A stretch of 64,000 nucleotides of DNA from Lachnospiraceae bacterium (GTDB taxonomy: Bacteria > Bacillota > Clostridia > Lachnospirales > Lachnospiraceae), in the NCBI GenBank assembly GCA_029219245.1, contig JAQXTA010000044.1, forward strand, positions 28,081 to 92,080, written 5' to 3'. The position numbers and the translations under genes are program-made. This document shows, piece by piece, positions 1 through 64,000 of the stretch. Each line of letters opens with the position of its first letter. Position 1 is the stretch's first letter. The notes beneath the pieces are model-generated. The model did not search any database. It worked only from the letters and a program-made list of their open reading frames with translations, and was not told the origin of the DNA.

Positions 1-1142
1 TTGTGGCAGTCGGGTGTTATGTACAAACCGGGGAAGAAACCATTGAAAAGGATGAAGCGATTGATTTGGCAATCGGCAATAACCGGAAAAAGGATATTGT
101 ATCTATTTTGAATCGGTATCTTGCCGAAAGAGAAGGACAGACCGCCGATGTAACAGAACCTTACAAGCAGAAGGACATTATTGACATCAATCATACAGAT
201 GAATATGAAGAAATGATTTTGAACGAAACAGCAGAGCATACAAGAGCCTATGTAAAAATACAGGATGGCTGTAACCAGTTTTGTTCCTACTGTATCATTC
301 CTTATGCCAGAGGAAGAGTCAGAAGCCGCAGGGAAGAAGACATTCTGACAGAGGTGGAAGGTATTGTGAAGCTTGGTTATAAAGAGATTGTACTTACGGG
401 AATTCATATCAGCTCGTATGGAGTGGATCGGGGGGAGCCACAGCTCTTATCACTGATAGAGAAGCTGAATCAGATAGAAGGGCTGAAAAGAATACGGATA
501 GGCTCTTTGGAACCGAGAATCATTACGGAAGAATTTGCAGAACGAATCAGTAGGCTGACAAAAATCTGTCCGCATTTCCATTTGTCGCTGCAGAGCGGAT
601 GTGATGAAACATTGCGCCGGATGAATAGACATTACACCACAGGGGAATACTTGGAAAAAGTAGAACTATTACGGAAGTATTTTGATAATCCTGCCATTAC
701 GACAGATGTGATTGTAGGTTTTCCGGGAGAAACGGAAGAAGAATTTGCTACAACGGCAAAATTTCTGGAGCAGGTGCATTTTTTTGAAATGCATATTTTC
801 AAATACTCTAAACGACAGGGTACCAGGGCGGCGGTAATGGAGGGTCAGGTTCCGGATCCGATAAAAAGTGAGCGTAGCAATATTCTGATGAAATTGGAAG
901 AAAAAATGTCAAAGGAATATCGACAGTCCTTAATTGGCAAAGAAGTTGAGGTGTTATTTGAAGAAGCTAAGGAAATGGATGGCAGAATATATCAGATTGG
1001 GCACACAAGACAATATGTAAAGGTTGTGAAGGAAACAACAGAGGATTTGAGTAATCATATTGTTTGTGGAGAAATTTCGGGCTTTTTAAAAGAAAACATG
1101 ATGAAACTGGAACATAAGGGCGGAATTGGAATGAATGATTGA
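1..1142 (+). CDS. mtaB: tRNA threonylcarbamoyladenosine methylthiotransferase MtaB, 5' end missing
   Basis: Radical SAM methylthiotransferase that converts t6A37 to ms2t6A37 in tRNAs reading ANN codons. The frame is open to the left window edge; the GTG at 3 is an internal valine and not a start. The visible part begins at GCYVQ, which in this family carries the last of the three N-terminal cluster cysteines, so roughly 70-80 residues are missing. The radical SAM cysteines CxxxCxxC are Cys90, Cys94 and Cys97 of the visible part (CNQFCSYC), followed by the usual IIPYARG. The last 70 residues fit a TRAM tRNA-binding domain. MtaB is preferred over MiaB because of the CNQFCSYCIIPYARG signature and the overall subfamily feel; this is recognition, not an alignment. 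Confidence 0.93.
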   Translation, partial: VAVGCYVQTGEETIEKDEAIDLAIGNNRKKDIVSILNRYLAEREGQTADVTEPYKQKDIIDINHTDEYEEMILNETAEHTRAYVKIQDGCNQFCSYCIIPYARGRVRSRREEDILTEVEGIVKLGYKEIVLTGIHISSYGVDRGEPQLLSLIEKLNQIEGLKRIRIGSLEPRIITEEFAERISRLTKICPHFHLSLQSGCDETLRRMNRHYTTGEYLEKVELLRKYFDNPAITTDVIVGFPGETEEEFATTAKFLEQVHFFEMHIFKYSKRQGTRAAVMEGQVPDPIKSERSNILMKLEEKMSKEYRQSLIGKEVEVLFEEAKEMDGRIYQIGHTRQYVKVVKETTEDLSNHIVCGEISGFLKENMMKLEHKGGIGMND

Positions 1143-1167
1143 ATTTTATTCCTGAATGGAGTATTAT
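1139..1167 (+). promoter_or_regulatory. Sigma-A promoter for ireB-ruvX-yrzB
   Basis: TTGAAT at 1139-1144 and TATTAT at 1162-1167 are 17 bases apart. The -35 overlaps the mtaB stop codon, so the ireB operon can be transcribed separately from mtaB. Confidence 0.55.
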
Positions 1168-1214
1168 AAGACAATAGGGGTAATTTTCAAAACTATAGAT
1201 AAGGGCGTGAGAAA

Positions 1215-1478
1215 ATGCAGGATTTGGAGAATACACAATTTTTCAGAGTAGAAACAGAACCGGAAACAGGGGTGAAACTGGTACTCTCAACAGTTTACGA
1301 AGCACTGACGGAGAAGGGATATAATCCGGTCAATCAGATTGTCGGATACATTATGTCCGGTGATCCGACATACATTACCAGTCATAAAAATGCAAGAAGC
1401 CTTATTATGAAGGTAGAACGGGATGAACTGGTAGAAGAGATGCTGACGGAATATATTAAAAACTCTTTGAAAAAATAA
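1215..1478 (+). CDS. ireB: IreB family regulatory phosphoprotein
   Basis: Small 87-residue protein of the IreB/YrzL (UPF0297) family. In Enterococcus, IreB is a substrate of the PASTA kinase IreK and lowers cephalosporin resistance when active; phosphorylation is on N-terminal threonines, and Thr7 is in that region here. The middle [21 protein letters not shown] is diagnostic. Its place directly before ruvX and a DUF1292 gene matches the yrzL-yrrK-yrzB order of Bacillus. Function in this organism is inferred from the family. Confidence 0.93.
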
Positions 1479-1499
1479 AATGGATATCAGGGTACGATT

Positions 1500-1934
1500 A
1501 TGAGAATCATGGGCTTGGATTTCGGATCAAAAACAGTGGGTGTAGCAATTAGCGATCCCCTTTTGATTACAGCACAGGGCATTGAAATTATCAGAAGAAA
1601 AGATGAAAATAAGTTACGTCAGACATTGGCACGCATTGAAGAACTGATTGTGGAATACGAAGTGGGAGAAATTGTTTTAGGACTTCCAAAGAATATGAAT
1701 GATACCCTGGGAGTGAGGGCAGAGCTTTCTTTGGAGTTTCAAGAGAAACTGGAACGCAGAACCGGACTTGCGGTAACGATGTGGGATGAAAGACTGACGA
1801 CGGTAGCGGCAGATAAGACCATGATGGAGGCAGGTATCCGGAGGGAACATCGGAAAGAGTATGTGGACAAGATAGCGGCAGTCTTTATTTTGCAGGGATA
1901 TCTGGATTATCTTGCCAATAAGGAGAAGAAGTAA
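1500..1934 (+). CDS. ruvX: Holliday junction resolvase RuvX (YqgF)
   Basis: 144-residue RNase H-fold nuclease of the YqgF/RuvX family, thought to act in 16S rRNA 5' end processing and possibly on Holliday junctions. Visible motifs are the first strand [13 protein letters not shown] (metal-binding Asp), GLPKNMNDT with LGVRA, and WDERLTT with the late acidic residues. Length is normal. It lies 21 bases after ireB and its stop directly abuts the next start, so these genes form one operon. Confidence 0.93.
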
Positions 1935-2189
1935 GTGGAGAAAATTGTTTTCAGACCGGATGGCGAAGAACCGGTAGATTTTTATATTTTGGAGCAGACA
2001 AGAATCGGTGGAATTAACTATATTCTTGTGACCGATACGGAAGAGGACGATGGAGAAGCTTTGATTCTGAAGGATATTTCGATGCCGGAAGAAGAGGAAG
2101 CTGTCTACGAAATTGTATCAGAGGATGAAGAGTTAAATGCAGTTGCGGCTGTATTTGAAAATATGCTTGAAGATATTGAACTGTCATAA
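1935..2189 (+). CDS. DUF1292 (YrzB) family acidic protein
   Basis: 84-residue, strongly acidic protein of the DUF1292/YrzB family, function unknown. It starts at GTG immediately after the TAA of ruvX (zero spacing), which implies translational coupling. About a third of the residues are Asp or Glu. It is almost always found with ireB and ruvX, and that is the main support for the name. Confidence 0.88.
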   Translation: MEKIVFRPDGEEPVDFYILEQTRIGGINYILVTDTEEDDGEALILKDISMPEEEEAVYEIVSEDEELNAVAAVFENMLEDIELS

Positions 2190-2438
2190 TAGGAACCTTG
2201 GCAGGAAAATTTATTTTTCTATATAAAAGTAAAAGAAATTAAAGTAAAAGAATTATTAAAAATATTAAAATTTGCAGATACATATGTGTAACACAAGAAT
2301 GATTTTGGCGGCTGAAGAAGCAGCATGAAGCGGGATAAGAACGGAGCCTGTGCGCAGGAAATGCCCGGGAGCTTTGAACAGCAGAAAACCAGTCTGTGTA
2401 ACGCTATGCCAGATGCAGAGAATATGGAGGAATTTTGC

Positions 2439-4112
2439 TTGAAAAAAAATGAACAGGGAACGGTTTCCAAGCTGAAGATTATTCCGTTAGGAGGCTTGGG
2501 ACAGATTGGACTTAACATTACTGCCTTTGAGTACGAGGACAGTATTATTGTTGTGGATTGCGGATTGTCATTTCCGGAGGATGAAATGCTGGGAATTGAC
2601 CTGGTTATTCCGGATGTTACTTATCTGACGGACAATATTGAAAAAGTAAAAGGCTTTATGATTACACACGGACATGAAGACCATATCGGTGCACTGCCCT
2701 ATGTGTTGAAGGAGTTGAACATACCGATTTATGCGACGAAGCTGACGATGGGTATTATTGAAAACAAGTTAAAAGAACATGAGTTGATGAACTGTACAAA
2801 ACGTAAAGTAGTAAAATTTGGACAGTCCATAAATCTGGGAAAATTCCGGATTGAGTTTATCAAGACAAATCACAGTATTGCGGATGCTGCTGCACTTGCC
2901 ATTTATTCTCCGGCAGGTATTGTAGTGCATACCGGTGATTTTAAAGTTGATTATACACCGGTATTCGGGGATGCCATTGACTTGCAGCGTTTTGCGGAAA
3001 TCGGTAAAAAAGGGGTACTGGCCTTAATGTGCGACAGTACCAATGCGGAGCGCCAGGGTTTTACACCGTCCGAGAAAACAGTTGGAAAGACCTTTGATAC
3101 GCTCTTTTCAGAACATAAGAATACACGAATTATTATTGCAACCTTTGCTTCTAATGTGGACAGGGTACAGCAGATTATCAATTCAGCGGATAAGTTCGGC
3201 AGAAAAGTAGTCGTAGAAGGCCGTAGTATGGTCAGCATCATGGAAACGGCTTCTACTCTGGGATATCTGAATATTCCGGAAAATACGTTAATTGATGTAG
3301 AACAGTTAAAAAATTATCCGAATGAGAAAACGGTTATTATTACCACCGGAAGTCAGGGGGAAAGCATGGCGGCCCTCAGTCGTATGGCAAGTGACATGCA
3401 CAAAAAGATTTCAATTGTTCCGGGCGATACGGTTATTTTCTCATCGAATCCGATACCGGGAAATGAAAAAGCGGTTACCAATGTCATTAATGAGCTTTTG
3501 ATGAAGGGTGCAGATGTGATTTTTCAGGATGTGCATGTTTCCGGACATGCCTGTCAGGAGGAGATTAAACTGCTTTATACGCTGGTGCATCCGAAATATG
3601 CGATTCCGGTGCATGGGGAATATAAGCACCTGAAGGCACAGGCCAAGATAGCCCATGAACTTGGTATTGAAAAAGAAAACATTTTCATTCTTCATTCGGG
3701 AGATGTCCTGGAAATCAGTGAAGAACAGGCAGAAGTGACCGGGAAAGTGCCGGTTGGAGCAATTCTGGTAGACGGTCTGGGTGTTGGTGACGTCGGAAAC
3801 GTCGTATTACGTGACAGACAGCATCTGGCACAGGATGGTATTCTGATTGTTGTACTGGCCCTTGATTCTTATAATAGTCAGTTAGTTTCCGGACCGGATA
3901 TTGTATCCAGAGGCTTCGTCTATGTGAGGGAATCCGATGAACTGCTGGAGGAAGCAAGACTTTTGGTAAACAGTGCTATTATGGGCTGCCTGGATAAAGG
4001 ACAGACCGATTGGGGAAAGTTAAAGTCCACGATTAAAGATGTATTAAGTGATTATGTATGGAAGAAAACCAAGAGGCGTCCGATGATACTTCCGATTATT
4101 ATGGAAGTTTAA
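2439..4112 (+). CDS. rnj: Ribonuclease J
   Basis: Metallo-beta-lactamase/beta-CASP ribonuclease J, with 5'-3' exo- and endonuclease activity in mRNA decay and rRNA maturation. The metal motif HGHEDH is at about residues 75-80, the beta-CASP domain follows, HVSGHA is near residue 365, and the C-terminal domain ends in KKTKRRPMILP. The start is set at TTG 2439 because GGAGG lies 8 bases upstream (2426-2430) and the resulting 557 residues fit the family. The longer in-frame ATG at 2325 has no ribosome binding site and would add 38 unconserved residues. The 250 bases before 2439 hold no other gene and contain a GC-rich hairpin near 2345-2360. Confidence 0.93.
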   Translation: MKKNEQGTVSKLKIIPLGGLGQIGLNITAFEYEDSIIVVDCGLSFPEDEMLGIDLVIPDVTYLTDNIEKVKGFMITHGHEDHIGALPYVLKELNIPIYATKLTMGIIENKLKEHELMNCTKRKVVKFGQSINLGKFRIEFIKTNHSIADAAALAIYSPAGIVVHTGDFKVDYTPVFGDAIDLQRFAEIGKKGVLALMCDSTNAERQGFTPSEKTVGKTFDTLFSEHKNTRIIIATFASNVDRVQQIINSADKFGRKVVVEGRSMVSIMETASTLGYLNIPENTLIDVEQLKNYPNEKTVIITTGSQGESMAALSRMASDMHKKISIVPGDTVIFSSNPIPGNEKAVTNVINELLMKGADVIFQDVHVSGHACQEEIKLLYTLVHPKYAIPVHGEYKHLKAQAKIAHELGIEKENIFILHSGDVLEISEEQAEVTGKVPVGAILVDGLGVGDVGNVVLRDRQHLAQDGILIVVLALDSYNSQLVSGPDIVSRGFVYVRESDELLEEARLLVNSAIMGCLDKGQTDWGKLKSTIKDVLSDYVWKKTKRRPMILPIIMEV

Positions 4113-4140
4113 CAAGATACGCAGGAAGGCGGGAAAGAAT

Positions 4141-4473
4141 ATGACAGATGACATCATAGTGAAGGCAGTGGGAAGATTTGTAGAAGAAATCAAAAAATCA
4201 GAAATTTATGTTGAATATGATTTCCAGCGTGATAAACTGAAAAAACAGCCTGAATTATTTGAAAAGGTGAAAGAATACCGGCAAAAAAATTTTGAATTGC
4301 AGAATTCTGCGCAGGGAGAAGACCTGTTTGAGAAAATGGATGCTTTTGAAAAAGAATATGAGAAATTCAGGGAGATTCCTCTGGTAGATGATTTCTTACG
4401 GGCAGAGCTTGCATTTTGCCGTATGATGCAGGAAGTAAATGCACAGATTACAGCAGAACTTGATTTTGAGTAG
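4141..4473 (+). CDS. YlbF/YmcA family protein
   Basis: 110-residue all-helical protein of the YlbF/YmcA (DUF964) family. In Bacillus, YlbF, YmcA and YaaT form the Y-complex, an accessory of RNase Y with effects on mRNA processing, biofilm and competence. The helical pattern with ending RAELAFCRMMQEVNAQI fits the family. It sits 28 bases after the RNase J gene, a sensible neighbour for an RNA-decay helper. Which family member it corresponds to cannot be told from sequence alone. Confidence 0.85.
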   Translation: MTDDIIVKAVGRFVEEIKKSEIYVEYDFQRDKLKKQPELFEKVKEYRQKNFELQNSAQGEDLFEKMDAFEKEYEKFREIPLVDDFLRAELAFCRMMQEVNAQITAELDFE

Positions 4474-4498
4474 ACGGAATAAAAACGGAGGTTTTGGT

Positions 4499-4882
4499 AT
4501 GAACATAAAACAATTGGTGGCCTCAATAGTAGAAACCATCCTTAAAGTGGTTGCGGTCGTTTTTATTGTAATGTTTGTTTATCGAACAACAGTGAAAGCA
4601 TATGATTTCGGTTATCGTGTCTTTGCAGAAGAACCGATGACAACCGGCGAGGGCAGAATTATCAGCGTTTATGTAGAAGAAGGCGATTCTGCGAAGGAAA
4701 TCGGAGAGGACTTGCAGGAAAAAGGTTTGATTCGGGATGCGAAATTGTTTTATGTGCAGGAACTTCTTTCGGAGCATCATGGTGAGCTGAAGCCGGGAAT
4801 CTATGATTTGAATACTTCTATGAGCAGCAGTGAGATGTTAGCTGTTATGTCATCGGAGCCTGAAGAAACCGAGGAAGAATAA
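4499..4882 (+). CDS. Truncated MltG/YceG-like membrane protein without catalytic domain
   Basis: 127-residue protein with one N-terminal membrane segment (about residues 8-28) and an extracytoplasmic part resembling the LysM-like first module of MltG (YVEEGDSAKEIGEDLQEKGLI, then LKPGIYDL). The start is ATG 4499 with GGAGG 7 bases upstream. Full MltG proteins are about 340-360 residues and carry a C-terminal endolytic transglycosylase domain with a catalytic Glu; that domain is absent here and the protein ends in an acidic tail. The position before trmR and trhP equals that of yrrL (mltG) in Bacillus, which supports common origin. It may bind or regulate but is not expected to cut glycan. Confidence 0.75.
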   Translation: MNIKQLVASIVETILKVVAVVFIVMFVYRTTVKAYDFGYRVFAEEPMTTGEGRIISVYVEEGDSAKEIGEDLQEKGLIRDAKLFYVQELLSEHHGELKPGIYDLNTSMSSSEMLAVMSSEPEETEEE

Positions 4883-4899
4883 AGGGAACGGAGGATACC

Positions 4900-5544
4900 A
4901 TGATAGTAGATGAGCGTACCGTGGCGTTTATCAACTCTCTGGATACGGGCAATACTCCTTTTTTAAATGAAATAGAGAAGGAAGCGAAGAAAACCAATGT
5001 ACCGATTATCCGGACAGAGATGCAGAGCTTTATGAAAGTGCTTTTGGCAATGCATAAGCCTATGTCAATTCTGGAAGTTGGATGTGCCATTGGTTTTTCT
5101 GCGTTATTGATGAGTGAATATGCCCCGGCGGGATGTAAGATAACAACGATTGAAAAATATGAAAAAAGAATCCCGATTGCAAGGGAGAATTTTAAAAGAG
5201 CGGGGAAAGAGGAGTCGATTACCCTTCTGGAAGGTGATGCCATGGACTGGCTGAAAAAGCTGGAGGGACCTTACGATTTCATCTTTATGGATGCGGCAAA
5301 AGGCCAGTATATTCATTTCCTGCCGGATATTTTGCGGCTTCTTAAGCCGGAAGGAATTCTTTTATCAGATAATGTGCTTCAGGACGGGGATATTATCCAG
5401 TCAAGGTATGCGGTAACGCGGAGAAACCGGACGATACACACCCGCATGCGGGATTATTTATATGAATTGAAGCACCATCCGCAGTTGGAAACGGCAATCC
5501 TACCGGTGGGGGATGGTATTACGCTGAGTGTCCGGAAAGTATGA
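4900..5544 (+). CDS. trmR: O-methyltransferase, TrmR-like (tRNA 5-hydroxyuridine methyltransferase)
   Basis: 214-residue SAM-dependent O-methyltransferase of the COMT-like family 3. Motif I is ILEVGCAIGFSALLM, with YDFIFMDAAKGQY around residue 125 and LLSDNVL after it. In Bacillus the orthologue YrrM is TrmR, which methylates 5-hydroxyuridine at position 34 to 5-methoxyuridine; the hydroxyl comes from the U32-family TrhP proteins, and a TrhP-like gene follows directly here. GGAGG is 5-6 bases before ATG 4900. Other members of the fold act on small catechols, but the neighbourhood argues for tRNA. Confidence 0.85.
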   Translation: MIVDERTVAFINSLDTGNTPFLNEIEKEAKKTNVPIIRTEMQSFMKVLLAMHKPMSILEVGCAIGFSALLMSEYAPAGCKITTIEKYEKRIPIARENFKRAGKEESITLLEGDAMDWLKKLEGPYDFIFMDAAKGQYIHFLPDILRLLKPEGILLSDNVLQDGDIIQSRYAVTRRNRTIHTRMRDYLYELKHHPQLETAILPVGDGITLSVRKV

Positions 5545-5595
5545 GAACTGATATAGTATGGACGGGAAGCAGAAAAGAAAGGTAAGAATATTGCT

Positions 5596-6873
5596 ATGAG
5601 AAAACCTGAACTATTGATTCCGGCAAGCAGTCTGGAAGTATTAAAAACAGCAGTCATGTTTGGGGCAGATGCTGTTTATATTGGAGGAGAAGCATTTGGA
5701 CTGCGTGCCAAAGCGAAGAATTTTACCAGAGAAGAGATGGCGCAGGGAATTGCTTTTGCCCATGAGCATGGTGTCCGCGTGCATGTAACAGCGAACATTT
5801 TAGCCCATAATTATGATTTGGATGGCGCAAGAGAATATTTCAAGGAATTAAAGGAAATGAAACCGGATGCGTTGATTATTGCGGACCCCGGTATGTTTAC
5901 ATTAGCAAAGGAAATCTGTCCGGAAATCGATATTCATATATCCACACAGGCCAATAATACGAATTACATGACCTATCTGTTCTGGTATAAGCAAGGGGCA
6001 AAGCGTGTGGTATCCGCGCGGGAACTTTCTTTGCGGGAAATTAAGGAAATCCGGGAACATATTCCGGACGAACTGGAAATTGAAAGTTTTATCCATGGGG
6101 CGATGTGTATTTCTTATTCCGGCAGATGCCTGCTTAGCAGCTATTTTACCGGGAGAGATGCAAATCATGGCGCCTGCACACACCCGTGTCGTTGGAAATA
6201 TGCAGTCGTAGAGGAAAAACGTCCGGGAGAATATCTGCCGGTTTATGAAAATGAAAGAGGCACCTATATTTTTAACTCCAAGGATTTATGTATGATAGAA
6301 CACATTCCCGAGATGATAGAGGCAGGAATTGACAGCTTCAAGATTGAAGGAAGAATGAAAACGGCACTTTATGTGGCAACGGTTGCACGTACTTACCGCA
6401 AGGCAATTGACGATTATCTGGAGTCGGAGGAAAAGTACCGCAACAATATGGAATGGTACAAAGCGGAAATCGCAAAGTGTACTTATCGTCAGTTTACGAC
6501 AGGATTTTATTTCGGCAGACCGGATGAAACGACACAGATATATGACAATAATACCTATGTGAATGAATATATTTATCTTGGAATTGCGGGAAGTCTTGTG
6601 CCGGAACCTGGTAACGTTAATATACCCGTCGAAGAGAATACGGAATCGGTCTGTGCACGCATTGAACAGCGCAACAAGTTCTGCGTGGGTGATGAAATAG
6701 AAATTATGAAGCCTGATGGAACCAATATACCGGTAAAGGTGCTTGCCATGTATAATGAGGATGGTGAAGCGGTAGAGTCCTGTCCACATTCCAAACAGGT
6801 GATTGATGTAAAACTGTCGGAAATTCCTGCGCAGTATGATATCCTGCGTGTCTGCAATACCGCACAGCAGTGA
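5596..6873 (+). CDS. trhP: Peptidase U32 family protein, TrhP-like tRNA hydroxylation enzyme
   Basis: 425 residues. The U32 signature lies at about residues 162-183 (ESFIHGAMCISYSGRC), followed by cysteines in GACTHPCRW; these match the four cysteines thought to bind an Fe-S cluster. TrhP/YegQ and its Bacillus counterpart YrrO hydroxylate U34 of tRNAs using prephenate. A C-terminal beta-barrel-like domain follows (about 340-425). Although the family is named peptidase, no peptidase role is inferred. Together with trmR upstream it would make the mo5U34 pathway. Confidence 0.88.
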   Translation: MRKPELLIPASSLEVLKTAVMFGADAVYIGGEAFGLRAKAKNFTREEMAQGIAFAHEHGVRVHVTANILAHNYDLDGAREYFKELKEMKPDALIIADPGMFTLAKEICPEIDIHISTQANNTNYMTYLFWYKQGAKRVVSARELSLREIKEIREHIPDELEIESFIHGAMCISYSGRCLLSSYFTGRDANHGACTHPCRWKYAVVEEKRPGEYLPVYENERGTYIFNSKDLCMIEHIPEMIEAGIDSFKIEGRMKTALYVATVARTYRKAIDDYLESEEKYRNNMEWYKAEIAKCTYRQFTTGFYFGRPDETTQIYDNNTYVNEYIYLGIAGSLVPEPGNVNIPVEENTESVCARIEQRNKFCVGDEIEIMKPDGTNIPVKVLAMYNEDGEAVESCPHSKQVIDVKLSEIPAQYDILRVCNTAQQ

Positions 6874-6890
6874 AAACTGGGAAAATGAGG

Positions 6891-6920
6891 TTGACCGTTA
6901 TAACGCTCATATTGTACAAT
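6891..6920 (+). promoter_or_regulatory. Sigma-A promoter of the first glutamine synthetase gene
   Basis: TTGACC (6891-6896) and TACAAT (6915-6920), spacing 18. It lies just after the trhP stop and about 60 bases before the GlnN start. Confidence 0.6.
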
Positions 6921-6982
6921 GTAAACGGCAGACTTTAGAATGATAAATTTAAAGTTTGCAGACTGAGAGGCATGGTACAAAT

Positions 6983-9094
6983 ATGAGCGATATTTTTAAT
7001 GTAGAAGAAATCTTTGCACAGAATGTTTTTACATCCGGCAAAATGAAAGAACGTCTGCCGAAAAATGTGTACAAAGAAGTAATCAATGTCATGGAGGAAG
7101 GCGGCGAGCTGTCTATGGGGACAGCAAATGTAGTTGCCAAAGCCATGAAGGATTGGGCAGTTGAACATGGGGCAACCCATTATACACACTGGTTTCAGCC
7201 ACTTACCGGTATTACGGCTGAAAAACATGATTCTTTTGTGACACATCCGGACGAAACCGGAAAAATGATTACGGAATTTTCCGGCAAGGAACTAATCAAA
7301 GGGGAACCGGATGCCTCTTCTTTTCCATCGGGTGGTCTTCGTGCGACTTTTGAAGCAAGAGGTTATACGACCTGGGATATTACATCCCCTGCTTTTATCA
7401 AAGAAACAGCAACCGGGCCAACGCTTTGTATTCCTACCGCATTCTGTTCCTATAAAGGAGAGGCACTGGATAAGAAAACACCGCTTCTTCGTTCAATGGA
7501 AGCATTGAGTAAACAGGCAATACGAATTGTCAGATTGTTCGGTAATACGGATGCCAAAAAAGTCATTCCCTCTGTTGGAGCTGAGCAGGAATATTTTCTG
7601 GTAGACCAGAAAAAGGCTTTGCAGAGAGAGGATATCATTTTTGCCGGTAGAACACTGTTTGGTGCACCGGCACCGAAAGGACAGGAGATGGATGACCATT
7701 ACTTTGGCGTCATCCGGGAACGTGTCGGTGCTTACATGCATGATGTGAATATGGAACTCTGGAAATTAGGGGTTACTTCCAAAACACAGCACAATGAAGC
7801 AGCCCCGGCACAGCATGAGCTGGCACCGATTTATGAATCTGCTAATGTGGCGGTAGATCACAACCAGCTTGTGATGGAAACCTTGAAAAGAGTTGCCGGT
7901 AAGCATGGTCTGCGTTGTATGCTGCATGAGAAACCATTTGCCGGTGTGAATGGCTCTGGTAAGCATAATAACTGGTCCATTACAACCGATACCGGTGTGA
8001 ATCTACTGGAACCGGGACAGACACCAAATGAAAACATCCAATTTTTGTTAGTACTTGCCTGCATTATGAAAGCCGTAGATATCCATGCAGATCTGCTCCG
8101 ACAGAGCGCATCCAACGTGGGAAATGACCATAGGCTTGGCGGGTATGAAGCACCGCCTGCTATTATTTCCATTTTCTTAGGTGAGCAGCTTGAGGATGTG
8201 GTAGAACAGCTGGTAGAAACCGGAAAAGCCGATTCGTTAAAGAAAGGCGGCGTATTACGGACCGGTGTTTCCACATTGCCTGATTTTGTCAAAGATGCAA
8301 CGGATAGAAACCGTACTTCCCCGTTTGCCTTTACCGGTAATAAATTTGAATTCCGTATGGTGGGAAGTGAGGATTCCATCGGCAGTCCGAACACAACGTT
8401 GAATGCGATTGTGGCGGAAGCTTTCTGCGAGGCTGCTGACCGCTTGGAAGCAGCAGAGGATTTTGAACTGACAGTGCATGACTTGATTAAGGAATATATG
8501 ACAAAACACCAGCGGATTATTTTCAATGGCAACGGTTATGCAAAGGAATGGGAAGAAGAAGCAGCAAGAAGAGGACTTCCTAACATTCCATCTATGGTGG
8601 AGGCAGTGGATACACTGACAACTCCGAAAGCCATTCATCTGTTTGAAAAATTCGGTATCTTTACCGAAGCAGAGCTTCGTTCCCGGGCGGAAATCCTGTA
8701 TGAAACCTATGCCAAGACAATCAACATCGAAGCGCTTACGATGTTAGACATGGCAAATAAACAGATTATTCCGGCGGTTATCCGTTTCTGCAAAACTTTG
8801 GCGGACAGCACAATGGCAATCAAAGAAGCGGGCGGTGATACTTCCGTTTCAGCAGACCTGTTAAAAACTGTATCAGAGAAGCTTACTGAAATGAAGAATG
8901 CAGCCAAGCATCTGGAGGAGACCGAAAAGAAAGCATCTTCCATGCTGCGTGGAAAAGAACAGGCTTTTTATTATTACCATACTGTCACAGAGGCTATGAA
9001 AGCATTGCGTGAGCCTGCGGACGAGTTGGAAAAACTGGTGGATAAAAAAGACTGGCCTTTTCCGACTTATGCGGATTTGTTGTTTGAAGTCTGA
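6983..9094 (+). CDS. glnN: Type III glutamine synthetase (GlnN), copy 1
   Basis: ATP-dependent ligation of ammonia to glutamate. At 703 residues it has the length of GSIII, much longer than GSI. Features are the GSIII N-terminal domain ([21 protein letters not shown]), the active-site loop [11 protein letters not shown] with the ATP/ammonium site, and [11 protein letters not shown] with the conserved Arg. The start ATG 6983 is chosen because the paralogue downstream begins at the matching residue ([11 protein letters not shown] versus [11 protein letters not shown]); a TTG at 6956 is possible but has no ribosome binding site. Its product is closely similar along its whole length to copy 2 at 9341. 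It has its own promoter. Confidence 0.96.
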
Positions 9095-9138
9095 TTTAAG
9101 AATCGGCTGAGCAATACAAAAAATTTTAAAATTAGGGG

Positions 9139-9167
9139 TTGCAATTTTAAAAATTATGTTGTATTGT
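9139..9167 (+). promoter_or_regulatory. Possible promoter upstream of the second glutamine synthetase
   Basis: TTGCAA (9139-9144) and TATTGT (9162-9167) with spacing 17. If used, the transcript would run through the hairpin at 9244-9281 before reaching the gene at 9341, so that hairpin would act as an attenuator. Confidence 0.4.
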
Positions 9168-9243
9168 AGTGAACAAGGGAAATACATTACTAAGAAGAGT
9201 ACTTCTCAAAATAATTACTGAATATGATGATTGGATAAACGAA

Positions 9244-9281
9244 GGCGTTTACACAGATATTGTGTAGCGCCTTTTTCTTTT
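9244..9281 (+). terminator. Terminator or attenuator between the two glnN genes
   Basis: Hairpin with arms from GGCGTTTACACA and TGTGTAGCGCC around a short GATAT loop, followed by a run rich in T (9272-9281). It sits 150 bases after copy 1 and 60 bases before copy 2. Confidence 0.7.
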
Positions 9282-9340
9282 GTCTGATTATCACAATAAA
9301 AGTAAAAACATTAAGGGAATCGAGTTAAGGAGGAAGTAGT

Positions 9341-11452
9341 ATGAGTGAAGCATTTAACGTGGAAGAGATTTTTGGACAGAACTTGTTTACACTTGGAAAA
9401 ATGAAAGAGCGTTTACCGAAAAACGTTTACAAAGAAGTTGTTAAGGTTATGGACCAGGGCGGCGAACTGTCTATGGAAACCGCAAATGTAGTTGCCAAGG
9501 CAATGAAGGACTGGGCTGTTGAACATGGCGCAACCCATTACACACACTGGTTTCAGCCACTTACGGGCATTACAGCAGAAAAACATGATGCATTCGTAGC
9601 ACATCCGGACGAATCCGGAAAGATGTTAACAGAATTTTCCGGTAAAGAATTGATTAAAGGTGAGCCGGATGCATCCTCCTTCCCTTCCGGTGGTCTTCGT
9701 GCTACCTTTGAGGCAAGAGGCTATACAGCATGGGATATTACATCCCCGGCTTTCTTAAAAGAATCCGGATGTGGTACTATTCTTTGCATTCCGACTGCTT
9801 TCTGTTCCTATACAGGAGAAGCACTGGATAAAAAGACACCGCTTCTTCGTTCCATGGAAGCATTAAGCGAACAGGCACTTCGTATTGTACGTCTGTTTGG
9901 TAATACAGAGGCTACGAAAGTAACCGCTTCCGTAGGACCGGAACAGGAATATTTCTTAGTTGATAAAGATTTATATTTAAAGAGAACAGACCTTATGTTT
10001 GCAGGACGTACTTTGTTTGGCGCACCGGCTCCGAAAGGACAGGAAATGGAAGATCATTATTTCGGTGTTATCAGAGAACGTGTCGGCGAATACATGAAGG
10101 ATTTGAATGAAGAACTCTGGAAACTGGGTGTGACAGCCAAGACACAGCATAACGAAGTTGCTCCCGCACAGCATGAACTGGCACCGATTTATGAAACTGC
10201 CAATATTGCGGTAGACCACAACCAGTTGGTTATGGAGACGATGAAAAGAGTGGCTGTGCATCATGGTATGAGATGTCTTTTACATGAAAAACCATATGCA
10301 GGTGTAAACGGTTCCGGTAAACACAATAACTGGTCTATTACAACCGATAATGGTGTGAATCTTCTGGATCCGGGCGATACACCGAATGAAAATGTTCAGT
10401 TCCTGTTAGTTTTGGCATGTATCATGAAAGCGGTAGATACTCATGCTGATCTGCTTCGTCAGTCTGCTTCTGACGTTGGTAATGATCACAGATTAGGAGC
10501 AAACGAAGCACCGCCGGCAATTATTTCCATCTTCTTAGGCGAGCAGCTTGAGGATGTTGTAAAACAGTTAATCGAGACCGGTTCTGCGACCTCCGTAAAG
10601 GAAGGCGGTAAGCTCTTAACAGGTGTTAAGACGCTTCCGGATTTTGTAAAGGATGCTACCGATCGAAACAGAACTTCACCGTTTGCATTTACCGGTAACA
10701 AATTTGAGTTCCGTATGGTTGGTTCTGCAGACTCTATCGCAAGCCCGAATACGACTTTGAATGCCATTGTTGCAGAAGCGTTCTGCGAAGCTGCTGACAG
10801 ATTGGAAAAAGCAGATGATTTGGAGGCCGCTATTCATGATTTGATTAAAGAATATATGACAGAGCATCAGAGAATTATCTTCAATGGTAACGGCTACTCT
10901 GATGAATGGGTTGAGGAGGCAGAAAAACGCGGTCTTCCGAATATTAAATCCATGATTGAAGCTGCAGGTACCATTACAACCGATAAAGCAGTTAAGTTAT
11001 TTGAAAAATTCGGTATCTTTACAAAAGTGGAACTAGAGTCCCGCGAAGAGATTATCTACGAAACTTATGCAAAAACCATTAATATTGAAGCACTTACCAT
11101 GATTGACATGGCAGGCAAACAGATTATTCCTGCGGTTGTGAAATATACAAAATCACTTGCAGATACGGTAAATGCTGTTAAAGAAGCAGGCGCAGATGCA
11201 TCTACTCAGACAGAACTGCTCAAGGCAGTCAGCACCAAATTAGCAGCTATGCAGGTTGCACTTACCAAATTGGAGAAAGCAGAAGCAGAGGCATCTGCTA
11301 TCGAGGATGTAAAGGAACAGGCATTCTTCTACAAAGATACTGTAAAAGTTGCTATGGAAGAGCTTCGTGCTCCGGCAGATGAACTGGAAATGATTGTAGA
11401 TAAGGATATCTGGCCGATTCCTACTTATGGTGAGTTAATGTTTGAAATTTAG
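9341..11452 (+). CDS. glnN: Type III glutamine synthetase (GlnN), copy 2
   Basis: 703-residue GSIII, the tandem paralogue of the gene at 6983. The same motifs are present ([22 protein letters not shown], the GSIII N- and C-terminal domains). AAGGAGG stands 8 bases before ATG 9341, a far better site than in copy 1, so copy 2 is probably the more strongly translated one. Differences concentrate in the last 100 residues (helical tail) and in a few loops. Two complete GSIII genes side by side imply duplication with possibly separate control by nitrogen supply; no GlnR operator or riboswitch was recognised. Confidence 0.96.
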
Positions 11453-11466
11453 TCCTTTTTCTTTAG

Positions 11467-11497
11467 TGGGCAGAAATTCATTTTTCTGCCCATTCTC
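11467..11497 (+). terminator. Terminator hairpin after the second glnN
   Basis: Ten-base perfect stem TGGGCAGAAA / TTTCTGCCCA with a six-base loop, 15 bases after the stop codon. The downstream tail is only moderately T-rich (TTCTCCCT). Confidence 0.6.
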
Positions 11498-11556
11498 CCT
11501 ATAATGGCATAAAAAAATTTTTTTTGAGAAAAAATATAAAAAAATGAAAAAAAGGC

Positions 11557-11585
11557 TTGCAAACAGATAAAAGATAATGTATAAT
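11557..11585 (+). promoter_or_regulatory. Strong promoter of the tRNA-Gln gene
   Basis: TTGCAA (11557-11562), spacing 17, perfect TATAAT (11580-11585); the mature tRNA begins 19 bases after the -10. Confidence 0.75.
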
Positions 11586-11603
11586 TCCAAATTGTAGTGC
11601 TGA

Positions 11604-11675
11604 TGGGCTATCGCCAAACGGTAAGGCAACGGACTCTGACTCCGTCATTTCAAGGTTCGAATCCTTGTAGCCCAG
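11604..11675 (+). tRNA. tRNA-Gln (anticodon CTG)
   Basis: The acceptor TGGGCTA pairs with TAGCCCA (11668-11674), followed by discriminator G. The anticodon stem is ACGGA/TCCGT around loop CTCTGAC, giving anticodon CTG, which reads CAG. The T arm is CAAGG-TTCGAAT-CCTTG. CCA is not encoded. A strong promoter and a strong terminator make it a single-gene transcription unit. Confidence 0.95.
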
Positions 11676-11682
11676 CGAATAG

Positions 11683-11713
11683 ACCCCGATGAATATTCTT
11701 CATCGGGGTTTTG
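11683..11713 (+). terminator. Strong terminator after tRNA-Gln
   Basis: Eleven-base perfect stem ACCCCGATGAA / TTCATCGGGGT, loop TATTC, then TTTTG. Confidence 0.85.
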
Positions 11714-11774
11714 TTAATATATGCCTGTATGGTAAAATAGTTCCGAATGAGAAAATACAGAAAGAAGGCAGCTC

Positions 11775-12500
11775 ATGTATACATTTAAAAGTAGAATACG
11801 ATATAGCGAAGTAGGAATTGATGGCAATCTTACTCTGGAATCCTTGCTGGACTATTTTCAGGATTGCTCTACTTTTCATTCAGAAGACCTGGGACTGGGT
11901 GTGGACTATTTGAAAGAACATCATCTGGCATGGGTACTTTCTGCATGGCAGATTGTGGTAGAACGCTATCCGCATCTGAATGAACATGTGGTAATCGGAA
12001 CAGCACCTTATGAATTCAAAGGTTTTATCGGATGCAGGAATTTTCAGATGAATACCGAGGCAGGAGAAACACTGGCATATGCGAATTCTATATGGACTTT
12101 GATGGATATTGATAAAATGATGCCTTCCAAACCGACACATGAAATGTTGGAAGGATATGTTCTGGAAAAGAAGCTGGAGATGAACTATGCGCCCCGTAAA
12201 ATCACAGTGCCGCAGAATGGAACAGTGGAAGAAAATATAGTGGTCCGCCCACATCATCTGGATACAAACGGACATGTCAATAACGGACAGTATGTACGGA
12301 TAGCGATGGATTATATACCGGAGGAGTTTCAAATAAAACAGCTTCGCACCGAATATAAAAGACAGGCCGTATTACAGGATAGAATTATTCCGTTTGTAGC
12401 TGTGAACGAGGAAAAAACTTGTTATACCATATGTCTGAACGGAGAAGATGGAAAGCCTTATAGCATTATTGAACTGGAAGGCGAAAGGGGTATGAGATGA
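11775..12500 (+). CDS. Acyl-ACP thioesterase
   Basis: 241-residue double-hotdog thioesterase of the FatA/FatB-like family that releases free fatty acids from acyl carrier protein. The first hotdog begins RYSEVGIDGNLTLESLLDYFQD and the second begins RPHHLDTNGHVNNGQYV, which contains the conserved Asp-Asn-His active-site pattern DTNGHVNN. Length is that of bacterial members. It overlaps the next gene by four bases (ATGA), so the two are co-translated. Confidence 0.9.
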   Translation: MYTFKSRIRYSEVGIDGNLTLESLLDYFQDCSTFHSEDLGLGVDYLKEHHLAWVLSAWQIVVERYPHLNEHVVIGTAPYEFKGFIGCRNFQMNTEAGETLAYANSIWTLMDIDKMMPSKPTHEMLEGYVLEKKLEMNYAPRKITVPQNGTVEENIVVRPHHLDTNGHVNNGQYVRIAMDYIPEEFQIKQLRTEYKRQAVLQDRIIPFVAVNEEKTCYTICLNGEDGKPYSIIELEGERGMR

Positions 12501-13333
12501 TAGTATTAGGTGAAGTACAAACATTGGAAATTGTAAAAAAGGTAGAATTTGGTGTTTATCTGGCAGAATCAAAAGAAAAGCAGGAGGAGCGGGTACTTCT
12601 TCCGTTAAAACAGGTTCCGCCAGAAGCAAAATTGGGCGATCTGGTAGAAGTATTTCTCTATAAGGACTCTAAGGACCGCTTGATAGCTACAACCAATATG
12701 CCGAAGGTGACCTTGGGAAAGGTGGCCCGCCTGCAGGTAGTGCAAATTAGCAAAGTGGGTGCTTTCCTAGACTGGGGACTGGAAAAAGACCTGTTACTTC
12801 CGTTTAAAGAACAGACAAAGAAGGTACGTGAGGGGGAAACATATCTTGTAGCACTCTATATTGATAAAAGCAGCCGTCTTTGCGCTACAATGAACGTGTA
12901 TCCCTATCTGCGCCAGGATAGTTCCTATAAAAAGGATGACCGCGTGAAGGGTACCGTTTATGAAATCAGTGAGAATTTCGGTGCTTTTGTGGCAGTGGAT
13001 GATACGTTTTCCGGATTAATTCCCAAAAAGGAATTATACGGCGAGGTACAAATAGGAGAAGAGATTACAGCAAGAGTGACCGATGTCAAAGAGGATGGAA
13101 AGCTGAATCTGAGTATTCGCGAGAAGGCTTATCTCCAGATTGAAAAGGATGCGGAGAAGGTAATGAAAATCATTGAAAGTTTTGATGGGGTATTGCCTTT
13201 TTCGGACAAGGCCTCACCGGAAACCATCAGGCGTGAAACACAGATGAGCAAAAATGAATTTAAGAGAGCGGTAGGACATCTTTTAAAGGAAGGAAAAATT
13301 TCTATCGGCGAGAAATGCATTCGGAAACTATAG
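12497..13333 (+). CDS. CvfB-like S1 RNA-binding protein
   Basis: 278 residues with tandem S1/OB-type modules: the first from VLGEVQTLEIVKKVEFGVYL, the second from LGKVARLQVVQISKVGAFLDWGLEKDLLLP, the third from GTVYEISENFGAFVAVDDTFSGLIP, and a C-terminal winged-helix-like end (MSKNEFKRAVGHLLKEGKI). This layout is that of CvfB/YitL, which in Staphylococcus affects virulence factor expression by binding RNA. The start codon overlaps the thioesterase stop. Confidence 0.87.
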   Translation: MIVLGEVQTLEIVKKVEFGVYLAESKEKQEERVLLPLKQVPPEAKLGDLVEVFLYKDSKDRLIATTNMPKVTLGKVARLQVVQISKVGAFLDWGLEKDLLLPFKEQTKKVREGETYLVALYIDKSSRLCATMNVYPYLRQDSSYKKDDRVKGTVYEISENFGAFVAVDDTFSGLIPKKELYGEVQIGEEITARVTDVKEDGKLNLSIREKAYLQIEKDAEKVMKIIESFDGVLPFSDKASPETIRRETQMSKNEFKRAVGHLLKEGKISIGEKCIRKL

Positions 13334-13336
13334 AAA

Positions 13337-13376
13337 CTTGCAACTTTTTTATAATATAGTATAATCAAAGTGCAAG
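13337..13376 (+). promoter_or_regulatory. Promoter framed by an inverted repeat
   Basis: TTGCAA (13338-13343) and TATAAT (13360-13365), spacing 16. The outer arms CTTGCAACTTT (13337-13347) and AAAGTGCAAG (13367-13376) form an inverted repeat that covers the -35 and the start site, a good position for a repressor operator. Confidence 0.5.
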
Positions 13377-13430
13377 AAAAAATTATATCAAAAGAAAGGA
13401 AATTACCGCATAGACGGTATAGGTGAAAAC

Positions 13431-13664
13431 ATGAAAATTCAGAATATCAAAGACATAGACAAGTTTTTTAAGGTTGTAGACAGCTGCAAGGGAAGAGTAG
13501 AGCTGGTAACAGGCGAAGGAGACAGACTGAACCTGAAATCGAAACTTTCCCAGTATGTATCTTTGGCTAACATTTTTTCAGATGGAACAATTGATGAATT
13601 GGAGGTCATTGCATATGAACCGGAGGATGCGGGTAAACTGGTTGATTTTATGATAGAAGGATAA
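13431..13664 (+). CDS. Hypothetical small protein
   Basis: 77-residue acidic soluble protein (begins MKIQNIKDIDKFF, ends KLVDFMIEG), predicted mixed alpha/beta, no signal peptide or membrane segment. I do not recognise a family with known function. It has a promoter of its own 66 bases upstream and is followed seven bases later by a CPBP-type protease gene, so the two are likely co-transcribed. The pattern of a short strand-rich protein with VELVTGEGDRLNL could be a small regulatory or adaptor module, but no function can be assigned. Confidence 0.75.
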   Translation: MKIQNIKDIDKFFKVVDSCKGRVELVTGEGDRLNLKSKLSQYVSLANIFSDGTIDELEVIAYEPEDAGKLVDFMIEG

Positions 13665-13671
13665 ATGGTAT

Positions 13672-14604
13672 ATGAACAGTAAAAAGGCAAATTGGCTGTT
13701 TCTCAGCACTGTTCTCATAACCTTGACAGTCATTGTGCTGATTAATGTGTTTTACTTACTGACAGCAGGAAAACTGGAAATTGGAATTATACTGAATCTG
13801 GTAATCAGCCAGCTTACGATAGTAATTCCGGCACTCTTTTTTGCATTGTTTTCCAAGAGTGGTTTGAATGAGATGCTGGGATATCATAAGATAAAAATAT
13901 CATCAGCTCTCATGGCAGTGCTTTTTTCCTATCTGCTTATGCCGCTAGTAACTGCAGTAAATGCCATATCAATGCTGTTTGTGGATAATACGGTAAATGC
14001 CATGAGCGGAGATATTCTGCAGATATCGTTCCCGGTTATGCTGTTCCTGATAGGCATTTTTGGGCCCTTTTGCGAAGAGTTTGTATGCCGGGGAATGATT
14101 TTCGGGGGATATAAGAAATCCGGTTCAGTTTTCAAGGCAATTGTTTTGTCTTCTTTGGTGTTTGGACTGTTGCATCTGAACTTTAATCAGGCAACATATG
14201 CCATTGTTTTGGGTGTGTGTTTTTCCCTTTTGGTGGAAGCAACCGGAAGTTTATGGGCATCAACAATTGCCCACATGGTAATTAACACAACGGAAGTCTG
14301 TATGATGTTTCTGGTGGAACGTCTGCTGCCGGGAATTTATACGACTGGTCAGACGGAAGACATGCTGACAACGCAGACACTGTTGGCGGCAATCGGTCCA
14401 TATCTTTTGGTGGCAACCATTACAACTGCTCTGGCAGGCTGTGTGCTGGTGTGGATTGCTAAAAATGAAAACCGCGAAGAACATTTAAAGGATATTTGGA
14501 CAAAAAGGAAAGAAAAAAAGGAACGACTGATTACGGTTCCTCTGATTATTGCTATGGTATTAAGTATTGCTTTTATGATTTTTGATGTGATATTGATGGT
14601 TTAA
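13672..14604 (+). CDS. CPBP family intramembrane glutamic protease
   Basis: 310-residue protein with about eight membrane segments and the Abi/CPBP (CAAX-protease-like) signature: EEFVCR in the first motif (around residue 137), GLLHLN in the second and HMVIN in the third. Bacterial members are intramembrane endopeptidases used in self-immunity to bacteriocins, surface-protein processing or regulated proteolysis. No bacteriocin gene is near, so the substrate is unknown. The C terminus is basic and lysine-rich (TKRKEKKERL) before a last membrane segment. Confidence 0.88.
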   Translation: MNSKKANWLFLSTVLITLTVIVLINVFYLLTAGKLEIGIILNLVISQLTIVIPALFFALFSKSGLNEMLGYHKIKISSALMAVLFSYLLMPLVTAVNAISMLFVDNTVNAMSGDILQISFPVMLFLIGIFGPFCEEFVCRGMIFGGYKKSGSVFKAIVLSSLVFGLLHLNFNQATYAIVLGVCFSLLVEATGSLWASTIAHMVINTTEVCMMFLVERLLPGIYTTGQTEDMLTTQTLLAAIGPYLLVATITTALAGCVLVWIAKNENREEHLKDIWTKRKEKKERLITVPLIIAMVLSIAFMIFDVILMV

Positions 14605-14611
14605 TATTTAT

Positions 14612-14651
14612 GAGAAATGCCACTGTCTAAGGTGCGACAGTGGCATTTCTC
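14612..14651. terminator. Bidirectional terminator between convergent genes
   Basis: Sixteen-base perfect stem GAGAAATGCCACTGTC / GACAGTGGCATTTCTC with an eight-base loop, located between the CPBP gene and the oppositely oriented yjfB. Confidence 0.75.
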
Positions 14652-14665
14652 TATAAACACAGTGA

Positions 14666-14857
14666 TTAAATATACATATCAAAATTTGCACCAACGGCAG
14701 GATTTACAGAACGTTCCATTGCGGAAGCATCAATCATATCTGTTATCTGCGCTCCGGTAACAGAAGCGGTGTCGAGAGTTTTGCTCAGCATTGCAGCACC
14801 GAAAGCTGTCTGTACCTGTGATGCGGACATTGCTGTGGATAATTGTGCGATATCCAT
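14666..14857 (-). CDS. yjfB: Putative motility protein, YjfB family
   Basis: 63-residue protein of the YjfB family: MDIAQLSTAMSASQVQ, then a helix with LSKTLD and an Asp/Met-rich end. In Bacillus yjfB is a sigma-D dependent, motility-associated small gene with unknown function. The start is set at 14857, preceded by AAGGGTGG at a normal distance; an in-frame ATG 36 bases further upstream has no binding site. It stands alone, away from the flagellar genes at 38-41 kb. Confidence 0.8.
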   Translation of the reverse strand: MDIAQLSTAMSASQVQTAFGAAMLSKTLDTASVTGAQITDMIDASAMERSVNPAVGANFDMYI

Positions 14858-14965
14858 AGACACACCACCCTTCTTTCTAAAGTTTTCTATCATAACTTTC
14901 TTTACAAGTAATCAAGAATCAGTTACTATAAGAAAAGTATAACATATAAGTGTTGAGAAAGCCAT

Positions 14966-15631
14966 ATGAAAAATATAAATATTTTAGGAATAAAACTGCA
15001 GGATCGTTATGTGAAAGAGTCATTGAATATGGCAGAACGGTTTCTGAACGAAGGTGCAGTTCATACAATTTTATATATAACCATTTCAGTGTTGTTAGAG
15101 GCCGGTAAAAATGAGGCATGCAAGGAATGGGTTGAGTCTGCAGACTTGACCTTATGGGGTGATATGGAAATTCTGAAGGCTGCAGAGATTACTGCCAGAG
15201 GACGATACCGCGAGGTAACAGAGAAAGAATTTCTGAAAAGCTTTTTACGCAGAATAGCACGCACTCATAAGTCGGTTCTGGTGCTTTCGGATTCAGAAGA
15301 ACATGCAGAAGTATTGAAGCAGGAACTTGTGGAACTGCAGGAAGGCATTACGGTAGTCGGTACACTGGCAATTCCGGATTCAGAGGAGAAAAAAGAAGAG
15401 GTTATTAACAAAATTAATATGATAGCACCTGTGGTTACCGTAGCAAGGATGCCTTTTTCCCAACAGCAAAGATGGCTGGAACAAACAAAACCTTACTTGA
15501 ATACGGGAATCTGGATTGGTCTGCCGGAGCATTTAACCTGTATCCGCAAAAGGGAGATGCCAACAGAAAAGTTAGGCAGAAGGATTTTGAAAATGCTATT
15601 TAAAAGACAGGTTTATAAATATAAAAAATAG
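14966..15631 (+). CDS. Divergent WecG/TagA/CpsF-like protein
   Basis: 221 residues. The layout follows the WecG/TagA/CpsF glycosyltransferase fold: NILGIKLQD at the start, an ADLTLWGD segment where TagA has its active-site Asp loop, VLVLSDSEEHAEVLKQEL matching the nucleotide-sugar region, and PFSQQQRWLEQTKPYL in place of the usual PKQEKW motif. Several catalytic positions are changed, so it may be a non-enzymatic or altered member. It has no obvious wall-polymer neighbours. Family placement is by pattern and is moderately sure. Confidence 0.6.
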   Translation: MKNINILGIKLQDRYVKESLNMAERFLNEGAVHTILYITISVLLEAGKNEACKEWVESADLTLWGDMEILKAAEITARGRYREVTEKEFLKSFLRRIARTHKSVLVLSDSEEHAEVLKQELVELQEGITVVGTLAIPDSEEKKEEVINKINMIAPVVTVARMPFSQQQRWLEQTKPYLNTGIWIGLPEHLTCIRKREMPTEKLGRRILKMLFKRQVYKYKK

Positions 15632-15657
15632 AGAGGAAATATCTTCTCTATTTTTTT
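15626..15657 (+). terminator. Terminator
   Basis: AAATAGAGA / TCTCTATTT stem followed by a run of seven T, right at the end of the WecG/TagA-like gene. Confidence 0.75.
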
Positions 15658-15887
15658 GTATAGTTTGTCTAAAAGCTTTTATCAAGAAAAAATGACCTTT
15701 TCGTTGAAAAATACACAAAAAAATCATGATTAAAGGTAGATTTTTTTGTTAATATAGATTAAAATAATAAACAGATGTGGTATTTTGCAGAAATTAGTAG
15801 TGGGCGTTGTTGTATAAATTGCTTAAAAGAGAAGGAAAGGCAGCATAAAGCCAGCTTGCTAATGTATATTAAAGGGGTGGGACCATT

Positions 15888-16976
15888 ATGATTTCAAATC
15901 AGATTTTACAGAACACAATTGAGGGCTTAAAAGCGATTGCGCGAGTGGAACTTTGCGTAATGGATGTTGACGGTAAAGCGGTGGCCATGACAGATGATGA
16001 AATGGAGAAGTGTGGCAAACCGGCAGCCGAGTTCGCAAAATCACCTGCAGATTCACAGGAGATACAAGGATATCAGTATTTTAAGATATTTGATGAACAG
16101 CAGTTAGAGTATATTCTGATTGCGGGTGGTATTGGTGAAGATGTTTATATGGTTGGCAAGATGGTGACATTCCAGATTCAGAATTTATTGGTTGCTTACA
16201 AGGAGCGATTTGATAAGGATAATTTTATTAAGAATCTTTTGTTAGATAATCTGCTGCTGGTAGACATATACAGCCGCGCGAAGAAATTACATATCCAGAC
16301 AGATGATAAGCGTGTTGCCATGATTATTGAAACGGATAATGCGAAGGACAGTAATGTGCTGGAAGTAATGCGCACTTACTTTGGTGCAAACAGTAAGGAT
16401 TTCATTACGGCAGTAGATGAGAATAATGTTATTGTTGTAAAAGATTTATCCGAAGGAGACAGTGTCAGGGAAATCGAGAAGACAGCTGCCGGTATCGAAG
16501 CATTCTTAGAAAAAGAAAATATGAAGAATGTCCGTATTGCATACGGTACGATTGTGAATGAAATCAAGGAAGTAAGCCGTTCTTATAAGGAAGCCAAAAT
16601 GGCGCTTGATGTTGGTAAAATCTTTTTTGGAGAAAGAAATATAATTGCGTACAGTGAACTTGGCATCGGACGTTTGATATATCAGTTGCCGATTCCGCTT
16701 TGTAAAATGTTTATTAAAGAAATTTTTGATGGTAAAAGTCCGGATGACTTCGATGAAGAAACATTGACTACGATTAATAAATTTTTTGAAAACAGTCTGA
16801 ATGTATCGGAGACCTCCAGACAGCTTTTTATCCACAGAAATACACTTGTTTACAGGCTGGATAAATTACAGAAAAGTACCGGATTGGATTTGAGGGTATT
16901 TGAAGATGCAATTACTTTTAAAATCGCATTAATGGTCGTTAAATATATGAAATACATGGAGAGTTTTGAGTACTAA
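15888..16976 (+). CDS. PucR/CdaR family transcriptional regulator
   Basis: 362 residues. The N-terminal 130 residues look like a ligand-sensing domain of the sugar-diacid recognition type, the middle (about 150-270) like the GGDEF-like domain of CdaR proteins, and the end is a PucR C-terminal helix-turn-helix (RQLFIHRNTLVYRLDKLQKSTG, then FKIALMV). Such regulators often activate catabolic genes, but here the gene stands 12 bases before ftsE in a division cluster, so it may have been adopted as a growth or envelope regulator. The 256-base gap before it is AT-rich with no gene; the ribosome binding site is AAAGGGGTGG before ATG 15888. Confidence 0.85.
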   Translation: MISNQILQNTIEGLKAIARVELCVMDVDGKAVAMTDDEMEKCGKPAAEFAKSPADSQEIQGYQYFKIFDEQQLEYILIAGGIGEDVYMVGKMVTFQIQNLLVAYKERFDKDNFIKNLLLDNLLLVDIYSRAKKLHIQTDDKRVAMIIETDNAKDSNVLEVMRTYFGANSKDFITAVDENNVIVVKDLSEGDSVREIEKTAAGIEAFLEKENMKNVRIAYGTIVNEIKEVSRSYKEAKMALDVGKIFFGERNIIAYSELGIGRLIYQLPIPLCKMFIKEIFDGKSPDDFDEETLTTINKFFENSLNVSETSRQLFIHRNTLVYRLDKLQKSTGLDLRVFEDAITFKIALMVVKYMKYMESFEY

Positions 16977-16988
16977 GAGGTGAACACA

Positions 16989-17759
16989 GTGGGAGAAAAA
17001 AAGAGTAAGAGTGAAGGCACGACGGCACCTGCCCGTAAAAAAAAGAAAAAAGCGGTTGCTGAGAGTAATGAGATTATTACATTGACGAATGTCAGCAAGG
17101 CATATTCAACAGGTGCACCAGCACTGAAAGAAGTGAACCTTCATATTAACCGGGGAGAATTTGTTTTTATCGTAGGTGACAGCGGTTCTGGAAAATCCAC
17201 GTTGATTAAGCTGTTGTTGCGTGAACTGACGATTTCGGATGGCTATATCAATGTTATGGGATATGATCTGTCTAAAATCAAGCATAGAAAGATACCGAAA
17301 TTCAGACGTAACATAGGTATCGTCTTTCAGGATTTCCGTTTGTTGAAGGACAGAAATGTATATGAGAATGTGGCTTTTGCCCAGAGAATTATACACAAAT
17401 CAAATAAAGAAATTAAGAAAAATGTACCGAGTATTCTGGCGATTGTCGGATTGGCAGGTAAATATAAAGCAAAACCGAAACAACTTTCCGGTGGTGAGCA
17501 GCAGAGAGTTGCACTTGCCAGAGCTTTGATTAATCAGCCAACGATTCTCCTTGCCGATGAGCCTACTGGTAATCTGGATCCGAAGAATTCATGGGAAATT
17601 ATGAAGCTATTAGAACAGATTAACGAAAATGGCACAACAGTATTGGTTGTTACGCATAATAGGGAAATTGTAAATGCGATGCAGAAAAGAGTGGTTACAC
17701 TGAAAAAGGGCGTAATTGTAAGCGACGAGGAAAAAGGAGGATACATTGATGAGGATTAG
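16989..17759 (+). CDS. ftsE: Cell division ATP-binding protein FtsE
   Basis: ABC ATPase that with FtsX transmits division signals to peptidoglycan hydrolases. Walker A is GDSGSGKST, the signature is LSGGEQQRVALARA, and Walker B is ILLADEPTGNLDP. The start is GTG 16989 with AGAGGTG just upstream (GTG 16980 lies on that binding site). Unusually, about 30 residues rich in lysine (SKSEGTTAPARKKKKKAV) precede the normal FtsE start region. The 3' end overlaps ftsX by 11 bases. Confidence 0.95.
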   Translation: MGEKKSKSEGTTAPARKKKKKAVAESNEIITLTNVSKAYSTGAPALKEVNLHINRGEFVFIVGDSGSGKSTLIKLLLRELTISDGYINVMGYDLSKIKHRKIPKFRRNIGIVFQDFRLLKDRNVYENVAFAQRIIHKSNKEIKKNVPSILAIVGLAGKYKAKPKQLSGGEQQRVALARALINQPTILLADEPTGNLDPKNSWEIMKLLEQINENGTTVLVVTHNREIVNAMQKRVVTLKKGVIVSDEEKGGYIDED

Positions 17760-18645
17760 TGCACTTTTTTATACGCTTCGTCAGGGATTCAGTAATCTTT
17801 TCCGGAACAAATGGTTTACACTTGCATCTATTGCTACAATCAGTGCGTGTTTATTTTTATTTGGATTGTTTTATGCGATTATTATTAATTTTCAGCATAT
17901 CGTAAAGACAGCAGAGCAGGGTGTATCGGTTACGGTCTTTTTTGATGAAGGAATAGAGGATAGCAGAATCCAGGAAATTGGCGAATTGATTTCCAAGAGA
18001 CCGGAAGTAGCAGATATTCATTATGTATCTGCAGAAGAAGCATGGGAAACCTTTAAGGAAGAATATCTTGGCGAGTATGCAGATGGATTTACCGAAAATC
18101 CGCTTGCTGATTCTGCCAACTATGAAATTTATTTGAATGATGTTTCCATGCAGTCGGCACTGGTAACTTATTTGGAATCTGTTGATGGAGTCAGAATGGT
18201 AAACAGGTCTGAAATTACAGCAACGACACTGACCGGTGTGAATGCGCTGGTAGCATATGTTTCTGTTGGTATTATTGCGATTTTGTTTGCGGTATCTGTA
18301 TTCTTAATCAGCAATACGGTTACAATCGGTATCTCCGTCAGAAAAGAAGAAATCAACATTATGAAATATATTGGTGCAACGGACCTTTTTGTAAGATCTC
18401 CGTTTGTGATTGAAGGTATGTTGATTGGTCTGATTGGTGCAGCGATTCCACTGGGAATTATCTATATTTTATATAATATCGTAATGGAGTATATATTGGA
18501 AAGATTTTCCATGCTTTCCACTTTGCTTAGTTTTTTGACGGTAGAGGAAATTTTCAATGTGCTGACGCCGGTATCGCTTGGCATCGGTGTGGGTATTGGT
18601 TTCCTGGGTAGTATTGTTACTGTTAGAAAACATCTTAGAGTATAA
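17749..18645 (+). CDS. ftsX: Cell division protein FtsX
   Basis: 298 residues, four membrane segments (about residues 22-45, 168-195, 220-245, 267-290) with a large extracellular loop between the first two that would contact the hydrolase or its activator. The start is ATG 17749 with GGAGG 8 bases upstream, lying inside the end of ftsE. The next gene, an M23 coiled-coil hydrolase, is its probable extracellular partner. Confidence 0.94.
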   Translation: MRISALFYTLRQGFSNLFRNKWFTLASIATISACLFLFGLFYAIIINFQHIVKTAEQGVSVTVFFDEGIEDSRIQEIGELISKRPEVADIHYVSAEEAWETFKEEYLGEYADGFTENPLADSANYEIYLNDVSMQSALVTYLESVDGVRMVNRSEITATTLTGVNALVAYVSVGIIAILFAVSVFLISNTVTIGISVRKEEINIMKYIGATDLFVRSPFVIEGMLIGLIGAAIPLGIIYILYNIVMEYILERFSMLSTLLSFLTVEEIFNVLTPVSLGIGVGIGFLGSIVTVRKHLRV

Positions 18646-18683
18646 TGGAAGATGGTTGTAACGACGAAAGGCAGTATGACCGA

Positions 18684-19892
18684 ATGAAGTTTTTGAAAAA
18701 AATATTATGTGTAACAGTCTGTATTAGTATGATACTTCTTTGTCCGCCGGAAACCGTACAGGCAATAACAAATGCCAGTATTCAGGAGAAGGAGAAAGAG
18801 ATTGAGGAAGCTAAAAAAGAAGTAGAAACATTAAAATCCAGTCTTACAGATGTAGAACAGGTAAAAAAAGAACTTGAAAAATCCAAAAGCGATCTGACGG
18901 CCTATGTAACACAGCTGGATATGGAACTTGGTACGATTCAGGAGAAAATTGAAGAGTATAAACAACTGATTACCGATAAGGAAGCTGAAATTACGGAGAC
19001 GACAGAAGAATTGAATGATGCAATTGCCAGACAGGAAGAACAGTATGAGGCAATGAAGCGGCGTATCAAATTTATGTATGAAAAAGGAGATACGCTATAC
19101 TTAGAGCTTATCTTTTCATCAGAAGGTTTTTCCGACTCAATGAATAAGGCAGATTATATTGAGGCATTATCCTCATATGACAGGAAGAAGCTGGATGAAT
19201 ATATAGAAACAAAAGAAATGATTGCGCTTTGTAAAGAAGAACTGGAGGCTGAAAAAGAAATTTTGGATGAGGCAAGGGCGGCTGTGGAAGACGAAGAGGC
19301 AGCAGTCAGTAGTCTGATTTCTGAGAAGGAAGCACAGATTAATTCCGTATCTGCGGACATTACCAATAAAGAAGCGGCAATTAAGGAATATGAAGATATG
19401 ATAGCGGCTGAAAATGCCGAGATTGCTGCGTTGGAAAAAGCAGTTGCAGAAGAAAAAGCAAGGTTGGCAGCAGCAAATGCTTCTGCCAGAACTTATGATG
19501 GTGGTATGTTTGCATGGCCATGTCCTGGATATAAAAGAATTTCGGATGATTATGGAAACCGTATGCACCCGACACTGGGTATCCAGAAATTCCATAATGG
19601 CATAGACCTTGCAGCACCTGCCGGGACACCAATATTGGCTGCCTATAACGGAGATGTTGTGGCGGCAGCCTATAGCTCTACGATGGGAAATTATATTATG
19701 ATAGATCATGGAGATGGACTCTATACTATTTACATGCATGCATCAGCATTATATGTATCAAAGGGGCAGACCGTAACAAAAGGACAGACGATTGCAGGGG
19801 TTGGAACAACAGGACGTTCTACCGGAAATCATCTGCATTTTGGGGTGCGTTTGAATGGCAGTTATGTAAGTCCATGGAACTATTTAAAATAA
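18684..19892 (+). CDS. PcsB/EnvC-like M23 peptidoglycan hydrolase with coiled coil
   Basis: About 402 residues: signal peptide (KFLKKILCVTVCISMILL, cut near VQA), a long coiled coil of Glu/Lys/Ala heptads (about 35-260), and a C-terminal M23 (LytM) domain. Zinc ligands are visible in HNGID and in HLHFG, so unlike many EnvC proteins it is probably itself active. It lies directly after ftsEX, the normal position for the hydrolase gated by FtsEX. The start at 18684 is chosen for the signal peptide; the upstream ATG 18645, overlapping the ftsX stop, is an alternative. Confidence 0.92.
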   Translation: MKFLKKILCVTVCISMILLCPPETVQAITNASIQEKEKEIEEAKKEVETLKSSLTDVEQVKKELEKSKSDLTAYVTQLDMELGTIQEKIEEYKQLITDKEAEITETTEELNDAIARQEEQYEAMKRRIKFMYEKGDTLYLELIFSSEGFSDSMNKADYIEALSSYDRKKLDEYIETKEMIALCKEELEAEKEILDEARAAVEDEEAAVSSLISEKEAQINSVSADITNKEAAIKEYEDMIAAENAEIAALEKAVAEEKARLAAANASARTYDGGMFAWPCPGYKRISDDYGNRMHPTLGIQKFHNGIDLAAPAGTPILAAYNGDVVAAAYSSTMGNYIMIDHGDGLYTIYMHASALYVSKGQTVTKGQTIAGVGTTGRSTGNHLHFGVRLNGSYVSPWNYLK

Positions 19893-19902
19893 ATGGAGAT
19901 GA

Positions 19903-21267
19903 ATGATTTTGGATAATTCTGGATATAGTAATAATAAAACAAATCAGGGAGCTGTGAATAACTTGTATCCAAATGTCCCACAACAACAGACACCGCAATC
20001 GCAGCCTCCGCAACAGGAACAACACCAGACCGGCGGAATGTTTCTGTTCGGTCTGTTAACCGGTGTTATTGCTACGACATTAGTAACCGGTTGCGTTTAT
20101 ATCGGAATGAAGCTGAAAGATACCATGCAGCTTACCGCAGCGAAACAGACCAGTACAGACGGAAAAGCAGAAACATCGGAAGAAGATGTTATAAATGAAG
20201 AGTCTCTGGCGAAACTGAAAGCGATTGAAGACGTTATTAATGAGTATTACTATAAAGAGGAAGACATTGATACGGATGAAATGGTAGAAGGCATGTATGC
20301 CGGAATGGTAGATGCATTAGGAGATCCCTATTCTGTTTATTATTCAGAGGAGGAATGGAATCAACTGATGGAAGAAACCGAGGGCATTTATTACGGAATC
20401 GGTGCGTATGTCAGTCTGGATGAAACAACGGGATTTGGAAAAATCAGTGGTGTGATTGATAATACACCGGCACAGGAAGCCGGATTACGCGAGAATGATC
20501 TGATTTATCAGGTGGATGGCGAATCCATGCAGGGAAAGGACTTATCGGGAATCGTTTCTTATATTAAAGGAGAGGAAGGAACCATTGTTCATCTGACTTT
20601 ATACAGAGAAGGAGAACCGGACTTTCTGGAGATAGATATTGAAAGAAGAAAGATAGAAGCACCTACGGTCAATTATGAAATGCTGGATAATGGAATCGGT
20701 TATATTCAGATAACGGAGTTTGATGAGGTAACAGTAGACCAGTTTACTGAAGCAATGGCAGTAATAAAAGGTTCGGATGCCAAAGGTCTTATTCTTGATT
20801 TACGAAGTAATCCGGGCGGAAGTCTTTCGGCAGTTGTTGACATTGCAAGACAGATTTTACCGTCAGGACTGATTGTATATACAGAGGATCGTAACGGTGA
20901 ACGGACGGAATATAGTTGTGATGGTAAAAATGAATTACAGATACCTATGATTGTTCTTGTAAATGGAAATTCAGCCAGTGCATCAGAGATTCTGGCTGGT
21001 GCAATTAAAGATTATGGAACAGGTACATTGATTGGGACAACAACGTTTGGTAAGGGCATTGTGCAGAGAGTTTTACCGCTTACGGATGGAACAGCATTGA
21101 AATTAACTGTCAGCGCTTATTATACGCCCAAAGGAAATAATATTCATGGTATTGGTATAGAACCGGATATTGTCTGCGAGTTTGATGCAGATTCCTATTA
21201 TGATAATGGAGAGGATAATCAACTGGAACGTGCCAAAGAAGAAGTGACGAAGATGATAACGGAATAA
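19903..21267 (+). CDS. S41 family C-terminal processing protease (CtpA-like)
   Basis: 454 residues: a Gln/Pro-rich cytoplasmic N terminus (QTPQSQPPQQEQ), one membrane segment (about 45-65), a PDZ domain (about 155-240; GIGAYV then PAQEAGLRENDLI), and the S41 catalytic core. The nucleophile is in GNSASASEIL and the lysine in TTFGKGIVQ. CtpA-type proteases control the level of M23 and other hydrolases, which suits its place after the FtsEX hydrolase gene. A strong terminator follows. Confidence 0.93.
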   Translation: MILDNSGYSNNKTNQGAVNNLYPNVPQQQTPQSQPPQQEQHQTGGMFLFGLLTGVIATTLVTGCVYIGMKLKDTMQLTAAKQTSTDGKAETSEEDVINEESLAKLKAIEDVINEYYYKEEDIDTDEMVEGMYAGMVDALGDPYSVYYSEEEWNQLMEETEGIYYGIGAYVSLDETTGFGKISGVIDNTPAQEAGLRENDLIYQVDGESMQGKDLSGIVSYIKGEEGTIVHLTLYREGEPDFLEIDIERRKIEAPTVNYEMLDNGIGYIQITEFDEVTVDQFTEAMAVIKGSDAKGLILDLRSNPGGSLSAVVDIARQILPSGLIVYTEDRNGERTEYSCDGKNELQIPMIVLVNGNSASASEILAGAIKDYGTGTLIGTTTFGKGIVQRVLPLTDGTALKLTVSAYYTPKGNNIHGIGIEPDIVCEFDADSYYDNGEDNQLERAKEEVTKMITE

Positions 21268-21303
21268 TTGAAACAAGGTTATGCATTAAGAGAAATGATA
21301 AGT

Positions 21304-21353
21304 AAAAATACCACATATTTATAGGCAGTAAATGCGGAATATGTGGTATTTTT
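21304..21353 (+). terminator. Terminator after ctpA-like gene
   Basis: Sixteen-base perfect stem AAAAATACCACATATT / AATATGTGGTATTTTT with an 18-base loop; the A/T arms can terminate in both directions. Confidence 0.8.
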
Positions 21354-21375
21354 GTGCCTTTTTTCTCTATGCCAG

Positions 21376-21404
21376 TTGACATAAGGCTTGAGAAATAGTA
21401 ACAT
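21376..21404 (+). promoter_or_regulatory. Promoter of the large surface protein gene
   Basis: TTGACA (21376-21381) and TAACAT (21399-21404) with 17-base spacing. Confidence 0.6.
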
Positions 21405-21486
21405 TAAATACGTTAACATAATGTGGCAATATGCCTTTCAAACTAGCACAAAACAATGAATGGAGTGCGAAAGGGTCTTATTACAA

Positions 21487-24400
21487 ATGAAAAAGAATAG
21501 AAGTATCAGTAGAAAAATCAAGTCTTTATCCTATATATTAGTAGCTGTAATAGGGATGCTTCAGCCATGTACAGCATTGGCAATCGCACCGGATGGAACA
21601 GTAACAGAAAGTACAGATGAGAAAGATAATAATATCCAAAATGTGAAAAATATCATTGCTTTTGAAGAATTATCAGAGGATGATTCCTATTTTTCTTGTA
21701 TGTATAAGCCAACGTTGGAAGAACTTTTAGAAGTATTTCCGATGACACTTTTCGTACAATTTGAAGGGGAGGAAGCTCAGGAAGAAATAGAAGTTTTCTG
21801 GGAATGTGAGGAGGATTTTGATAACTCTGAGTCTTTGCTCTATACCTTTTACCCCAAATGGGATGAAACAGAATATGTGATCGCCGATACTGTGAAAGAT
21901 ACAATAGAGATTCCTTCCATAACGGTAGAAGTACAGGCCGGATTGATTAAAGATTTGGAAGAGGCACAGAATGCGCTAGGGGATATTCTGGAAGAAAAGA
22001 GTATTCTTGCGCTTGTATATTTATGTGATAAATATGAAGTAAAAGAAAATGCTGCTTATGAAGGAACAAGTATTGCTACGGTAACCTGTGGACAGTCTGT
22101 AATGATTACCGGTGTTGATTTAGATGAAAACGGAAATATATGGTATCAGATAACTTTCTATCAGAATGGTACGGAATATACAGGCTTTATTGAAAGAGAT
22201 TATCTGGCAACCTCAGATGAGGACCTGGCAGTATGGGAAGAAATCTATATTAACTTTGAGGCAATGCCGATGGTAATGGCGTTATCAGCAGGTTGCCCGG
22301 ATATAGACCAGTTCCCTGCTTCTTATCAGAATGCCCTTTATGCACTGAAAGAGACTCACCCTAACTGGATTTTTGTCAAAATGGATACCGGACTGGATTG
22401 GAATACGGTAATTGCAAATGAACTGGGAGATAAGAGTCTGATTCATTCATCCAGTCCCGGTTCCTGGCAGAATGGTACATACGGGCAGGGATGGAGTTAT
22501 GCATCGGAAGGAATCCTGAAGTACTATATGGATCCCAGAAATTTCTTGTCTGATCCTGCTATTTTTCAGTTTGAACAGTTAACCTATAATGGTTCTTATC
22601 ATACAACAGAGGCGGTACAGGAGATTATCAAAAATTCTTTTATGTATTCGACCATTCCGGGAGACAGTAAGACTTATGCACAAGCCTTTAAAGATATCGG
22701 ACAGAGCCTTGGTATCAGCCCGTTCCATCTGGCATCCCGGGTATTACAGGAACAGGGAGCACAGGGAACTTCACCACTGATTTCCGGCTCTTATAGTGGC
22801 TATGTGGGGTATTATAATTATTTTAATGTGGGAGCTTCCGGTAAGACAAATACGGAAGTGATTGTCAGCGGACTGGAAACAGCCAAAAATAGAGGATGGA
22901 ATACGCGGTATAAATCTTTAAATGGCGGTGCATCTGTCATTGGTCAAAACTATATTACCAAAGGACAGGATACTCTTTACCTGGAAAAATTTAATGTATC
23001 AAACGGACAGCATGCAAATTTTACACACCAGTATATGCAGAATATAAAGGCACCGACTTCCGAAGCACCCAATGTTCGCAAGGCTTATTATAACGCCGGA
23101 GCCTTGGAGAACAGTTTTGTTTTCAAAATACCGGTTTATAGAAATATGCCGGCATCCGCATGCGCTAAGCCGGATACAACAGATTCCCTTACTTTAGATA
23201 AAACCAGTATTAGTAATCTGGAAGTGGATAAAACTGCAAAAATAACACCCTATATCAATGGCGCAAAAGTCGACAGCGTAAGTGATATGAAATTTACAAC
23301 GAGTAATGCAACAGTTGCTACGGTTGACAGCCAGGGAAAGATTACGGCTGTTGCACCGGGAACGGCAACTATCAGCTGCTCCAGAAGCGGTGCAAATACG
23401 GCAAGTTGCAGTGTAACAGTAATAAAAGCAACACCAAGTGTAACAACACCTACCCTTTCACCGGTTACTTATAAAGAAGGATTGAAGATTTCAGATGTCA
23501 GCTTACCGGATGGCTGGACTTGGGAAAAAGGCGATACGGCAATTAAGGCAGGAACAATTTCCTATCCGGCTGTTTATACACCTTCGGATTCAACAAAATA
23601 TAATATGGTGACAAAGGAAATCAGCTTTACCGTTACAAAGGCAATTCCCGATTGCCAGATGCCGAAAAATCTGACTACAGAAACCGGTTCAAGACTTGGA
23701 GATATTACACTGCCGAATGGATTCACATGGGAAAGTAATACAGAAACAGAGTTAAAAGAGGCCGGAGAGTATACTTTCTATGTTTCTTATAATCCGGATA
23801 CAGATAACTATTATACAGTGAGCCATATTCCGGTTGTTGTTCAGGCAATCGGGGAAGATATTGAGGATGAAGATGATGAGGATAATGCCTCATCTTCCGG
23901 CAGTACAGTGTCAAGTAGCGGAAGTACAGGTGGCGGAAGCGGTACCGGTACAAACGGCGGAAGCAACACAAATACGGGCACCGGAAGTGGCACAGTAACG
24001 AGCAGTGGAAGTACGAATAACGGAAGTAGTACAACGACAAGCAGTGGAAGTACAGGAAACGGCACGATTACCAGTAGCGGAAGCAGTACGACAACAAGCA
24101 GCGGAAGTAGTACCAATACAAGCAACGGAAGCAGTACGACAACAAGTAGCGGAAGTAGTACGATAACGAGCAGTGCAAGCAGTACCAATACAAGCAACGG
24201 AAGCAGTACGACAACGAGCAGCGGAAGTAGTACCACTACAAGCAACGGAAGCAGTACGACAACCAGCAGCGGAAGCAGTACAACGACAAGTAGTGGAAGT
24301 ACAGGAAACGGCACGACTACCAGTAGCGGAAGCAGTACGACAACAAGCAGCGGAAGCGGCACGACCACAAGCAGTGGTAACGGAAGCAGTACAACGACGA

Positions 24401-26103
24401 GCAGTGCAAGCAGTACCAATACAAGCAACGGAAGCAGTACGACAACGAACAGCGGAAGCAGTACCAATACCAATACAAGCAGCGGAAGTACAGGAAACGG
24501 CACGATTACCAGTAGCGGAAGCAGCACAGTAACGAGCAGCGAAAGCAGCACGACAACGAGCAGTGCAAGCAGTACCAATACAAGCAGCGGAAGCAGTACG
24601 ACAACGAGCAGCGGAAGCAGCACAGTGACGAGCAGTGCAAGCAGTACCAATACAAGCAGCGGAAGCAGTACGACAACGAGCAGTGGAAGTACAGGAAACG
24701 GCACGATTACCAGTAGCGGAAGCAGCACAGTAACGAGCAGCGGAAGCAGCACGACAACGAGCAGTGCAAGCAGTACCAATACAAGCAGCGGAAGCAGTAC
24801 GACAACGAGCAGTGCAAGCAGTACGACAACAAGTAGCGGAAGCAGCACAGTAACGAGCAGCGGAAGCAGTACGACTACCAGTAGCGGAAGCGGTACGACA
24901 ACGAGCAGTGCAAGCAGTACGACAACAAGTAACGGAAGTAGCACGACAACAAGTAATGCAAGTGCAGGAAATAGTGTGAATACGACAAACGGAATTACAA
25001 ATAATAATATTGAGTCAGTTCCAAATGTCGGAAATACAAGTACCGGAACAAGCAAGAAGAATAAGCCTGCAGCAAATGGAGCAGTAGCGGTAGATTCACA
25101 GACTGTTTTAAGTGCAGAGGATTTTCAGGTGGAAGAAAGTGCACAGGAAACAGAAGAGGTAACTTTTACGAAACCATCCGTAGCAATTGAAATGGATGAT
25201 ACTACCATTCTGACGGTTGAAAAGCTCCAGATGGCAAAGGGAAAAGATTTCATATTAGAGCTGAATATGGGAAATCAAGCTGCATGGAGTATTGATGTCG
25301 CCTCGGCAGATTTGAATACCCTGACTTCGGTTGATATGGGTATTACATTTGGTGCAAATGATATTCCGATAGAATTGATTGATGAATTCGCAGATGGAAA
25401 TGAATATTTGCAGTTTACGCTAGCACATGATGGACCGTTTGGATTTGATGCAATATTAGAGGTCACATTAAATCCGGAGGATTGCGGCAGATATGCAAAT
25501 CTGTTCTATTATAATCCGGAAACAAAACAGTTGGAATTTGTCTGTGATGCAATTATCGATGCAGAGGGCAAAGCTCACTTCCAGATGGATCATGCTTCCA
25601 GCTATGTTATTATTGTAAGCGACCAATCCTTGTCAGGATTACTGGAAACGGGTGGAGATAATGGTATAATCAAATGGATTATTATTGGTGTATTCATTTT
25701 CATGCTTTTGGTAGTAACAGGCTATGGTGTTTTCTTCTTCTGGAAAAGGAAACAGGAAGAAGATGAGGAAGAAGAAAAACCTGCACGAAAGAATCCCACA
25801 AGGGAAAAAGAGCAGATAGTCAAGAAGAAAGTAGAACAGCAAGAGCTTGAAGCGGTAGAAATGAGCCTCTCTACAGAAGATGACTGGATTGAAGATAAGG
25901 ACTGGAAGGAACCTGTAGATACAGAAGAACCGAAGTCTGATTCCGAGCCGGAACCGGAGATGGGCAGTGAATTTGCGGATGACCATGCAGAGGATGACTG
26001 GATAGACGATGATGAGTGGGATATCGGGAATGACTGGATGGACGATGCAGAATGGGAGAAAAAGAAGCAAGCCGATAAGGCGAAAGAACAGAAGAAAGAA
26101 TAA
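21487..26103 (+). CDS. Large surface glucosaminidase with Ser/Thr repeat stalk and cytoplasmic acidic tail
   Basis: About 1538 residues. In order: signal peptide (1-35); SH3-like part (about 195-245; ENAAYEGTSIATV); a LytD-type N-acetylglucosaminidase domain (about 290-560) with the catalytic-region ASRVLQEQGAQGT and YYNYFNVGA; a Big2-type Ig domain (about 570-650); two related domains with LPDGWTWE and LPNGFTWE (about 655-790); an octad Ser/Thr/Gly repeat stalk (about 797-1165); a folded domain (about 1215-1385); one membrane helix (about 1396-1420); and a cytoplasmic tail rich in Asp/Glu with repeated DDW motifs. The start ATG 21487 follows GAAAGGG; ATG 21460 has no site. It probably trims septal glycan while anchored in the membrane. 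There is no LPXTG motif. Confidence 0.88.
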   Translation: MKKNRSISRKIKSLSYILVAVIGMLQPCTALAIAPDGTVTESTDEKDNNIQNVKNIIAFEELSEDDSYFSCMYKPTLEELLEVFPMTLFVQFEGEEAQEEIEVFWECEEDFDNSESLLYTFYPKWDETEYVIADTVKDTIEIPSITVEVQAGLIKDLEEAQNALGDILEEKSILALVYLCDKYEVKENAAYEGTSIATVTCGQSVMITGVDLDENGNIWYQITFYQNGTEYTGFIERDYLATSDEDLAVWEEIYINFEAMPMVMALSAGCPDIDQFPASYQNALYALKETHPNWIFVKMDTGLDWNTVIANELGDKSLIHSSSPGSWQNGTYGQGWSYASEGILKYYMDPRNFLSDPAIFQFEQLTYNGSYHTTEAVQEIIKNSFMYSTIPGDSKTYAQAFKDIGQSLGISPFHLASRVLQEQGAQGTSPLISGSYSGYVGYYNYFNVGASGKTNTEVIVSGLETAKNRGWNTRYKSLNGGASVIGQNYITKGQDTLYLEKFNVSNGQHANFTHQYMQNIKAPTSEAPNVRKAYYNAGALENSFVFKIPVYRNMPASACAKPDTTDSLTLDKTSISNLEVDKTAKITPYINGAKVDSVSDMKFTTSNATVATVDSQGKITAVAPGTATISCSRSGANTASCSVTVIKATPSVTTPTLSPVTYKEGLKISDVSLPDGWTWEKGDTAIKAGTISYPAVYTPSDSTKYNMVTKEISFTVTKAIPDCQMPKNLTTETGSRLGDITLPNGFTWESNTETELKEAGEYTFYVSYNPDTDNYYTVSHIPVVVQAIGEDIEDEDDEDNASSSGSTVSSSGSTGGGSGTGTNGGSNTNTGTGSGTVTSSGSTNNGSSTTTSSGSTGNGTITSSGSSTTTSSGSSTNTSNGSSTTTSSGSSTITSSASSTNTSNGSSTTTSSGSSTTTSNGSSTTTSSGSSTTTSSGSTGNGTTTSSGSSTTTSSGSGTTTSSGNGSSTTTSSASSTNTSNGSSTTTNSGSSTNTNTSSGSTGNGTITSSGSSTVTSSESSTTTSSASSTNTSSGSSTTTSSGSSTVTSSASSTNTSSGSSTTTSSGSTGNGTITSSGSSTVTSSGSSTTTSSASSTNTSSGSSTTTSSASSTTTSSGSSTVTSSGSSTTTSSGSGTTTSSASSTTTSNGSSTTTSNASAGNSVNTTNGITNNNIESVPNVGNTSTGTSKKNKPAANGAVAVDSQTVLSAEDFQVEESAQETEEVTFTKPSVAIEMDDTTILTVEKLQMAKGKDFILELNMGNQAAWSIDVASADLNTLTSVDMGITFGANDIPIELIDEFADGNEYLQFTLAHDGPFGFDAILEVTLNPEDCGRYANLFYYNPETKQLEFVCDAIIDAEGKAHFQMDHASSYVIIVSDQSLSGLLETGGDNGIIKWIIIGVFIFMLLVVTGYGVFFFWKRKQEEDEEEEKPARKNPTREKEQIVKKKVEQQELEAVEMSLSTEDDWIEDKDWKEPVDTEEPKSDSEPEPEMGSEFADDHAEDDWIDDDEWDIGNDWMDDAEWEKKKQADKAKEQKKE
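23886..24966 (+). repeat. Minisatellite encoding Ser/Thr/Gly repeats
   Basis: About 1.08 kb of degenerate 24-base units, each coding roughly for GSSTTTSS, with interspersed ASSTNTSS, GSSTVTSS and GSTGNGT(I/T)TSS variants. Larger blocks of units are themselves repeated, for example around 24484-24560 and 24683-24760. The array is likely to vary in length by recombination or slippage and is prone to mis-assembly. Confidence 0.92.
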
Positions 26104-26122
26104 TCATAAAAAATAAGCGATA

Positions 26123-26164
26123 AAATAAAGTGTGTAAGTCGGTATGACATTACACACTTTATTT
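26123..26164. terminator. Bidirectional terminator between convergent genes
   Basis: Fifteen-base stem AAATAAAGTGTGTAA / TTACACACTTTATTT between the surface protein gene and the oppositely oriented ecfT. Confidence 0.8.
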
Positions 26165-26172
26165 GTGTCCGG

Positions 26173-27000
26173 TTACAGAAACGGATTGTAAAATCTGCTG
26201 CCGTCCGAAAAGGTAATCAGAAATGCAGTAATTGTAAAAGCAATGGTTACGACAAGAGTCAGATAATCATTTCGTTTAAACGGTTTGGCAGAATACCAGG
26301 TTCTCTTTTTGTATTTTCCAAAGCCACGAAGCTCCATAGCATTGCTGACAACGTCGATTCGTTCCATGCTGGAGAAAATAAGTGGGAAAATAATTGCTGC
26401 CATGCTTTTTATCCGGTTAGTAAAAAAGGCTTTTTTAGACATTTCAATTCCCCGGGCTTCCTGTGCATGTTTGATTTTGGAGAAATCATCCTGTACATCG
26501 GGAATGTAGCGGAGTGCTATGGCAACAGCATAACCTATATTATAATGGATTCCTACTTTATTCATCGAAGCGGCAAACTCACTTGGATTTGTCGTAACGA
26601 TAAACATAAAGACTGCCGGAATTACTGTCAGATATTTCAACATGACATTAAATTCATAGAAAAGCTGCTCTTTGGTAAGCGTGTAATTACCGAACAGATG
26701 CCATAATGGTGTCTCGGTGCCATAAATTTTGCACCCTTGTCTGGGTGAAAAGAAAAAAATGGCAATCAGATTGATGCATAGAAACAGCATAATAAATTTA
26801 AATACAGTTCCAACCTGTTTCCATTTTGTTTTGGACATGGCGAAGATTATGAGGCTTAGCAGCAGCATGACGAGCAACACCCGGGTGTCATAGGATATCA
26901 TGCTGGTAATCGACCAAAGCAGAAAGAAAATCAGCTTAGTAACACCACTTAGTCTGTGAATCCATGTATCTTTTTCTTCATAAGATAGTACACGTGACAC
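26173..27000 (-). CDS. ecfT: ECF transporter transmembrane protein EcfT
   Basis: 275 residues with about five membrane segments and the cytoplasmic coupling region typical of EcfT (AQEARGIEM in the first coupling helix; ERIDVVSNAMELRGFGK in the second, both with the Ala-Arg-Gly type motif). It starts at GTG 27000, sharing one base with the stop of the ATPase gene (TAGTG), so translation is coupled. It forms the membrane scaffold of the ECF transporter encoded by the next two genes. Confidence 0.92.
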   Translation of the reverse strand: MSRVLSYEEKDTWIHRLSGVTKLIFFLLWSITSMISYDTRVLLVMLLLSLIIFAMSKTKWKQVGTVFKFIMLFLCINLIAIFFFSPRQGCKIYGTETPLWHLFGNYTLTKEQLFYEFNVMLKYLTVIPAVFMFIVTTNPSEFAASMNKVGIHYNIGYAVAIALRYIPDVQDDFSKIKHAQEARGIEMSKKAFFTNRIKSMAAIIFPLIFSSMERIDVVSNAMELRGFGKYKKRTWYSAKPFKRNDYLTLVVTIAFTITAFLITFSDGSRFYNPFL

Positions 27001-28721
27001 TATTCAGCCTCCTTTCCCTTTCGATTGTTTTCCTGTTCATAAGCTATAAAACATTCTACAAAATCGGATGGAGAAGCGATGCCACACCTTACAGCAAGAT
27101 CATAGAGCGATGTCTTTTTTAAATAGGCTTTTTTCGTCAATTCATCATCCGTTAAAACTTCACTTGGACGTTTATCCGCCAACAGGTGTCCGTCAGAAAT
27201 TACCAGAACACGGTTCGTATATTCTAACATTAGATGCATATCATGCGTAACCATGATAATCGTAATACCGCGGCTCTTATTCAGTGCCTTTAAAAATTCC
27301 ATGATTTCAGTGTAATGGCGGTAATCTTGTCCTGCTGTTGGCTCGTCTAAAATAATAATATCAGGATTCATCACCAGAATCGATGCAATGGTAACACGCT
27401 TTTTTTGTCCATAGCTTAATGCCGATATCGGCCAGTTGCGGAAAGGATATAAGCCACAGATTTTCAAGGTTTCATGAACACGCTTTTCTATTTCTTCCGG
27501 AGCGACACCGCGTACTTTTAGACCAAGTGCCACTTCCTCGAAAATCATTGTTTTGCTTATCATCTGGTTCGGATTTTGCATGACCAGACCAATTTTTTCG
27601 CCTCTTTCTTTGATGGACCATGTAAGAAGGTTTTCTCCATGAAGAGAAATACTGCCGTTATCCGGCATGAAAAAGCCGCAAATCAGATTGGATAAGGTTG
27701 ACTTTCCGGCACCATTTTTTCCGACGATACTGAGCATTTCTCCTTTATGTATCTGAAAGGAAATATCCTGTAAAACCGGTTTATCGGGCTGATAAGCAAA
27801 ATCCAGATGATTTACTTCCAGAATTATTTCATGGTCAGGCTCTTTCTTTGACAAAATTACCTGTTGAAACCATTTCTTCACAGGCTCTTTGTAATTATCC
27901 AGATGCATTTTTTTGATGTCCGAGGGCATGTTTTCTACCGTAATCTGGCAGCCGGCATGTTTTAGTGCCGTTACATACAGAGGTTCACGTATTCCCTCTT
28001 CCACAAGAACATTTGTTGATAATAGTTCATCCGGTGTCATATCTGCTACGATTCCACCATTACCTACTACGATAATGCGATCGGCACCGCAGGTCAGAGC
28101 ATCCTCCAGACGGTGCTCAATGATAACAACGGTTGTGTTTTCTTTTCTGTGAATTTCATCAATCAGTTCAATCGCATGTTTGCCGGTTGCCGGGTCAAGA
28201 TTGGCTAACGGTTCATCAAATAAAAGGATATCCACATGATTAATCATAACACCAGCCATGGATACCCTTTGTTTCTGTCCACCCGAAAGAGCCCCCGGAG
28301 CATGATCCAGTACGGACTGCACCTCTACCAATTCAGCGGTTTTGGCAACTCTCTCAAACATTTCCGGTTGCGGAATCTTGTCATTTTCCAGTGCAAATGC
28401 AATATCCTCTGCAACCGTAAGTCCGATAAACTGTCCGTCCGTATCCTGTAGTACGGTTCCTACAATTTTTGATAATCCGAAAATCCCTAATTGTTCAGGA
28501 TTTTGTCCGGCAATGGTGTAGGTTCCCTCAATCTCTCCTTTGTAGAAAAAGGGAACCAGTCCGTTAATGCAGTTTGCCAGTGTTGATTTGCCGGAACCGG
28601 ATGGTCCCACAATCAGCACTTTTTCACCCGGATAAATCGCCAGATTTATATCTTTTATAGTAGGCTCTTTCTGGGAACGATATTTAAAAGAAAAATTTTT
28701 GAATTCAATTATTGGTTTCAT
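27000..28721 (-). CDS. ECF transporter ATPase, two ABC domains fused
   Basis: 573 residues with two complete ABC cassettes. The first has Walker A GPSGSGKST and signature LSGGQKQRVSMAG; the second has GKNGAGKST and LSYGQKKRVTIAS, with Walker B ILLFDEP and IIILDEP. Standard ECF systems use two separate genes (ecfA1, ecfA2); the fused form resembles YkoD-like proteins. The start overlaps the S-component stop by four bases. It powers vitamin uptake through EcfT. Confidence 0.93.
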   Translation of the reverse strand: MKPIIEFKNFSFKYRSQKEPTIKDINLAIYPGEKVLIVGPSGSGKSTLANCINGLVPFFYKGEIEGTYTIAGQNPEQLGIFGLSKIVGTVLQDTDGQFIGLTVAEDIAFALENDKIPQPEMFERVAKTAELVEVQSVLDHAPGALSGGQKQRVSMAGVMINHVDILLFDEPLANLDPATGKHAIELIDEIHRKENTTVVIIEHRLEDALTCGADRIIVVGNGGIVADMTPDELLSTNVLVEEGIREPLYVTALKHAGCQITVENMPSDIKKMHLDNYKEPVKKWFQQVILSKKEPDHEIILEVNHLDFAYQPDKPVLQDISFQIHKGEMLSIVGKNGAGKSTLSNLICGFFMPDNGSISLHGENLLTWSIKERGEKIGLVMQNPNQMISKTMIFEEVALGLKVRGVAPEEIEKRVHETLKICGLYPFRNWPISALSYGQKKRVTIASILVMNPDIIILDEPTAGQDYRHYTEIMEFLKALNKSRGITIIMVTHDMHLMLEYTNRVLVISDGHLLADKRPSEVLTDDELTKKAYLKKTSLYDLAVRCGIASPSDFVECFIAYEQENNRKGKEAE

Positions 28722-29275
28722 TCGTCCTCTTTGCTCAGGCTGGATGATTTGCCGCCAATCTTGGAATAACCGACAGCAATTAAGCTACCTAAAATGCCTG
28801 CGATGATGATGTTGCCTAAAAATGCCCATGCACCCTGTGCGAAAACTTTGTTAGCAGGCTCAGCATAGATAACGATATCTAAAACCGGTGCTACGACAAT
28901 CCATGCAATGGCATTGGCAATTACTTGTACCACATTAAATAATACAATATTTTTCTTGTCGAATCCACCATCTTTAATTGCGAATTTTTTGGCAAATAAC
29001 CCGACTATGATACCAAAAACAGCTTCCGGGAATACCCAACTCCACCAAATACTTCCATAAAACAATGCATCACCAAGTGCATGACCAAGCAGACCGACTA
29101 CACCACCCACAATAGGACCAAATACGGCTGCCAAAAATGCTAATAATGCTGCTCGTGGCTGCAATGCTGTGTTCGGGATAAATCCCAAAGGAATCTGTAC
29201 CTCAGTTAAGGCTACAAATAATGCTGTTCCGATACCAATTGCAACTACTTCCTTAATACCAAATTTGTTTTTCAT
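28718..29275 (-). CDS. ECF transporter substrate-binding S component (UPF0397 family)
   Basis: 185 residues, about five to six membrane helices. The pattern VVAIGIGTALFVALTEVQIP, NTALQPRAALLAFLAAVFGP, GHALGDALFYGS and WWSWVFPEAVFG is that of UPF0397, annotated in other Firmicutes as a riboflavin-type or thiamine-related S component. The actual vitamin is not known from sequence. The start 29275 is set by GGAGG a few bases upstream; a longer frame to 29323 lacks one. First gene of the S-A-T operon. Confidence 0.88.
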   Translation of the reverse strand: MKNKFGIKEVVAIGIGTALFVALTEVQIPLGFIPNTALQPRAALLAFLAAVFGPIVGGVVGLLGHALGDALFYGSIWWSWVFPEAVFGIIVGLFAKKFAIKDGGFDKKNIVLFNVVQVIANAIAWIVVAPVLDIVIYAEPANKVFAQGAWAFLGNIIIAGILGSLIAVGYSKIGGKSSSLSKEDE

Positions 29276-29314
29276 CTCTTTATCCTCCGTTATGAAGTAT
29301 TGTTTTATATTTGA

Positions 29315-29336
29315 ATGATGCATAAATATGCATCAT
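29315..29336. repeat. Palindrome in the ECF operon leader
   Basis: Ten-base arms ATGATGCATA / TATGCATCAT around AA, located between the ECF promoter (29389-29417, - strand) and the ECF start codon (29275). Either an operator for a repressor or a stem in the mRNA leader. Confidence 0.7.
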
Positions 29337-29388
29337 CAAAGTACAAATCCCAGTAACAATGTATACTTACTATACTTTGCTAAATCAA

Positions 29389-29417
29389 ATATTACTATCA
29401 AACACTCTACTTGTCAA
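29389..29417 (-). promoter_or_regulatory. Promoter of the ECF operon
   Basis: On the - strand TTGACA (29417-29412), spacing 17, TAATAT (29394-29389). Close to consensus. Confidence 0.7.
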
Positions 29418-29439
29418 TTTCTTTAGATAAATATTTTGA

Positions 29440-29468
29440 TTGTTTCAGGCGTGAAAATAACATATAAT
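29440..29468 (+). promoter_or_regulatory. Promoter of the HAD hydrolase gene
   Basis: TTGTTT (29440-29445), spacing 17, perfect TATAAT (29463-29468), divergent to the ECF promoter. Confidence 0.55.
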
Positions 29469-29502
29469 AGGAAAAAGTAATTCTGAGCTGTGAGAGGTTA
29501 TT

Positions 29503-30186
29503 ATGTTAAAGGCGATAATTTTTGATTTTGATTATACATTAGGAGATTCTACAAACGGCATTGCCATCTGTATCAACTATGCCTTGGGAAAATTAGGGTA
29601 TTCTGCACGAAATCTTTCGGACATAAGGAGAACAGTAGGCTTATCTTTAAAAGATACATATGCCGCATTGACATTCGATGAGAATTTGGATAAAGCGGAG
29701 AAATTCGCAAAGCTTTTTATAGAAAAAGCGGATGAGGTCATGGTGGATAATACAGAATTGTATACAGGTGTAAAGGATGTTTTACATAAGCTGAAGGTGA
29801 AAGGCTATCAGACCGGTATTGTCACAACAAAATTTCGTTATAGGATTGAAAAGATATTAAATAAATTTGATGCAGAGGAATTGATAGATATTATTGTTGG
29901 TGCGGACGACGTAAAGGTGGAAAAACCGAATCCGGAGGGTTTGCTTTGGACGGTTGCACACTTAAACCTGAGAAAAGAAAATGTTCTCTATGTAGGTGAC
30001 AGCCTTGTTGATGCAAAAACTGCGGAAAACGCAAAGGTTGACTTCGCAGGAGTATTAACAGGAACCACTACGAAAGAGGAATTTGAAAAACATCCGAGTG
30101 TTTATATAGGCAAAGACATAACAGAGATCTATGATTTTATTTTGAAATTGGAGCAGAGTCATGGTACATTTAAAAAAATTAAATGA
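29503..30186 (+). CDS. HAD family hydrolase, phosphoglycolate phosphatase-like
   Basis: 227-residue HAD superfamily phosphatase with an alpha-helical cap. Motif I is FDFDYTLGDS (nucleophile Asp), motif II is VTTKFR, motif III lies at VEKPNPEG and motif IV at YVGDSLVDAKTA. This is the PGP/beta-phosphoglucomutase-like subgroup; the substrate cannot be told. GAGAGG precedes the start. It overlaps the following acetyltransferase gene by 26 bases. Confidence 0.9.
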   Translation: MLKAIIFDFDYTLGDSTNGIAICINYALGKLGYSARNLSDIRRTVGLSLKDTYAALTFDENLDKAEKFAKLFIEKADEVMVDNTELYTGVKDVLHKLKVKGYQTGIVTTKFRYRIEKILNKFDAEELIDIIVGADDVKVEKPNPEGLLWTVAHLNLRKENVLYVGDSLVDAKTAENAKVDFAGVLTGTTTKEEFEKHPSVYIGKDITEIYDFILKLEQSHGTFKKIK

Positions 30187-30595
30187 AGATAATTGGCTTG
30201 AAGTATCCAATTTGTCAGTGACGCAGGAGCAAAAAGAGGTATTTCCGATACCCAATGTATATTGGCTTGGAATCAGCCGGTATGAGGAGCATACTACATT
30301 ATTTGCCATAATGCTTGACGATAGTAACATTGGTCTTATTGGTATGGGATATGATGAGGATGGAGTTTCCGGTTTTCTTAATCCACTTATGATTGATGAA
30401 AGATATCAGGGTAAGGGTTATGCAAAGGAGGCTATGCGATTGGCGGTTGACTACTTAAAAACAGAGCTTGGCGTTTCTGAAATTCATATAGGACATCGTA
30501 AATCCAATGTGGCTGCAGGGAAACTATACGAAAGCATGGGATTTGCTATTGTCGGAGAAGATGAACAGGACTATTTCCGGTGCCTGAGCTTGTAA
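30161..30595 (+). CDS. GNAT family N-acetyltransferase
   Basis: 144 residues with the GNAT fold: the acetyl-CoA pyrophosphate loop is ERYQGKGYAKEAM (Q-x-x-G-x-G/A pattern), and the C-terminal AAGKLYESMGF is the usual motif B. The amino acceptor is unknown. GGAG lies 8 bases before ATG 30161, inside the end of the HAD gene, so the two genes are translationally coupled. Confidence 0.88.
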   Translation: MVHLKKLNEDNWLEVSNLSVTQEQKEVFPIPNVYWLGISRYEEHTTLFAIMLDDSNIGLIGMGYDEDGVSGFLNPLMIDERYQGKGYAKEAMRLAVDYLKTELGVSEIHIGHRKSNVAAGKLYESMGFAIVGEDEQDYFRCLSL

Positions 30596-30608
30596 AAGGA
30601 GAAACAAG

Positions 30609-30905
30609 GTGGTTCAGTTATGTGTAGAAAAACTTACAGAATACAGGCGGTATATCTGTGATACCAACAGCCTTTATTTTTCCTGCATCTTAAAGGGAGA
30701 TGTAGCGGGATTCTATGGGGAGACCGGCTAGATTCGCCGGACTATTTTACCCTTCTTAAAAGAGCAAAGGATAGATTTTTTGAGTTCGTTGCAGATACCG
30801 GTATGGGATTGTACAGAGAGTAATATTACTTTGGAAAGAACTGCAAAAAAGTGTGGTTCCCAAAAGATTCGGGAGGAGGTCATCATATGGCAATTGATAA
30901 AGTAA
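30609..30905 (+). pseudogene. Decayed reading frame, possible acetyltransferase-like remnant
   Basis: A frame opening at GTG 30609 runs for 98 codons with a single internal TAG at 30729-30731, and ends in TAA 30903-30905 overlapping the start of the YbaK gene. The first 40 codons read as a strand-rich segment (LYFSCILKGDVAGFYGETG) and the remainder ends NITLERTAKKCGSQKIREEV, a pattern like the last helix and strand of GNAT proteins (N-x-x-x-x-x-x-A-x-x-x-G-x-x-x-x-E). Only the C-terminal part of a GNAT domain would be present. No intact gene fits this 290-base interval. Confidence 0.45.
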
Positions 30906-31360
30906 AAGCGTATTTTAGAAATTATGGAATGGAAAACCGCGTATTGGAATTTGATGTATCAAGCGCAACGGTGGAGTTGGCTGCTGAGGCATTACATTGC
31001 GAACCTTGTAGAATTGCCAAGACACTTTCGTTTACAGTGGTAAACAATCCGATACTGATTGTGACCGCTGGTGATGCCAAAATTGATAATGCAAAATACA
31101 AAGCACAGTTTGGAACAAAAGCCAAAATGCTGATGCCGGAAGAAGTGGAGACAATCATAGGACATGCCGTTGGCGGCGTTTGCCCGTTCGCAATTAATAA
31201 TGATGTTACTGTTTATCTGGACAAATCACTGCAAAGATTTCGGACAGTATTTCCGGCCTGCGGCAGCGGTAACAGTGCAATCGAATTGACTATACCCGAA
31301 CTGGAACAGTATTCCTCTTTCAAAGAATGGGTTGATGTCTGTAAAGGGTGGAATGAGTAG
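30887..31360 (+). CDS. YbaK/EbsC family aminoacyl-tRNA deacylase
   Basis: 157-residue single-domain protein of the YbaK/ProX-like editing family, which hydrolyses mischarged aminoacyl-tRNA (Cys- or Ala-tRNAPro in known members). The conserved catalytic-region lysine lies in CRIAKTLSF and the glycine loop in GHAVGGVCPF. The start at 30887 is set by GGGAGGAGG 6-7 bases upstream. Exact substrate not predictable. Confidence 0.9.
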   Translation: MAIDKVKAYFRNYGMENRVLEFDVSSATVELAAEALHCEPCRIAKTLSFTVVNNPILIVTAGDAKIDNAKYKAQFGTKAKMLMPEEVETIIGHAVGGVCPFAINNDVTVYLDKSLQRFRTVFPACGSGNSAIELTIPELEQYSSFKEWVDVCKGWNE

Positions 31361-31382
31361 GAGCAAAAGCGGTAAGTTAATG

Positions 31383-31416
31383 ATCCACAGGATAAAAAAT
31401 GTCCTGTGGATTTTTT
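31383..31416 (+). terminator. Terminator after ybaK-like gene
   Basis: Stem ATCCACAGGA / TCCTGTGGAT, nine-base loop, then TTTTTT. Confidence 0.85.
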
Positions 31417-31548
31417 AGGTCTATACATTTGAAAAAAAATGTGGCATACTAAAAGAACATATATTCGATTTACGAATAAGGAATTTAGATTTGCACAATA
31501 ATATTTAGTTAAAAGTAGGTTGTGGAAGTAATACGAGAGGAACCTCAT

Positions 31549-31866
31549 ATGCAGATGATGGAACAGGAGTATCGAATTTCGTGCATGCCTAAAAAAGATG
31601 AGAATGGCAAAGTAAAAGTAAGTGACATTAAATTTAGAACAAATAGTGAATCGATTATTCCTTATATAGAAGTTAATTTTGATGCATCAAAACACAACAT
31701 AGTGAAAAGTATAATAGTTGGGCCTAAGTCGAATATGAATAATAGAAATTTATGGCTACTTATGAAAAGTCAAGGATTTAAATGGGTAGAGCAGGGAGAA
31801 GATTGGACTTTAGATGATAGACGTTGGCAACAACATGTGAAAATATCAAAGGCAACATATCGATGA
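31549..31866 (+). CDS. C-terminal fragment of a DUF2971-type protein
   Basis: 105 residues. The order EQEYRISCM, IIPYIEV, IVGPKSN and the final KISKATYR matches the C-terminal third of DUF2971 proteins (EREWR, IPYIEL, IGP, S-x-x-YR); these are normally 230-320 residues long and often occur on mobile or accessory segments. The N-terminal two thirds are missing upstream, where no matching frame is seen. AGAGGA is 8 bases before ATG 31549, so the piece may still be translated. GC content is lower than in the flanks. Function unknown; listed as a truncated gene. Confidence 0.5.
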   Translation: MQMMEQEYRISCMPKKDENGKVKVSDIKFRTNSESIIPYIEVNFDASKHNIVKSIIVGPKSNMNNRNLWLLMKSQGFKWVEQGEDWTLDDRRWQQHVKISKATYR

Positions 31867-31988
31867 TAAATAGCTTTGTGAGCCTAAATAAACCAACATC
31901 TGTAATTACATATGGTAAACGCGGGAAGGACAAATTTATGGGAATTCTTCCTCAAAATATAGTGGAATATACCTATATGACTTTATAA
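31863..31988 (+). CDS. Possible 41-residue ORF coupled to the DUF2971 fragment
   Basis: Starts at ATG 31863 in a four-base ATGA overlap with the preceding stop and ends at TAA 31986. The peptide includes NKPTSVITYGKRGKDKFMG. A frame shifted by one base continues with IGASKAKAKNILFKRQRK to a stop near 32050, so this may be the remains of a slightly longer gene. No family recognised. Confidence 0.25.
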   Translation: MINSFVSLNKPTSVITYGKRGKDKFMGILPQNIVEYTYMTL

Positions 31989-32065
31989 TATAGGTGCTTC
32001 GAAAGCAAAGGCTAAAAATATATTATTTAAGAGACAAAGGAAATAGATTCTTTCGTAAATGTCTG

Positions 32066-32094
32066 TTGAAAATAAGGTAAATATCTGATATTAT
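32066..32094 (+). promoter_or_regulatory. Promoter of the structured RNA
   Basis: TTGAAA (32066-32071), spacing 17, TATTAT (32089-32094); transcription would begin near 32101. Confidence 0.6.
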
Positions 32095-32100
32095 CATATT

Positions 32101-32247
32101 GAACAGTGAAGGCGATGGTCGTTCGGCTCATCGTTGGAGTTCCCAACAGAGAGTTGGTTCGCTCTCCCGAATAGGCGAAAGCTGAAAGCAAAGGAACCAT
32201 TTTTACGAAAGCCAGAATGCTCCTAGTCGAAAGATTAGGAGCATTTT
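32101..32247 (+). ncRNA. Candidate structured small RNA, about 145 nt
   Basis: Between a good promoter and a strong terminator lies a non-coding, more GC-rich stretch. Visible pairings: GGCGATG with CATCGTT (32111-32117 / 32129-32135); CCAAC with GTTGG (32143-32147 / 32153-32157) inside GGAG/CTCC; TGGTTC (32155-32160) with GAACCA (32194-32199); and a GCGAAAGC tetraloop hairpin at 32175-32182. The pairings partly compete, which suggests a pseudoknot or switching. No frame codes through it. It does not match tRNA, SRP, 6S, RNase P, tmRNA, T-box or any riboswitch that I know. The next gene starts 19 bases after its terminator. Confidence 0.5.
32216..32247 (+). terminator. Terminator of the small RNA, or attenuator of the nuclease gene
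   Basis: Ten-base perfect stem AATGCTCCTA / TAGGAGCATT followed by TTTT. It ends 8 bases before the ribosome binding site GGAGGG (32255-32260) of the broken nuclease gene. Confidence 0.75.
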
Positions 32248-32265
32248 ACATTATGGAGGGAAATA

Positions 32266-32850
32266 TTGAATCCATTATTAGAGAAATATGATGATTATAT
32301 GCGCCTGAATGGGTTTGCAATAAAGTACGAGTTGTCCGATGGAACATGTATTGAAGTTACATATAAAGAAGAAAATTTCCTTCACTTGCTTGGACTACAT
32401 AAACTGCAAGATATACAGCTTATTTAATTCTGGACAGATAGAAATAATAAAACAGTTAAATTAAAAGATGTTATCAGGAAGATTAGGAATGAAGATTTTA
32501 CAGATAGTGATGTCAGAGCGAGTTGTTTCTTTAAAGATATAGAGTATAGATATAATAATTTTACCTATGATAATCTAACTACTTTAAATTATACGGATGT
32601 CATTATAAATTTTAATGCCAAATTGATACATTCGGTTTTAAAAGGCGATTATATTTTGTTTGAAGAAAGACCAACAGGTGAATATAATCACATGAGTGTA
32701 GCACTTGATAAAAATACTGGGAATAGATATGTGGAAAGTTTTTTTCATGAGCAGGGAAACAAATATTTAAATGGGCAAAGGGTTCTCCCAATAAAGAAAT
32801 TTGTATTACTAGATGATAAAGGAAATGAATTTCTATCTGATACATTTTAA
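32266..32850 (+). pseudogene. PBECR4-type nuclease-like gene broken by one stop codon
   Basis: A single frame from TTG 32266 (GGAGGG 5-6 bases upstream) to TAA 32848-32850, 194 codons, interrupted only by TAA at 32425-32427. The N-terminal part has NFLHLLGLHKLQDI, the mark of the PBECR4 family (phage-borne barnase/EndoU/colicin E5-D/RelE-like nucleases), followed by a region with YDNLTTLNYTDVIINFN, then KGDYILFEERPTGEYNHMSVAL and RYVESFFHEQGNKYLNG. No frameshift is seen, so inactivation is recent, or the stop is suppressed, or the two halves are made separately. AT-rich relative to neighbours. The family name is from motif memory. Confidence 0.65.
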
Positions 32851-32884
32851 TGTAAAAAGGCATAATATTTGACACATCATCCGC

Positions 32885-32898
32885 CGAACAAGTGTTCT
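32885..32898. promoter_or_regulatory. LexA (SOS) box upstream of uvrB
   Basis: CGAAC-AAGT-GTTCT matches the Gram-positive LexA operator CGAAC-N4-GTTCG at nine of ten arm bases. It lies 8 bases before the -35 of the uvrB promoter. Confidence 0.75.
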
Positions 32899-32906
32899 GA
32901 AATTTG

Positions 32907-32935
32907 TGGACAAAATGGACTGTGTATGGTATGAT
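32907..32935 (+). promoter_or_regulatory. Promoter of uvrB-uvrA
   Basis: TGGACA (32907-32912), spacing 17, TATGAT (32930-32935). Confidence 0.6.
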
Positions 32936-33002
32936 GTATAAAATTGTGTTAATGATAAAAACAGATGTTTTTTACGATAATTTCTTGAAAGAAGATGATT
33001 AA

Positions 33003-35045
33003 ATGGAAAATAGAGGATATTCGCAATCGGCTCCGCTATTTGCTTATAAAAACAGAGATGCTGTTTTCAAATTACATGCGCCTTACCAGCCAACCGGTGA
33101 CCAGCCACAGGCAATTCAGGAATTGGTAGATGGCTTTAAAGCTGGCAACCAGTTTCAGACCTTGCTTGGTGTGACCGGCTCCGGTAAGACTTTTACTATG
33201 GCAAATATTATTGCCGCACTGAATAAACCGACTCTTGTGATTGCACATAACAAAACGCTGGCGGGACAGCTTTATGGAGAATTTAAAGAATTTTTCCCTG
33301 AGAACGCTGTAGAGTATTTTGTGTCCTATTATGATTACTATCAGCCGGAGGCATATGTTCCCTCTACGGATACTTATATTGCCAAGGATTCTTCGATTAA
33401 CGATGAGATTGATAAATTACGGCTCTCGGCAACGGCTTCACTGGCAGAGCGGAAAGATGTCGTCGTAGTTGCCAGTGTTTCCTGTATCTATGGTCTGGGC
33501 AGCCCGGATGACTATGCTGGGATGATTGTGTCACTCCGTCCGGGCATGATGAAGGATCGGGATCAGGTAATTCGGGAACTGATTGATATTCAATATACCA
33601 GAAATGATATGGATTTAGACCGCGCCTGTTTCCGGGTGCGCGGAGATGTATTGGAAGTATATCCGGCAGAAGGCGGTGATTTTGTAATCCGAATAGAATT
33701 CTTTGGGGACGAAATAGACCGGATTGCCCAGATAGATCCACTGACGGGACAGGTTCATGCCACGCTGGAGCATGTAGCTATTTTTCCGGCATCCCATTAT
33801 GTTGTACCGCAGGAAAAAATCAATGCGGCATGCAAAAATATCGAGAAAGAACTGGAAGAAAGAGTAAGGTATTTTAAAGGAGAAGATAAACTTTTAGAGG
33901 CACAGCGCATTGCGGAGCGTACCAATTTTGATATCGAGATGCTGCGGGAAACCGGATTCTGTTCCGGTATTGAGAACTATTCCAGACATCTGAACGGTAT
34001 GCCGGAAGGAGCTACGCCGTTTACTTTGATGGATTACTTTAAGGATGACTATCTGATTATCATCGATGAATCCCATATGACAGTGCCGCAGATTCGTGGT
34101 ATGTATGCCGGTGACCGTTCCCGTAAAAATACACTGGTAGATTATGGATTTCGTCTGCCGTCTGCGCTGGATAACAGACCGCTTAATTTTGAAGAGTTTG
34201 AGCAGCATATTGACCAGATGCTGTTTGTATCTGCAACTCCCTCCGAATACGAAGCAGCACATGAACTGCTCCGTACGGAGCAGATTATCCGTCCGACAGG
34301 TCTGCTTGACCCTGAGGTGGACGTCCGACCGGTAGAGGGCCAGATTGACGATTTGATTTCCGAAGTGAATAAAGAAATAGAGAAAAAGAACAAGGTTCTT
34401 GTCACGACCTTAACCAAACGGATGGCAGAAGATTTAACGGATTATATGAAAGAGGTTGGTATCCGCGTAAAATATCTGCATTCGGATATTGATACACTGG
34501 AAAGAGCACAGATTATCCGGGATATGCGACTGGATGTTTTTGATGTCCTGGTAGGAATTAATCTTTTGCGGGAAGGTCTGGACATACCGGAAATCTCACT
34601 GGTGGCGATTCTGGATGCCGATAAAGAAGGTTTCCTGCGTTCGGAAACTTCACTGATACAGACAATCGGACGAGCCGCCCGGAATGCGGAAGGGCATGTC
34701 ATTATGTATGCAGATAATATGACCGATTCCATGAAGGCTGCCATATTTGAAACCAACAGAAGGCGCGAGATACAACAGAAGTATAACGAGGAACATGGTA
34801 TTACACCACAGACTATTAAGAAGGCGGTTCGGGATTTGATTAGTATTTCCAAAGTCATTGCAAAGGAAGAAATGCGCTTTGAAAAGGATCCGGAGTCTAT
34901 GAACCGTCAGGAACTGGAAAAACTGATTAAGGATGTGGAGAAGCAGATGAAAAAGGCTGCGGCAGATCTTAACTTTGAAGCGGCAGCAGAATTGCGTGAC
35001 CGGATGGTTGATCTGAAAAAGATACTGCATGATATGGATGAATAA
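33003..35045 (+). CDS. uvrB: Excinuclease ABC subunit UvrB
   Basis: 680-residue DNA damage-recognition helicase of nucleotide excision repair. Walker A is [13 protein letters not shown], the beta-hairpin region is [18 protein letters not shown], the DEAD-like box is IIIDESH, motif VI is QTIGRAARN, and the C-terminal UVR domain (about 640-675) binds UvrC. Length is normal. It is 38 bases ahead of uvrA and behind a LexA box, so both are expected to be DNA-damage inducible. Confidence 0.98.
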
Positions 35046-35083
35046 CAACATTAGAAATGATAAGAAACGAGTGAGGAATCAAA

Positions 35084-37945
35084 ATGAGTGATACAGTAAA
35101 AATGCGACCGAGAGAATATATTAAAATCCGGGGTGCTAACGAACACAACCTGAAAAACCTGAATGTAGATATTCCAAGAAATGAATTTGTGGTACTGACC
35201 GGACTTTCCGGTTCCGGGAAATCTTCTCTGGCATTTGATACTATTTATGCAGAGGGACAACGAAGATATATGGAATCGCTTTCCTCCTATGCAAGACAGT
35301 TTTTGGGACAGATGGAGAAGCCAAATGTAGAAAAGATTGAGGGTCTGTCGCCTGCAATCTCTATCGATCAGAAATCCACGAACCGCAATCCACGTTCTAC
35401 GGTGGGAACCGTAACGGAAATTTATGATTATTTCCGTCTGCTTTATGCCAGAATTGGCATACCGCATTGTCCGAATTGCGGAAAAGAGATTAAGAAACAG
35501 TCGGTGGATCAGATGGTGGATCAGATTATGGCACTTCCGCAGGGAACCAAGATTCAATTACTGGCGCCTGTTGTACGGGGACGTAAGGGCGAGCACGCAA
35601 AGGTTTTTGACCGCGCAAAGAAAAGTGGATATGTCAGAGTGCGTGTGGATGGTAATTTATATGAGCTTTCGGAAGAAATAAAACTGGATAAAAATATTAA
35701 GCATAATATTGAAATTATTGTAGACCGTCTGGTGGTAAAAGAAGGAATTGAAAGACGATTGACGGATTCGATTGAAAATGTATTGAGCCTGGCAGAGGGT
35801 TTGATGATTTTAGATGTTATCGATGGAGAACCGATAACTTTCAGCGAAAGCTTTTCCTGTCCGGATTGCGGTATCAGTATCGGAGAAATTGAACCGAGAA
35901 GTTTTTCTTTCAACAATCCTTTTGGAGCTTGTCCGGTCTGCTTCGGACTCGGCTATAAAATGGAGTTTGATGTGGACTTAATGATTCCCGACAAGAAATT
36001 AAGTCTTAGCCAGGGCGCAATTGCTGTTATGGGATGGCAGTCCAGCAGCAGTGAAGGAAGCTTTACCAATGCAATTTTACAGGCCCTTGCCAAAGAATAT
36101 CAGTTCAGTTTGGATACACCGTTTGAGGAATTGCCTGATTCTGCCAAAGAGGTAATTATTTATGGAACGAACGGCAAAAAGGTAAATGTACATTATAAGG
36201 GTCAGCGAGGAGAAGGTATCTATCCGATTGCTTTTGAAGGACTGATTAAGAATATGGAGCGGAAATATCGGGAAACCGGTTCGGATATTACCAAGCAGGA
36301 GTATGAAACCTTTATGCGTATTACTCCTTGTAAGGAATGTAAGGGAATGCGGTTAAAAAAGGAATCTCTGGCAGTGACAGTCTGTGATAAAAACATTTAT
36401 GAAATCACTTCCATGTCCATTAAAGTCCTGCATGAGTTTGCTGGAAATATGCAATTGACCAGACAGCAGGAATTGATTGGAAAGCAGATTTTGAAGGAGA
36501 TTCGTGCAAGAGTCGGATTCTTAATGGAAGTCGGTCTGGACTATCTGGCACTGTCCAGAGCAACAGCATCCTTATCCGGTGGAGAGGCACAGAGAATCCG
36601 TCTGGCAACACAGATTGGTTCGGGATTGGTGGGGGTATGTTACATTCTGGATGAACCAAGTATCGGTCTGCATCAGCGCGATAACGATAAGCTGATTGCC
36701 GCACTGAAAAATCTGAAAGATATGGGTAATACCCTGATTGTTGTGGAACATGATGAAGACACCATGTTTGCGGCAGACCATATCGTAGATATCGGACCGG
36801 GAGCAGGCTCTCATGGCGGAGAAGTAGTTGCACAGGGAACTGCGGAAGAGATTATGCAGATAGAGGAGTCTGTAACGGGACAATATTTAAGTGGTAAATT
36901 GCAGATTCCGGTGCCGGAAACAAGAAGAAAGCCGACGGGTTATTTAACGATTAAGGGGGCAGAAGAAAATAACCTGAAAAAAATAAATGTCAAAATCCCG
37001 ACCGGAATCGTAACTTGCGTAACGGGTGTTTCCGGCTCCGGTAAGAGTTCTCTGGTTAATGAAATATTATACAAGCGATTGGCAAGGGATTTGAACAGAG
37101 CCAGAACTATCCCCGGTAAGCATCAGGATATTTTGGGTATTGAGCAGTTGGACAAAGTGATAGACATTGACCAGTCTCCGATTGGAAGAACACCTCGTTC
37201 CAATCCGGCTACTTATACGGGGGTGTTTGATCAGATAAGAGATTTGTTTGCAGCAACGGCAGATGCCAAAGCCAGAGGTTATTCCAAAGGACGTTTTAGT
37301 TTCAATGTAAAGGGCGGAAGATGCGAAGCATGCAGCGGTGACGGTATCATCAAAATTGAGATGCATTTTCTGCCGGATGTCTATGTACCATGTGAGGTCT
37401 GTGGCGGCAAACGTTACAACAGAGAAACGTTGGAAGTAAAATATAAAGGCAAGAGCATTTATGATGTATTGGATATGACAGTGGAAGAAGCCGTTCCGTT
37501 TTTCGAAAATGTTCCTTCCATACGTCGTAAAATAGAAACCTTGTATGATGTAGGTCTTTCCTATGTAAAATTAGGACAACCTTCTACCACACTTTCCGGC
37601 GGGGAAGCACAGCGTATCAAGCTGGCAACCGAACTCAGCAGAAGAAGTACCGGCAAGACCATTTACATTCTGGATGAGCCGACTACCGGACTGCATTTTG
37701 CGGATGTGCACAAACTGGTTGATATTTTACACAAGCTTGCCGATGGTGGAAATACCGTTGTTGTGATTGAACATAACCTGGATGTTATTAAGACAGCAGA
37801 TTATATTATTGACATGGGACCGGAAGGCGGTGACGGCGGCGGAACCGTTATAGCAGAAGGTACCCCTGAGCAGGTTGCAAAGAACCCGGACTCCTATACC
37901 GGCTTCTATGTGAAAAAAATGCTGGAAAAAGCAAAAAAGGGTTAA
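35084..37945 (+). CDS. uvrA: Excinuclease ABC subunit UvrA
   Basis: 953-residue damage-sensing ABC ATPase. Two Walker A motifs ([14 protein letters not shown] and [14 protein letters not shown]), two ABC signatures ([13 protein letters not shown] and [13 protein letters not shown]), and zinc modules with CxxC pairs (CPDCG/CPVCFG near 258-285 and CEACSG/CEVCGG near 746-772). Length is normal. An AAGAAACGAGTGAGGA stretch precedes ATG 35084. It loads UvrB at lesions. Confidence 0.98.
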
Positions 37946-37969
37946 GAAAATATTAAAAGCTGCCGATAA
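37943..37969 (+). promoter_or_regulatory. Sigma-28 (SigD/FliA)-like promoter motif
   Basis: TAAG (37943-37946), 15 bases, then GCCGATAA (37962-37969), an exact sigma-28 -10. It overlaps the uvrA stop codon. The hairpin at 37984-38033 lies just downstream, so a transcript from here either ends as a short RNA or reads on to mbl and the flagellar rod genes. Confidence 0.5.
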
Positions 37970-37983
37970 CTGTCATAAGCATG

Positions 37984-38033
37984 GATGCTGAGAATAGGGC
38001 GGAAGGAACCGTCCTGTTTTTGGCATCTTTTTT
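37984..38033 (+). terminator. Terminator after uvrA
   Basis: Two-part stem: outer GATGC/GCATC, inner AGGGCGG/CCGTCCT, then TTTTTT. The remaining bases up to 38209 hold only the mbl promoter and an untranslated leader of about 100 bases. Confidence 0.7.
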
Positions 38034-38071
38034 ATTATTTTATTAAATTTTAAAAAATTTATGAAATCTCT

Positions 38072-38099
38072 TTGAAAAACTCGTTCTTTAGGGTATAAT
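38072..38099 (+). promoter_or_regulatory. Sigma-A promoter of mbl
   Basis: TTGAAA (38072-38077), spacing 16, perfect TATAAT (38094-38099), about 110 bases before the start codon. Confidence 0.6.
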
Positions 38100-38209
38100 G
38101 GTATGCAGCGAAGTGCGCAATTCTATCTGATTGCCGGATTTGCGTGTTTAGTTTGAGTACAATTGGAAATTATGATATATAGATACCGGAGAAAGGGGAT
38201 CATTGAGAA

Positions 38210-39202
38210 ATGCAGTATACAGATATCGGAATCGACTTGGGAACCGCTAGTATTTTAGTTTATATCAGAGGAAAAGGTGTTGTCTTAAAGGAGCCATCTG
38301 TTGTGGCTTTTGACAGAGATACCAATAAGATCAAGGCGATTGGTGAAGATGCAAGGCTGATGCTTGGTAGAACACCGGGCAACATTGTAGCAGTAAGACC
38401 GTTGCGCCAGGGTGTTATTTCGGATTATCAGGTAACTGAGAAGATGATGAAATATTTTATTCAGAAGGCACTCGGCAAGAGAACTTTCCGTAAACCGCGA
38501 ATTGCCGTATGCGTACCAAGTGGGGTTACCGAAGTAGAGAAGAAAGCAGTAGAAGATGCAACTTATCAGGCAGGGGCAAGGGAAGTTTCTATTATTGAGG
38601 AGCCGATTGCAGCGGCGATTGGTGCCGGAATCGATATTTCCAAACCATGCGGAAATATGATAGTTGATATAGGAGGCGGTACTTCGGATATTGCAGTTAT
38701 TTCTCTGGGCGGTACAGTTGTAAGCGCTTCTATTAAAATAGCCGGAGATGATTTTGACGAAGCAATCGTACGGTATATGCGTAAGAAACATAATTTGTTG
38801 ATTGGTGAAAGAACTGCCGAAGATTTGAAAATCAAAATTGGCTCCGCTTATAAAAGAGCAGAAGTAGATTATATGGATGTCAGAGGTCGTAATCTGGTGA
38901 CAGGACTTCCGAGAACTGTCAAGGTTTCTTCCGAAGAAACAGAAGAGGCCTTACATGAGACAACAGTTCAGATTGTGGAAACGATTCATAGTGTCTTGGA
39001 AAAAACACCGCCGGAACTGGCAGCAGATATCGCAGACAGAGGAATTGTTTTAACTGGTGGAGGCAGTCTGTTAAGAGGACTTGAAGATTTGATTGCAGCA
39101 AAGACTGGTATCAATACAATGACAGCCGAAGATCCTATGACAGCGGTTGCAATCGGAACCGGTAAATATGTAGAATTTTTGGCAGGCTACAGAGAAGATT
39201 AA
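38210..39202 (+). CDS. mbl: MreB/Mbl-like rod shape-determining actin homologue
   Basis: 330 residues, actin-fold ATPase that guides lateral wall synthesis. The phosphate-1 motif is IDLGTASILVY, phosphate-2 is VDIGGGTSDIAV, and the adenosine motif is LTGGGSLLRGL. It is called Mbl-like because the next genes are flagellar rod homologues, as in the Bacillus order mbl-flhO-flhP; sequence alone does not separate MreB, Mbl and MreBH. No mreC or mreD follows. Confidence 0.9.
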   Translation: MQYTDIGIDLGTASILVYIRGKGVVLKEPSVVAFDRDTNKIKAIGEDARLMLGRTPGNIVAVRPLRQGVISDYQVTEKMMKYFIQKALGKRTFRKPRIAVCVPSGVTEVEKKAVEDATYQAGAREVSIIEEPIAAAIGAGIDISKPCGNMIVDIGGGTSDIAVISLGGTVVSASIKIAGDDFDEAIVRYMRKKHNLLIGERTAEDLKIKIGSAYKRAEVDYMDVRGRNLVTGLPRTVKVSSEETEEALHETTVQIVETIHSVLEKTPPELAADIADRGIVLTGGGSLLRGLEDLIAAKTGINTMTAEDPMTAVAIGTGKYVEFLAGYRED

Positions 39203-39262
39203 TTTATTAGAGAAGCATAAACTATAGAGAAGAACGGATAGAAATTGGGAAAGGGGAGTATT

Positions 39263-40099
39263 ATGCTAAAGGGTTTATATACTGCTTATACGGGTATGCT
39301 GAATGAACAGCATAGAATGGATGTTATGACGAATAACCTGGCAAATGCGAATACCAATAGTTTTAAGAAAGAAGGCGCTACCAGCCAGGCATTTGATTCC
39401 GTATTGGCTTATAAAATTAAAGATATGTCAGAACCGGGTAATCTTCCCAGAAATCTCAGTACTTCCAGAACATATGACGAAAATGCTGTGGATAATCCGG
39501 AACGATTTGTGAGCCGTACCGGTATGTCACTGGGGGTTAAGACCGGTGAAAATTATGTGGATTATTCGGAAGGCGGTATTAAAGAAACAGGCAATACACT
39601 GGATCTGGCAATTTCCGGAAAAGGTTTCTTTACGGTAGAATATACAAACAAAGCAGGAGAAACATCTACTAAGTATACACGCGACGGTAATTTCACCATG
39701 GATACCCAGGGATATCTGGTAACGCAGGATGGTGACTACGTACTGGGTGAGAGGGGCAGAAGAATTAAGCTAAATCCGCTGGAAGATGTCAGCATTGACA
39801 GCGATGGAAACATATATCAGGCAGGAGCATCGGTAGGAACGCTTCAGATAACGGATTTTGAAGATTACAATTATCTGGAACGTTATGGAGAAAACTTTTT
39901 TCAGGCTGTAGATGGTGCCCGCACAATTGACGCGGAGGCAGAGATTCATTCCGGCTATCTTGAAATGGCTAATATTTCCATTGTGACCGAGATGGTTAAT
40001 ATGATTGCAATCCAAAGACAGTATGAAGCAAACCAGAAGTTAATAACTACTTATGACAGTACTTTGGAAAATGCCGTAAATCAGACAGGCAGAGTATAA
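39263..40099 (+). CDS. flhO: Flagellar hook-basal body protein, FlhO-like (FlgF/FlgG family)
   Basis: 278 residues. The N-terminal rod motif MLKGLYTAYTGMLNEQHRMDVMTNNLANANT and the C-terminal ANISIVTEMVNMIAIQRQYEANQKL are the paired helices of axial flagellar proteins. It builds the distal or proximal rod. The start ATG 39263 follows GGGGAG; the ORF could be read from 39245 but without a binding site. Confidence 0.93.
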   Translation: MLKGLYTAYTGMLNEQHRMDVMTNNLANANTNSFKKEGATSQAFDSVLAYKIKDMSEPGNLPRNLSTSRTYDENAVDNPERFVSRTGMSLGVKTGENYVDYSEGGIKETGNTLDLAISGKGFFTVEYTNKAGETSTKYTRDGNFTMDTQGYLVTQDGDYVLGERGRRIKLNPLEDVSIDSDGNIYQAGASVGTLQITDFEDYNYLERYGENFFQAVDGARTIDAEAEIHSGYLEMANISIVTEMVNMIAIQRQYEANQKLITTYDSTLENAVNQTGRV

Positions 40100-40131
40100 C
40101 ATCGTATATGGGGAAAGGAAGGAACAGATAA

Positions 40132-40950
40132 ATGGTTAGAAGTTTATGGTCAGCAGCAACTGGTATGAATGCACAGCAAACGAATGTAGATACGATTGCG
40201 AACAACCTTGCCAATGTAAATTCGGCAGGATATAAAGCACAGAAGGCACAGTTCAAATCCTTGCTTTATCAATCATTGCAGTCAACGACAACGACAGCAA
40301 ATGGGGATCCGAAACCAACGACTTCCCAAGTAGGTCTTGGCGTCAGAACTTCTTCTATCAATAATATCTTTACCCAGGGTAGTTTATTAGAATCCGCCAG
40401 TGATACGGCATTTGCAATTGAAGGTGACGGTTTCTTTGCGGTAAGAGGAGAAGACGGGGAAACCTATTACACCAGAAACGGTGATTTTACCTGGGCAATC
40501 GGAACCAACGGTGGAATGACTCTGACAAATCAGGATGGTCTTCCGGTATTAAACTCAGCAGGACGTCCGATTTCCCTGGCTCGTACATATATTGCAAATA
40601 GACTGTCTATTACACAGGATGGTGAAATCTGTTACCCGGATGATGATAATAATCCTCAGCCTATCGGTATTAAGATTGGTGTGTACCAGTTTAATAATGC
40701 GGGTGGTTTGGAAAGGCATGGTGATACGCTCCTTAAGGCGACAGATGCAAGTGGGCGTGCTCTCAATGAAGAAACCAATGCGAATGTGAAGAAGAGCAGG
40801 GTTATTCAGGGATACTTGGAAGGCTCCAATGTTTCCGTTGCAGATGAAATGGTCAATCTGATTGTGGCGCAGCGTGCCTATGAGGTAAACTCCAAAGCAA
40901 TCACAACCTCTGATTCCATGATGGAAACAGCAAATAACCTGAAACGATAA
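40132..40950 (+). CDS. flhP: Flagellar basal body rod protein, FlhP-like (FlgG family)
   Basis: 272 residues with the same two terminal motifs: MVRSLWSAATGMNAQQTNVDTIANNLANVNS at the N terminus and SNVSVADEMVNLIVAQRAYEVNSKAI at the C terminus. It is probably the distal rod protein FlgG. It follows flhO by 32 bases; GGAAGGA precedes ATG 40132. Confidence 0.94.
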   Translation: MVRSLWSAATGMNAQQTNVDTIANNLANVNSAGYKAQKAQFKSLLYQSLQSTTTTANGDPKPTTSQVGLGVRTSSINNIFTQGSLLESASDTAFAIEGDGFFAVRGEDGETYYTRNGDFTWAIGTNGGMTLTNQDGLPVLNSAGRPISLARTYIANRLSITQDGEICYPDDDNNPQPIGIKIGVYQFNNAGGLERHGDTLLKATDASGRALNEETNANVKKSRVIQGYLEGSNVSVADEMVNLIVAQRAYEVNSKAITTSDSMMETANNLKR

Positions 40951-40998
40951 TTGCTTATTTGTGTCATTAGCATAGATAGCTGTGGAGGATAATGACTT

Positions 40999-41364
40999 AT
41001 GGATATTGCAGGAATTACGAACTATACAGATTACTTGGTGGATGCGAATACGGATAAAACCAAAGAGTTAGAGAATCAACTCAACAAAGCTGCGGGTTCC
41101 GATACGGAAGACAAAGAATTGTTAGATGCCTGTAAGCAGTTTGAAGCATATCTTTGGGAACAGGTTTTTAAAGGGATGGAGAAAACTGCCAAGGTTTTTA
41201 GCGATGAGAACGAAGAGGAAGGTTATGCCGAAAATATGGTAAATTATTTTCAGGACAGCATGATGCAGGAAATTGCAGCACAGGCAACGAACGAAGGCGA
41301 TGGTGCAAACTCACTTGCTCAGATGTTATATACACAGATGAAGAGAAATTATAATCTGGATTAA
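40999..41364 (+). CDS. flgJ: Rod-binding protein, FlgJ N-terminal domain
   Basis: 121 residues of the rod-binding family (FlgJ N-terminal domain), with LLDACKQFEAYLWEQVFKGMEKT, the family mark. The muramidase domain of enterobacterial FlgJ is absent, as is normal in Firmicutes. It acts as a scaffold or cap for rod assembly. Last gene of the rod operon, ending at a terminator. Confidence 0.88.
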   Translation: MDIAGITNYTDYLVDANTDKTKELENQLNKAAGSDTEDKELLDACKQFEAYLWEQVFKGMEKTAKVFSDENEEEGYAENMVNYFQDSMMQEIAAQATNEGDGANSLAQMLYTQMKRNYNLD

Positions 41365-41393
41365 TTTGTAAAAGGCAATACATAATGCGATGG

Positions 41394-41423
41394 AAATAGG
41401 CTGCTGTTTTTGGCAGCCTATTT
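41394..41423 (+). terminator. Terminator of the mbl-rod operon
   Basis: Stem AAATAGGCTGC / GCAGCCTATTT. It lies in the stretch before ATG 41441, which supports placing the recD2 start after it. Confidence 0.7.
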
Positions 41424-41440
41424 GTGTATGGAAAGAGTTT

Positions 41441-43696
41441 ATGGAAAATCATTTGGAAAAAATAAAAGGATATATTGAGCATATTATATATCGAAACACA
41501 GAGAATGGGTATGCCGTTTTTAACCTTGTTTCCGATGGAGAAGAGATAACCTGTGTCGGTACACTCAAAACATTGGATCAGGGAGAAACAATAGAGGCAG
41601 AAGGAAGTTATACTGCGCATCCGATATATGGTGAACAATTTAAAATAGAGAATTACCGGATTGTAGAACCGGATGATGCGGTCGGTATGGAACGCTATCT
41701 TGGCTCCGGTGCAATTAAAGGGGTTGGGGAGGCACTGGCAGCCAGAATTGTGAAGCGCTTTGGTGATGATACCTTTCGCATTATTGAAGAAGAACCGGAA
41801 CGTCTTGCGGAAATCAAAGGCATCAGCGAAAGGAAAGCGCAAGAGATTGCGGTACAGGTTTACGAGAAAAAGGATGCCAGAGAAGCAATGACTTTTTTAC
41901 AGAAATATGGAATTTCCAATACACTGGCAATCCGTATTTATGAAACTTATGGCATGAACCTGTATGGTATTATGAAAGAAAATCCTTATCGGCTGGCAGA
42001 GGACGTTGACGGAATCGGCTTTCGGATTGCGGATGAGATAGCCTCCAGAATCGGAATCCATACGGATTCCGATTACCGCATTCGAAGCGGCCTTCTGTAT
42101 ATGCTTATGCAGGCAGGAGCAAGCGGACATTGCTATCTGCCGGATAGCATTTTGCTGAAAAAAACAGGTGAACTTTTGGAATTGGACGGACAGATTTTGG
42201 AGCCACAGCTTCAGAATCTGGCAATGGATAAAAAGGTTATCATTAAGATGCCAACCGGAGAAGAAACAGAGCGTAAAGTTTATGCCTCCACTTATTATTA
42301 TGCAGAGTTGAACTGTGCGAAAATGTTGCATGATTTGAATGTTTCGGTGGAAGAGGATTTTTTACCTTCCCAAGAGAAAAAAATAATACAGAAAATTGAG
42401 GCACTGGAGAAAGAACTTCAAATTGATCTGGATGATTTACAACGTAAGGCGGTTCTGGCAAGCATTCAGAATGGAATTCTGATATTGTCCGGTGGTCCGG
42501 GTACTGGCAAGACAACGACGATAAATATGATGATACGGTATTTCCTGTCGGAAGGAATGGATATTTTTCTGGCAGCACCGACCGGCAGAGCTGCCAAACG
42601 AATGACGGAAACAACCGGATATGAGGCCAGAACAATTCATCGGCTGTTAGAGTTAAATGGTGTTGCAGCGCAGGAGAACAAAGCAGCACGTTTTGAAAGA
42701 AATGAATCCAATCCGTTAGAGGCAGATGTCATCATTATTGATGAAATGTCCATGGTAGACATTTTTCTTTTTCAGGCACTTCTGAAAGCAGTATCCGTTG
42801 GTACTCGTTTAATTATGGTGGGAGATGTGAATCAGCTTCCCTCGGTAGGACCGGGACAGGTGCTGCAGGATTTAATCCGGAGTGAGAGATTTCCGGTTGT
42901 CATACTGGAGAAAATTTTCCGTCAGGCAACAGAAAGTGATATAGTCTTAAATGCACACCGGATTCACGCGGGAGAGGATATTGTGCTGGATAATAAGAGC
43001 AAAGACTTCTTTTTTCTGGAGCGTAACGATGTAAATGTTATATATAAGCATATGATACAGCTTATTCTGGAAAAACTGCCTCGTTATGTGGGAGCACAGC
43101 CGTATGATATCCAAGTGTTGACACCTATGCGGAAGGGTATGTTGGGTGTGGAAACGCTGAATGGTATTTTGCAAAAATATTTAAATCCACCTTCGGAACA
43201 GAAAAAAGAATATGTAAGCGGCAGTACACTTTTTCGGGAAAAAGATAAAGTTATGCAAATAAAAAACAATTACCAGCTGGAATGGGAAGTAGTCAGTAAG
43301 TATGGCATACCAATTGATAAGGGCATGGGTATTTTTAACGGAGATATGGGAATGATACTGGAAATCAATGAATATACCCGAAGCGTTACAGTGGAATATG
43401 ATGAACATAGGCGTGTGACCTACCCATTTGCACAATTGGATGAAATAGAGCTTGCCTATGCTATTACGATTCATAAATCACAGGGGAGCGAATATCCGGC
43501 AGTTATTATGCCCCTTTTATCCGGCCCTAAAATGCTGTTTAACCGGAATCTGCTTTATACGGGTGTTACAAGAGCCAGAAATTGTGTAACGATTCTGGGA
43601 AGCAGTGCTGTTTTACAGGAAATGGTGGATAATAATTACCAGAACAGGCGTTATACCGGTCTGGCAGAACGAATAAAGGAAATGATACAGGAATGA
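41441..43696 (+). CDS. recD2: RecD2-type SF1 DNA helicase
   Basis: 751 residues: an N-terminal OB-like domain, tandem helix-hairpin-helix region (KGVGEALAARIV, IKGISERKAQEIA), Walker A LSGGPGTGKTTT, Walker B IIIDEMSMVD, and helicase motifs through HKSQGSEYPAV and YTGVTRAR. This is the RecB- and RecC-independent RecD2 type, a 5'-3' helicase in repair and replication restart. The start is ATG 41441 with GGAAAGAG upstream. Confidence 0.93.
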   Translation: MENHLEKIKGYIEHIIYRNTENGYAVFNLVSDGEEITCVGTLKTLDQGETIEAEGSYTAHPIYGEQFKIENYRIVEPDDAVGMERYLGSGAIKGVGEALAARIVKRFGDDTFRIIEEEPERLAEIKGISERKAQEIAVQVYEKKDAREAMTFLQKYGISNTLAIRIYETYGMNLYGIMKENPYRLAEDVDGIGFRIADEIASRIGIHTDSDYRIRSGLLYMLMQAGASGHCYLPDSILLKKTGELLELDGQILEPQLQNLAMDKKVIIKMPTGEETERKVYASTYYYAELNCAKMLHDLNVSVEEDFLPSQEKKIIQKIEALEKELQIDLDDLQRKAVLASIQNGILILSGGPGTGKTTTINMMIRYFLSEGMDIFLAAPTGRAAKRMTETTGYEARTIHRLLELNGVAAQENKAARFERNESNPLEADVIIIDEMSMVDIFLFQALLKAVSVGTRLIMVGDVNQLPSVGPGQVLQDLIRSERFPVVILEKIFRQATESDIVLNAHRIHAGEDIVLDNKSKDFFFLERNDVNVIYKHMIQLILEKLPRYVGAQPYDIQVLTPMRKGMLGVETLNGILQKYLNPPSEQKKEYVSGSTLFREKDKVMQIKNNYQLEWEVVSKYGIPIDKGMGIFNGDMGMILEINEYTRSVTVEYDEHRRVTYPFAQLDEIELAYAITIHKSQGSEYPAVIMPLLSGPKMLFNRNLLYTGVTRARNCVTILGSSAVLQEMVDNNYQNRRYTGLAERIKEMIQE

Positions 43697-44421
43697 AAAA
43701 AGAATATATCAAAACTTTCTGTGGGATGCTTCTGGATTTCATTTATCCGAGAAGATGTCCTGTCTGTGATAAGGCAGTTAAGCCTTTCGGGAACCTCATC
43801 TGTGAGGAATGTAAAGAAAAAATGGAATATATTAAGGCTCCATTCTGCTTAAAATGTGGAAAAGAGCTGAAAGAGAAAAGAGCAGTTTTCTGTCATGATT
43901 GTTCTGCAAAGGAGCATATTTATGACAGGGGAATGGCACTTTTTACTTATTCGAGTGTGGCGGATTCGATTTACCGCTTTAAATACCGGGGAAGGCAGGA
44001 ATATGCGGCTTATTATGGGGAACGGATGGCAAAGCTTTTAGGCAGTAGAATTCTGGCGATAAAACCGGATGCACTGGTGCCTGTTCCAATCCATTCTTCC
44101 AAAAAAAGAAAACGAGGATATAATCAGGCGGAGGTGCTGGCAGAGGAGCTAGGGACACGATTGGGAATCCCTGTGAAGAAAAACCTGATAAAAAGAGTCA
44201 AGAAAACAGTGCCTATGAAAGATTTATCTGCGCAGGAAAGACAAAATAATTTGAAAAAGGCTTTTAAAATCTGTCATAATGATGTAAAATTAGATACGAT
44301 TGTAATTATTGATGATATCTATACAACAGGAAGTACTGTTGATGCAGTAGCAAAAGAATTTCGCCAGGCAGGAGTGAAACATATTTACTTTGTGACGCTT
44401 GCTATAGGAAATGGCATATAA
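43693..44421 (+). CDS. comFC: ComF family protein (ComFC-like phosphoribosyltransferase)
   Basis: 242 residues. An N-terminal zinc finger with CPVC, CEECK, CLKCG and CHDC pairs, then a PRTase domain with the PRPP loop VIIDDIYTTGSTVDAV. ComFC/ComF is needed for DNA uptake in transformable bacteria, but is widespread in non-competent ones. The start overlaps the recD2 stop by four bases. It precedes yvyF, as in Bacillus comF-yvyF-flgM. Confidence 0.92.
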   Translation: MKKEYIKTFCGMLLDFIYPRRCPVCDKAVKPFGNLICEECKEKMEYIKAPFCLKCGKELKEKRAVFCHDCSAKEHIYDRGMALFTYSSVADSIYRFKYRGRQEYAAYYGERMAKLLGSRILAIKPDALVPVPIHSSKKRKRGYNQAEVLAEELGTRLGIPVKKNLIKRVKKTVPMKDLSAQERQNNLKKAFKICHNDVKLDTIVIIDDIYTTGSTVDAVAKEFRQAGVKHIYFVTLAIGNGI

Positions 44422-44436
44422 TTGGGAGGAAACGCT

Positions 44437-44841
44437 ATGAATGTACGAAATTGCAGAAAATGTGGAAGAATTTTTAATTATGTATCCGGACCGCCGATTT
44501 GCATGCAGTGCAGAGAGGAACAGGAGAAAAAATTTCAGGAAGTAAAAACCTATATTTCGGAGCATTACCATGCGACGATTCCGGAAGTGGCAGAAGCTTG
44601 CGACGTTGATTCTAACCAGATACGGCAGTGGCTGCGCGATGAACGTCTGGAACTGGCAGAAGGCTCGGGTATTGTACTATTCTGCGAAGAATGTGGAGAA
44701 CCTATTCGCAGTGGACGTTTTTGCGATAAATGTAAAAATCACATGGCAAACAGGCTGAGTGAAAGCATTAAGAAGCCGGAGGCACCGAAGCCCCAGCCGA
44801 CAAAGGATCCGAGAGAAAAATCAAGAATGCGGTTCCTTTAA
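44437..44841 (+). CDS. YvyF-like flagellar operon zinc protein
   Basis: 134 residues of the TIGR03826/YvyF family: N-terminal CRKCG and CMQC, a helix-turn-helix-like middle (TIPEVAEACDVDSNQIRQWLRDERLEL) and C-terminal CEECG and CDKC. In Bacillus yvyF precedes the anti-sigma factor gene flgM and is thought to be a translational regulator of flagellar synthesis. Here no flgM follows. GGGAGG is 6-7 bases before ATG 44437. Confidence 0.86.
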   Translation: MNVRNCRKCGRIFNYVSGPPICMQCREEQEKKFQEVKTYISEHYHATIPEVAEACDVDSNQIRQWLRDERLELAEGSGIVLFCEECGEPIRSGRFCDKCKNHMANRLSESIKKPEAPKPQPTKDPREKSRMRFL

Positions 44842-44865
44842 GTGAGGAAGTTGGGAGATTGTCCT

Positions 44866-45255
44866 ATGTTAAATGAAGAACGAGTGATTCTTATGACCAA
44901 GCTGGCATCTTATGAGGCCAATGAAGGGAAGAAGAATATAGCGATTGGAAATTATTTCCGAGGTGATTATATAGGATGGCAGGTATTAAAATCCATTATA
45001 AGTGCAACGATTGCATTTGTAGTGGTTTTTGCCATGTATATTTTTTATGATTTTGAAGTCTTTATGATGGATATCTATAAGATGGATTTACTGGAGTTTG
45101 GTAAGAATGTACTGATATTGTATGCGGCTGTAGTGGGCGGCTATGCTGTCATATCCTATATTGTCTATGCTTACCGTTATAACAGGGCCAAAAAAAGCCT
45201 CAAGCTGTATTATATGAATTTGAAGAAATTGTCCAATATGTACAGTAATAAGTAA
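44866..45255 (+). CDS. Hypothetical membrane protein
   Basis: 129 residues. A soluble N terminus (ERVILMTKLASYEANEGKKN), two membrane helices (about 46-70 and 88-112) and a basic C terminus (YNRAKKSLKLYYMNLKKLS). The start ATG 44866 follows GGGAG; GTG 44842 is less likely. No known family. It lies between yvyF and another unknown membrane gene, 26 bases before the latter, so the two could form a membrane complex. Confidence 0.78.
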   Translation: MLNEERVILMTKLASYEANEGKKNIAIGNYFRGDYIGWQVLKSIISATIAFVVVFAMYIFYDFEVFMMDIYKMDLLEFGKNVLILYAAVVGGYAVISYIVYAYRYNRAKKSLKLYYMNLKKLSNMYSNK

Positions 45256-45281
45256 TACCATACATTTTGAGAGGAAGAACT

Positions 45282-46229
45282 ATGACGACATTGCTTGTTG
45301 CAAAACAGTATTTGAAACAATTTTATAGCAAATATGAAGTGTATATTACCCCGCTTTTAAAGTTTTTACTGGCATTTATTTCAATGTTACTGTTAAATTC
45401 CAAGCTGGGATATATGGATGGAATAAATAAAATAACAGTCGTTCTGATTGCGGCATTGATGTGCTCCTTTATGCCGATGAATTTTATTGTGATTCTTGCA
45501 GCACTTTTTACACTGCTGCATTTATATGCGTTCAGCTTAGAGTGTGCGGTGGTTGTCGGAGTAGCATTTCTGCTTATGTTTTTGCTGTATTTCCGTTTTT
45601 CGCCGAAGGATACGATAGTAGTTATACTGACACCGGTCTGTTTTTTATTAAAGATACCGTATGTGATTCCGATTTCCATGGGACTGATTGGAACACCGGC
45701 ATCGGTTATTTCTGTTTCCTGTGGTGTGATTGCTTATTATATGATACATTATGTCAATGAAAATATTACGGTGCTAAGTGGAATGGCAGATGAAGAAACT
45801 GCGACAAGATTTAAAATCATTATTGATGGTATTTTGAATAATAAGGAAATGATAGTAACTATTGTAGCTTTTGCGGTCACCTTGGTACTTGTTTACATGA
45901 TTCGCAGAATGAGTCTTGATTATGCATGGACGATTGCTATGGTAGCTGGTGCTCTGGTAAACATCATGGTGCTTTTGATTGGAGATTTAATGTTTGATAC
46001 GAATGTATCTATTCTCAGCGCATTTTTTGGTACGATAGTTTCCTTCCTGCTTACGATGGTACTACAGTTTTTTGTGTTCCATGTGGATTACAGCAGGACG
46101 GAGAATGTACAATTTGAAGATGATGAGTATTATTATTATGTAAAAGCGGTGCCAAAGGTAACGCTTGCCAAACCGGAGAAAAAGGTAAAACAGATAAGCG
46201 TACAGAAGAAGAATAGAAGTACTCATTAA
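45282..46229 (+). CDS. Hypothetical polytopic membrane protein
   Basis: 315 residues, about eight membrane helices, and a C-terminal cytoplasmic tail that is first acidic-aromatic (EDDEYYYYVKAV) and then lysine-rich. GAGAGGA precedes ATG 45282. I do not recognise a characterised family. It stands 45 bases before cdaA, so a link with c-di-AMP synthesis or envelope growth is possible but unproven. Confidence 0.8.
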   Translation: MTTLLVAKQYLKQFYSKYEVYITPLLKFLLAFISMLLLNSKLGYMDGINKITVVLIAALMCSFMPMNFIVILAALFTLLHLYAFSLECAVVVGVAFLLMFLLYFRFSPKDTIVVILTPVCFLLKIPYVIPISMGLIGTPASVISVSCGVIAYYMIHYVNENITVLSGMADEETATRFKIIIDGILNNKEMIVTIVAFAVTLVLVYMIRRMSLDYAWTIAMVAGALVNIMVLLIGDLMFDTNVSILSAFFGTIVSFLLTMVLQFFVFHVDYSRTENVQFEDDEYYYYVKAVPKVTLAKPEKKVKQISVQKKNRSTH

Positions 46230-46274
46230 AATGGGTGTTGTTTCAGACTAAAACAGGATTGAGTGGGAATAATT

Positions 46275-47144
46275 ATGCAGCAGATTAATACATTGATAGA
46301 TAAATATTTTTCCAATTTGCATATGCCGTCTATTCATTGGACTGATGTTGCGGAGATTCTTATTATCACTTTTTTGGTGTATCATATTCTGGTCTGGATT
46401 AAGAATACCAGAGCCTGGGCATTATTAAAAGGGTTAGTAGTTATCGGGGCTTTTGTACTGGTAGCTGTTATTTTTAAGATGAACACAATATTGTGGATTG
46501 TTACCAATCTGTTCAGCATTGCTGCCATAGCAATTGTTGTTGTATTGCAGCCGGAGTTACGGAATGCATTAGAGACCTTGGGAAGAAAGAATCTTATTTC
46601 CTCCATTCTCCCTTTTGATTCCTCTAAAACCGGGGATGAGCGGCTTTCAGACAGAACAATCAACGAAATTGTAAAGGCTTCTGTTGAAATGGGAAAAGTA
46701 AAAACAGGTGCTCTGATTGTCATACAAAAGGAGCAGCCACTCAGCGAATATGAAAGAACCGGCATCGCAGTGGACGGTATTGTGTCGAGCCAGCTTCTCA
46801 TCAATATTTTTGAGCATAATACTCCTTTGCATGATGGTGCTGTTGTAGTAAAAAACAATCGTGTAACAGCGGCGACTTGTTATTTGCCCTTATCAGATAA
46901 TATGGAGCTTAGCAAAGAACTTGGAACAAGGCATCGTGCAGGCGTGGGTATTTCAGAGGTGACGGATTCTATGACAGTCATTGTTTCCGAAGAAACCGGT
47001 AAAATCAGTGTAGCATATGAAGGAAATCTGGAACGGGGAATTGATGCAGACCGCTTGCGAGAGAGATTGCACAGCATCCAGAATAAACCGATAGAAGATA
47101 AAAAACGGAAGTTGTGGAAAGGCAGGTCCAGGAATGAAGAATAG
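46275..47144 (+). CDS. cdaA: Diadenylate cyclase CdaA
   Basis: 289 residues: three N-terminal membrane helices (about 20-95), then the DisA_N diadenylate cyclase domain that makes c-di-AMP from two ATP. The active-site motifs are LHDGAVVV (DGA) and GTRHRAGVG (RHR). The order cdaA-cdaR-glmM is the conserved Firmicutes operon tying c-di-AMP to wall precursor synthesis. The ATG 46275 start is preferred to GTG 46263. Confidence 0.95.
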   Translation: MQQINTLIDKYFSNLHMPSIHWTDVAEILIITFLVYHILVWIKNTRAWALLKGLVVIGAFVLVAVIFKMNTILWIVTNLFSIAAIAIVVVLQPELRNALETLGRKNLISSILPFDSSKTGDERLSDRTINEIVKASVEMGKVKTGALIVIQKEQPLSEYERTGIAVDGIVSSQLLINIFEHNTPLHDGAVVVKNNRVTAATCYLPLSDNMELSKELGTRHRAGVGISEVTDSMTVIVSEETGKISVAYEGNLERGIDADRLRERLHSIQNKPIEDKKRKLWKGRSRNEE

Positions 47145-48414
47145 ATTAAGCCGAAACTGGGGATTGAAAATAGGCTCCTTTCTGTTTGCAGCAATCCTGT
47201 GGCTTATTGTAACCAATGTAAATGACCCGGTAGGTACCTTTAAGGTATATAACGTACCGGTTAAAATTCAGAATGCAGATTTGATTACCAATAACGGGCA
47301 GGTATATGAGGTGCTGGACAATACAGATGTAATCGATACGGTTACCATTTCTGCAAAACGATCGATTATTGACTCATTAGATGAAAGCAATGTTGTTGCA
47401 GTTGCAGACATGAATGACCTGACAAGTTTAAATACAATCAGTATCCGCCTTTCTACCAATAAGTACAATGATAAACTGGAAAGCATAGAAGGCAGTATTG
47501 ATAGCGTAAAATTGAATATCGAGGATAAACGAACCAAGACATTACAGCTTAAGACGGATACTGTTGGTGAAGTGAAAGACGGTTATATGGTTGGTGAGAT
47601 TTCAACGGAACAGAACCTTGTGGAGATTTCAGGACCGGAATCTCTGGTATCCCAGGTAAAGAAAGCAGTTGTTTCCGTAGATGTTTCCGGATTTACCAAT
47701 AACATCGGAACGGATTCGGTTATTCGCCTGTATGATGAAAATGATAAGTTGATTGCATCCAACAGTATTGTTAAGAATATCAGTAAAGTACGTGTTAATG
47801 TGGAAATTCTGAAATTGAAGACAGTATCGCTTAACTGGAATCTGAGTGGTACAGCATCAAGTGGATATGAACCAACAGGTGAAATAACAGCAACCAGAAG
47901 TACGATAGTGATTGCCGGAAAAGCCAAAGTCATAGATAATATCAGCTCCATTGATATTCCGGATACAGCACTCGATATTACCGGCGCATCGGAGAATGTA
48001 GAAATAATTGTTGATGTGGAAGACTATTTACCGGACGGTGTCATTCTTGCGGAAGAAGATTTTAACGGTAAAGTTATGGTGACCGTTTCTGTGGAACCAA
48101 CGATTGAGAAGACGGTTACTTTGAAAACGGAGGATATTCAGATTGTGAATATGCCGGAAGGATTTGAAGGAAAGATTCTGGAGAATGAAGACAATTATGA
48201 GATCGTACTTGTAGGTCTTGAGGCAAACCTGAATGAACTGGATTTGAAAGCTATTCAGGCAACGGTCGATATTGCGGCATGGATGCAACAAGAAGGAATG
48301 GAAGAATTGAGTGAAGACTACTACACGATCGGACTGACATTTAATCTGGATGAAAATATATCTTTGAAAGAGGATGTCAGTGTACGGCTGCATATAACGG
48401 AAAAAGAAGAATAA
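47134..48414 (+). CDS. cdaR: YbbR-domain regulator of CdaA (CdaR)
   Basis: 426 residues: an N-terminal membrane anchor (about 11-28) and four extracellular YbbR repeats (starting near 45, 135, 225 and 315). CdaR binds CdaA and adjusts its activity. The gene overlaps cdaA by 11 bases. The repeat signatures include VGEVKDGYMVGEISTE and SSGYEPTGEITAT. Confidence 0.92.
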   Translation: MKNRLSRNWGLKIGSFLFAAILWLIVTNVNDPVGTFKVYNVPVKIQNADLITNNGQVYEVLDNTDVIDTVTISAKRSIIDSLDESNVVAVADMNDLTSLNTISIRLSTNKYNDKLESIEGSIDSVKLNIEDKRTKTLQLKTDTVGEVKDGYMVGEISTEQNLVEISGPESLVSQVKKAVVSVDVSGFTNNIGTDSVIRLYDENDKLIASNSIVKNISKVRVNVEILKLKTVSLNWNLSGTASSGYEPTGEITATRSTIVIAGKAKVIDNISSIDIPDTALDITGASENVEIIVDVEDYLPDGVILAEEDFNGKVMVTVSVEPTIEKTVTLKTEDIQIVNMPEGFEGKILENEDNYEIVLVGLEANLNELDLKAIQATVDIAAWMQQEGMEELSEDYYTIGLTFNLDENISLKEDVSVRLHITEKEE

Positions 48415-48429
48415 AGGGAGAGTATAGGT

Positions 48430-49779
48430 ATGGGTAGATTATTTGGTACAGACGGAGTAAGAGGTGTTGCAAACGAGGAATTGACACCGCAGCTTGCCAT
48501 GCAGCTTGGTCAGGCAGGGGCTTATGTACTTACCAGGGAGAATGAACACAAACCGACTATTATGGTTGGGTGTGATACCAGAATTTCGGGAGATATGCTT
48601 GCAAATGCTTTGATGGCAGGTGCCTGTTCCGTAGGTGCGAATGCCGTTTATGTAGGAGTTGTTCCGACTCCGGCGGTTGCTTATCTGACCAGAAAATACA
48701 AAGTAGATGCCGGAGTTGTCATTTCGGCTTCCCATAACCCGGTAGAATTTAATGGTATTAAGTTCTTTGATGGAAATGGATACAAATTGCCGGATTCTCT
48801 GGAGGACGAAATAGAGGAACTGATTAAAAATAATATGCAGGGAATTAAATTTCCAATCGGTACCGGAGTCGGTAAAATTAAATATCGCACCGATGCAAGA
48901 GAAGAATACATTAACCATGCGATCCAGTCAGTAAAGGTGGAACTGCAGGGTATGAAAATTGTTGTAGACTGTGCGGAGGGCGCTTCTTTCTATACATCGG
49001 TAGAAGCATTGAAAGAATTGGGTGCGGAAGTAGTTGCAATTCATAACAATCCGGACGGAACCAATATCAATGCCAACTGTGGTTCTACACATATGGGAGA
49101 ATTGCAGGCAAGGGTTGTATATGAAAAGGCAAAGCTAGGTCTTGCATTTGATGGTGATGCAGACAGACTGCTTGCAGTAGATGAAATGGGTAATATCGTA
49201 AACGGTGACCAGATAATGGCGATTGTTGGTAACCATATGAAGAGTCAGGGAAAACTGAAGCATGACACCATTGTTGCAACGGTTATGAGTAACCTTGGTT
49301 TCTTCCTGATGGGAGAAAAAAATGGTATTCATATGGAACAGACCAAGGTTGGTGACAGATATGTTCTGGAGAGGATGCGCGAGATTGATGCAAGTCTTGG
49401 TGGCGAACAGTCAGGGCATGTTATTTTCTTAGATGAAAATACAACAGGCGATGGTCTTTTGAGTGCTTTGCATTTGTTGCAGGTTGTTGTGGAAACCGGA
49501 AAACCATTATCAGAGCTTGCGAAGATTATGGAAGTGATGCCACAGGCACTTGTCAATGCCAAGGTACCGAACCATAAGAAAGAAAAGTATATGGATTATC
49601 CGGAGATTGCAGAGGCGATTGCAGCATTGGATAAGAAATTTGCCGGAGAAGGACGTGTCCTTATCAGACCGTCCGGAACAGAGCCACTGGTACGTGTCAT
49701 GATTGAAGGAAAAGACCAGAAGATGATTGAAGAAGAGGCACAAAAATTAGCGGAATTGATACAGAACTGTATGCTTTAA
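48430..49779 (+). CDS. glmM: Phosphoglucosamine mutase GlmM
   Basis: 449 residues; interconverts glucosamine-6-phosphate and glucosamine-1-phosphate for UDP-GlcNAc. The N-terminal FGTDGVRG, phospho-serine loop VISASHNP (catalytic Ser), metal loop DGDADR and C-terminal [12 protein letters not shown] are all present. 15 bases after cdaR, as in the conserved operon; GlmM can inhibit CdaA. Confidence 0.97.
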
Positions 49780-49794
49780 ATGCAAAATTATCTG

Positions 49795-49823
49795 TTGAGA
49801 TATTTGGGGAAAAATGATATAGT
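49795..49823 (+). promoter_or_regulatory. Promoter of the HPr gene
   Basis: TTGAGA (49795-49800), spacing 17, TATAGT (49818-49823). Confidence 0.55.
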
Positions 49824-49880
49824 AGAATTAAGTTGTGACTAGTACATCAGTCAGAATGGAAATTGGAGGGAACGAAGAGA

Positions 49881-50144
49881 ATGGTAAGCCAAAAGGTAGT
49901 CATCAAAAACCCAACAGGGCTACATCTAAGACCGGCAGGTATCCTATGTAAAGAAGCGATGAAATTTAAATCTTTAATTACATTTACGTTTCGAGAGAAT
50001 ACAGCGAATGCCAAAAGTGTACTGAGTGTACTTGGTGCATGTGTTAAATGTGGCGATGAAGTTGAGTTTGTTTGTGATGGCGAAGATGAAAAGGAAGCAT
50101 TGGAAGCTCTTGTAAAAGCAATTGAGAGTGGACTTGGTGAGTAA
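49881..50144 (+). CDS. HPr family phosphocarrier protein
   Basis: 87 residues. The PTS active-site histidine is His15 in GLHLRPAG, and the regulatory serine is Ser46 in NAKSVLS, so both the EI and the HPr kinase sites are kept and it is HPr rather than Crh. Three cysteines (Cys23 and two near 55-58) are unusual for HPr. ptsI is not adjacent; the gene is a single unit between its promoter and a terminator. The start is ATG 49881 (TTG 49863 possible). Confidence 0.92.
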   Translation: MVSQKVVIKNPTGLHLRPAGILCKEAMKFKSLITFTFRENTANAKSVLSVLGACVKCGDEVEFVCDGEDEKEALEALVKAIESGLGE

Positions 50145-50155
50145 CGCTATCTGAT

Positions 50156-50188
50156 AAGCCCGTTGTGTTGTATTCAACGGGCTTTTTT
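50156..50188 (+). terminator. Terminator after the HPr gene
   Basis: Ten-base stem AAGCCCGTTG / CAACGGGCTT followed by TTTT. Confidence 0.85.
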
Positions 50189-50247
50189 ATGTGATAGGAA
50201 GGTGTTGAGTGAACCTTCTTATGTTATTGAAAGTGGAGGGATAAGAT

Positions 50248-51921
50248 ATGTTAAATTATCAAAGATATCGGAGAAATCCCGTTGTGGATTATCCGGAAAG
50301 AGAGTGGCCAAATAAAGAAATCGAAAAAGCACCGATATGGTGCAGCGTGGACTTACGAGACGGTAACCAGGCATTGATTGATCCAATGGTAGTGCATGAG
50401 AAAATTGAGTTCTTTAACTATCTGATTAAATTAGGCTTTAAAGAAATCGAAATCGGTTTTCCGGCTGCCAGTCAGATTGAGTTTGATTTCCTGCGGCAGT
50501 TAATTGACCGAAAAATGATACCGGATGATGTCACTGTTCAGGTATTAACACAGTGTCGTGAAGAACTGCTTGACAGAACTTTTGAGGCGATTAAAGGATG
50601 TAAACAGGCAGTAGTACATATTTATAACTCAACTTCTACTCTGCAGAGAGATGTTGTTTTTGGCATGAATAAGGAGCAGATTATCAACATTGCCGTAGAG
50701 GGTACCAAAATGGTAAAAGAACGTGCGAAAGATTTCCCGGGGAAAATTATTCTGGAATATTCGCCGGAAAGCTTTACCGGAACCGAACTTGATTTTGCGT
50801 TGGATATCTGCACCGCAGTACAGGAAACATGGGGACCGACCAAAGAAGAACCTATGATTATTAACCTGCCGTCTACAGTAGAAATGAATACACCGAATGT
50901 CTATGCAGACCAGATTGAGTGGATGAATAAACATTTTAAAAACCGGGAAACAATTATTTTAAGTGTACATCCGCATAACGACCGGGGTACCGGTGTGGCA
51001 AGTGCTGAACTGGCATTGCTTGCAGGAGCAGACAGAGTAGAAGGGACTTTGTTTGGCAATGGAGAAAGAACCGGTAATGTAGATATTCTGAACATTGCCT
51101 ACAACATGTTTTCTCAGGGTATCAATCCGAATCTTAACATTGAACATGTGAATGAAAGCATTGAGATTTATGAAAGATGCTGTAAAATATCGATTCATCC
51201 AAGACATCCGTATGCCGGCAAACTGGTATTTACTGCTTTTTCCGGTTCCCATCAGGATGCTATCAATAAGGGTGTTAAGGCAATGAAGGAGAGAAACAGC
51301 GAAATCTGGCAGGTGCCTTATTTGCCCATTGACCCGGCAGATATCGGAAGAGAGTATGAACCAATTGTGCGAATCAATTCTCAGTCCGGTAAGGGCGGCG
51401 TTGCCTTTATTATGGATACTTATTTTGGATTCAAGCTTCCGAAGGGAATGCACAAGGAGTTTGCGAACGTTATTCAGAAAATTTCTGAGAAACAAGGAGA
51501 AGTCTCACCGGATCAGATTATGGATAGCTTCCGCGAGGAATATCTGAACAAGAAAGAACCGATTCATTTCCGCAAACTGCGCGTAGATGATCTGAGTGGT
51601 GAAACCCAGTCGGAATTCGATACGAAAGTATATGTTACTTATACAAACCATGACGTTGAGAAGAGCTTTGAAGCCATTGGAAATGGTCCGATTGATGCGG
51701 TGAAGAGAGGACTTCAGGAGGAGCTTTCTATTGATATCAAGATTCTGGATTATGAAGAGCATGCATTACAGAGTGGTTCTAATTCTCAGGCAGCAGCCTA
51801 TATTCATTTATTGGATGCGGATACCGGAAACGTTACTTACGGGGTCGGTGTAAGTTCTAATATTACGAGAGCCTCTGTAAGAGCTATCTTTTCGGCAGTA
51901 AATCGTCTGAAACTGGGTTAG
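50248..51921 (+). CDS. leuA: 2-isopropylmalate synthase LeuA
   Basis: 557 residues, first committed step of leucine synthesis (acetyl-CoA plus 2-oxoisovalerate). The HMGL-like catalytic domain has SVDLRDGNQAL and the metal-binding SVHPHNDRGTG; the C-terminal LeuA dimer/allosteric domain runs from about 430. The size and N terminus (LNYQRYRRNP) are those of the longer LeuA type. No T-box or leader peptide is seen in the 60 bases upstream; GGAGGG precedes ATG. Confidence 0.95.
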   Translation: MLNYQRYRRNPVVDYPEREWPNKEIEKAPIWCSVDLRDGNQALIDPMVVHEKIEFFNYLIKLGFKEIEIGFPAASQIEFDFLRQLIDRKMIPDDVTVQVLTQCREELLDRTFEAIKGCKQAVVHIYNSTSTLQRDVVFGMNKEQIINIAVEGTKMVKERAKDFPGKIILEYSPESFTGTELDFALDICTAVQETWGPTKEEPMIINLPSTVEMNTPNVYADQIEWMNKHFKNRETIILSVHPHNDRGTGVASAELALLAGADRVEGTLFGNGERTGNVDILNIAYNMFSQGINPNLNIEHVNESIEIYERCCKISIHPRHPYAGKLVFTAFSGSHQDAINKGVKAMKERNSEIWQVPYLPIDPADIGREYEPIVRINSQSGKGGVAFIMDTYFGFKLPKGMHKEFANVIQKISEKQGEVSPDQIMDSFREEYLNKKEPIHFRKLRVDDLSGETQSEFDTKVYVTYTNHDVEKSFEAIGNGPIDAVKRGLQEELSIDIKILDYEEHALQSGSNSQAAAYIHLLDADTGNVTYGVGVSSNITRASVRAIFSAVNRLKLG

Positions 51922-51978
51922 TCCGGTTTCGGATGGCATAGAATTGTGTGATATTGTTATTGTAAAGGAGGAATGGGT

Positions 51979-52698
51979 ATGGAACAGGAATTGGAAAGAT
52001 TAGACCGTATGATACGGGAAAGCAACAATATTGTTTTCTTTGGTGGAGCAGGTGTTTCTACGGAAAGCGGTATTCCGGATTTCAGAAGTGTGGATGGCTT
52101 GTATAACCAGAAATATGATTATCCGCCGGAAACCATTTTAAGCCATACCTTTTACCGGAAAAAAACAGCGGAATTTTATCGCTTCTATCGTGATAAAATG
52201 CTTTGTCTGGATGCGAAACCGAATCCAGCACATTTAAAACTTTCCGAATGGGAAAAAGAAGGGAAACTCAAAGCGGTTATTACGCAGAACATTGATGGGC
52301 TTCATCAGGCAGCGGGCAGTAAGGTTGTACTAGAATTACATGGTTCGGTTTTGCGGACTTATTGTGAAGAATGTGGTAAATTCTATGACGCGGAATTTAT
52401 TCTGCATTCGGAAGGAGTCCCGACCTGCTCCTGTGGCGGAAGCATTAAACCGGATGTTGTGCTTTATGAAGAAGGACTCAATCAGAAAACTTTACAAGAT
52501 GCGGTTCGTTATATCAGCGAAGCAGATGTTCTGATTATTGGAGGAACTTCTCTTGCGGTATATCCGGCAGCAGGTCTGATTGATTACTATCAGGGAAATA
52601 AACTGGTACTGATTAATAAGACACCTACACCGAAAGACCGCATGGCGGATTTGGTAGTGCAGGGGAGCATCGGAGAGATTTTTTCTAAGCTTTCATAA
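51979..52698 (+). CDS. cobB: Sir2 family NAD-dependent protein deacylase
   Basis: 239 residues. NAD-binding GGAGVSTESGIPDFRS, catalytic QNIDGLHQAAGS and ELHGS (His), zinc cysteines CEEC and CSCG. It removes acetyl or other acyl groups from lysines. ATG 51979 is chosen because GGAGG (51967-51971) is 7 bases away; ATG 51973 would leave a single base. Confidence 0.94.
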   Translation: MEQELERLDRMIRESNNIVFFGGAGVSTESGIPDFRSVDGLYNQKYDYPPETILSHTFYRKKTAEFYRFYRDKMLCLDAKPNPAHLKLSEWEKEGKLKAVITQNIDGLHQAAGSKVVLELHGSVLRTYCEECGKFYDAEFILHSEGVPTCSCGGSIKPDVVLYEEGLNQKTLQDAVRYISEADVLIIGGTSLAVYPAAGLIDYYQGNKLVLINKTPTPKDRMADLVVQGSIGEIFSKLS

Positions 52699-52727
52699 AG
52701 AAATTAGGAGAAATGAAGGAGAGAGGC

Positions 52728-52910
52728 ATGGATATTCAGGTTGGTGATGTGGTGCGGTTGAAAAAACAGCATCCCTGTGGGTCGAAAGAATGGGAAGTAT
52801 TGCGGATTGGTGCTGATTTCCGATTGAAATGCAAGGGGTGTGGACATCAGATTATGATTGCCCGAAGATTAGTTGAAAAAAATGTAAAAGAAATTATTCC
52901 GAAAGCTTGA
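52728..52910 (+). CDS. DUF951 family small protein
   Basis: 60 residues. VGDVVRLKKQHPCGSKEWEVLRIGADFRLKC with CGxxH-like CKGCGHQ make the DUF951 family, a small beta-barrel-like, probable nucleic-acid-binding protein usually found just before rpsF or near ychF. Function unknown. GGAGAGG precedes ATG 52728. Confidence 0.88.
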   Translation: MDIQVGDVVRLKKQHPCGSKEWEVLRIGADFRLKCKGCGHQIMIARRLVEKNVKEIIPKA

Positions 52911-52976
52911 AATCGCTGAAAAACTATGTTATTATAATTACTCGTGATGTTATATATCAACAAACAGTCAATTATC

Positions 52977-52997
52977 CTTGCTCCGAGAGGGGCCAAG
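52977..52997 (+). promoter_or_regulatory. Possible S6:S18 autoregulatory leader hairpin
   Basis: CTTG-CTCC-GAGA-GGGG-C-CAAG, a bulged hairpin 23 bases before rpsF. Many Firmicutes rpsF leaders bind the S6:S18 complex through a bulged CCG element; the similarity here is only general. Confidence 0.3.
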
Positions 52998-53019
52998 AGA
53001 CCAAAAGGAGGTAACAAGC

Positions 53020-53310
53020 ATGAACAAATATGAATTAGCCGTTGTTGTTAGTGCGAAAATCGAAGATGACGAGAGAGCTGCAACCATTGAAAAATGCAAA
53101 GCTTTAATCGAGAGATTCGGTGGACAAGTTACAAACGTTGAAGACTGGGGTAAGAAGAGATTAGCTTACGAAGTACAGAAAATGAAAGATGCTTTCTATT
53201 ACTTCATCCAGTTTGACGCTGAGAGCACTGTCCCGGCAGAAATTGAAAGCCGCGTTCGTATTATGGACAATGTAATCAGATACTTGTGCGTAAGACAAGA
53301 CGAGAAATAA
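53020..53310 (+). CDS. rpsF: 30S ribosomal protein S6
   Basis: 96 residues, normal size. MNKYELAVVVSAKIEDDER at the start, and VEDWGKKRLAYEVQKMKDAFYYF then IRYLCVR are standard. AAAGGAGG is about 7 bases before ATG 53020. First gene of rpsF-ssb-rpsR. Confidence 0.97.
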   Translation: MNKYELAVVVSAKIEDDERAATIEKCKALIERFGGQVTNVEDWGKKRLAYEVQKMKDAFYYFIQFDAESTVPAEIESRVRIMDNVIRYLCVRQDEK

Positions 53311-53323
53311 GGAAGAGGTATAT

Positions 53324-53764
53324 ATGAACAAAGTAATTCTTATGGGACGTTTAACCAGAGATCCGGAAGTACGGTATTCTCAGGGTGAAAACGCTATGGC
53401 AGTTGCCAGATATACATTAGCTGTAGATCGTAGATTTAACCGTAATGGAGATGAGAACACTGCAGATTTTATTAACTGTGTTGCTTTTGGCAGAGCAGGT
53501 GAATTTGCAGAGAAGTACTTCCATAAAGGAATGAAGATTGCAGTAACAGGCCGAATCCAGACAGGTAGTTATACCAATAAGGATGGCGTGAAAGTGTATA
53601 CAACAGATGTTGTTATCGAGGAACAGGAATTTGCTGAGAGCAAGAATGCTTCCGCAGGCGATGGGGGATTTGCCGGTGGTAACAGCAGACCGGAACCGGC
53701 AGCAGCCGGGGATGGCTTTATGAATATTCCGGATGGAATTGACGAGGAGCTGCCATTTAACTAA
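53324..53764 (+). CDS. ssb: Single-stranded DNA-binding protein
   Basis: 146 residues. OB fold (MNKVILMGRLTRDPEVRYS, DFINCVAFGRAGEFAEKYF), Gly-rich linker and the C-terminal acidic tip DGIDEELPF that binds repair and replication partners. Normal place between the S6 and S18 genes. Confidence 0.97.
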   Translation: MNKVILMGRLTRDPEVRYSQGENAMAVARYTLAVDRRFNRNGDENTADFINCVAFGRAGEFAEKYFHKGMKIAVTGRIQTGSYTNKDGVKVYTTDVVIEEQEFAESKNASAGDGGFAGGNSRPEPAAAGDGFMNIPDGIDEELPFN

Positions 53765-53792
53765 TTGTTGAAATTTGATAGGAGGTAATAAC

Positions 53793-54056
53793 ATGGCTTA
53801 TAATAAGACAGAGAAGCCTGATTTCCCTGCAAAGAGAAAAGGCGGAATCCGTAGAAGAAAAAAAGTTTGCGTTTTTTGTGGTAAAGACAATGTAATCGAC
53901 TACAAAGATGTTAATAAATTAAAAAGATATGTATCTGAAAGAGGTAAAATTCTTCCTAGAAGAATTACCGGAAACTGTGCTAAGCATCAGAGAGCTTTAA
54001 CAGTAGCTATCAAACGTGCAAGACACGTAGCACTGATGCCATACGTTCAGGACTAA
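53793..54056 (+). CDS. rpsR: 30S ribosomal protein S18
   Basis: 87 residues. [21 protein letters not shown] contains CxxC, a zinc-type (C+) form; [22 protein letters not shown] is the rRNA- and S6-binding part. AGGAGG precedes ATG 53793. A terminator follows. Confidence 0.97.
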
Positions 54057-54072
54057 GATAAAACTAAAAGCG

Positions 54073-54101
54073 AAGGAGTCGGAGCAATCTGGCTCCTTTT
54101 T
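54073..54101 (+). terminator. Terminator after rpsR
   Basis: AAGGAGTC / GGCTCCTT stem followed by a T run. Confidence 0.75.
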
Positions 54102-54153
54102 ATGCGTGTATAAATCGTACCGTCCATAAAAGAGGATGGATTTGGAGGCTGTT

Positions 54154-55062
54154 ATGAGTAAAAAAGAAAAAAGAGGGATTTTTCTGATTGTTTTTGCAGG
54201 TATCTGTTGGGGAATGATTGGGATATACACCAGATTTCTATCTCAATATGGATTTTCATCGGTACAGATTACTTTCATACGGAATATCATATCTGCAGTG
54301 GAGATGTCTTTGTTGATTTTGCTTACGGACAGAAAAAGATTTGTGATTGCAGTAAAAGACATATGGATGTTCTTAGGAACCGGAATATGCAGTCAGGCTT
54401 TTTTTAATATCTGTTATTTTAAAGCAATTGAAATGACAACGATGTCTGTTGCGGCGATTCTTTTATATACCGCACCGTTTATGGTACTGTTTATGTCTGC
54501 TATGTTTTTTAAGGAAAAAGTTACGTTTCAAAAAATAGTGGCAGTAATCATTGCATTTCTGGGATGCATTTTTACAACCGGAAGTTTCAATGGCACAATG
54601 CAGTTTTCGATAATCGGGATTTTACTTGGGCTTGGCTCCGGTTTTGGATATGCGCTATACAGCATCTTTGGAAGCTTTGCCCTGAAAAAATATCATCCTT
54701 TTACGGTAACCTTCTATACCTTCCTTTTTGCCGGAATCTTTCTGATGCCTTTTTCGCAAGTACGACAGGGAATGGAACAGATGCAGAGTCATTTTATGGC
54801 ACCACTTTGCGGACTACTGCTGGCGACAATGTCAACCTTACTTCCATTCCTTTGCTATACGGAAGGACTTCAATGCATGGAGGCTGGAAAAGCATCCGTA
54901 ATGGCATTTGTGGAGCCTCTGGTTGCAACCTTGTGTGGCATTATTCTATTTCATGAACAGATGACCATATCAAATACCATTGGAATTTGTCTTATTTTCA
55001 TTGCTATTCTTTTATTGAATATAAAGTTTAACAGGAAAATACAAAGCAGAAATGTTGGGTGA
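54154..55062 (+). CDS. EamA/DMT superfamily transporter
   Basis: 302 residues, ten membrane helices in two EamA repeats (about 8-140 and 150-295). The substrate is unknown; such proteins export amino acids or other metabolites. GGAGG is 7-8 bases before ATG 54154. It sits alone between the rpsR terminator and gdpP, breaking up an otherwise housekeeping region. Confidence 0.9.
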   Translation: MSKKEKRGIFLIVFAGICWGMIGIYTRFLSQYGFSSVQITFIRNIISAVEMSLLILLTDRKRFVIAVKDIWMFLGTGICSQAFFNICYFKAIEMTTMSVAAILLYTAPFMVLFMSAMFFKEKVTFQKIVAVIIAFLGCIFTTGSFNGTMQFSIIGILLGLGSGFGYALYSIFGSFALKKYHPFTVTFYTFLFAGIFLMPFSQVRQGMEQMQSHFMAPLCGLLLATMSTLLPFLCYTEGLQCMEAGKASVMAFVEPLVATLCGIILFHEQMTISNTIGICLIFIAILLLNIKFNRKIQSRNVG

Positions 55063-55222
55063 ACAACCGGATAAAACCACCATATCTGTCAAATTATAGA
55101 AAAAAAGAACTACATATTGGTGTAGAACTTATTTTGAAAAAATGCTATACTTATGATGTTATGTAATCATAAAACTGGGAAAGTGTGTGTATCAGCAGAG
55201 GAGATGCAGACAAGAGGTTATG

Positions 55223-57277
55223 ATGAAAAATAGTATAAAATTAAAAGGGAGATTGAAGTCCTATCTGCAATCTTCTTTATATTTGGGATTCCTGCTAATT
55301 GCAGTAGATATTTTAATCTATGTTATTGATTATCGTGCCGGACTGGTACTGAGCTGCTTTATTATTTTTTATATGGCAATTATCCTGTCCATGATGTTTT
55401 ATAACAAACCGGTTATTATGAATGAACTGGTCAGTTTTGCCACGCAGTATGGACAGATTCAACGACGGCTGCTGCGGGATCTTGATTTACCTCATGCTTT
55501 GTTAGATGACAGTGGTAAAATTATCTGGACAAATATTGCATTTGAGAAAACGGTACATAAAGAAAAAGGATATCACAAATCAATTACATCTATTTTTCCT
55601 TCCATAACGAAGGACCGGCTTCCGGGAATGAATGATGAAGATGAAGTGGAGTTTGACATTGATTATGAATCCTGTAATTATATTGCCAAGCTGAAAAAAA
55701 TATCCTTAAAGGAAATGGCAGAGAATAGTGATATTATTTCAGCGAAGGGATATGATGGTTATTTGATTGCATTGTATCTGTTTGATGAAACGGCACTTAA
55801 AATTGCGTTACAGGAAGTGGATGACCAAAGTCTTTCGGTGGGACTTATTTATCTGGATAATTATGAGGAAGCATTGGAGAGCGTGGAAGAAGTACGTCGT
55901 TCTCTACTGACTGCGCTGATTGACCGGAAGGTAAATAAATATATCAATGCCTTGGATGGTATCTGTAAGAAGATTGAGAAGGATAAATATCTCATTATTA
56001 TGCGTAAAAAAGCAGTTACCATCATGCAGGAAGAACGGTTTGAGCTGTTAGAGGATGTTAAGACCGTTAATATCGGCAATGATATGTCGGTTACTCTGAG
56101 TATTGGTGTTGGATTGGATGGGCTGACTTATGCACAGAATTATGAGTTTGCACGAAACGCTATTGATCTGGCACTTGGACGTGGCGGTGACCAGGCTGTT
56201 GTTAAAATGCCGGAGAATGTTGTCTATTATGGTGGAAAGAGCCAGCAGATTGAGAAGAGTACCCGCGTTAAGGCAAGGGTCAAGGCTCATGCGTTAAAAG
56301 AAATAATTTCCGTTAAGGATGAAGTTTATGTTATGGGGCACCGTATGGCGGATGTAGACAGTTTTGGCGCTGCCGTCGGCATTTACCGGATTGCACAGAC
56401 ACTGGAAAAACCGGCGCATATTGTGCTGGATGATATTACAACTTCCATGAAGCCGATGGTTGAAATGCTGCGCAATAAGGATGAGTATGATTCGGATTTT
56501 ATTGTCAGCAGTGTACAGGCATTGGAAATGGTTGGGAACAATGCAGTTTTAGTTATTGTCGATGTCAATAAGCCAAGCATTACGGAATGCCCGGAATTAT
56601 TGAAACGCTGTAAATCCATTGTAGTACTTGACCATCATAGGCAGGGTTCTGAAATTATTGAAAATGCTACATTGTCATACATTGAAGCATATGCTTCCTC
56701 GACTTGTGAGATGGTTTCTGAAATCTTGCAATATATCAGCGATACGCTGCGGTTACGTTCGGAAGAAGCAGATTGCCTGTATTCCGGCATTATGATTGAT
56801 ACCAATAATTTTATGACCAAAACAGGTGTCAGAACATTTGAAGCAGCAGCCTTTCTGCGAAGAAATGGTGCTGATGTTACAAGAGTAAGGAAGCTCTTCC
56901 GCGATGATGCTACGGAATATAAGACCAAGGCGGATGCAGTCAGCCAGGCAGAGATTTACAGGCAGGCATATGCTATTTCGGTCTGCAATGGTGAAAATGT
57001 ACAGAGTCCTACGATTGTAGGGGCACAGGCGGCAAATGAGCTGCTCAATATCAAAGGAATTAAGGCAAGCTTTATTTTAACAGAATATAATGGTATTATT
57101 TATATTTCTGCACGTTCGATTGATGAAGTGAATGTTCAGGTTATTATGGAGAGAATGGGCGGCGGTGGTCATATGAATGTTGCCGGATGCCAATTGTCTG
57201 ATTCTACGATTGAAAACGGTATTCGTCTGCTTAAGCAGACGTTGGATACCATGATAGAAGAAGGCGAGCTGGATTAG
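55223..57277 (+). CDS. gdpP: c-di-AMP phosphodiesterase GdpP
   Basis: 684 residues: two membrane helices (about 20-65), a PAS domain (about 85-165), a degenerate GGDEF domain (about 180-310, ending in GRGGDQAVV) and the DHH-DHHA1 phosphodiesterase (about 350-680; GHRMADVDSFGAA, VLDHHRQG, MERMGGGGHMNVAG). It degrades c-di-AMP to pApA and balances CdaA. The start is ATG 55223 or the adjacent ATG 55220. gdpP-rplI-dnaB is the normal order. Confidence 0.95.
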   Translation: MKNSIKLKGRLKSYLQSSLYLGFLLIAVDILIYVIDYRAGLVLSCFIIFYMAIILSMMFYNKPVIMNELVSFATQYGQIQRRLLRDLDLPHALLDDSGKIIWTNIAFEKTVHKEKGYHKSITSIFPSITKDRLPGMNDEDEVEFDIDYESCNYIAKLKKISLKEMAENSDIISAKGYDGYLIALYLFDETALKIALQEVDDQSLSVGLIYLDNYEEALESVEEVRRSLLTALIDRKVNKYINALDGICKKIEKDKYLIIMRKKAVTIMQEERFELLEDVKTVNIGNDMSVTLSIGVGLDGLTYAQNYEFARNAIDLALGRGGDQAVVKMPENVVYYGGKSQQIEKSTRVKARVKAHALKEIISVKDEVYVMGHRMADVDSFGAAVGIYRIAQTLEKPAHIVLDDITTSMKPMVEMLRNKDEYDSDFIVSSVQALEMVGNNAVLVIVDVNKPSITECPELLKRCKSIVVLDHHRQGSEIIENATLSYIEAYASSTCEMVSEILQYISDTLRLRSEEADCLYSGIMIDTNNFMTKTGVRTFEAAAFLRRNGADVTRVRKLFRDDATEYKTKADAVSQAEIYRQAYAISVCNGENVQSPTIVGAQAANELLNIKGIKASFILTEYNGIIYISARSIDEVNVQVIMERMGGGGHMNVAGCQLSDSTIENGIRLLKQTLDTMIEEGELD

Positions 57278-57313
57278 TATGCCGCAGGATAAAAGAAAGG
57301 TGTGACAGGTAAG

Positions 57314-57760
57314 ATGAAAGTTATTTTATTACAGGATGTAAAATCTCTCGGTAAAAAGGGAGAAATTGTGAATGTCAGTGACGGATATGCAAGAAACTTT
57401 GTGTTACCCAAAGGACTCGGTTTAGAGGCAAATGCCAAAAATATGAATGATTTGAAGTTGCAGAAGGCAAATGATGATAAAATTGCCAGAGAGCAGTTGG
57501 AGGCGGCACAGGATTTAGCCAAGCTTCTGGAAACAAAAGAAGTTATCGTGAAAATGAAATCCGGCGAGGGTGGTAAGACCTTTGGCTCCATTTCTTCGAA
57601 GGAAATTGTAACTGCGGCAAAAGAGCAGTGTGGGTTGGAACTGGATAAAAAGAAAGTACAGCTCCCGGAGGCAATCAAGTCCCTGGGTGTATATGAAGTA
57701 AGCGTTAAACTTCATGCAAAAGTAACCGGCAAGCTGAAAGTGAAAGTTGTTGAAGAATAA
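57314..57760 (+). CDS. rplI: 50S ribosomal protein L9
   Basis: 148 residues: [34 protein letters not shown] is the N-terminal rRNA-binding domain, followed by the long connecting helix and the C-terminal domain. GTG 57302 is an alternative start but L9 proteins begin with the MKVIL pattern. Confidence 0.97.
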
Positions 57761-57781
57761 TAAAAAGGACGGGAATTGATA

Positions 57782-59122
57782 ATGCCACAGCCAATGGAAG
57801 AGGCATTGATAAAAAGAATATTACCGCATAGCATTGAGGCAGAGCAGTCGGTTGTTGGTTCCATGATTATGGACAGAGAGGCTATTGTTGTTGCTTCCGA
57901 GATTGTTAACGGAGATGATTTTTACAGCAAGCAGTATGGAATTTTGTTTGAAACGATGGTGGAACTGAATGAGGAAGGAAAACCGGTAGATCTGGTAACC
58001 TTGCAGGACAGACTGAAGGAAAAGGATGTACCACCTGAAGTCAGCAGCCTGGAATTTGTGAGAGACTTGATTACTGCTGTTCCTACCTCTGCGAATATTA
58101 AATACTATGCGAATATTGTTGCGGAGAAATCGACGCTTCGAAAGCTGATAAAATTAAATGAAGAGATTGCGAATACCTGTTATGTGGGAAAAGAAAATCT
58201 GGAGGTAATTCTGGAGGATACCGAGAAACGCGTTTTTGATTTGGTACAGCGCAGAAATACGGGAGAATTTGTTCCAATCCGGCAAATTGTTATGAACGCT
58301 ATGGATAAAATTGAGAAGGCATCCCATAACAAAGGAAATGTAACGGGAATAGCAACCGGATTTATTGATTTGGACTATAGGACGGCGGGTATGCAGCCTT
58401 CAGACCTTATATTGGTGGCGGCAAGGCCTTCTATGGGTAAAACTGCCTTCGTATTGAATATTGCTGAATATGTGGCTTTCAGGCAGAATCAGACGGTAGC
58501 GATTTTCAGTCTGGAAATGTCCAAGGAGCAGCTTGTAAATCGTCTTTTTGCGATGGAATCCAAGGTGGACTCCCAACATCTTAGAACAGGTAATCTTTCG
58601 GACGAAGAGTGGGAGAAGTTAATCGAAAGCGCCGGGATTATCGGAAAATCTAATCTGATTATTGACGATACACCCGGTATCAGCATTTCAGAACTGCGTT
58701 CTAAATGTCGTAAGTACAAGCTGGAACATAATCTGGAGATGATTATCATTGATTACCTTCAGCTGATGACGGGAAGCGGCAGAAGCGATTCCAGGCAGCA
58801 GGAGATTTCCGATATTTCCCGTTCTTTAAAGGCACTGGCAAGAGAACTGCATGTGCCGGTCATTGCCCTGTCACAGCTTAGTCGTGCGGTTGAGCAGCGA
58901 CCGGACCACAGACCGATGCTGTCTGACCTTCGTGAATCCGGTGCGATCGAGCAGGATGCCGATGTGGTTATGTTTATTTACCGCGATGATTACTATAATA
59001 AGGACACTGAGAAAAAGGGCATCGCAGAGATTATCATAGCTAAACAAAGAAATGGTCCTATCGGAACGGTTGAACTTGTCTGGTTACCTGATTTTACCAA
59101 GTTTGGCAATTTACAGCGATAG
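57782..59122 (+). CDS. dnaB: Replicative DNA helicase DnaB
   Basis: 446-residue hexameric helicase. N-terminal domain starts HSIEAEQSVVGSMIMD; the RecA-like motor has Walker A ARPSMGKTAF, Walker B MIIIDYLQLM and the ALSQLSR region; the end has QRNGPIGTVELVW. No intein. The start ATG 57782 is six bases after a TTG that could also serve. Confidence 0.97.
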   Translation: MPQPMEEALIKRILPHSIEAEQSVVGSMIMDREAIVVASEIVNGDDFYSKQYGILFETMVELNEEGKPVDLVTLQDRLKEKDVPPEVSSLEFVRDLITAVPTSANIKYYANIVAEKSTLRKLIKLNEEIANTCYVGKENLEVILEDTEKRVFDLVQRRNTGEFVPIRQIVMNAMDKIEKASHNKGNVTGIATGFIDLDYRTAGMQPSDLILVAARPSMGKTAFVLNIAEYVAFRQNQTVAIFSLEMSKEQLVNRLFAMESKVDSQHLRTGNLSDEEWEKLIESAGIIGKSNLIIDDTPGISISELRSKCRKYKLEHNLEMIIIDYLQLMTGSGRSDSRQQEISDISRSLKALARELHVPVIALSQLSRAVEQRPDHRPMLSDLRESGAIEQDADVVMFIYRDDYYNKDTEKKGIAEIIIAKQRNGPIGTVELVWLPDFTKFGNLQR

Positions 59123-59186
59123 TTTCTGACGGTTATTTCCGAAAAGCAAAAGATTTCAGAAGAGGAAATCATCATAGAGAATTTAC

Positions 59187-59222
59187 AAAAGACAAGCCTT
59201 AGAGTAAGGGTTTGTCTTTTTT
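59187..59222 (+). terminator. Terminator after dnaB
   Basis: AAAAGACAAGCC pairs with GGTTTGTCTTTT, followed by more T. Confidence 0.85.
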
Positions 59223-59298
59223 GCTTTAGCGAATAGAAAAGGTTTTGTGTGTAGAAAGAAGTTAACAAGACTCGTATGTGGAAGAAAGGGGAAAAAGA

Positions 59299-59952
59299 AT
59301 GAAACAGGAGATGCTATTAATTTCAGAAGCAGCAAAAAAGGTGGAGGTAGAAACGCATGTGCTACGTTACTGGGAAGAAGAATTACAGCTGCCAATTAAA
59401 AGAAATGAAATGGGACACCGCTATTATACGATGGAGGATGTAAAACGTTTCCGGGAGATAAAACAGTTAAAGGAACAGGGACTACAGCTGAAAGCAATTC
59501 GTACAATTATTAAGAAAGGAAATATGCTCATGGAAAATCAGGAAAAAGTAGTGGAAGGGTTTGTGAATAATATCAGAAATGGTGAGGTAAAGAAAGAATC
59601 TGGCAATAATCTTATGCCTGGTAAAAAGGAAAAGTTCATAGTATCGCTTTCAGATGATAAAACCAAAGACGATAAAGTAATCCGACTTCAATATCTGTTA
59701 CAGCATATGATGACAGAGGCTGTTAAAAGTGCAAATCAGGAGCTTTGCGCCGAAATAAAAGAAAGTATTATAAAGGAACTGGATTATCAGTTCCGGAACA
59801 GAGAGGAAAAAGAAGAAGAACGCTTTAAACGCGAAGAAGAACATTTTCGGAAAATTGATGAAATGCTTCGGGAGCGTAATAAGCTGAAAGAAAAACCGCA
59901 TAAACTTTCCAGGAAAGAGAAAAGAAATGCCAAATCTTACAACGTTAAATGA
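59299..59952 (+). CDS. MerR-like DNA-binding protein with coiled-coil tail
   Basis: 217 residues. The N-terminal winged helix-turn-helix is of MerR type (LISEAAKKVEVETHVLRYWEEEL, RRYYTMEDVKRF-like HRYYTMEDV). The C terminus is a highly charged helix (REEKEEERFKREEEHFRKIDEMLRE) of the DUF3967 type. The effector domain of classic MerR proteins is missing. Related proteins in Firmicutes include RacA-like and transposon-associated forms; the target is unknown. AAAGGGG precedes ATG 59299. Confidence 0.8.
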   Translation: MKQEMLLISEAAKKVEVETHVLRYWEEELQLPIKRNEMGHRYYTMEDVKRFREIKQLKEQGLQLKAIRTIIKKGNMLMENQEKVVEGFVNNIRNGEVKKESGNNLMPGKKEKFIVSLSDDKTKDDKVIRLQYLLQHMMTEAVKSANQELCAEIKESIIKELDYQFRNREEKEEERFKREEEHFRKIDEMLRERNKLKEKPHKLSRKEKRNAKSYNVK

Positions 59953-59957
59953 AGATT

Positions 59958-60001
59958 CTAAAAAGATAAAAAAGCATCCAGCTAAAATGCTGAATGCTTT
60001 T
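59958..60001. terminator. Bidirectional terminator
   Basis: AAAAGCATCCAGC / GCTGAATGCTTTT stem with a strong T run on the - strand (59958-59973), terminating the ferredoxin transcript and probably also the + strand gene. Confidence 0.75.
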
Positions 60002-60019
60002 CTCCGTATCATTGGTTAA

Positions 60020-60190
60020 TTATGCCTGAGCAATAGAACCGGTTGGGCAAGCTCCTGCGCAAGAACCGCAATCGATACATTTGTCAGCATCGATTTCAAA
60101 TTTACCGTCTCCCATGCTGATTGCGCCTACCGGACACTGTGCCTCACAAGCACCACATGCTACACAAGCATCACTAATTGCAAATGCCAT
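60020..60190 (-). CDS. 2[4Fe-4S] ferredoxin
   Basis: 56-residue clostridial-type ferredoxin with two CxxCxxCxxxCP motifs (CVACGACEAQCP at residues 9-20 and CIDCGSCAGACP at 38-49). Carries low-potential electrons, for example to radical SAM or hydrogenase enzymes. AAGGAGG lies 8 bases before the start. It follows pflA by 101 bases on the same strand, so it could supply electrons to the PFL-activating enzyme. The gap contains a small inverted repeat TTGATA/TATCAA. Confidence 0.95.
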   Translation of the reverse strand: MAFAISDACVACGACEAQCPVGAISMGDGKFEIDADKCIDCGSCAGACPTGSIAQA

Positions 60191-60291
60191 AATCTTATCC
60201 TCCTTAATGAAATAAACCTTATTGATATAATTTTATCAAAGCTATCCTTATTTTAATATAAAAGCCGGGATTATACAAGTGGAAAAAGAAA

Positions 60292-61059
60292 CTATTCGGC
60301 CTCTTTTTTTATTTCCTCTCTGCGCTTACGGATGCCGTCAAGAATCACTTCTTTTTTCTTAACAAGTTCGGATTTATCCATTGGCGGAACACCCTTTAAT
60401 CTATACTCGATACCAAGTTTTTCGTATTTGCTTTCTCCCATGGTATGGTAGGGAAGAGCATCCAATGCTTTCAAATTATGGAACTGGCCAATAAAGTATC
60501 CGAGCTGATATAAGTACTTATCATCATCGGTAATGCCGGGTACGATAACGTGCCTAATCCACATATCCACATTTTTTTCATCCAGATACTTTGCGAAGGC
60601 AAGAATACCGTCATTTGGCTGTGAAGTCAGTTCCTTGTGCTTCTCCGGATCAATGTGTTTAATATCCAACATGACAAGGTCTGTCAGAGTCATTAATTTG
60701 TCCAGTTTGGCAAGCCATTCCGGATTGGCATTGGGCTTATAAGCAATGCCCGAGGAATCAATGCAGGTATGGATATTTTTTTTCTTTGCAAGTGTAAATA
60801 AATCGATTAAAAAATCAACCTGCATCAATGGCTCCCCACCGGTTACGGTAATACCTCCATCTTTATAAAAGCTGATGTTGCGCTCATATTGTTCAATGAT
60901 ATAGGATGGTTCCATTAAGGTTCCGGCATTCATTTCCCAGGTATCGGGATTATGACAGTAAGCACAGCGCATCGGACAGCCCTGTACAAAGACAACAAAT
61001 CTTACACCCGGCCCGTCAACGGTACCGAAACTTTCTAATGAATGAATTCTTCCTTGCAT
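60292..61059 (-). CDS. pflA: Pyruvate formate-lyase activating enzyme
   Basis: 255-residue radical SAM enzyme that puts the glycyl radical on PFL. The cluster motif CPMRCAYC is at residues 29-36, and the glycine-rich SAM loop is TVTGGEPLMQ. Length is normal (246 in E. coli). Its substrate here should be the stand-alone radical-domain protein at 61208. It is separated from the PFL genes by a terminator, so it has its own promoter in 61060-61130 (TATACT on the - strand near 61102-61107). Confidence 0.95.
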   Translation of the reverse strand: MQGRIHSLESFGTVDGPGVRFVVFVQGCPMRCAYCHNPDTWEMNAGTLMEPSYIIEQYERNISFYKDGGITVTGGEPLMQVDFLIDLFTLAKKKNIHTCIDSSGIAYKPNANPEWLAKLDKLMTLTDLVMLDIKHIDPEKHKELTSQPNDGILAFAKYLDEKNVDMWIRHVIVPGITDDDKYLYQLGYFIGQFHNLKALDALPYHTMGESKYEKLGIEYRLKGVPPMDKSELVKKKEVILDGIRKRREEIKKEAE

Positions 61060-61134
61060 AATTATGACCTCTTTCCTACGTTTTTCAAATCTGCTAGCTA
61101 TAGTATAACCTGTAGAAGAAAAAAAAACCAGTCC

Positions 61135-61170
61135 AAAAAAACAAGGCTCTGAAAGATTTCAAAGCCTTGT
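61135..61170 (-). terminator. Terminator of the pfl operon
   Basis: On the - strand ACAAGGCT / AGCCTTGT stem followed by TTTTTT. Confidence 0.85.
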
Positions 61171-61207
61171 AATTTGTAATTTGCTACTTCATGTTCTGTA
61201 TCCGCAA

Positions 61208-61453
61208 TTAGATGCTCTCGTGGAATGTACGGGAGATAACATCTGCCTGCTGTTCTGGTGTTAACTTAATGAAGTTAACAGCGTAACCGGAAACACGAAT
61301 TGTTAACTGAGGATAGTTCTCAGGATGCTTCTGAGCATCTAACAGAGTGTCTCTGTTTAATACGTTAACATTAAGGTGATGACCACCTTTTGTTGCATAG
61401 CCATCTAATAAAGATACCAGGTTATTTACCTGAGCTGTATTTGCTGCTGCCAT
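61208..61453 (-). CDS. grcA: Stand-alone glycyl-radical domain of pyruvate formate-lyase (GrcA-like)
   Basis: 81 residues equal to the last part of a normal [35 protein letters not shown] and a final RTFHESI. The radical glycine is Gly56 in RVSGYAV. E. coli GrcA (YfiD) is a spare copy of this domain that repairs oxygen-broken PFL; here no copy is fused to the catalytic chain, so this protein is probably an obligate subunit. AAGGAGG precedes the ATG. It is the last of three co-oriented genes. Confidence 0.92.
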
Positions 61454-61474
61454 TTTTAAGTCCTCCTTATGATA

Positions 61475-61678
61475 TTAGTGGAAATCGTCCAAACCCTGTT
61501 CCAGAGTAGGAACACTGCAGGCTAATGGGGTTCGGGAACAATCCGTACACCCCATAGTCTGTACTTCTTTTGAATTATCCAATTTCTCATCAACATTAAC
61601 ATTCACATGTCCGACACCTTGTGTCATACCGGAATCTAACATTTTTACGAAATCGTCAATCATTTGATTGTTGTCCAT
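61475..61678 (-). CDS. 67-residue PFL-operon protein with half a radical domain and a Cys cluster
   Basis: Residues 4-36 (DFVKMLDSGMTQGVGHVNVNV) resemble the start of the radical-domain protein ([21 protein letters not shown]), but the RVSGYAV segment is missing. Instead the second half has CTDCSRTPLAC (cysteines 44, 47 and 54), which could bind a metal or Fe-S cluster. AGAAAGGAAG precedes ATG 61678. It lies between catalytic PFL and radical domain, 56 bases after the former and 21 bases before the latter. It may be an assembly, protection or redox-sensing subunit. I know no characterised relative. Confidence 0.8.
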   Translation of the reverse strand: MDNNQMIDDFVKMLDSGMTQGVGHVNVNVDEKLDNSKEVQTMGCTDCSRTPLACSVPTLEQGLDDFH

Positions 61679-61734
61679 ATACTTCGCTTCCTTTCTTCAC
61701 AATTCTATGAAAAAAATCTGTTATATATGGAGTT

Positions 61735-63774
61735 TTATTTGTTTAAGTCAATTTCGATATCGCCTGCGAATACCTGATCTTCTTTACCAAGTGCGCCCGG
61801 GATAATGGTAAATGTGTTAGAAATACCATCCTGTGCATCCTTGAATGGAAGTTTGGATACAGAAGATAAGGAAGCTACTGCACCATGAGTATCACGTCCA
61901 TGCATTGGGTTAGCACCCGGAGCAAACGGCTGTCCTTTCTTACGTCCATCAGGTGTATTACCGGTAGCCTTACCATATGTTACGTTAGAAGTAATGGTAA
62001 GGATAGAGGTTGTAGGAATACCATTTCTGTAGGTATGATGTCTTCTGATAGCGGTCATAAATTTATGAACGATTTCCTGTGCGATAGAGTCAACACGGTC
62101 ATCATCATTACCATATTTCGGGAAGTCACCGGTTGTCTTGAAGTCAACGATAATTCCGTCTTCATCTCTGATAGGTTCAACCTTAGCATATTTGATTGCA
62201 GATAAGGAGTCAGCTACGATAGACAGACCTGCAACACCGGTTGCAAAGTAACGTTTAACATCTCTGTCATGAAGAGCCATCTCTGCTCTTTCGTAGCAGT
62301 ATTTATCATGCATATAGTGGATGATGTTCAGAGTATTAACATATACATCTGCCTGCCATTCCATCATATCAATGAATTTATCCATTACATCATCATAGTC
62401 AAGAACATCTCCTGTAACAGGACGATATTTCGGACCAACCTGTTTCTTGGTAACTTCGTCAACACCGCCGTTTAATGCGTAAAGCAGACATTTAGCAACG
62501 TTTGCACGAGCACCGAAGAACTGCATTTCTTTACCGATTACCATGGAGGATACACAACAAGCAATACCGTAGTCATCACCATGTGTTACTCTCATAAGGT
62601 CATCGTTCTCATACTGGATAGAAGAGGTCTGGATAGACATCTTAGCACAGTATTTCTTCCAGTTTTCAGGAAGTCTTGTGGACCAGAGAACGGTTAAGTT
62701 CGGTTCCGGAGAAGGTCCTAAGTTTGTTAATGTGTGTAAGTAACGGAAGCTCATCTTGCTAACAAGCGGACGACCGTCAACACCAACACCACCAAGAGAT
62801 TCTGTTACCCATACAGGGTCGCCTGCGAAAATCTGGTTGTATTCAGGAGTACGAGCAAATTTAACGCAACGTAATTTCATGATGAAGTGATCAACGAATT
62901 CCTGAATTTCTTCTTCTGTAAAGGTTCCGTTAGCTAAATCTCTTTCAGCGTAGCAGTCAAGGAAGGTAGAAGTACGTCCAAGGGACATAGCTGCACCGTT
63001 CTGCTCTTTTACTGCACAAAGATATCCAAAGTAAGTAGCCTGAATAGCTTCCTGTACGTTTGTAGCAGGTTTGGAAATATCACAGCCGTAAGAAGCTGCC
63101 ATTTCTTTCATCATTTTCAGAGCAACCATCTGCTCGGAGAGTTCTTCACGAAGACGGATAACATCATCTGTCATAACACGTCCTGTAGAATCTTTCTGGG
63201 CCTGTTTGTCTTCGATTAAGTAATCGATACCGTACAGAGCAACACGTCTGTAGTCACCAATGATACGTCCACGTCCGTATGCATCCGGAAGACCTGTGAT
63301 GATGTGTGCGGAACGGCAAGCTCTCATTTCCTGATTGTAAGCATCGAAACAACCTGCGTTGTGTGTTTTTCTGTGTGTGGAGAAGAATTCACTGATTTCA
63401 GGATCAACTTCGTATCCGTTATCGGAGCAAGCTTTCTCTGCCATTCTGATACCGCCGTATGGCTGTAAAGAACGTTTGAAAGGTTTGTCTGTCTGGAAAC
63501 CAACGATTTTTTCTTTGCTCTTGTCTAAGTATCCCGGGCCATGAGATGTAATTGTAGAGATAACTTTGGTATCCATATCAAGTACACCGCCAGCTTCACG
63601 TTCCTGTTTCTGTAAGTCAAGAACCTGTGCCCATAAATCTTTTGTGTTCTGTGTAGGACCTGCTAAAAAGGATTCATCACCATCATAAGGATGATAGTTT
63701 TTCTGGATGAAGTCACGTACGTTTACTTCATTTTCCCATTTGCCGCCTACAAAATCTTTCCATTCTGGTCTCAT
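61735..63774 (-). CDS. pflB: Pyruvate formate-lyase catalytic subunit, without glycyl-radical domain
   Basis: 679 residues. Converts pyruvate and CoA to acetyl-CoA and formate. The catalytic cysteine pair is Cys406-Cys407 in ACCVSSM (E. coli Cys418-419). The chain ends shortly after [26 protein letters not shown], precisely where a normal 750-760 residue PFL continues into the radical domain; that domain is encoded at 61208. GGAGG is 10 bases before ATG 63774. The stop is followed by a proper spacer and new ribosome binding site, not by an out-of-frame continuation, so this is a real split. Confidence 0.95.
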
Positions 63775-63819
63775 TTTGAAATAGCCTCCTATTTTGATAA
63801 TTTTGGTTAATATATTTCA

Positions 63820-63856
63820 GCATATTTTGTAACAAAAACATGCCTTAAAATATGCT
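63820..63856. repeat. Inverted repeat in the pfl leader
   Basis: Perfect ten-base arms AGCATATTTT (63820-63829) and AAAATATGCT (63847-63856) with a 17-base centre that itself begins with TTTTGT-A-ACAAAA. It starts about 15 bases downstream of the -10 on the - strand, so it can be an operator or an mRNA hairpin. Confidence 0.7.
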
Positions 63857-63870
63857 TATCCAGTACAATT

Positions 63871-63900
63871 ATTATATGTTAAAAGAATAACATACGTCAA
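63871..63900 (-). promoter_or_regulatory. Promoter of the pfl operon
   Basis: On the - strand TTGACG (63900-63895), spacing 18, perfect TATAAT (63876-63871). The rest up to 64000 is AT-rich with no gene visible. Confidence 0.7.
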
Positions 63901-64000
63901 GTCGGGCATTGTACTTTTTCTCATACAAAATGTGAATTTTACTGTAATTTTTTGTGAAAATTGTATGCATTTTACAGAAGCCACAAGATATAGATTTTTT

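Follow-up and report, generated by a model that had tools for sequence, protein, structure and literature searches.

Pyruvate formate-lyase (PFL) is a central and oxygen-fragile enzyme of fermenting anaerobes. Among the closest described counterparts of the system analyzed here are those of Escherichia coli, whose PFL (PflB, TIGR01255; PDB 1h16) is a single polypeptide and whose GrcA/YfiD protein (PDB 6owr) is a free radical domain, activatable in trans, which repairs oxygen-cleaved PFL in a cell that retains the fused enzyme. According to PMC8683613, truncated E. coli PFL(1-695) combined with YfiD displays wild-type activity once activated, and removal of residues 696-733 renders YfiD binding undetectable and lowers activation 32-fold. 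Formate production by E. coli PflB-G734A with GrcA, and not without it, is reported in PMC12338860. A description of a naturally split PFL was not encountered among the literature matches listed, which were mostly open access.

The DNA analyzed here, referred to as the window, is a stretch of 64,000 nucleotides from a Lachnospiraceae bacterium. Its PFL locus resembles the E. coli enzyme in its catalytic chain, its Cys-Cys pair, and the family of its activase, and it resembles GrcA/YfiD in possessing a free radical domain with an identical RVSGYAV loop. It differs from the former, which possesses neither the C-terminal extension found here at the domain border nor a cysteine module, and from the latter in that the catalytic chain of the window has no radical domain.

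Catalytic chain and radical domain are encoded by separate genes

A first-pass annotation of the window had recorded a PFL divided between a catalytic chain and a free radical protein, and the three open reading frames involved were indeed recovered, in an order which recurs in closely related loci; these and all other features described below lie on the minus strand. The catalytic chain (61735..63774; 679 amino acids [aa]) scores 1111.1 bits against TIGR01255 (cut-off, 994.2), the match stopping at profile position 665 of 744, and TIGR01255 together with radical domain profiles locates the glycyl radical domain not on this chain but on an 81-aa protein (61208..61453). In phmmer alignments, residues 4-669 of the catalytic chain correspond to residues 10-681 of E. 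coli PFL (1h16) and residues 9-80 of the 81-aa protein to residues 682-758, such that the two proteins jointly span residues 10-758 and adjoin between residues 681 and 682, which agrees with the earlier placement of the break at the domain border. The numbering given previously for the catalytic pair Cys406-Cys407 (codons at 62554..62559; invariant in a 23-row alignment) and for Gly56 in RVSGYAV (codon at 61286..61288), the counterpart of E. coli PFL Gly734, was likewise exact. Among 55 surveyed split chains, the adjacent catalytic cysteines were found in the context ACCVS in all and ACCVSSM in 54. The chain of the window ends in an 11-residue C-terminal extension, of which residues 670-679 (61738..61767) form the end, and a loose pattern describing this extension fits 54 of the 55 split chains; of the fused junctions read, 39/40 exhibited a short direct link, the remaining one (L207) retaining a remnant of the extension.

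The 81-aa protein belongs to the GrcA3 family (NF038360, 159.6 bits against a cut-off of 158; PF01228, E value of 9.8e-24), a name that was absent from the literature matches listed. Its match to TIGR04365 begins at profile position 65 of 126, an N-terminal half of approximately 60 residues being absent, and it has no counterpart of YfiD residues 1-60, which matter for binding according to PMC8683613. Between this gene and the 67-aa gene located 5' of it (61475..61678; hereafter mid) there is a single TAA, both genes lying in one frame (61208-61678); the arrangement is not conserved in relatives, and read-through from the 67-aa into the 81-aa gene was rejected as an explanation.

Further downstream, pflA (60292..61059) encodes a 255-aa PFL-activating radical-SAM enzyme (TIGR02493, 293.6 bits; cut-off, 231.75), and the activase gene is adjoined by that of a 56-aa 2[4Fe-4S] ferredoxin (60020..60190; PF00037, E value of 5.5e-16), which is a plausible electron donor. 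A hairpin resembling an intrinsic terminator, with 13 pairs and a T-run, is situated between the radical gene and pflA (61141..61170). The promoter-like site 5' of the catalytic chain gene (63871..63900; 11/12 consensus matches) is weak evidence, such sites being rarer in the region than in its shuffles.

Neither decay nor error accounts for the short PFL. Against eight relatives, the dN/dS of the PFL gene ranged from 0.017 to 0.046 (six of eight comparisons calculable, the rest being saturated), which rules out its reading as a pseudogene, and that of the radical gene from 0.015 to 0.044 (all eight calculable). The order PFL/67 aa/81 aa, whose conservation the first-pass annotation had proposed to examine, was present in 58 of 80 close loci (ten apparent mid matches proved to be lone radical genes and were excluded to reach this figure), with the PFL lost at a contig end in 2 of the 58; the other 22 loci represented lone radical genes. 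A frameshift or assembly error is ruled out because the arrangement recurs with gaps and frames that vary from locus to locus.

The top-scoring solved chains for the catalytic chain were 38la_A and 38lb_A, both labeled "Formate acetyltransferase" in a 2026 copy of the PDB. The former ends at LGKED and the latter continues past the same border into a tail where two or more cysteines are visible (GECDMCEM). The radical protein of the window matched neither entry, and no radical subunit or mid chain was found for them by sequence. These two chains look like split-type catalytic chains and may represent natural split PFLs.

The split PFL is widespread, and the free radical gene tracks it

That no fused PFL accompanies the locus, as previously claimed, was borne out by a search of the whole genome (2.79 Mb, 73 contigs, approximately 90% complete) for a second full-length PFL, the finding which the first-pass annotation had named as contrary to its reading: a single PFL-like match was returned, although at this completeness a fused PFL may have escaped assembly. 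A genome-wide search with the Gly_radical domain model recovered the two pieces in the window, two class III ribonucleotide reductases, and a radical gene on another contig. The ribonucleotide reductases (NrdD) are located at the end of contig C22 and on contig C61, one of them being interrupted by a contig end.

This second radical gene stands alone (G000:C15:30138-30380; L188:6121-6384). Its product scores 159.2 bits against NF038360 and thus, like the 81-aa protein of the window, lies just above the cut-off. Over 72 shared codons the two copies encode the same protein with 33 nucleotides different, and over all 81 codons their dN/dS is 0.03. The gene may provide a separate supply of the radical protein. 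It is flanked by genes which, by eye, look like pyrI and pnp; a pnp-like gene was nearby in 5 of 27 lone-radical-gene loci, this locus included, the neighbors elsewhere being mostly different. In one further locus (L026), lone radical subunit genes were observed at positions 3412 and 6544, approximately 3 kb apart, with no PFL in the 9.7 kb covered.

Across a survey of 150 genomes of the family (counts taken from hand-transcribed lists), a split PFL was identified in 60, a fused PFL in 61, and both in 3 (G085, G119, and G132), split calls in four genomes (G022, G060, G128, and G129) being based on contig fragments with small genes and fused calls in two (G034 and G142) on fragments. The other 32 genomes comprised 20 without a TIGR01255 match and 12 with unclassed distant relatives or fragments only. 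A full-length PFL thus accompanied a GrcA-type part in 3/60 split genomes, and a fused PFL was absent from 46 of the 49 split genomes that were at least 90% complete. The free radical gene was present in every one of the 60 split genomes, 9 of which had two matches, and in none of the 58 fused-only genomes, two matches to PFL fragments being disregarded; these small-frame matches, in G034 and G142, are ends of broken fused PFL genes, whose PFL matches start at profile positions 587 and 559 and run to the profile end. A typical free copy would have appeared among the matches listed, since their floor was approximately 60 bits and the weakest free copy scored 113.5. Because the free gene tracks the split PFL exactly in this sample, its product is most likely an obligate subunit of the split enzyme and not just a repair part. 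The earlier assertion that the radical must come in trans in every case is therefore upheld to that degree, by the lack of a fused PFL and by the 60/60 against 0/58 distribution. Although the name GrcA3 suggests a cofactor for repair, in the genomes surveyed GrcA3 accompanies PFLs that have no radical domain.

Beyond the family, 21 of 391 genomes in a survey of the class exceeded the GrcA3 cut-off. Twenty of these (all but the window's own genome), together with the two scoring best below the cut-off, were searched with TIGR01255, and all 22 contained a split-type PFL or a fragment thereof, two of them (G403 and G506) also harboring a fused PFL. Split-type PFLs were thereby located in eight families other than that of the window (f4, f14, f18, f21, f22, f53, f56, and f70). 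From these sequence surveys, we regard the split arrangement as real and general, and as widespread in the family.

In a tree of 96 catalytic cores, every split chain fell into one clade (SH-aLRT, 100), which also included five fused chains in two places. Grouping the 56 split chains without these five was rejected (p-AU, 0.025; the group was named after the tree had been seen). One split followed by two re-fusions is the simplest reading of the tree, which by itself does not separate gain from loss. One of the five, L207 (G096), is an apparently re-fused PFL with CGCEEVTC, a cysteine-bearing remnant between core and radical domain. The others (L198, L200, L203, and L209) are fused PFLs nested inside the split clade, likely representing a second re-fusion. 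Blautia proteins were among the 120 matches of one member of this nested group (P0244-P0363), and no junction cysteine was present in the 119 whose junction was readable: 81 were parsed by pattern, without a linker cysteine, and of the 39 outside the pattern, which were read by eye, 38 displayed no cysteine between LG and the LDGY-like motif, the junction of the remaining one (P0272) not being visible.

A radical-domain-like protein with a cysteine module

The mid protein combines an N-terminal half that resembles the radical domain with a cysteine module. Its residues 3-31 (61586..61672) are similar to the first part of that domain (VKMLDSGMTQGVGHVNVNV, aligned with a 19-letter stretch), as indicated by hhalign (probability, 95.6; E value, 1.3e-8) and by a Smith-Waterman score of 61, the maximum in 2000 shuffles being 45; we accordingly classify mid, by sequence, as partly paralogous to the radical domain. 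Two or three cysteines stand where the loop with the radical glycine would be expected, and in the window they occupy residues 44-59 (Cys44/Cys47/Cys54; 61502..61549; CTDCSRTPLACSVPTL). Conservation in 91 mids amounted to 86% for Cys44, 98% for Cys47, and 97% each for Ala53, Cys54, and Pro57. The open reading frame is judged to be coding because its dN/dS against eight relatives was 0.023 to 0.122 in the four calculable comparisons, the rest being saturated, and because 1701 related proteins were found. No functional name was present in the best 120 of these 1701, and no PDB chain was matched by sequence at an E value of up to 10. A match to a PHROG RNA ligase (E value, 0.0036) was judged to be due to chance. 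AlphaFold2 models of the PFL-mid and PFL-mid-radical read-through chains reached a mean pLDDT of only 54.7 and 48.1, respectively, a low confidence at which they are uninformative on docking.

Mid was found in 38 split genomes and in 0/58 fused-only genomes; a 39th genome with mid (G006) is 67% complete and had no PFL match. Its confinement to the family was considered and is contradicted by mid-like genes in f4, f14, and f22, identified by pattern reading of the loci. Since these genes were located in that manner, the phylum survey with the window's mid as query, which returned 2/398 genomes including the window's own, was too insensitive. One mid-like gene (L235; G300) was observed 3' of the radical gene rather than 5', and the mid homologues of L145 and L153 stop directly after the first CxxC pair, without the ACxIP part.

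Among 55 surveyed split loci of the family, 32 possessed a mid gene and 23 did not, and in 21 of the latter at least two cysteines were present in the PFL chain's own tail. Counting the window, 33 loci were of the mid type, 21 of the tail type, and 2 of neither, and in 0/33 loci with an adjacent mid gene did the PFL carry two tail cysteines. Each of the 32 surveyed mids contained two or three cysteines; 29 of them and 10 of the 23 tail-type chains conform to a strict pattern, C-x(3-8)-x-C-x-[IV]-P-[TN], and the motif is, at the sequence level, a loose one in which number and spacing vary. From the class survey, 20 loci were read (two were fused, L251 was unreadable, and 17 split loci were kept), with 14 of the 17 from the eight other families; 7 had a mid gene, 9 a tail, none both, and 1 neither, mid-like genes being sought via ACx[IVT]P within 1500 bases downstream, such that unusual ones could escape. 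The total of 73 split systems thus consists of 40 with a mid gene, 30 with a tail, 0 with both, and 3 with neither locally, an exclusive pattern whose counts are inflated by shared ancestry: gain and loss on the tree were patchy, and with only three independent contrasts on branches of good support a test could not reach significance. The three loci without a local module are L168, L250, and L183, and the genome of the last (G002) has a mid gene elsewhere. In 23 tail-type loci the gap 3' of the PFL was shorter than 230 bases; only that of L168 was large enough to accommodate a mid gene, and reading it in three frames revealed none.

Tail-type systems have no equivalent of the first half of mid, which therefore is not essential to the role of the module; this suggests that the cysteines, and not the anchoring half, are the shared functional part. 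Small cysteine-bearing partner subunits of the BssB/BssC and HpdC type are also features of benzylsuccinate synthase and 4-hydroxyphenylacetate decarboxylase; mid is likewise small and cysteine bearing, and it differs from these in its radical-domain-like first half.

Proposed mechanism and alternative explanations

We consider it likely that the PFL of this organism is encoded by two genes, whose products are predicted to assemble in the cell, the radical being delivered in trans in every case. The 81-aa subunit would dock onto the catalytic chain, PflA would then generate the radical at its Gly56, and the radical would then move from Gly56 to Cys407, as in E. coli. Cleavage by oxygen would destroy the small subunit only, a fresh copy replacing the damaged one, and the stand-alone second gene would act as a reserve supply. 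As E. coli requires residues 696-733 for YfiD binding, different docking contacts must have arisen in a split PFL; they may be provided by the C-terminal extension or the cysteine module. Mid is envisaged to use its radical-domain-like half as an anchor on the catalytic chain, at the vacant site, the module of tail-type systems being attached directly, and the cysteines would close or mark this site, by disulfide or metal, until displaced by the radical subunit. Such guarding or marking of the empty site by the module, whether in mid or in the PFL tail, up to the docking of the radical subunit is put forward tentatively, as a role that is quite possible without being probable. A more specific version, in which a decoy radical domain with a cysteine clasp in the position of the glycine loop, be it mid or an equivalent clasp borne on the PFL tail, seals the active site by pairing with the catalytic cysteines or a metal, leaving the resting chain oxygen-proof until the radical subunit takes over upon the return of anoxia, appears somewhat unlikely.

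The split and the function of the module may each be read differently. It is very improbable that the 81-aa protein merely serves for repair in the manner of GrcA/YfiD and that the short PFL is a relic, damaged or resembling a cleaved chain, next to another, main PFL: the score of the 81-aa protein in an autonomous glycyl radical cofactor family and the second stand-alone copy would fit such a scenario, but the genome contains no other PFL, a fused enzyme is absent from all but three of the 49 more complete split genomes, fused-only genomes are devoid of the free radical gene, and the dN/dS of the PFL gene, where calculable, remains within 0.017 to 0.046. As regards the module, binding of Zn or Fe-S, possibly across the dimer, by a small regulatory subunit akin to those of benzylsuccinate synthase and 4-hydroxyphenylacetate decarboxylase is rather unlikely; the cysteines of all 32 surveyed mids and of 21/23 tail-type chains, as well as the existence of small cysteine-rich subunits in other glycyl radical enzymes, are in keeping with it, and both the variable number and spacing of these cysteines and the want of a sequence match between mid and any PDB chain at an E value of up to 10 speak against it.

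Two further possibilities concern the resemblance of mid to the radical domain. We hold it to be doubtful that mid supplies in trans the recognition element equivalent to E. coli residues 696-733, recruiting the radical subunit without blocking the site. Its first half does match a segment which includes the start of this element, on which YfiD binding depends in E. coli according to PMC8683613; however, tail-type systems retain the cysteines and not that half, which places the shared function in the cysteines, and the free radical protein lacks the N-terminal half of YfiD, with which the element interacts according to a suggestion by the authors of that study. It is also improbable that mid resides in the second protomer of a PFL dimer whose first protomer holds the radical subunit, resulting in one radical per dimer. 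Mid and the radical protein have in common a segment with which both could occupy one and the same slot, and half-site reactivity of E. coli PFL in vitro is cited in PMC12338860, but the authors of that study contest that radical insertion is half-site in vivo, and every protomer of a tail-type PFL bears the module. Closure or marking of the vacant site by the module, displaced when the radical subunit docks, is retained as the tentative working model.

Implications

The first-pass annotation was correct as to the split, and its obligate radical subunit is supported; it had overlooked the nature of mid, the second radical gene, the wide spread of the arrangement, and two apparent re-fusions. 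The GrcA3 family had already been named, and the cysteine module is the least expected part of the system: mid constitutes an unstudied small protein family, and the module accompanies the split state. For annotators, a "truncated" formate acetyltransferase in this context is not a pseudogene, and the split PFL explains why many genomes of the family possess a "GrcA" yet no complete PFL. In the organisms concerned, the oxygen-fragile part of the enzyme would have to come from a likely exchangeable subunit, and a natural two-subunit PFL would make repair by spare part testable as the enzyme's normal mode.
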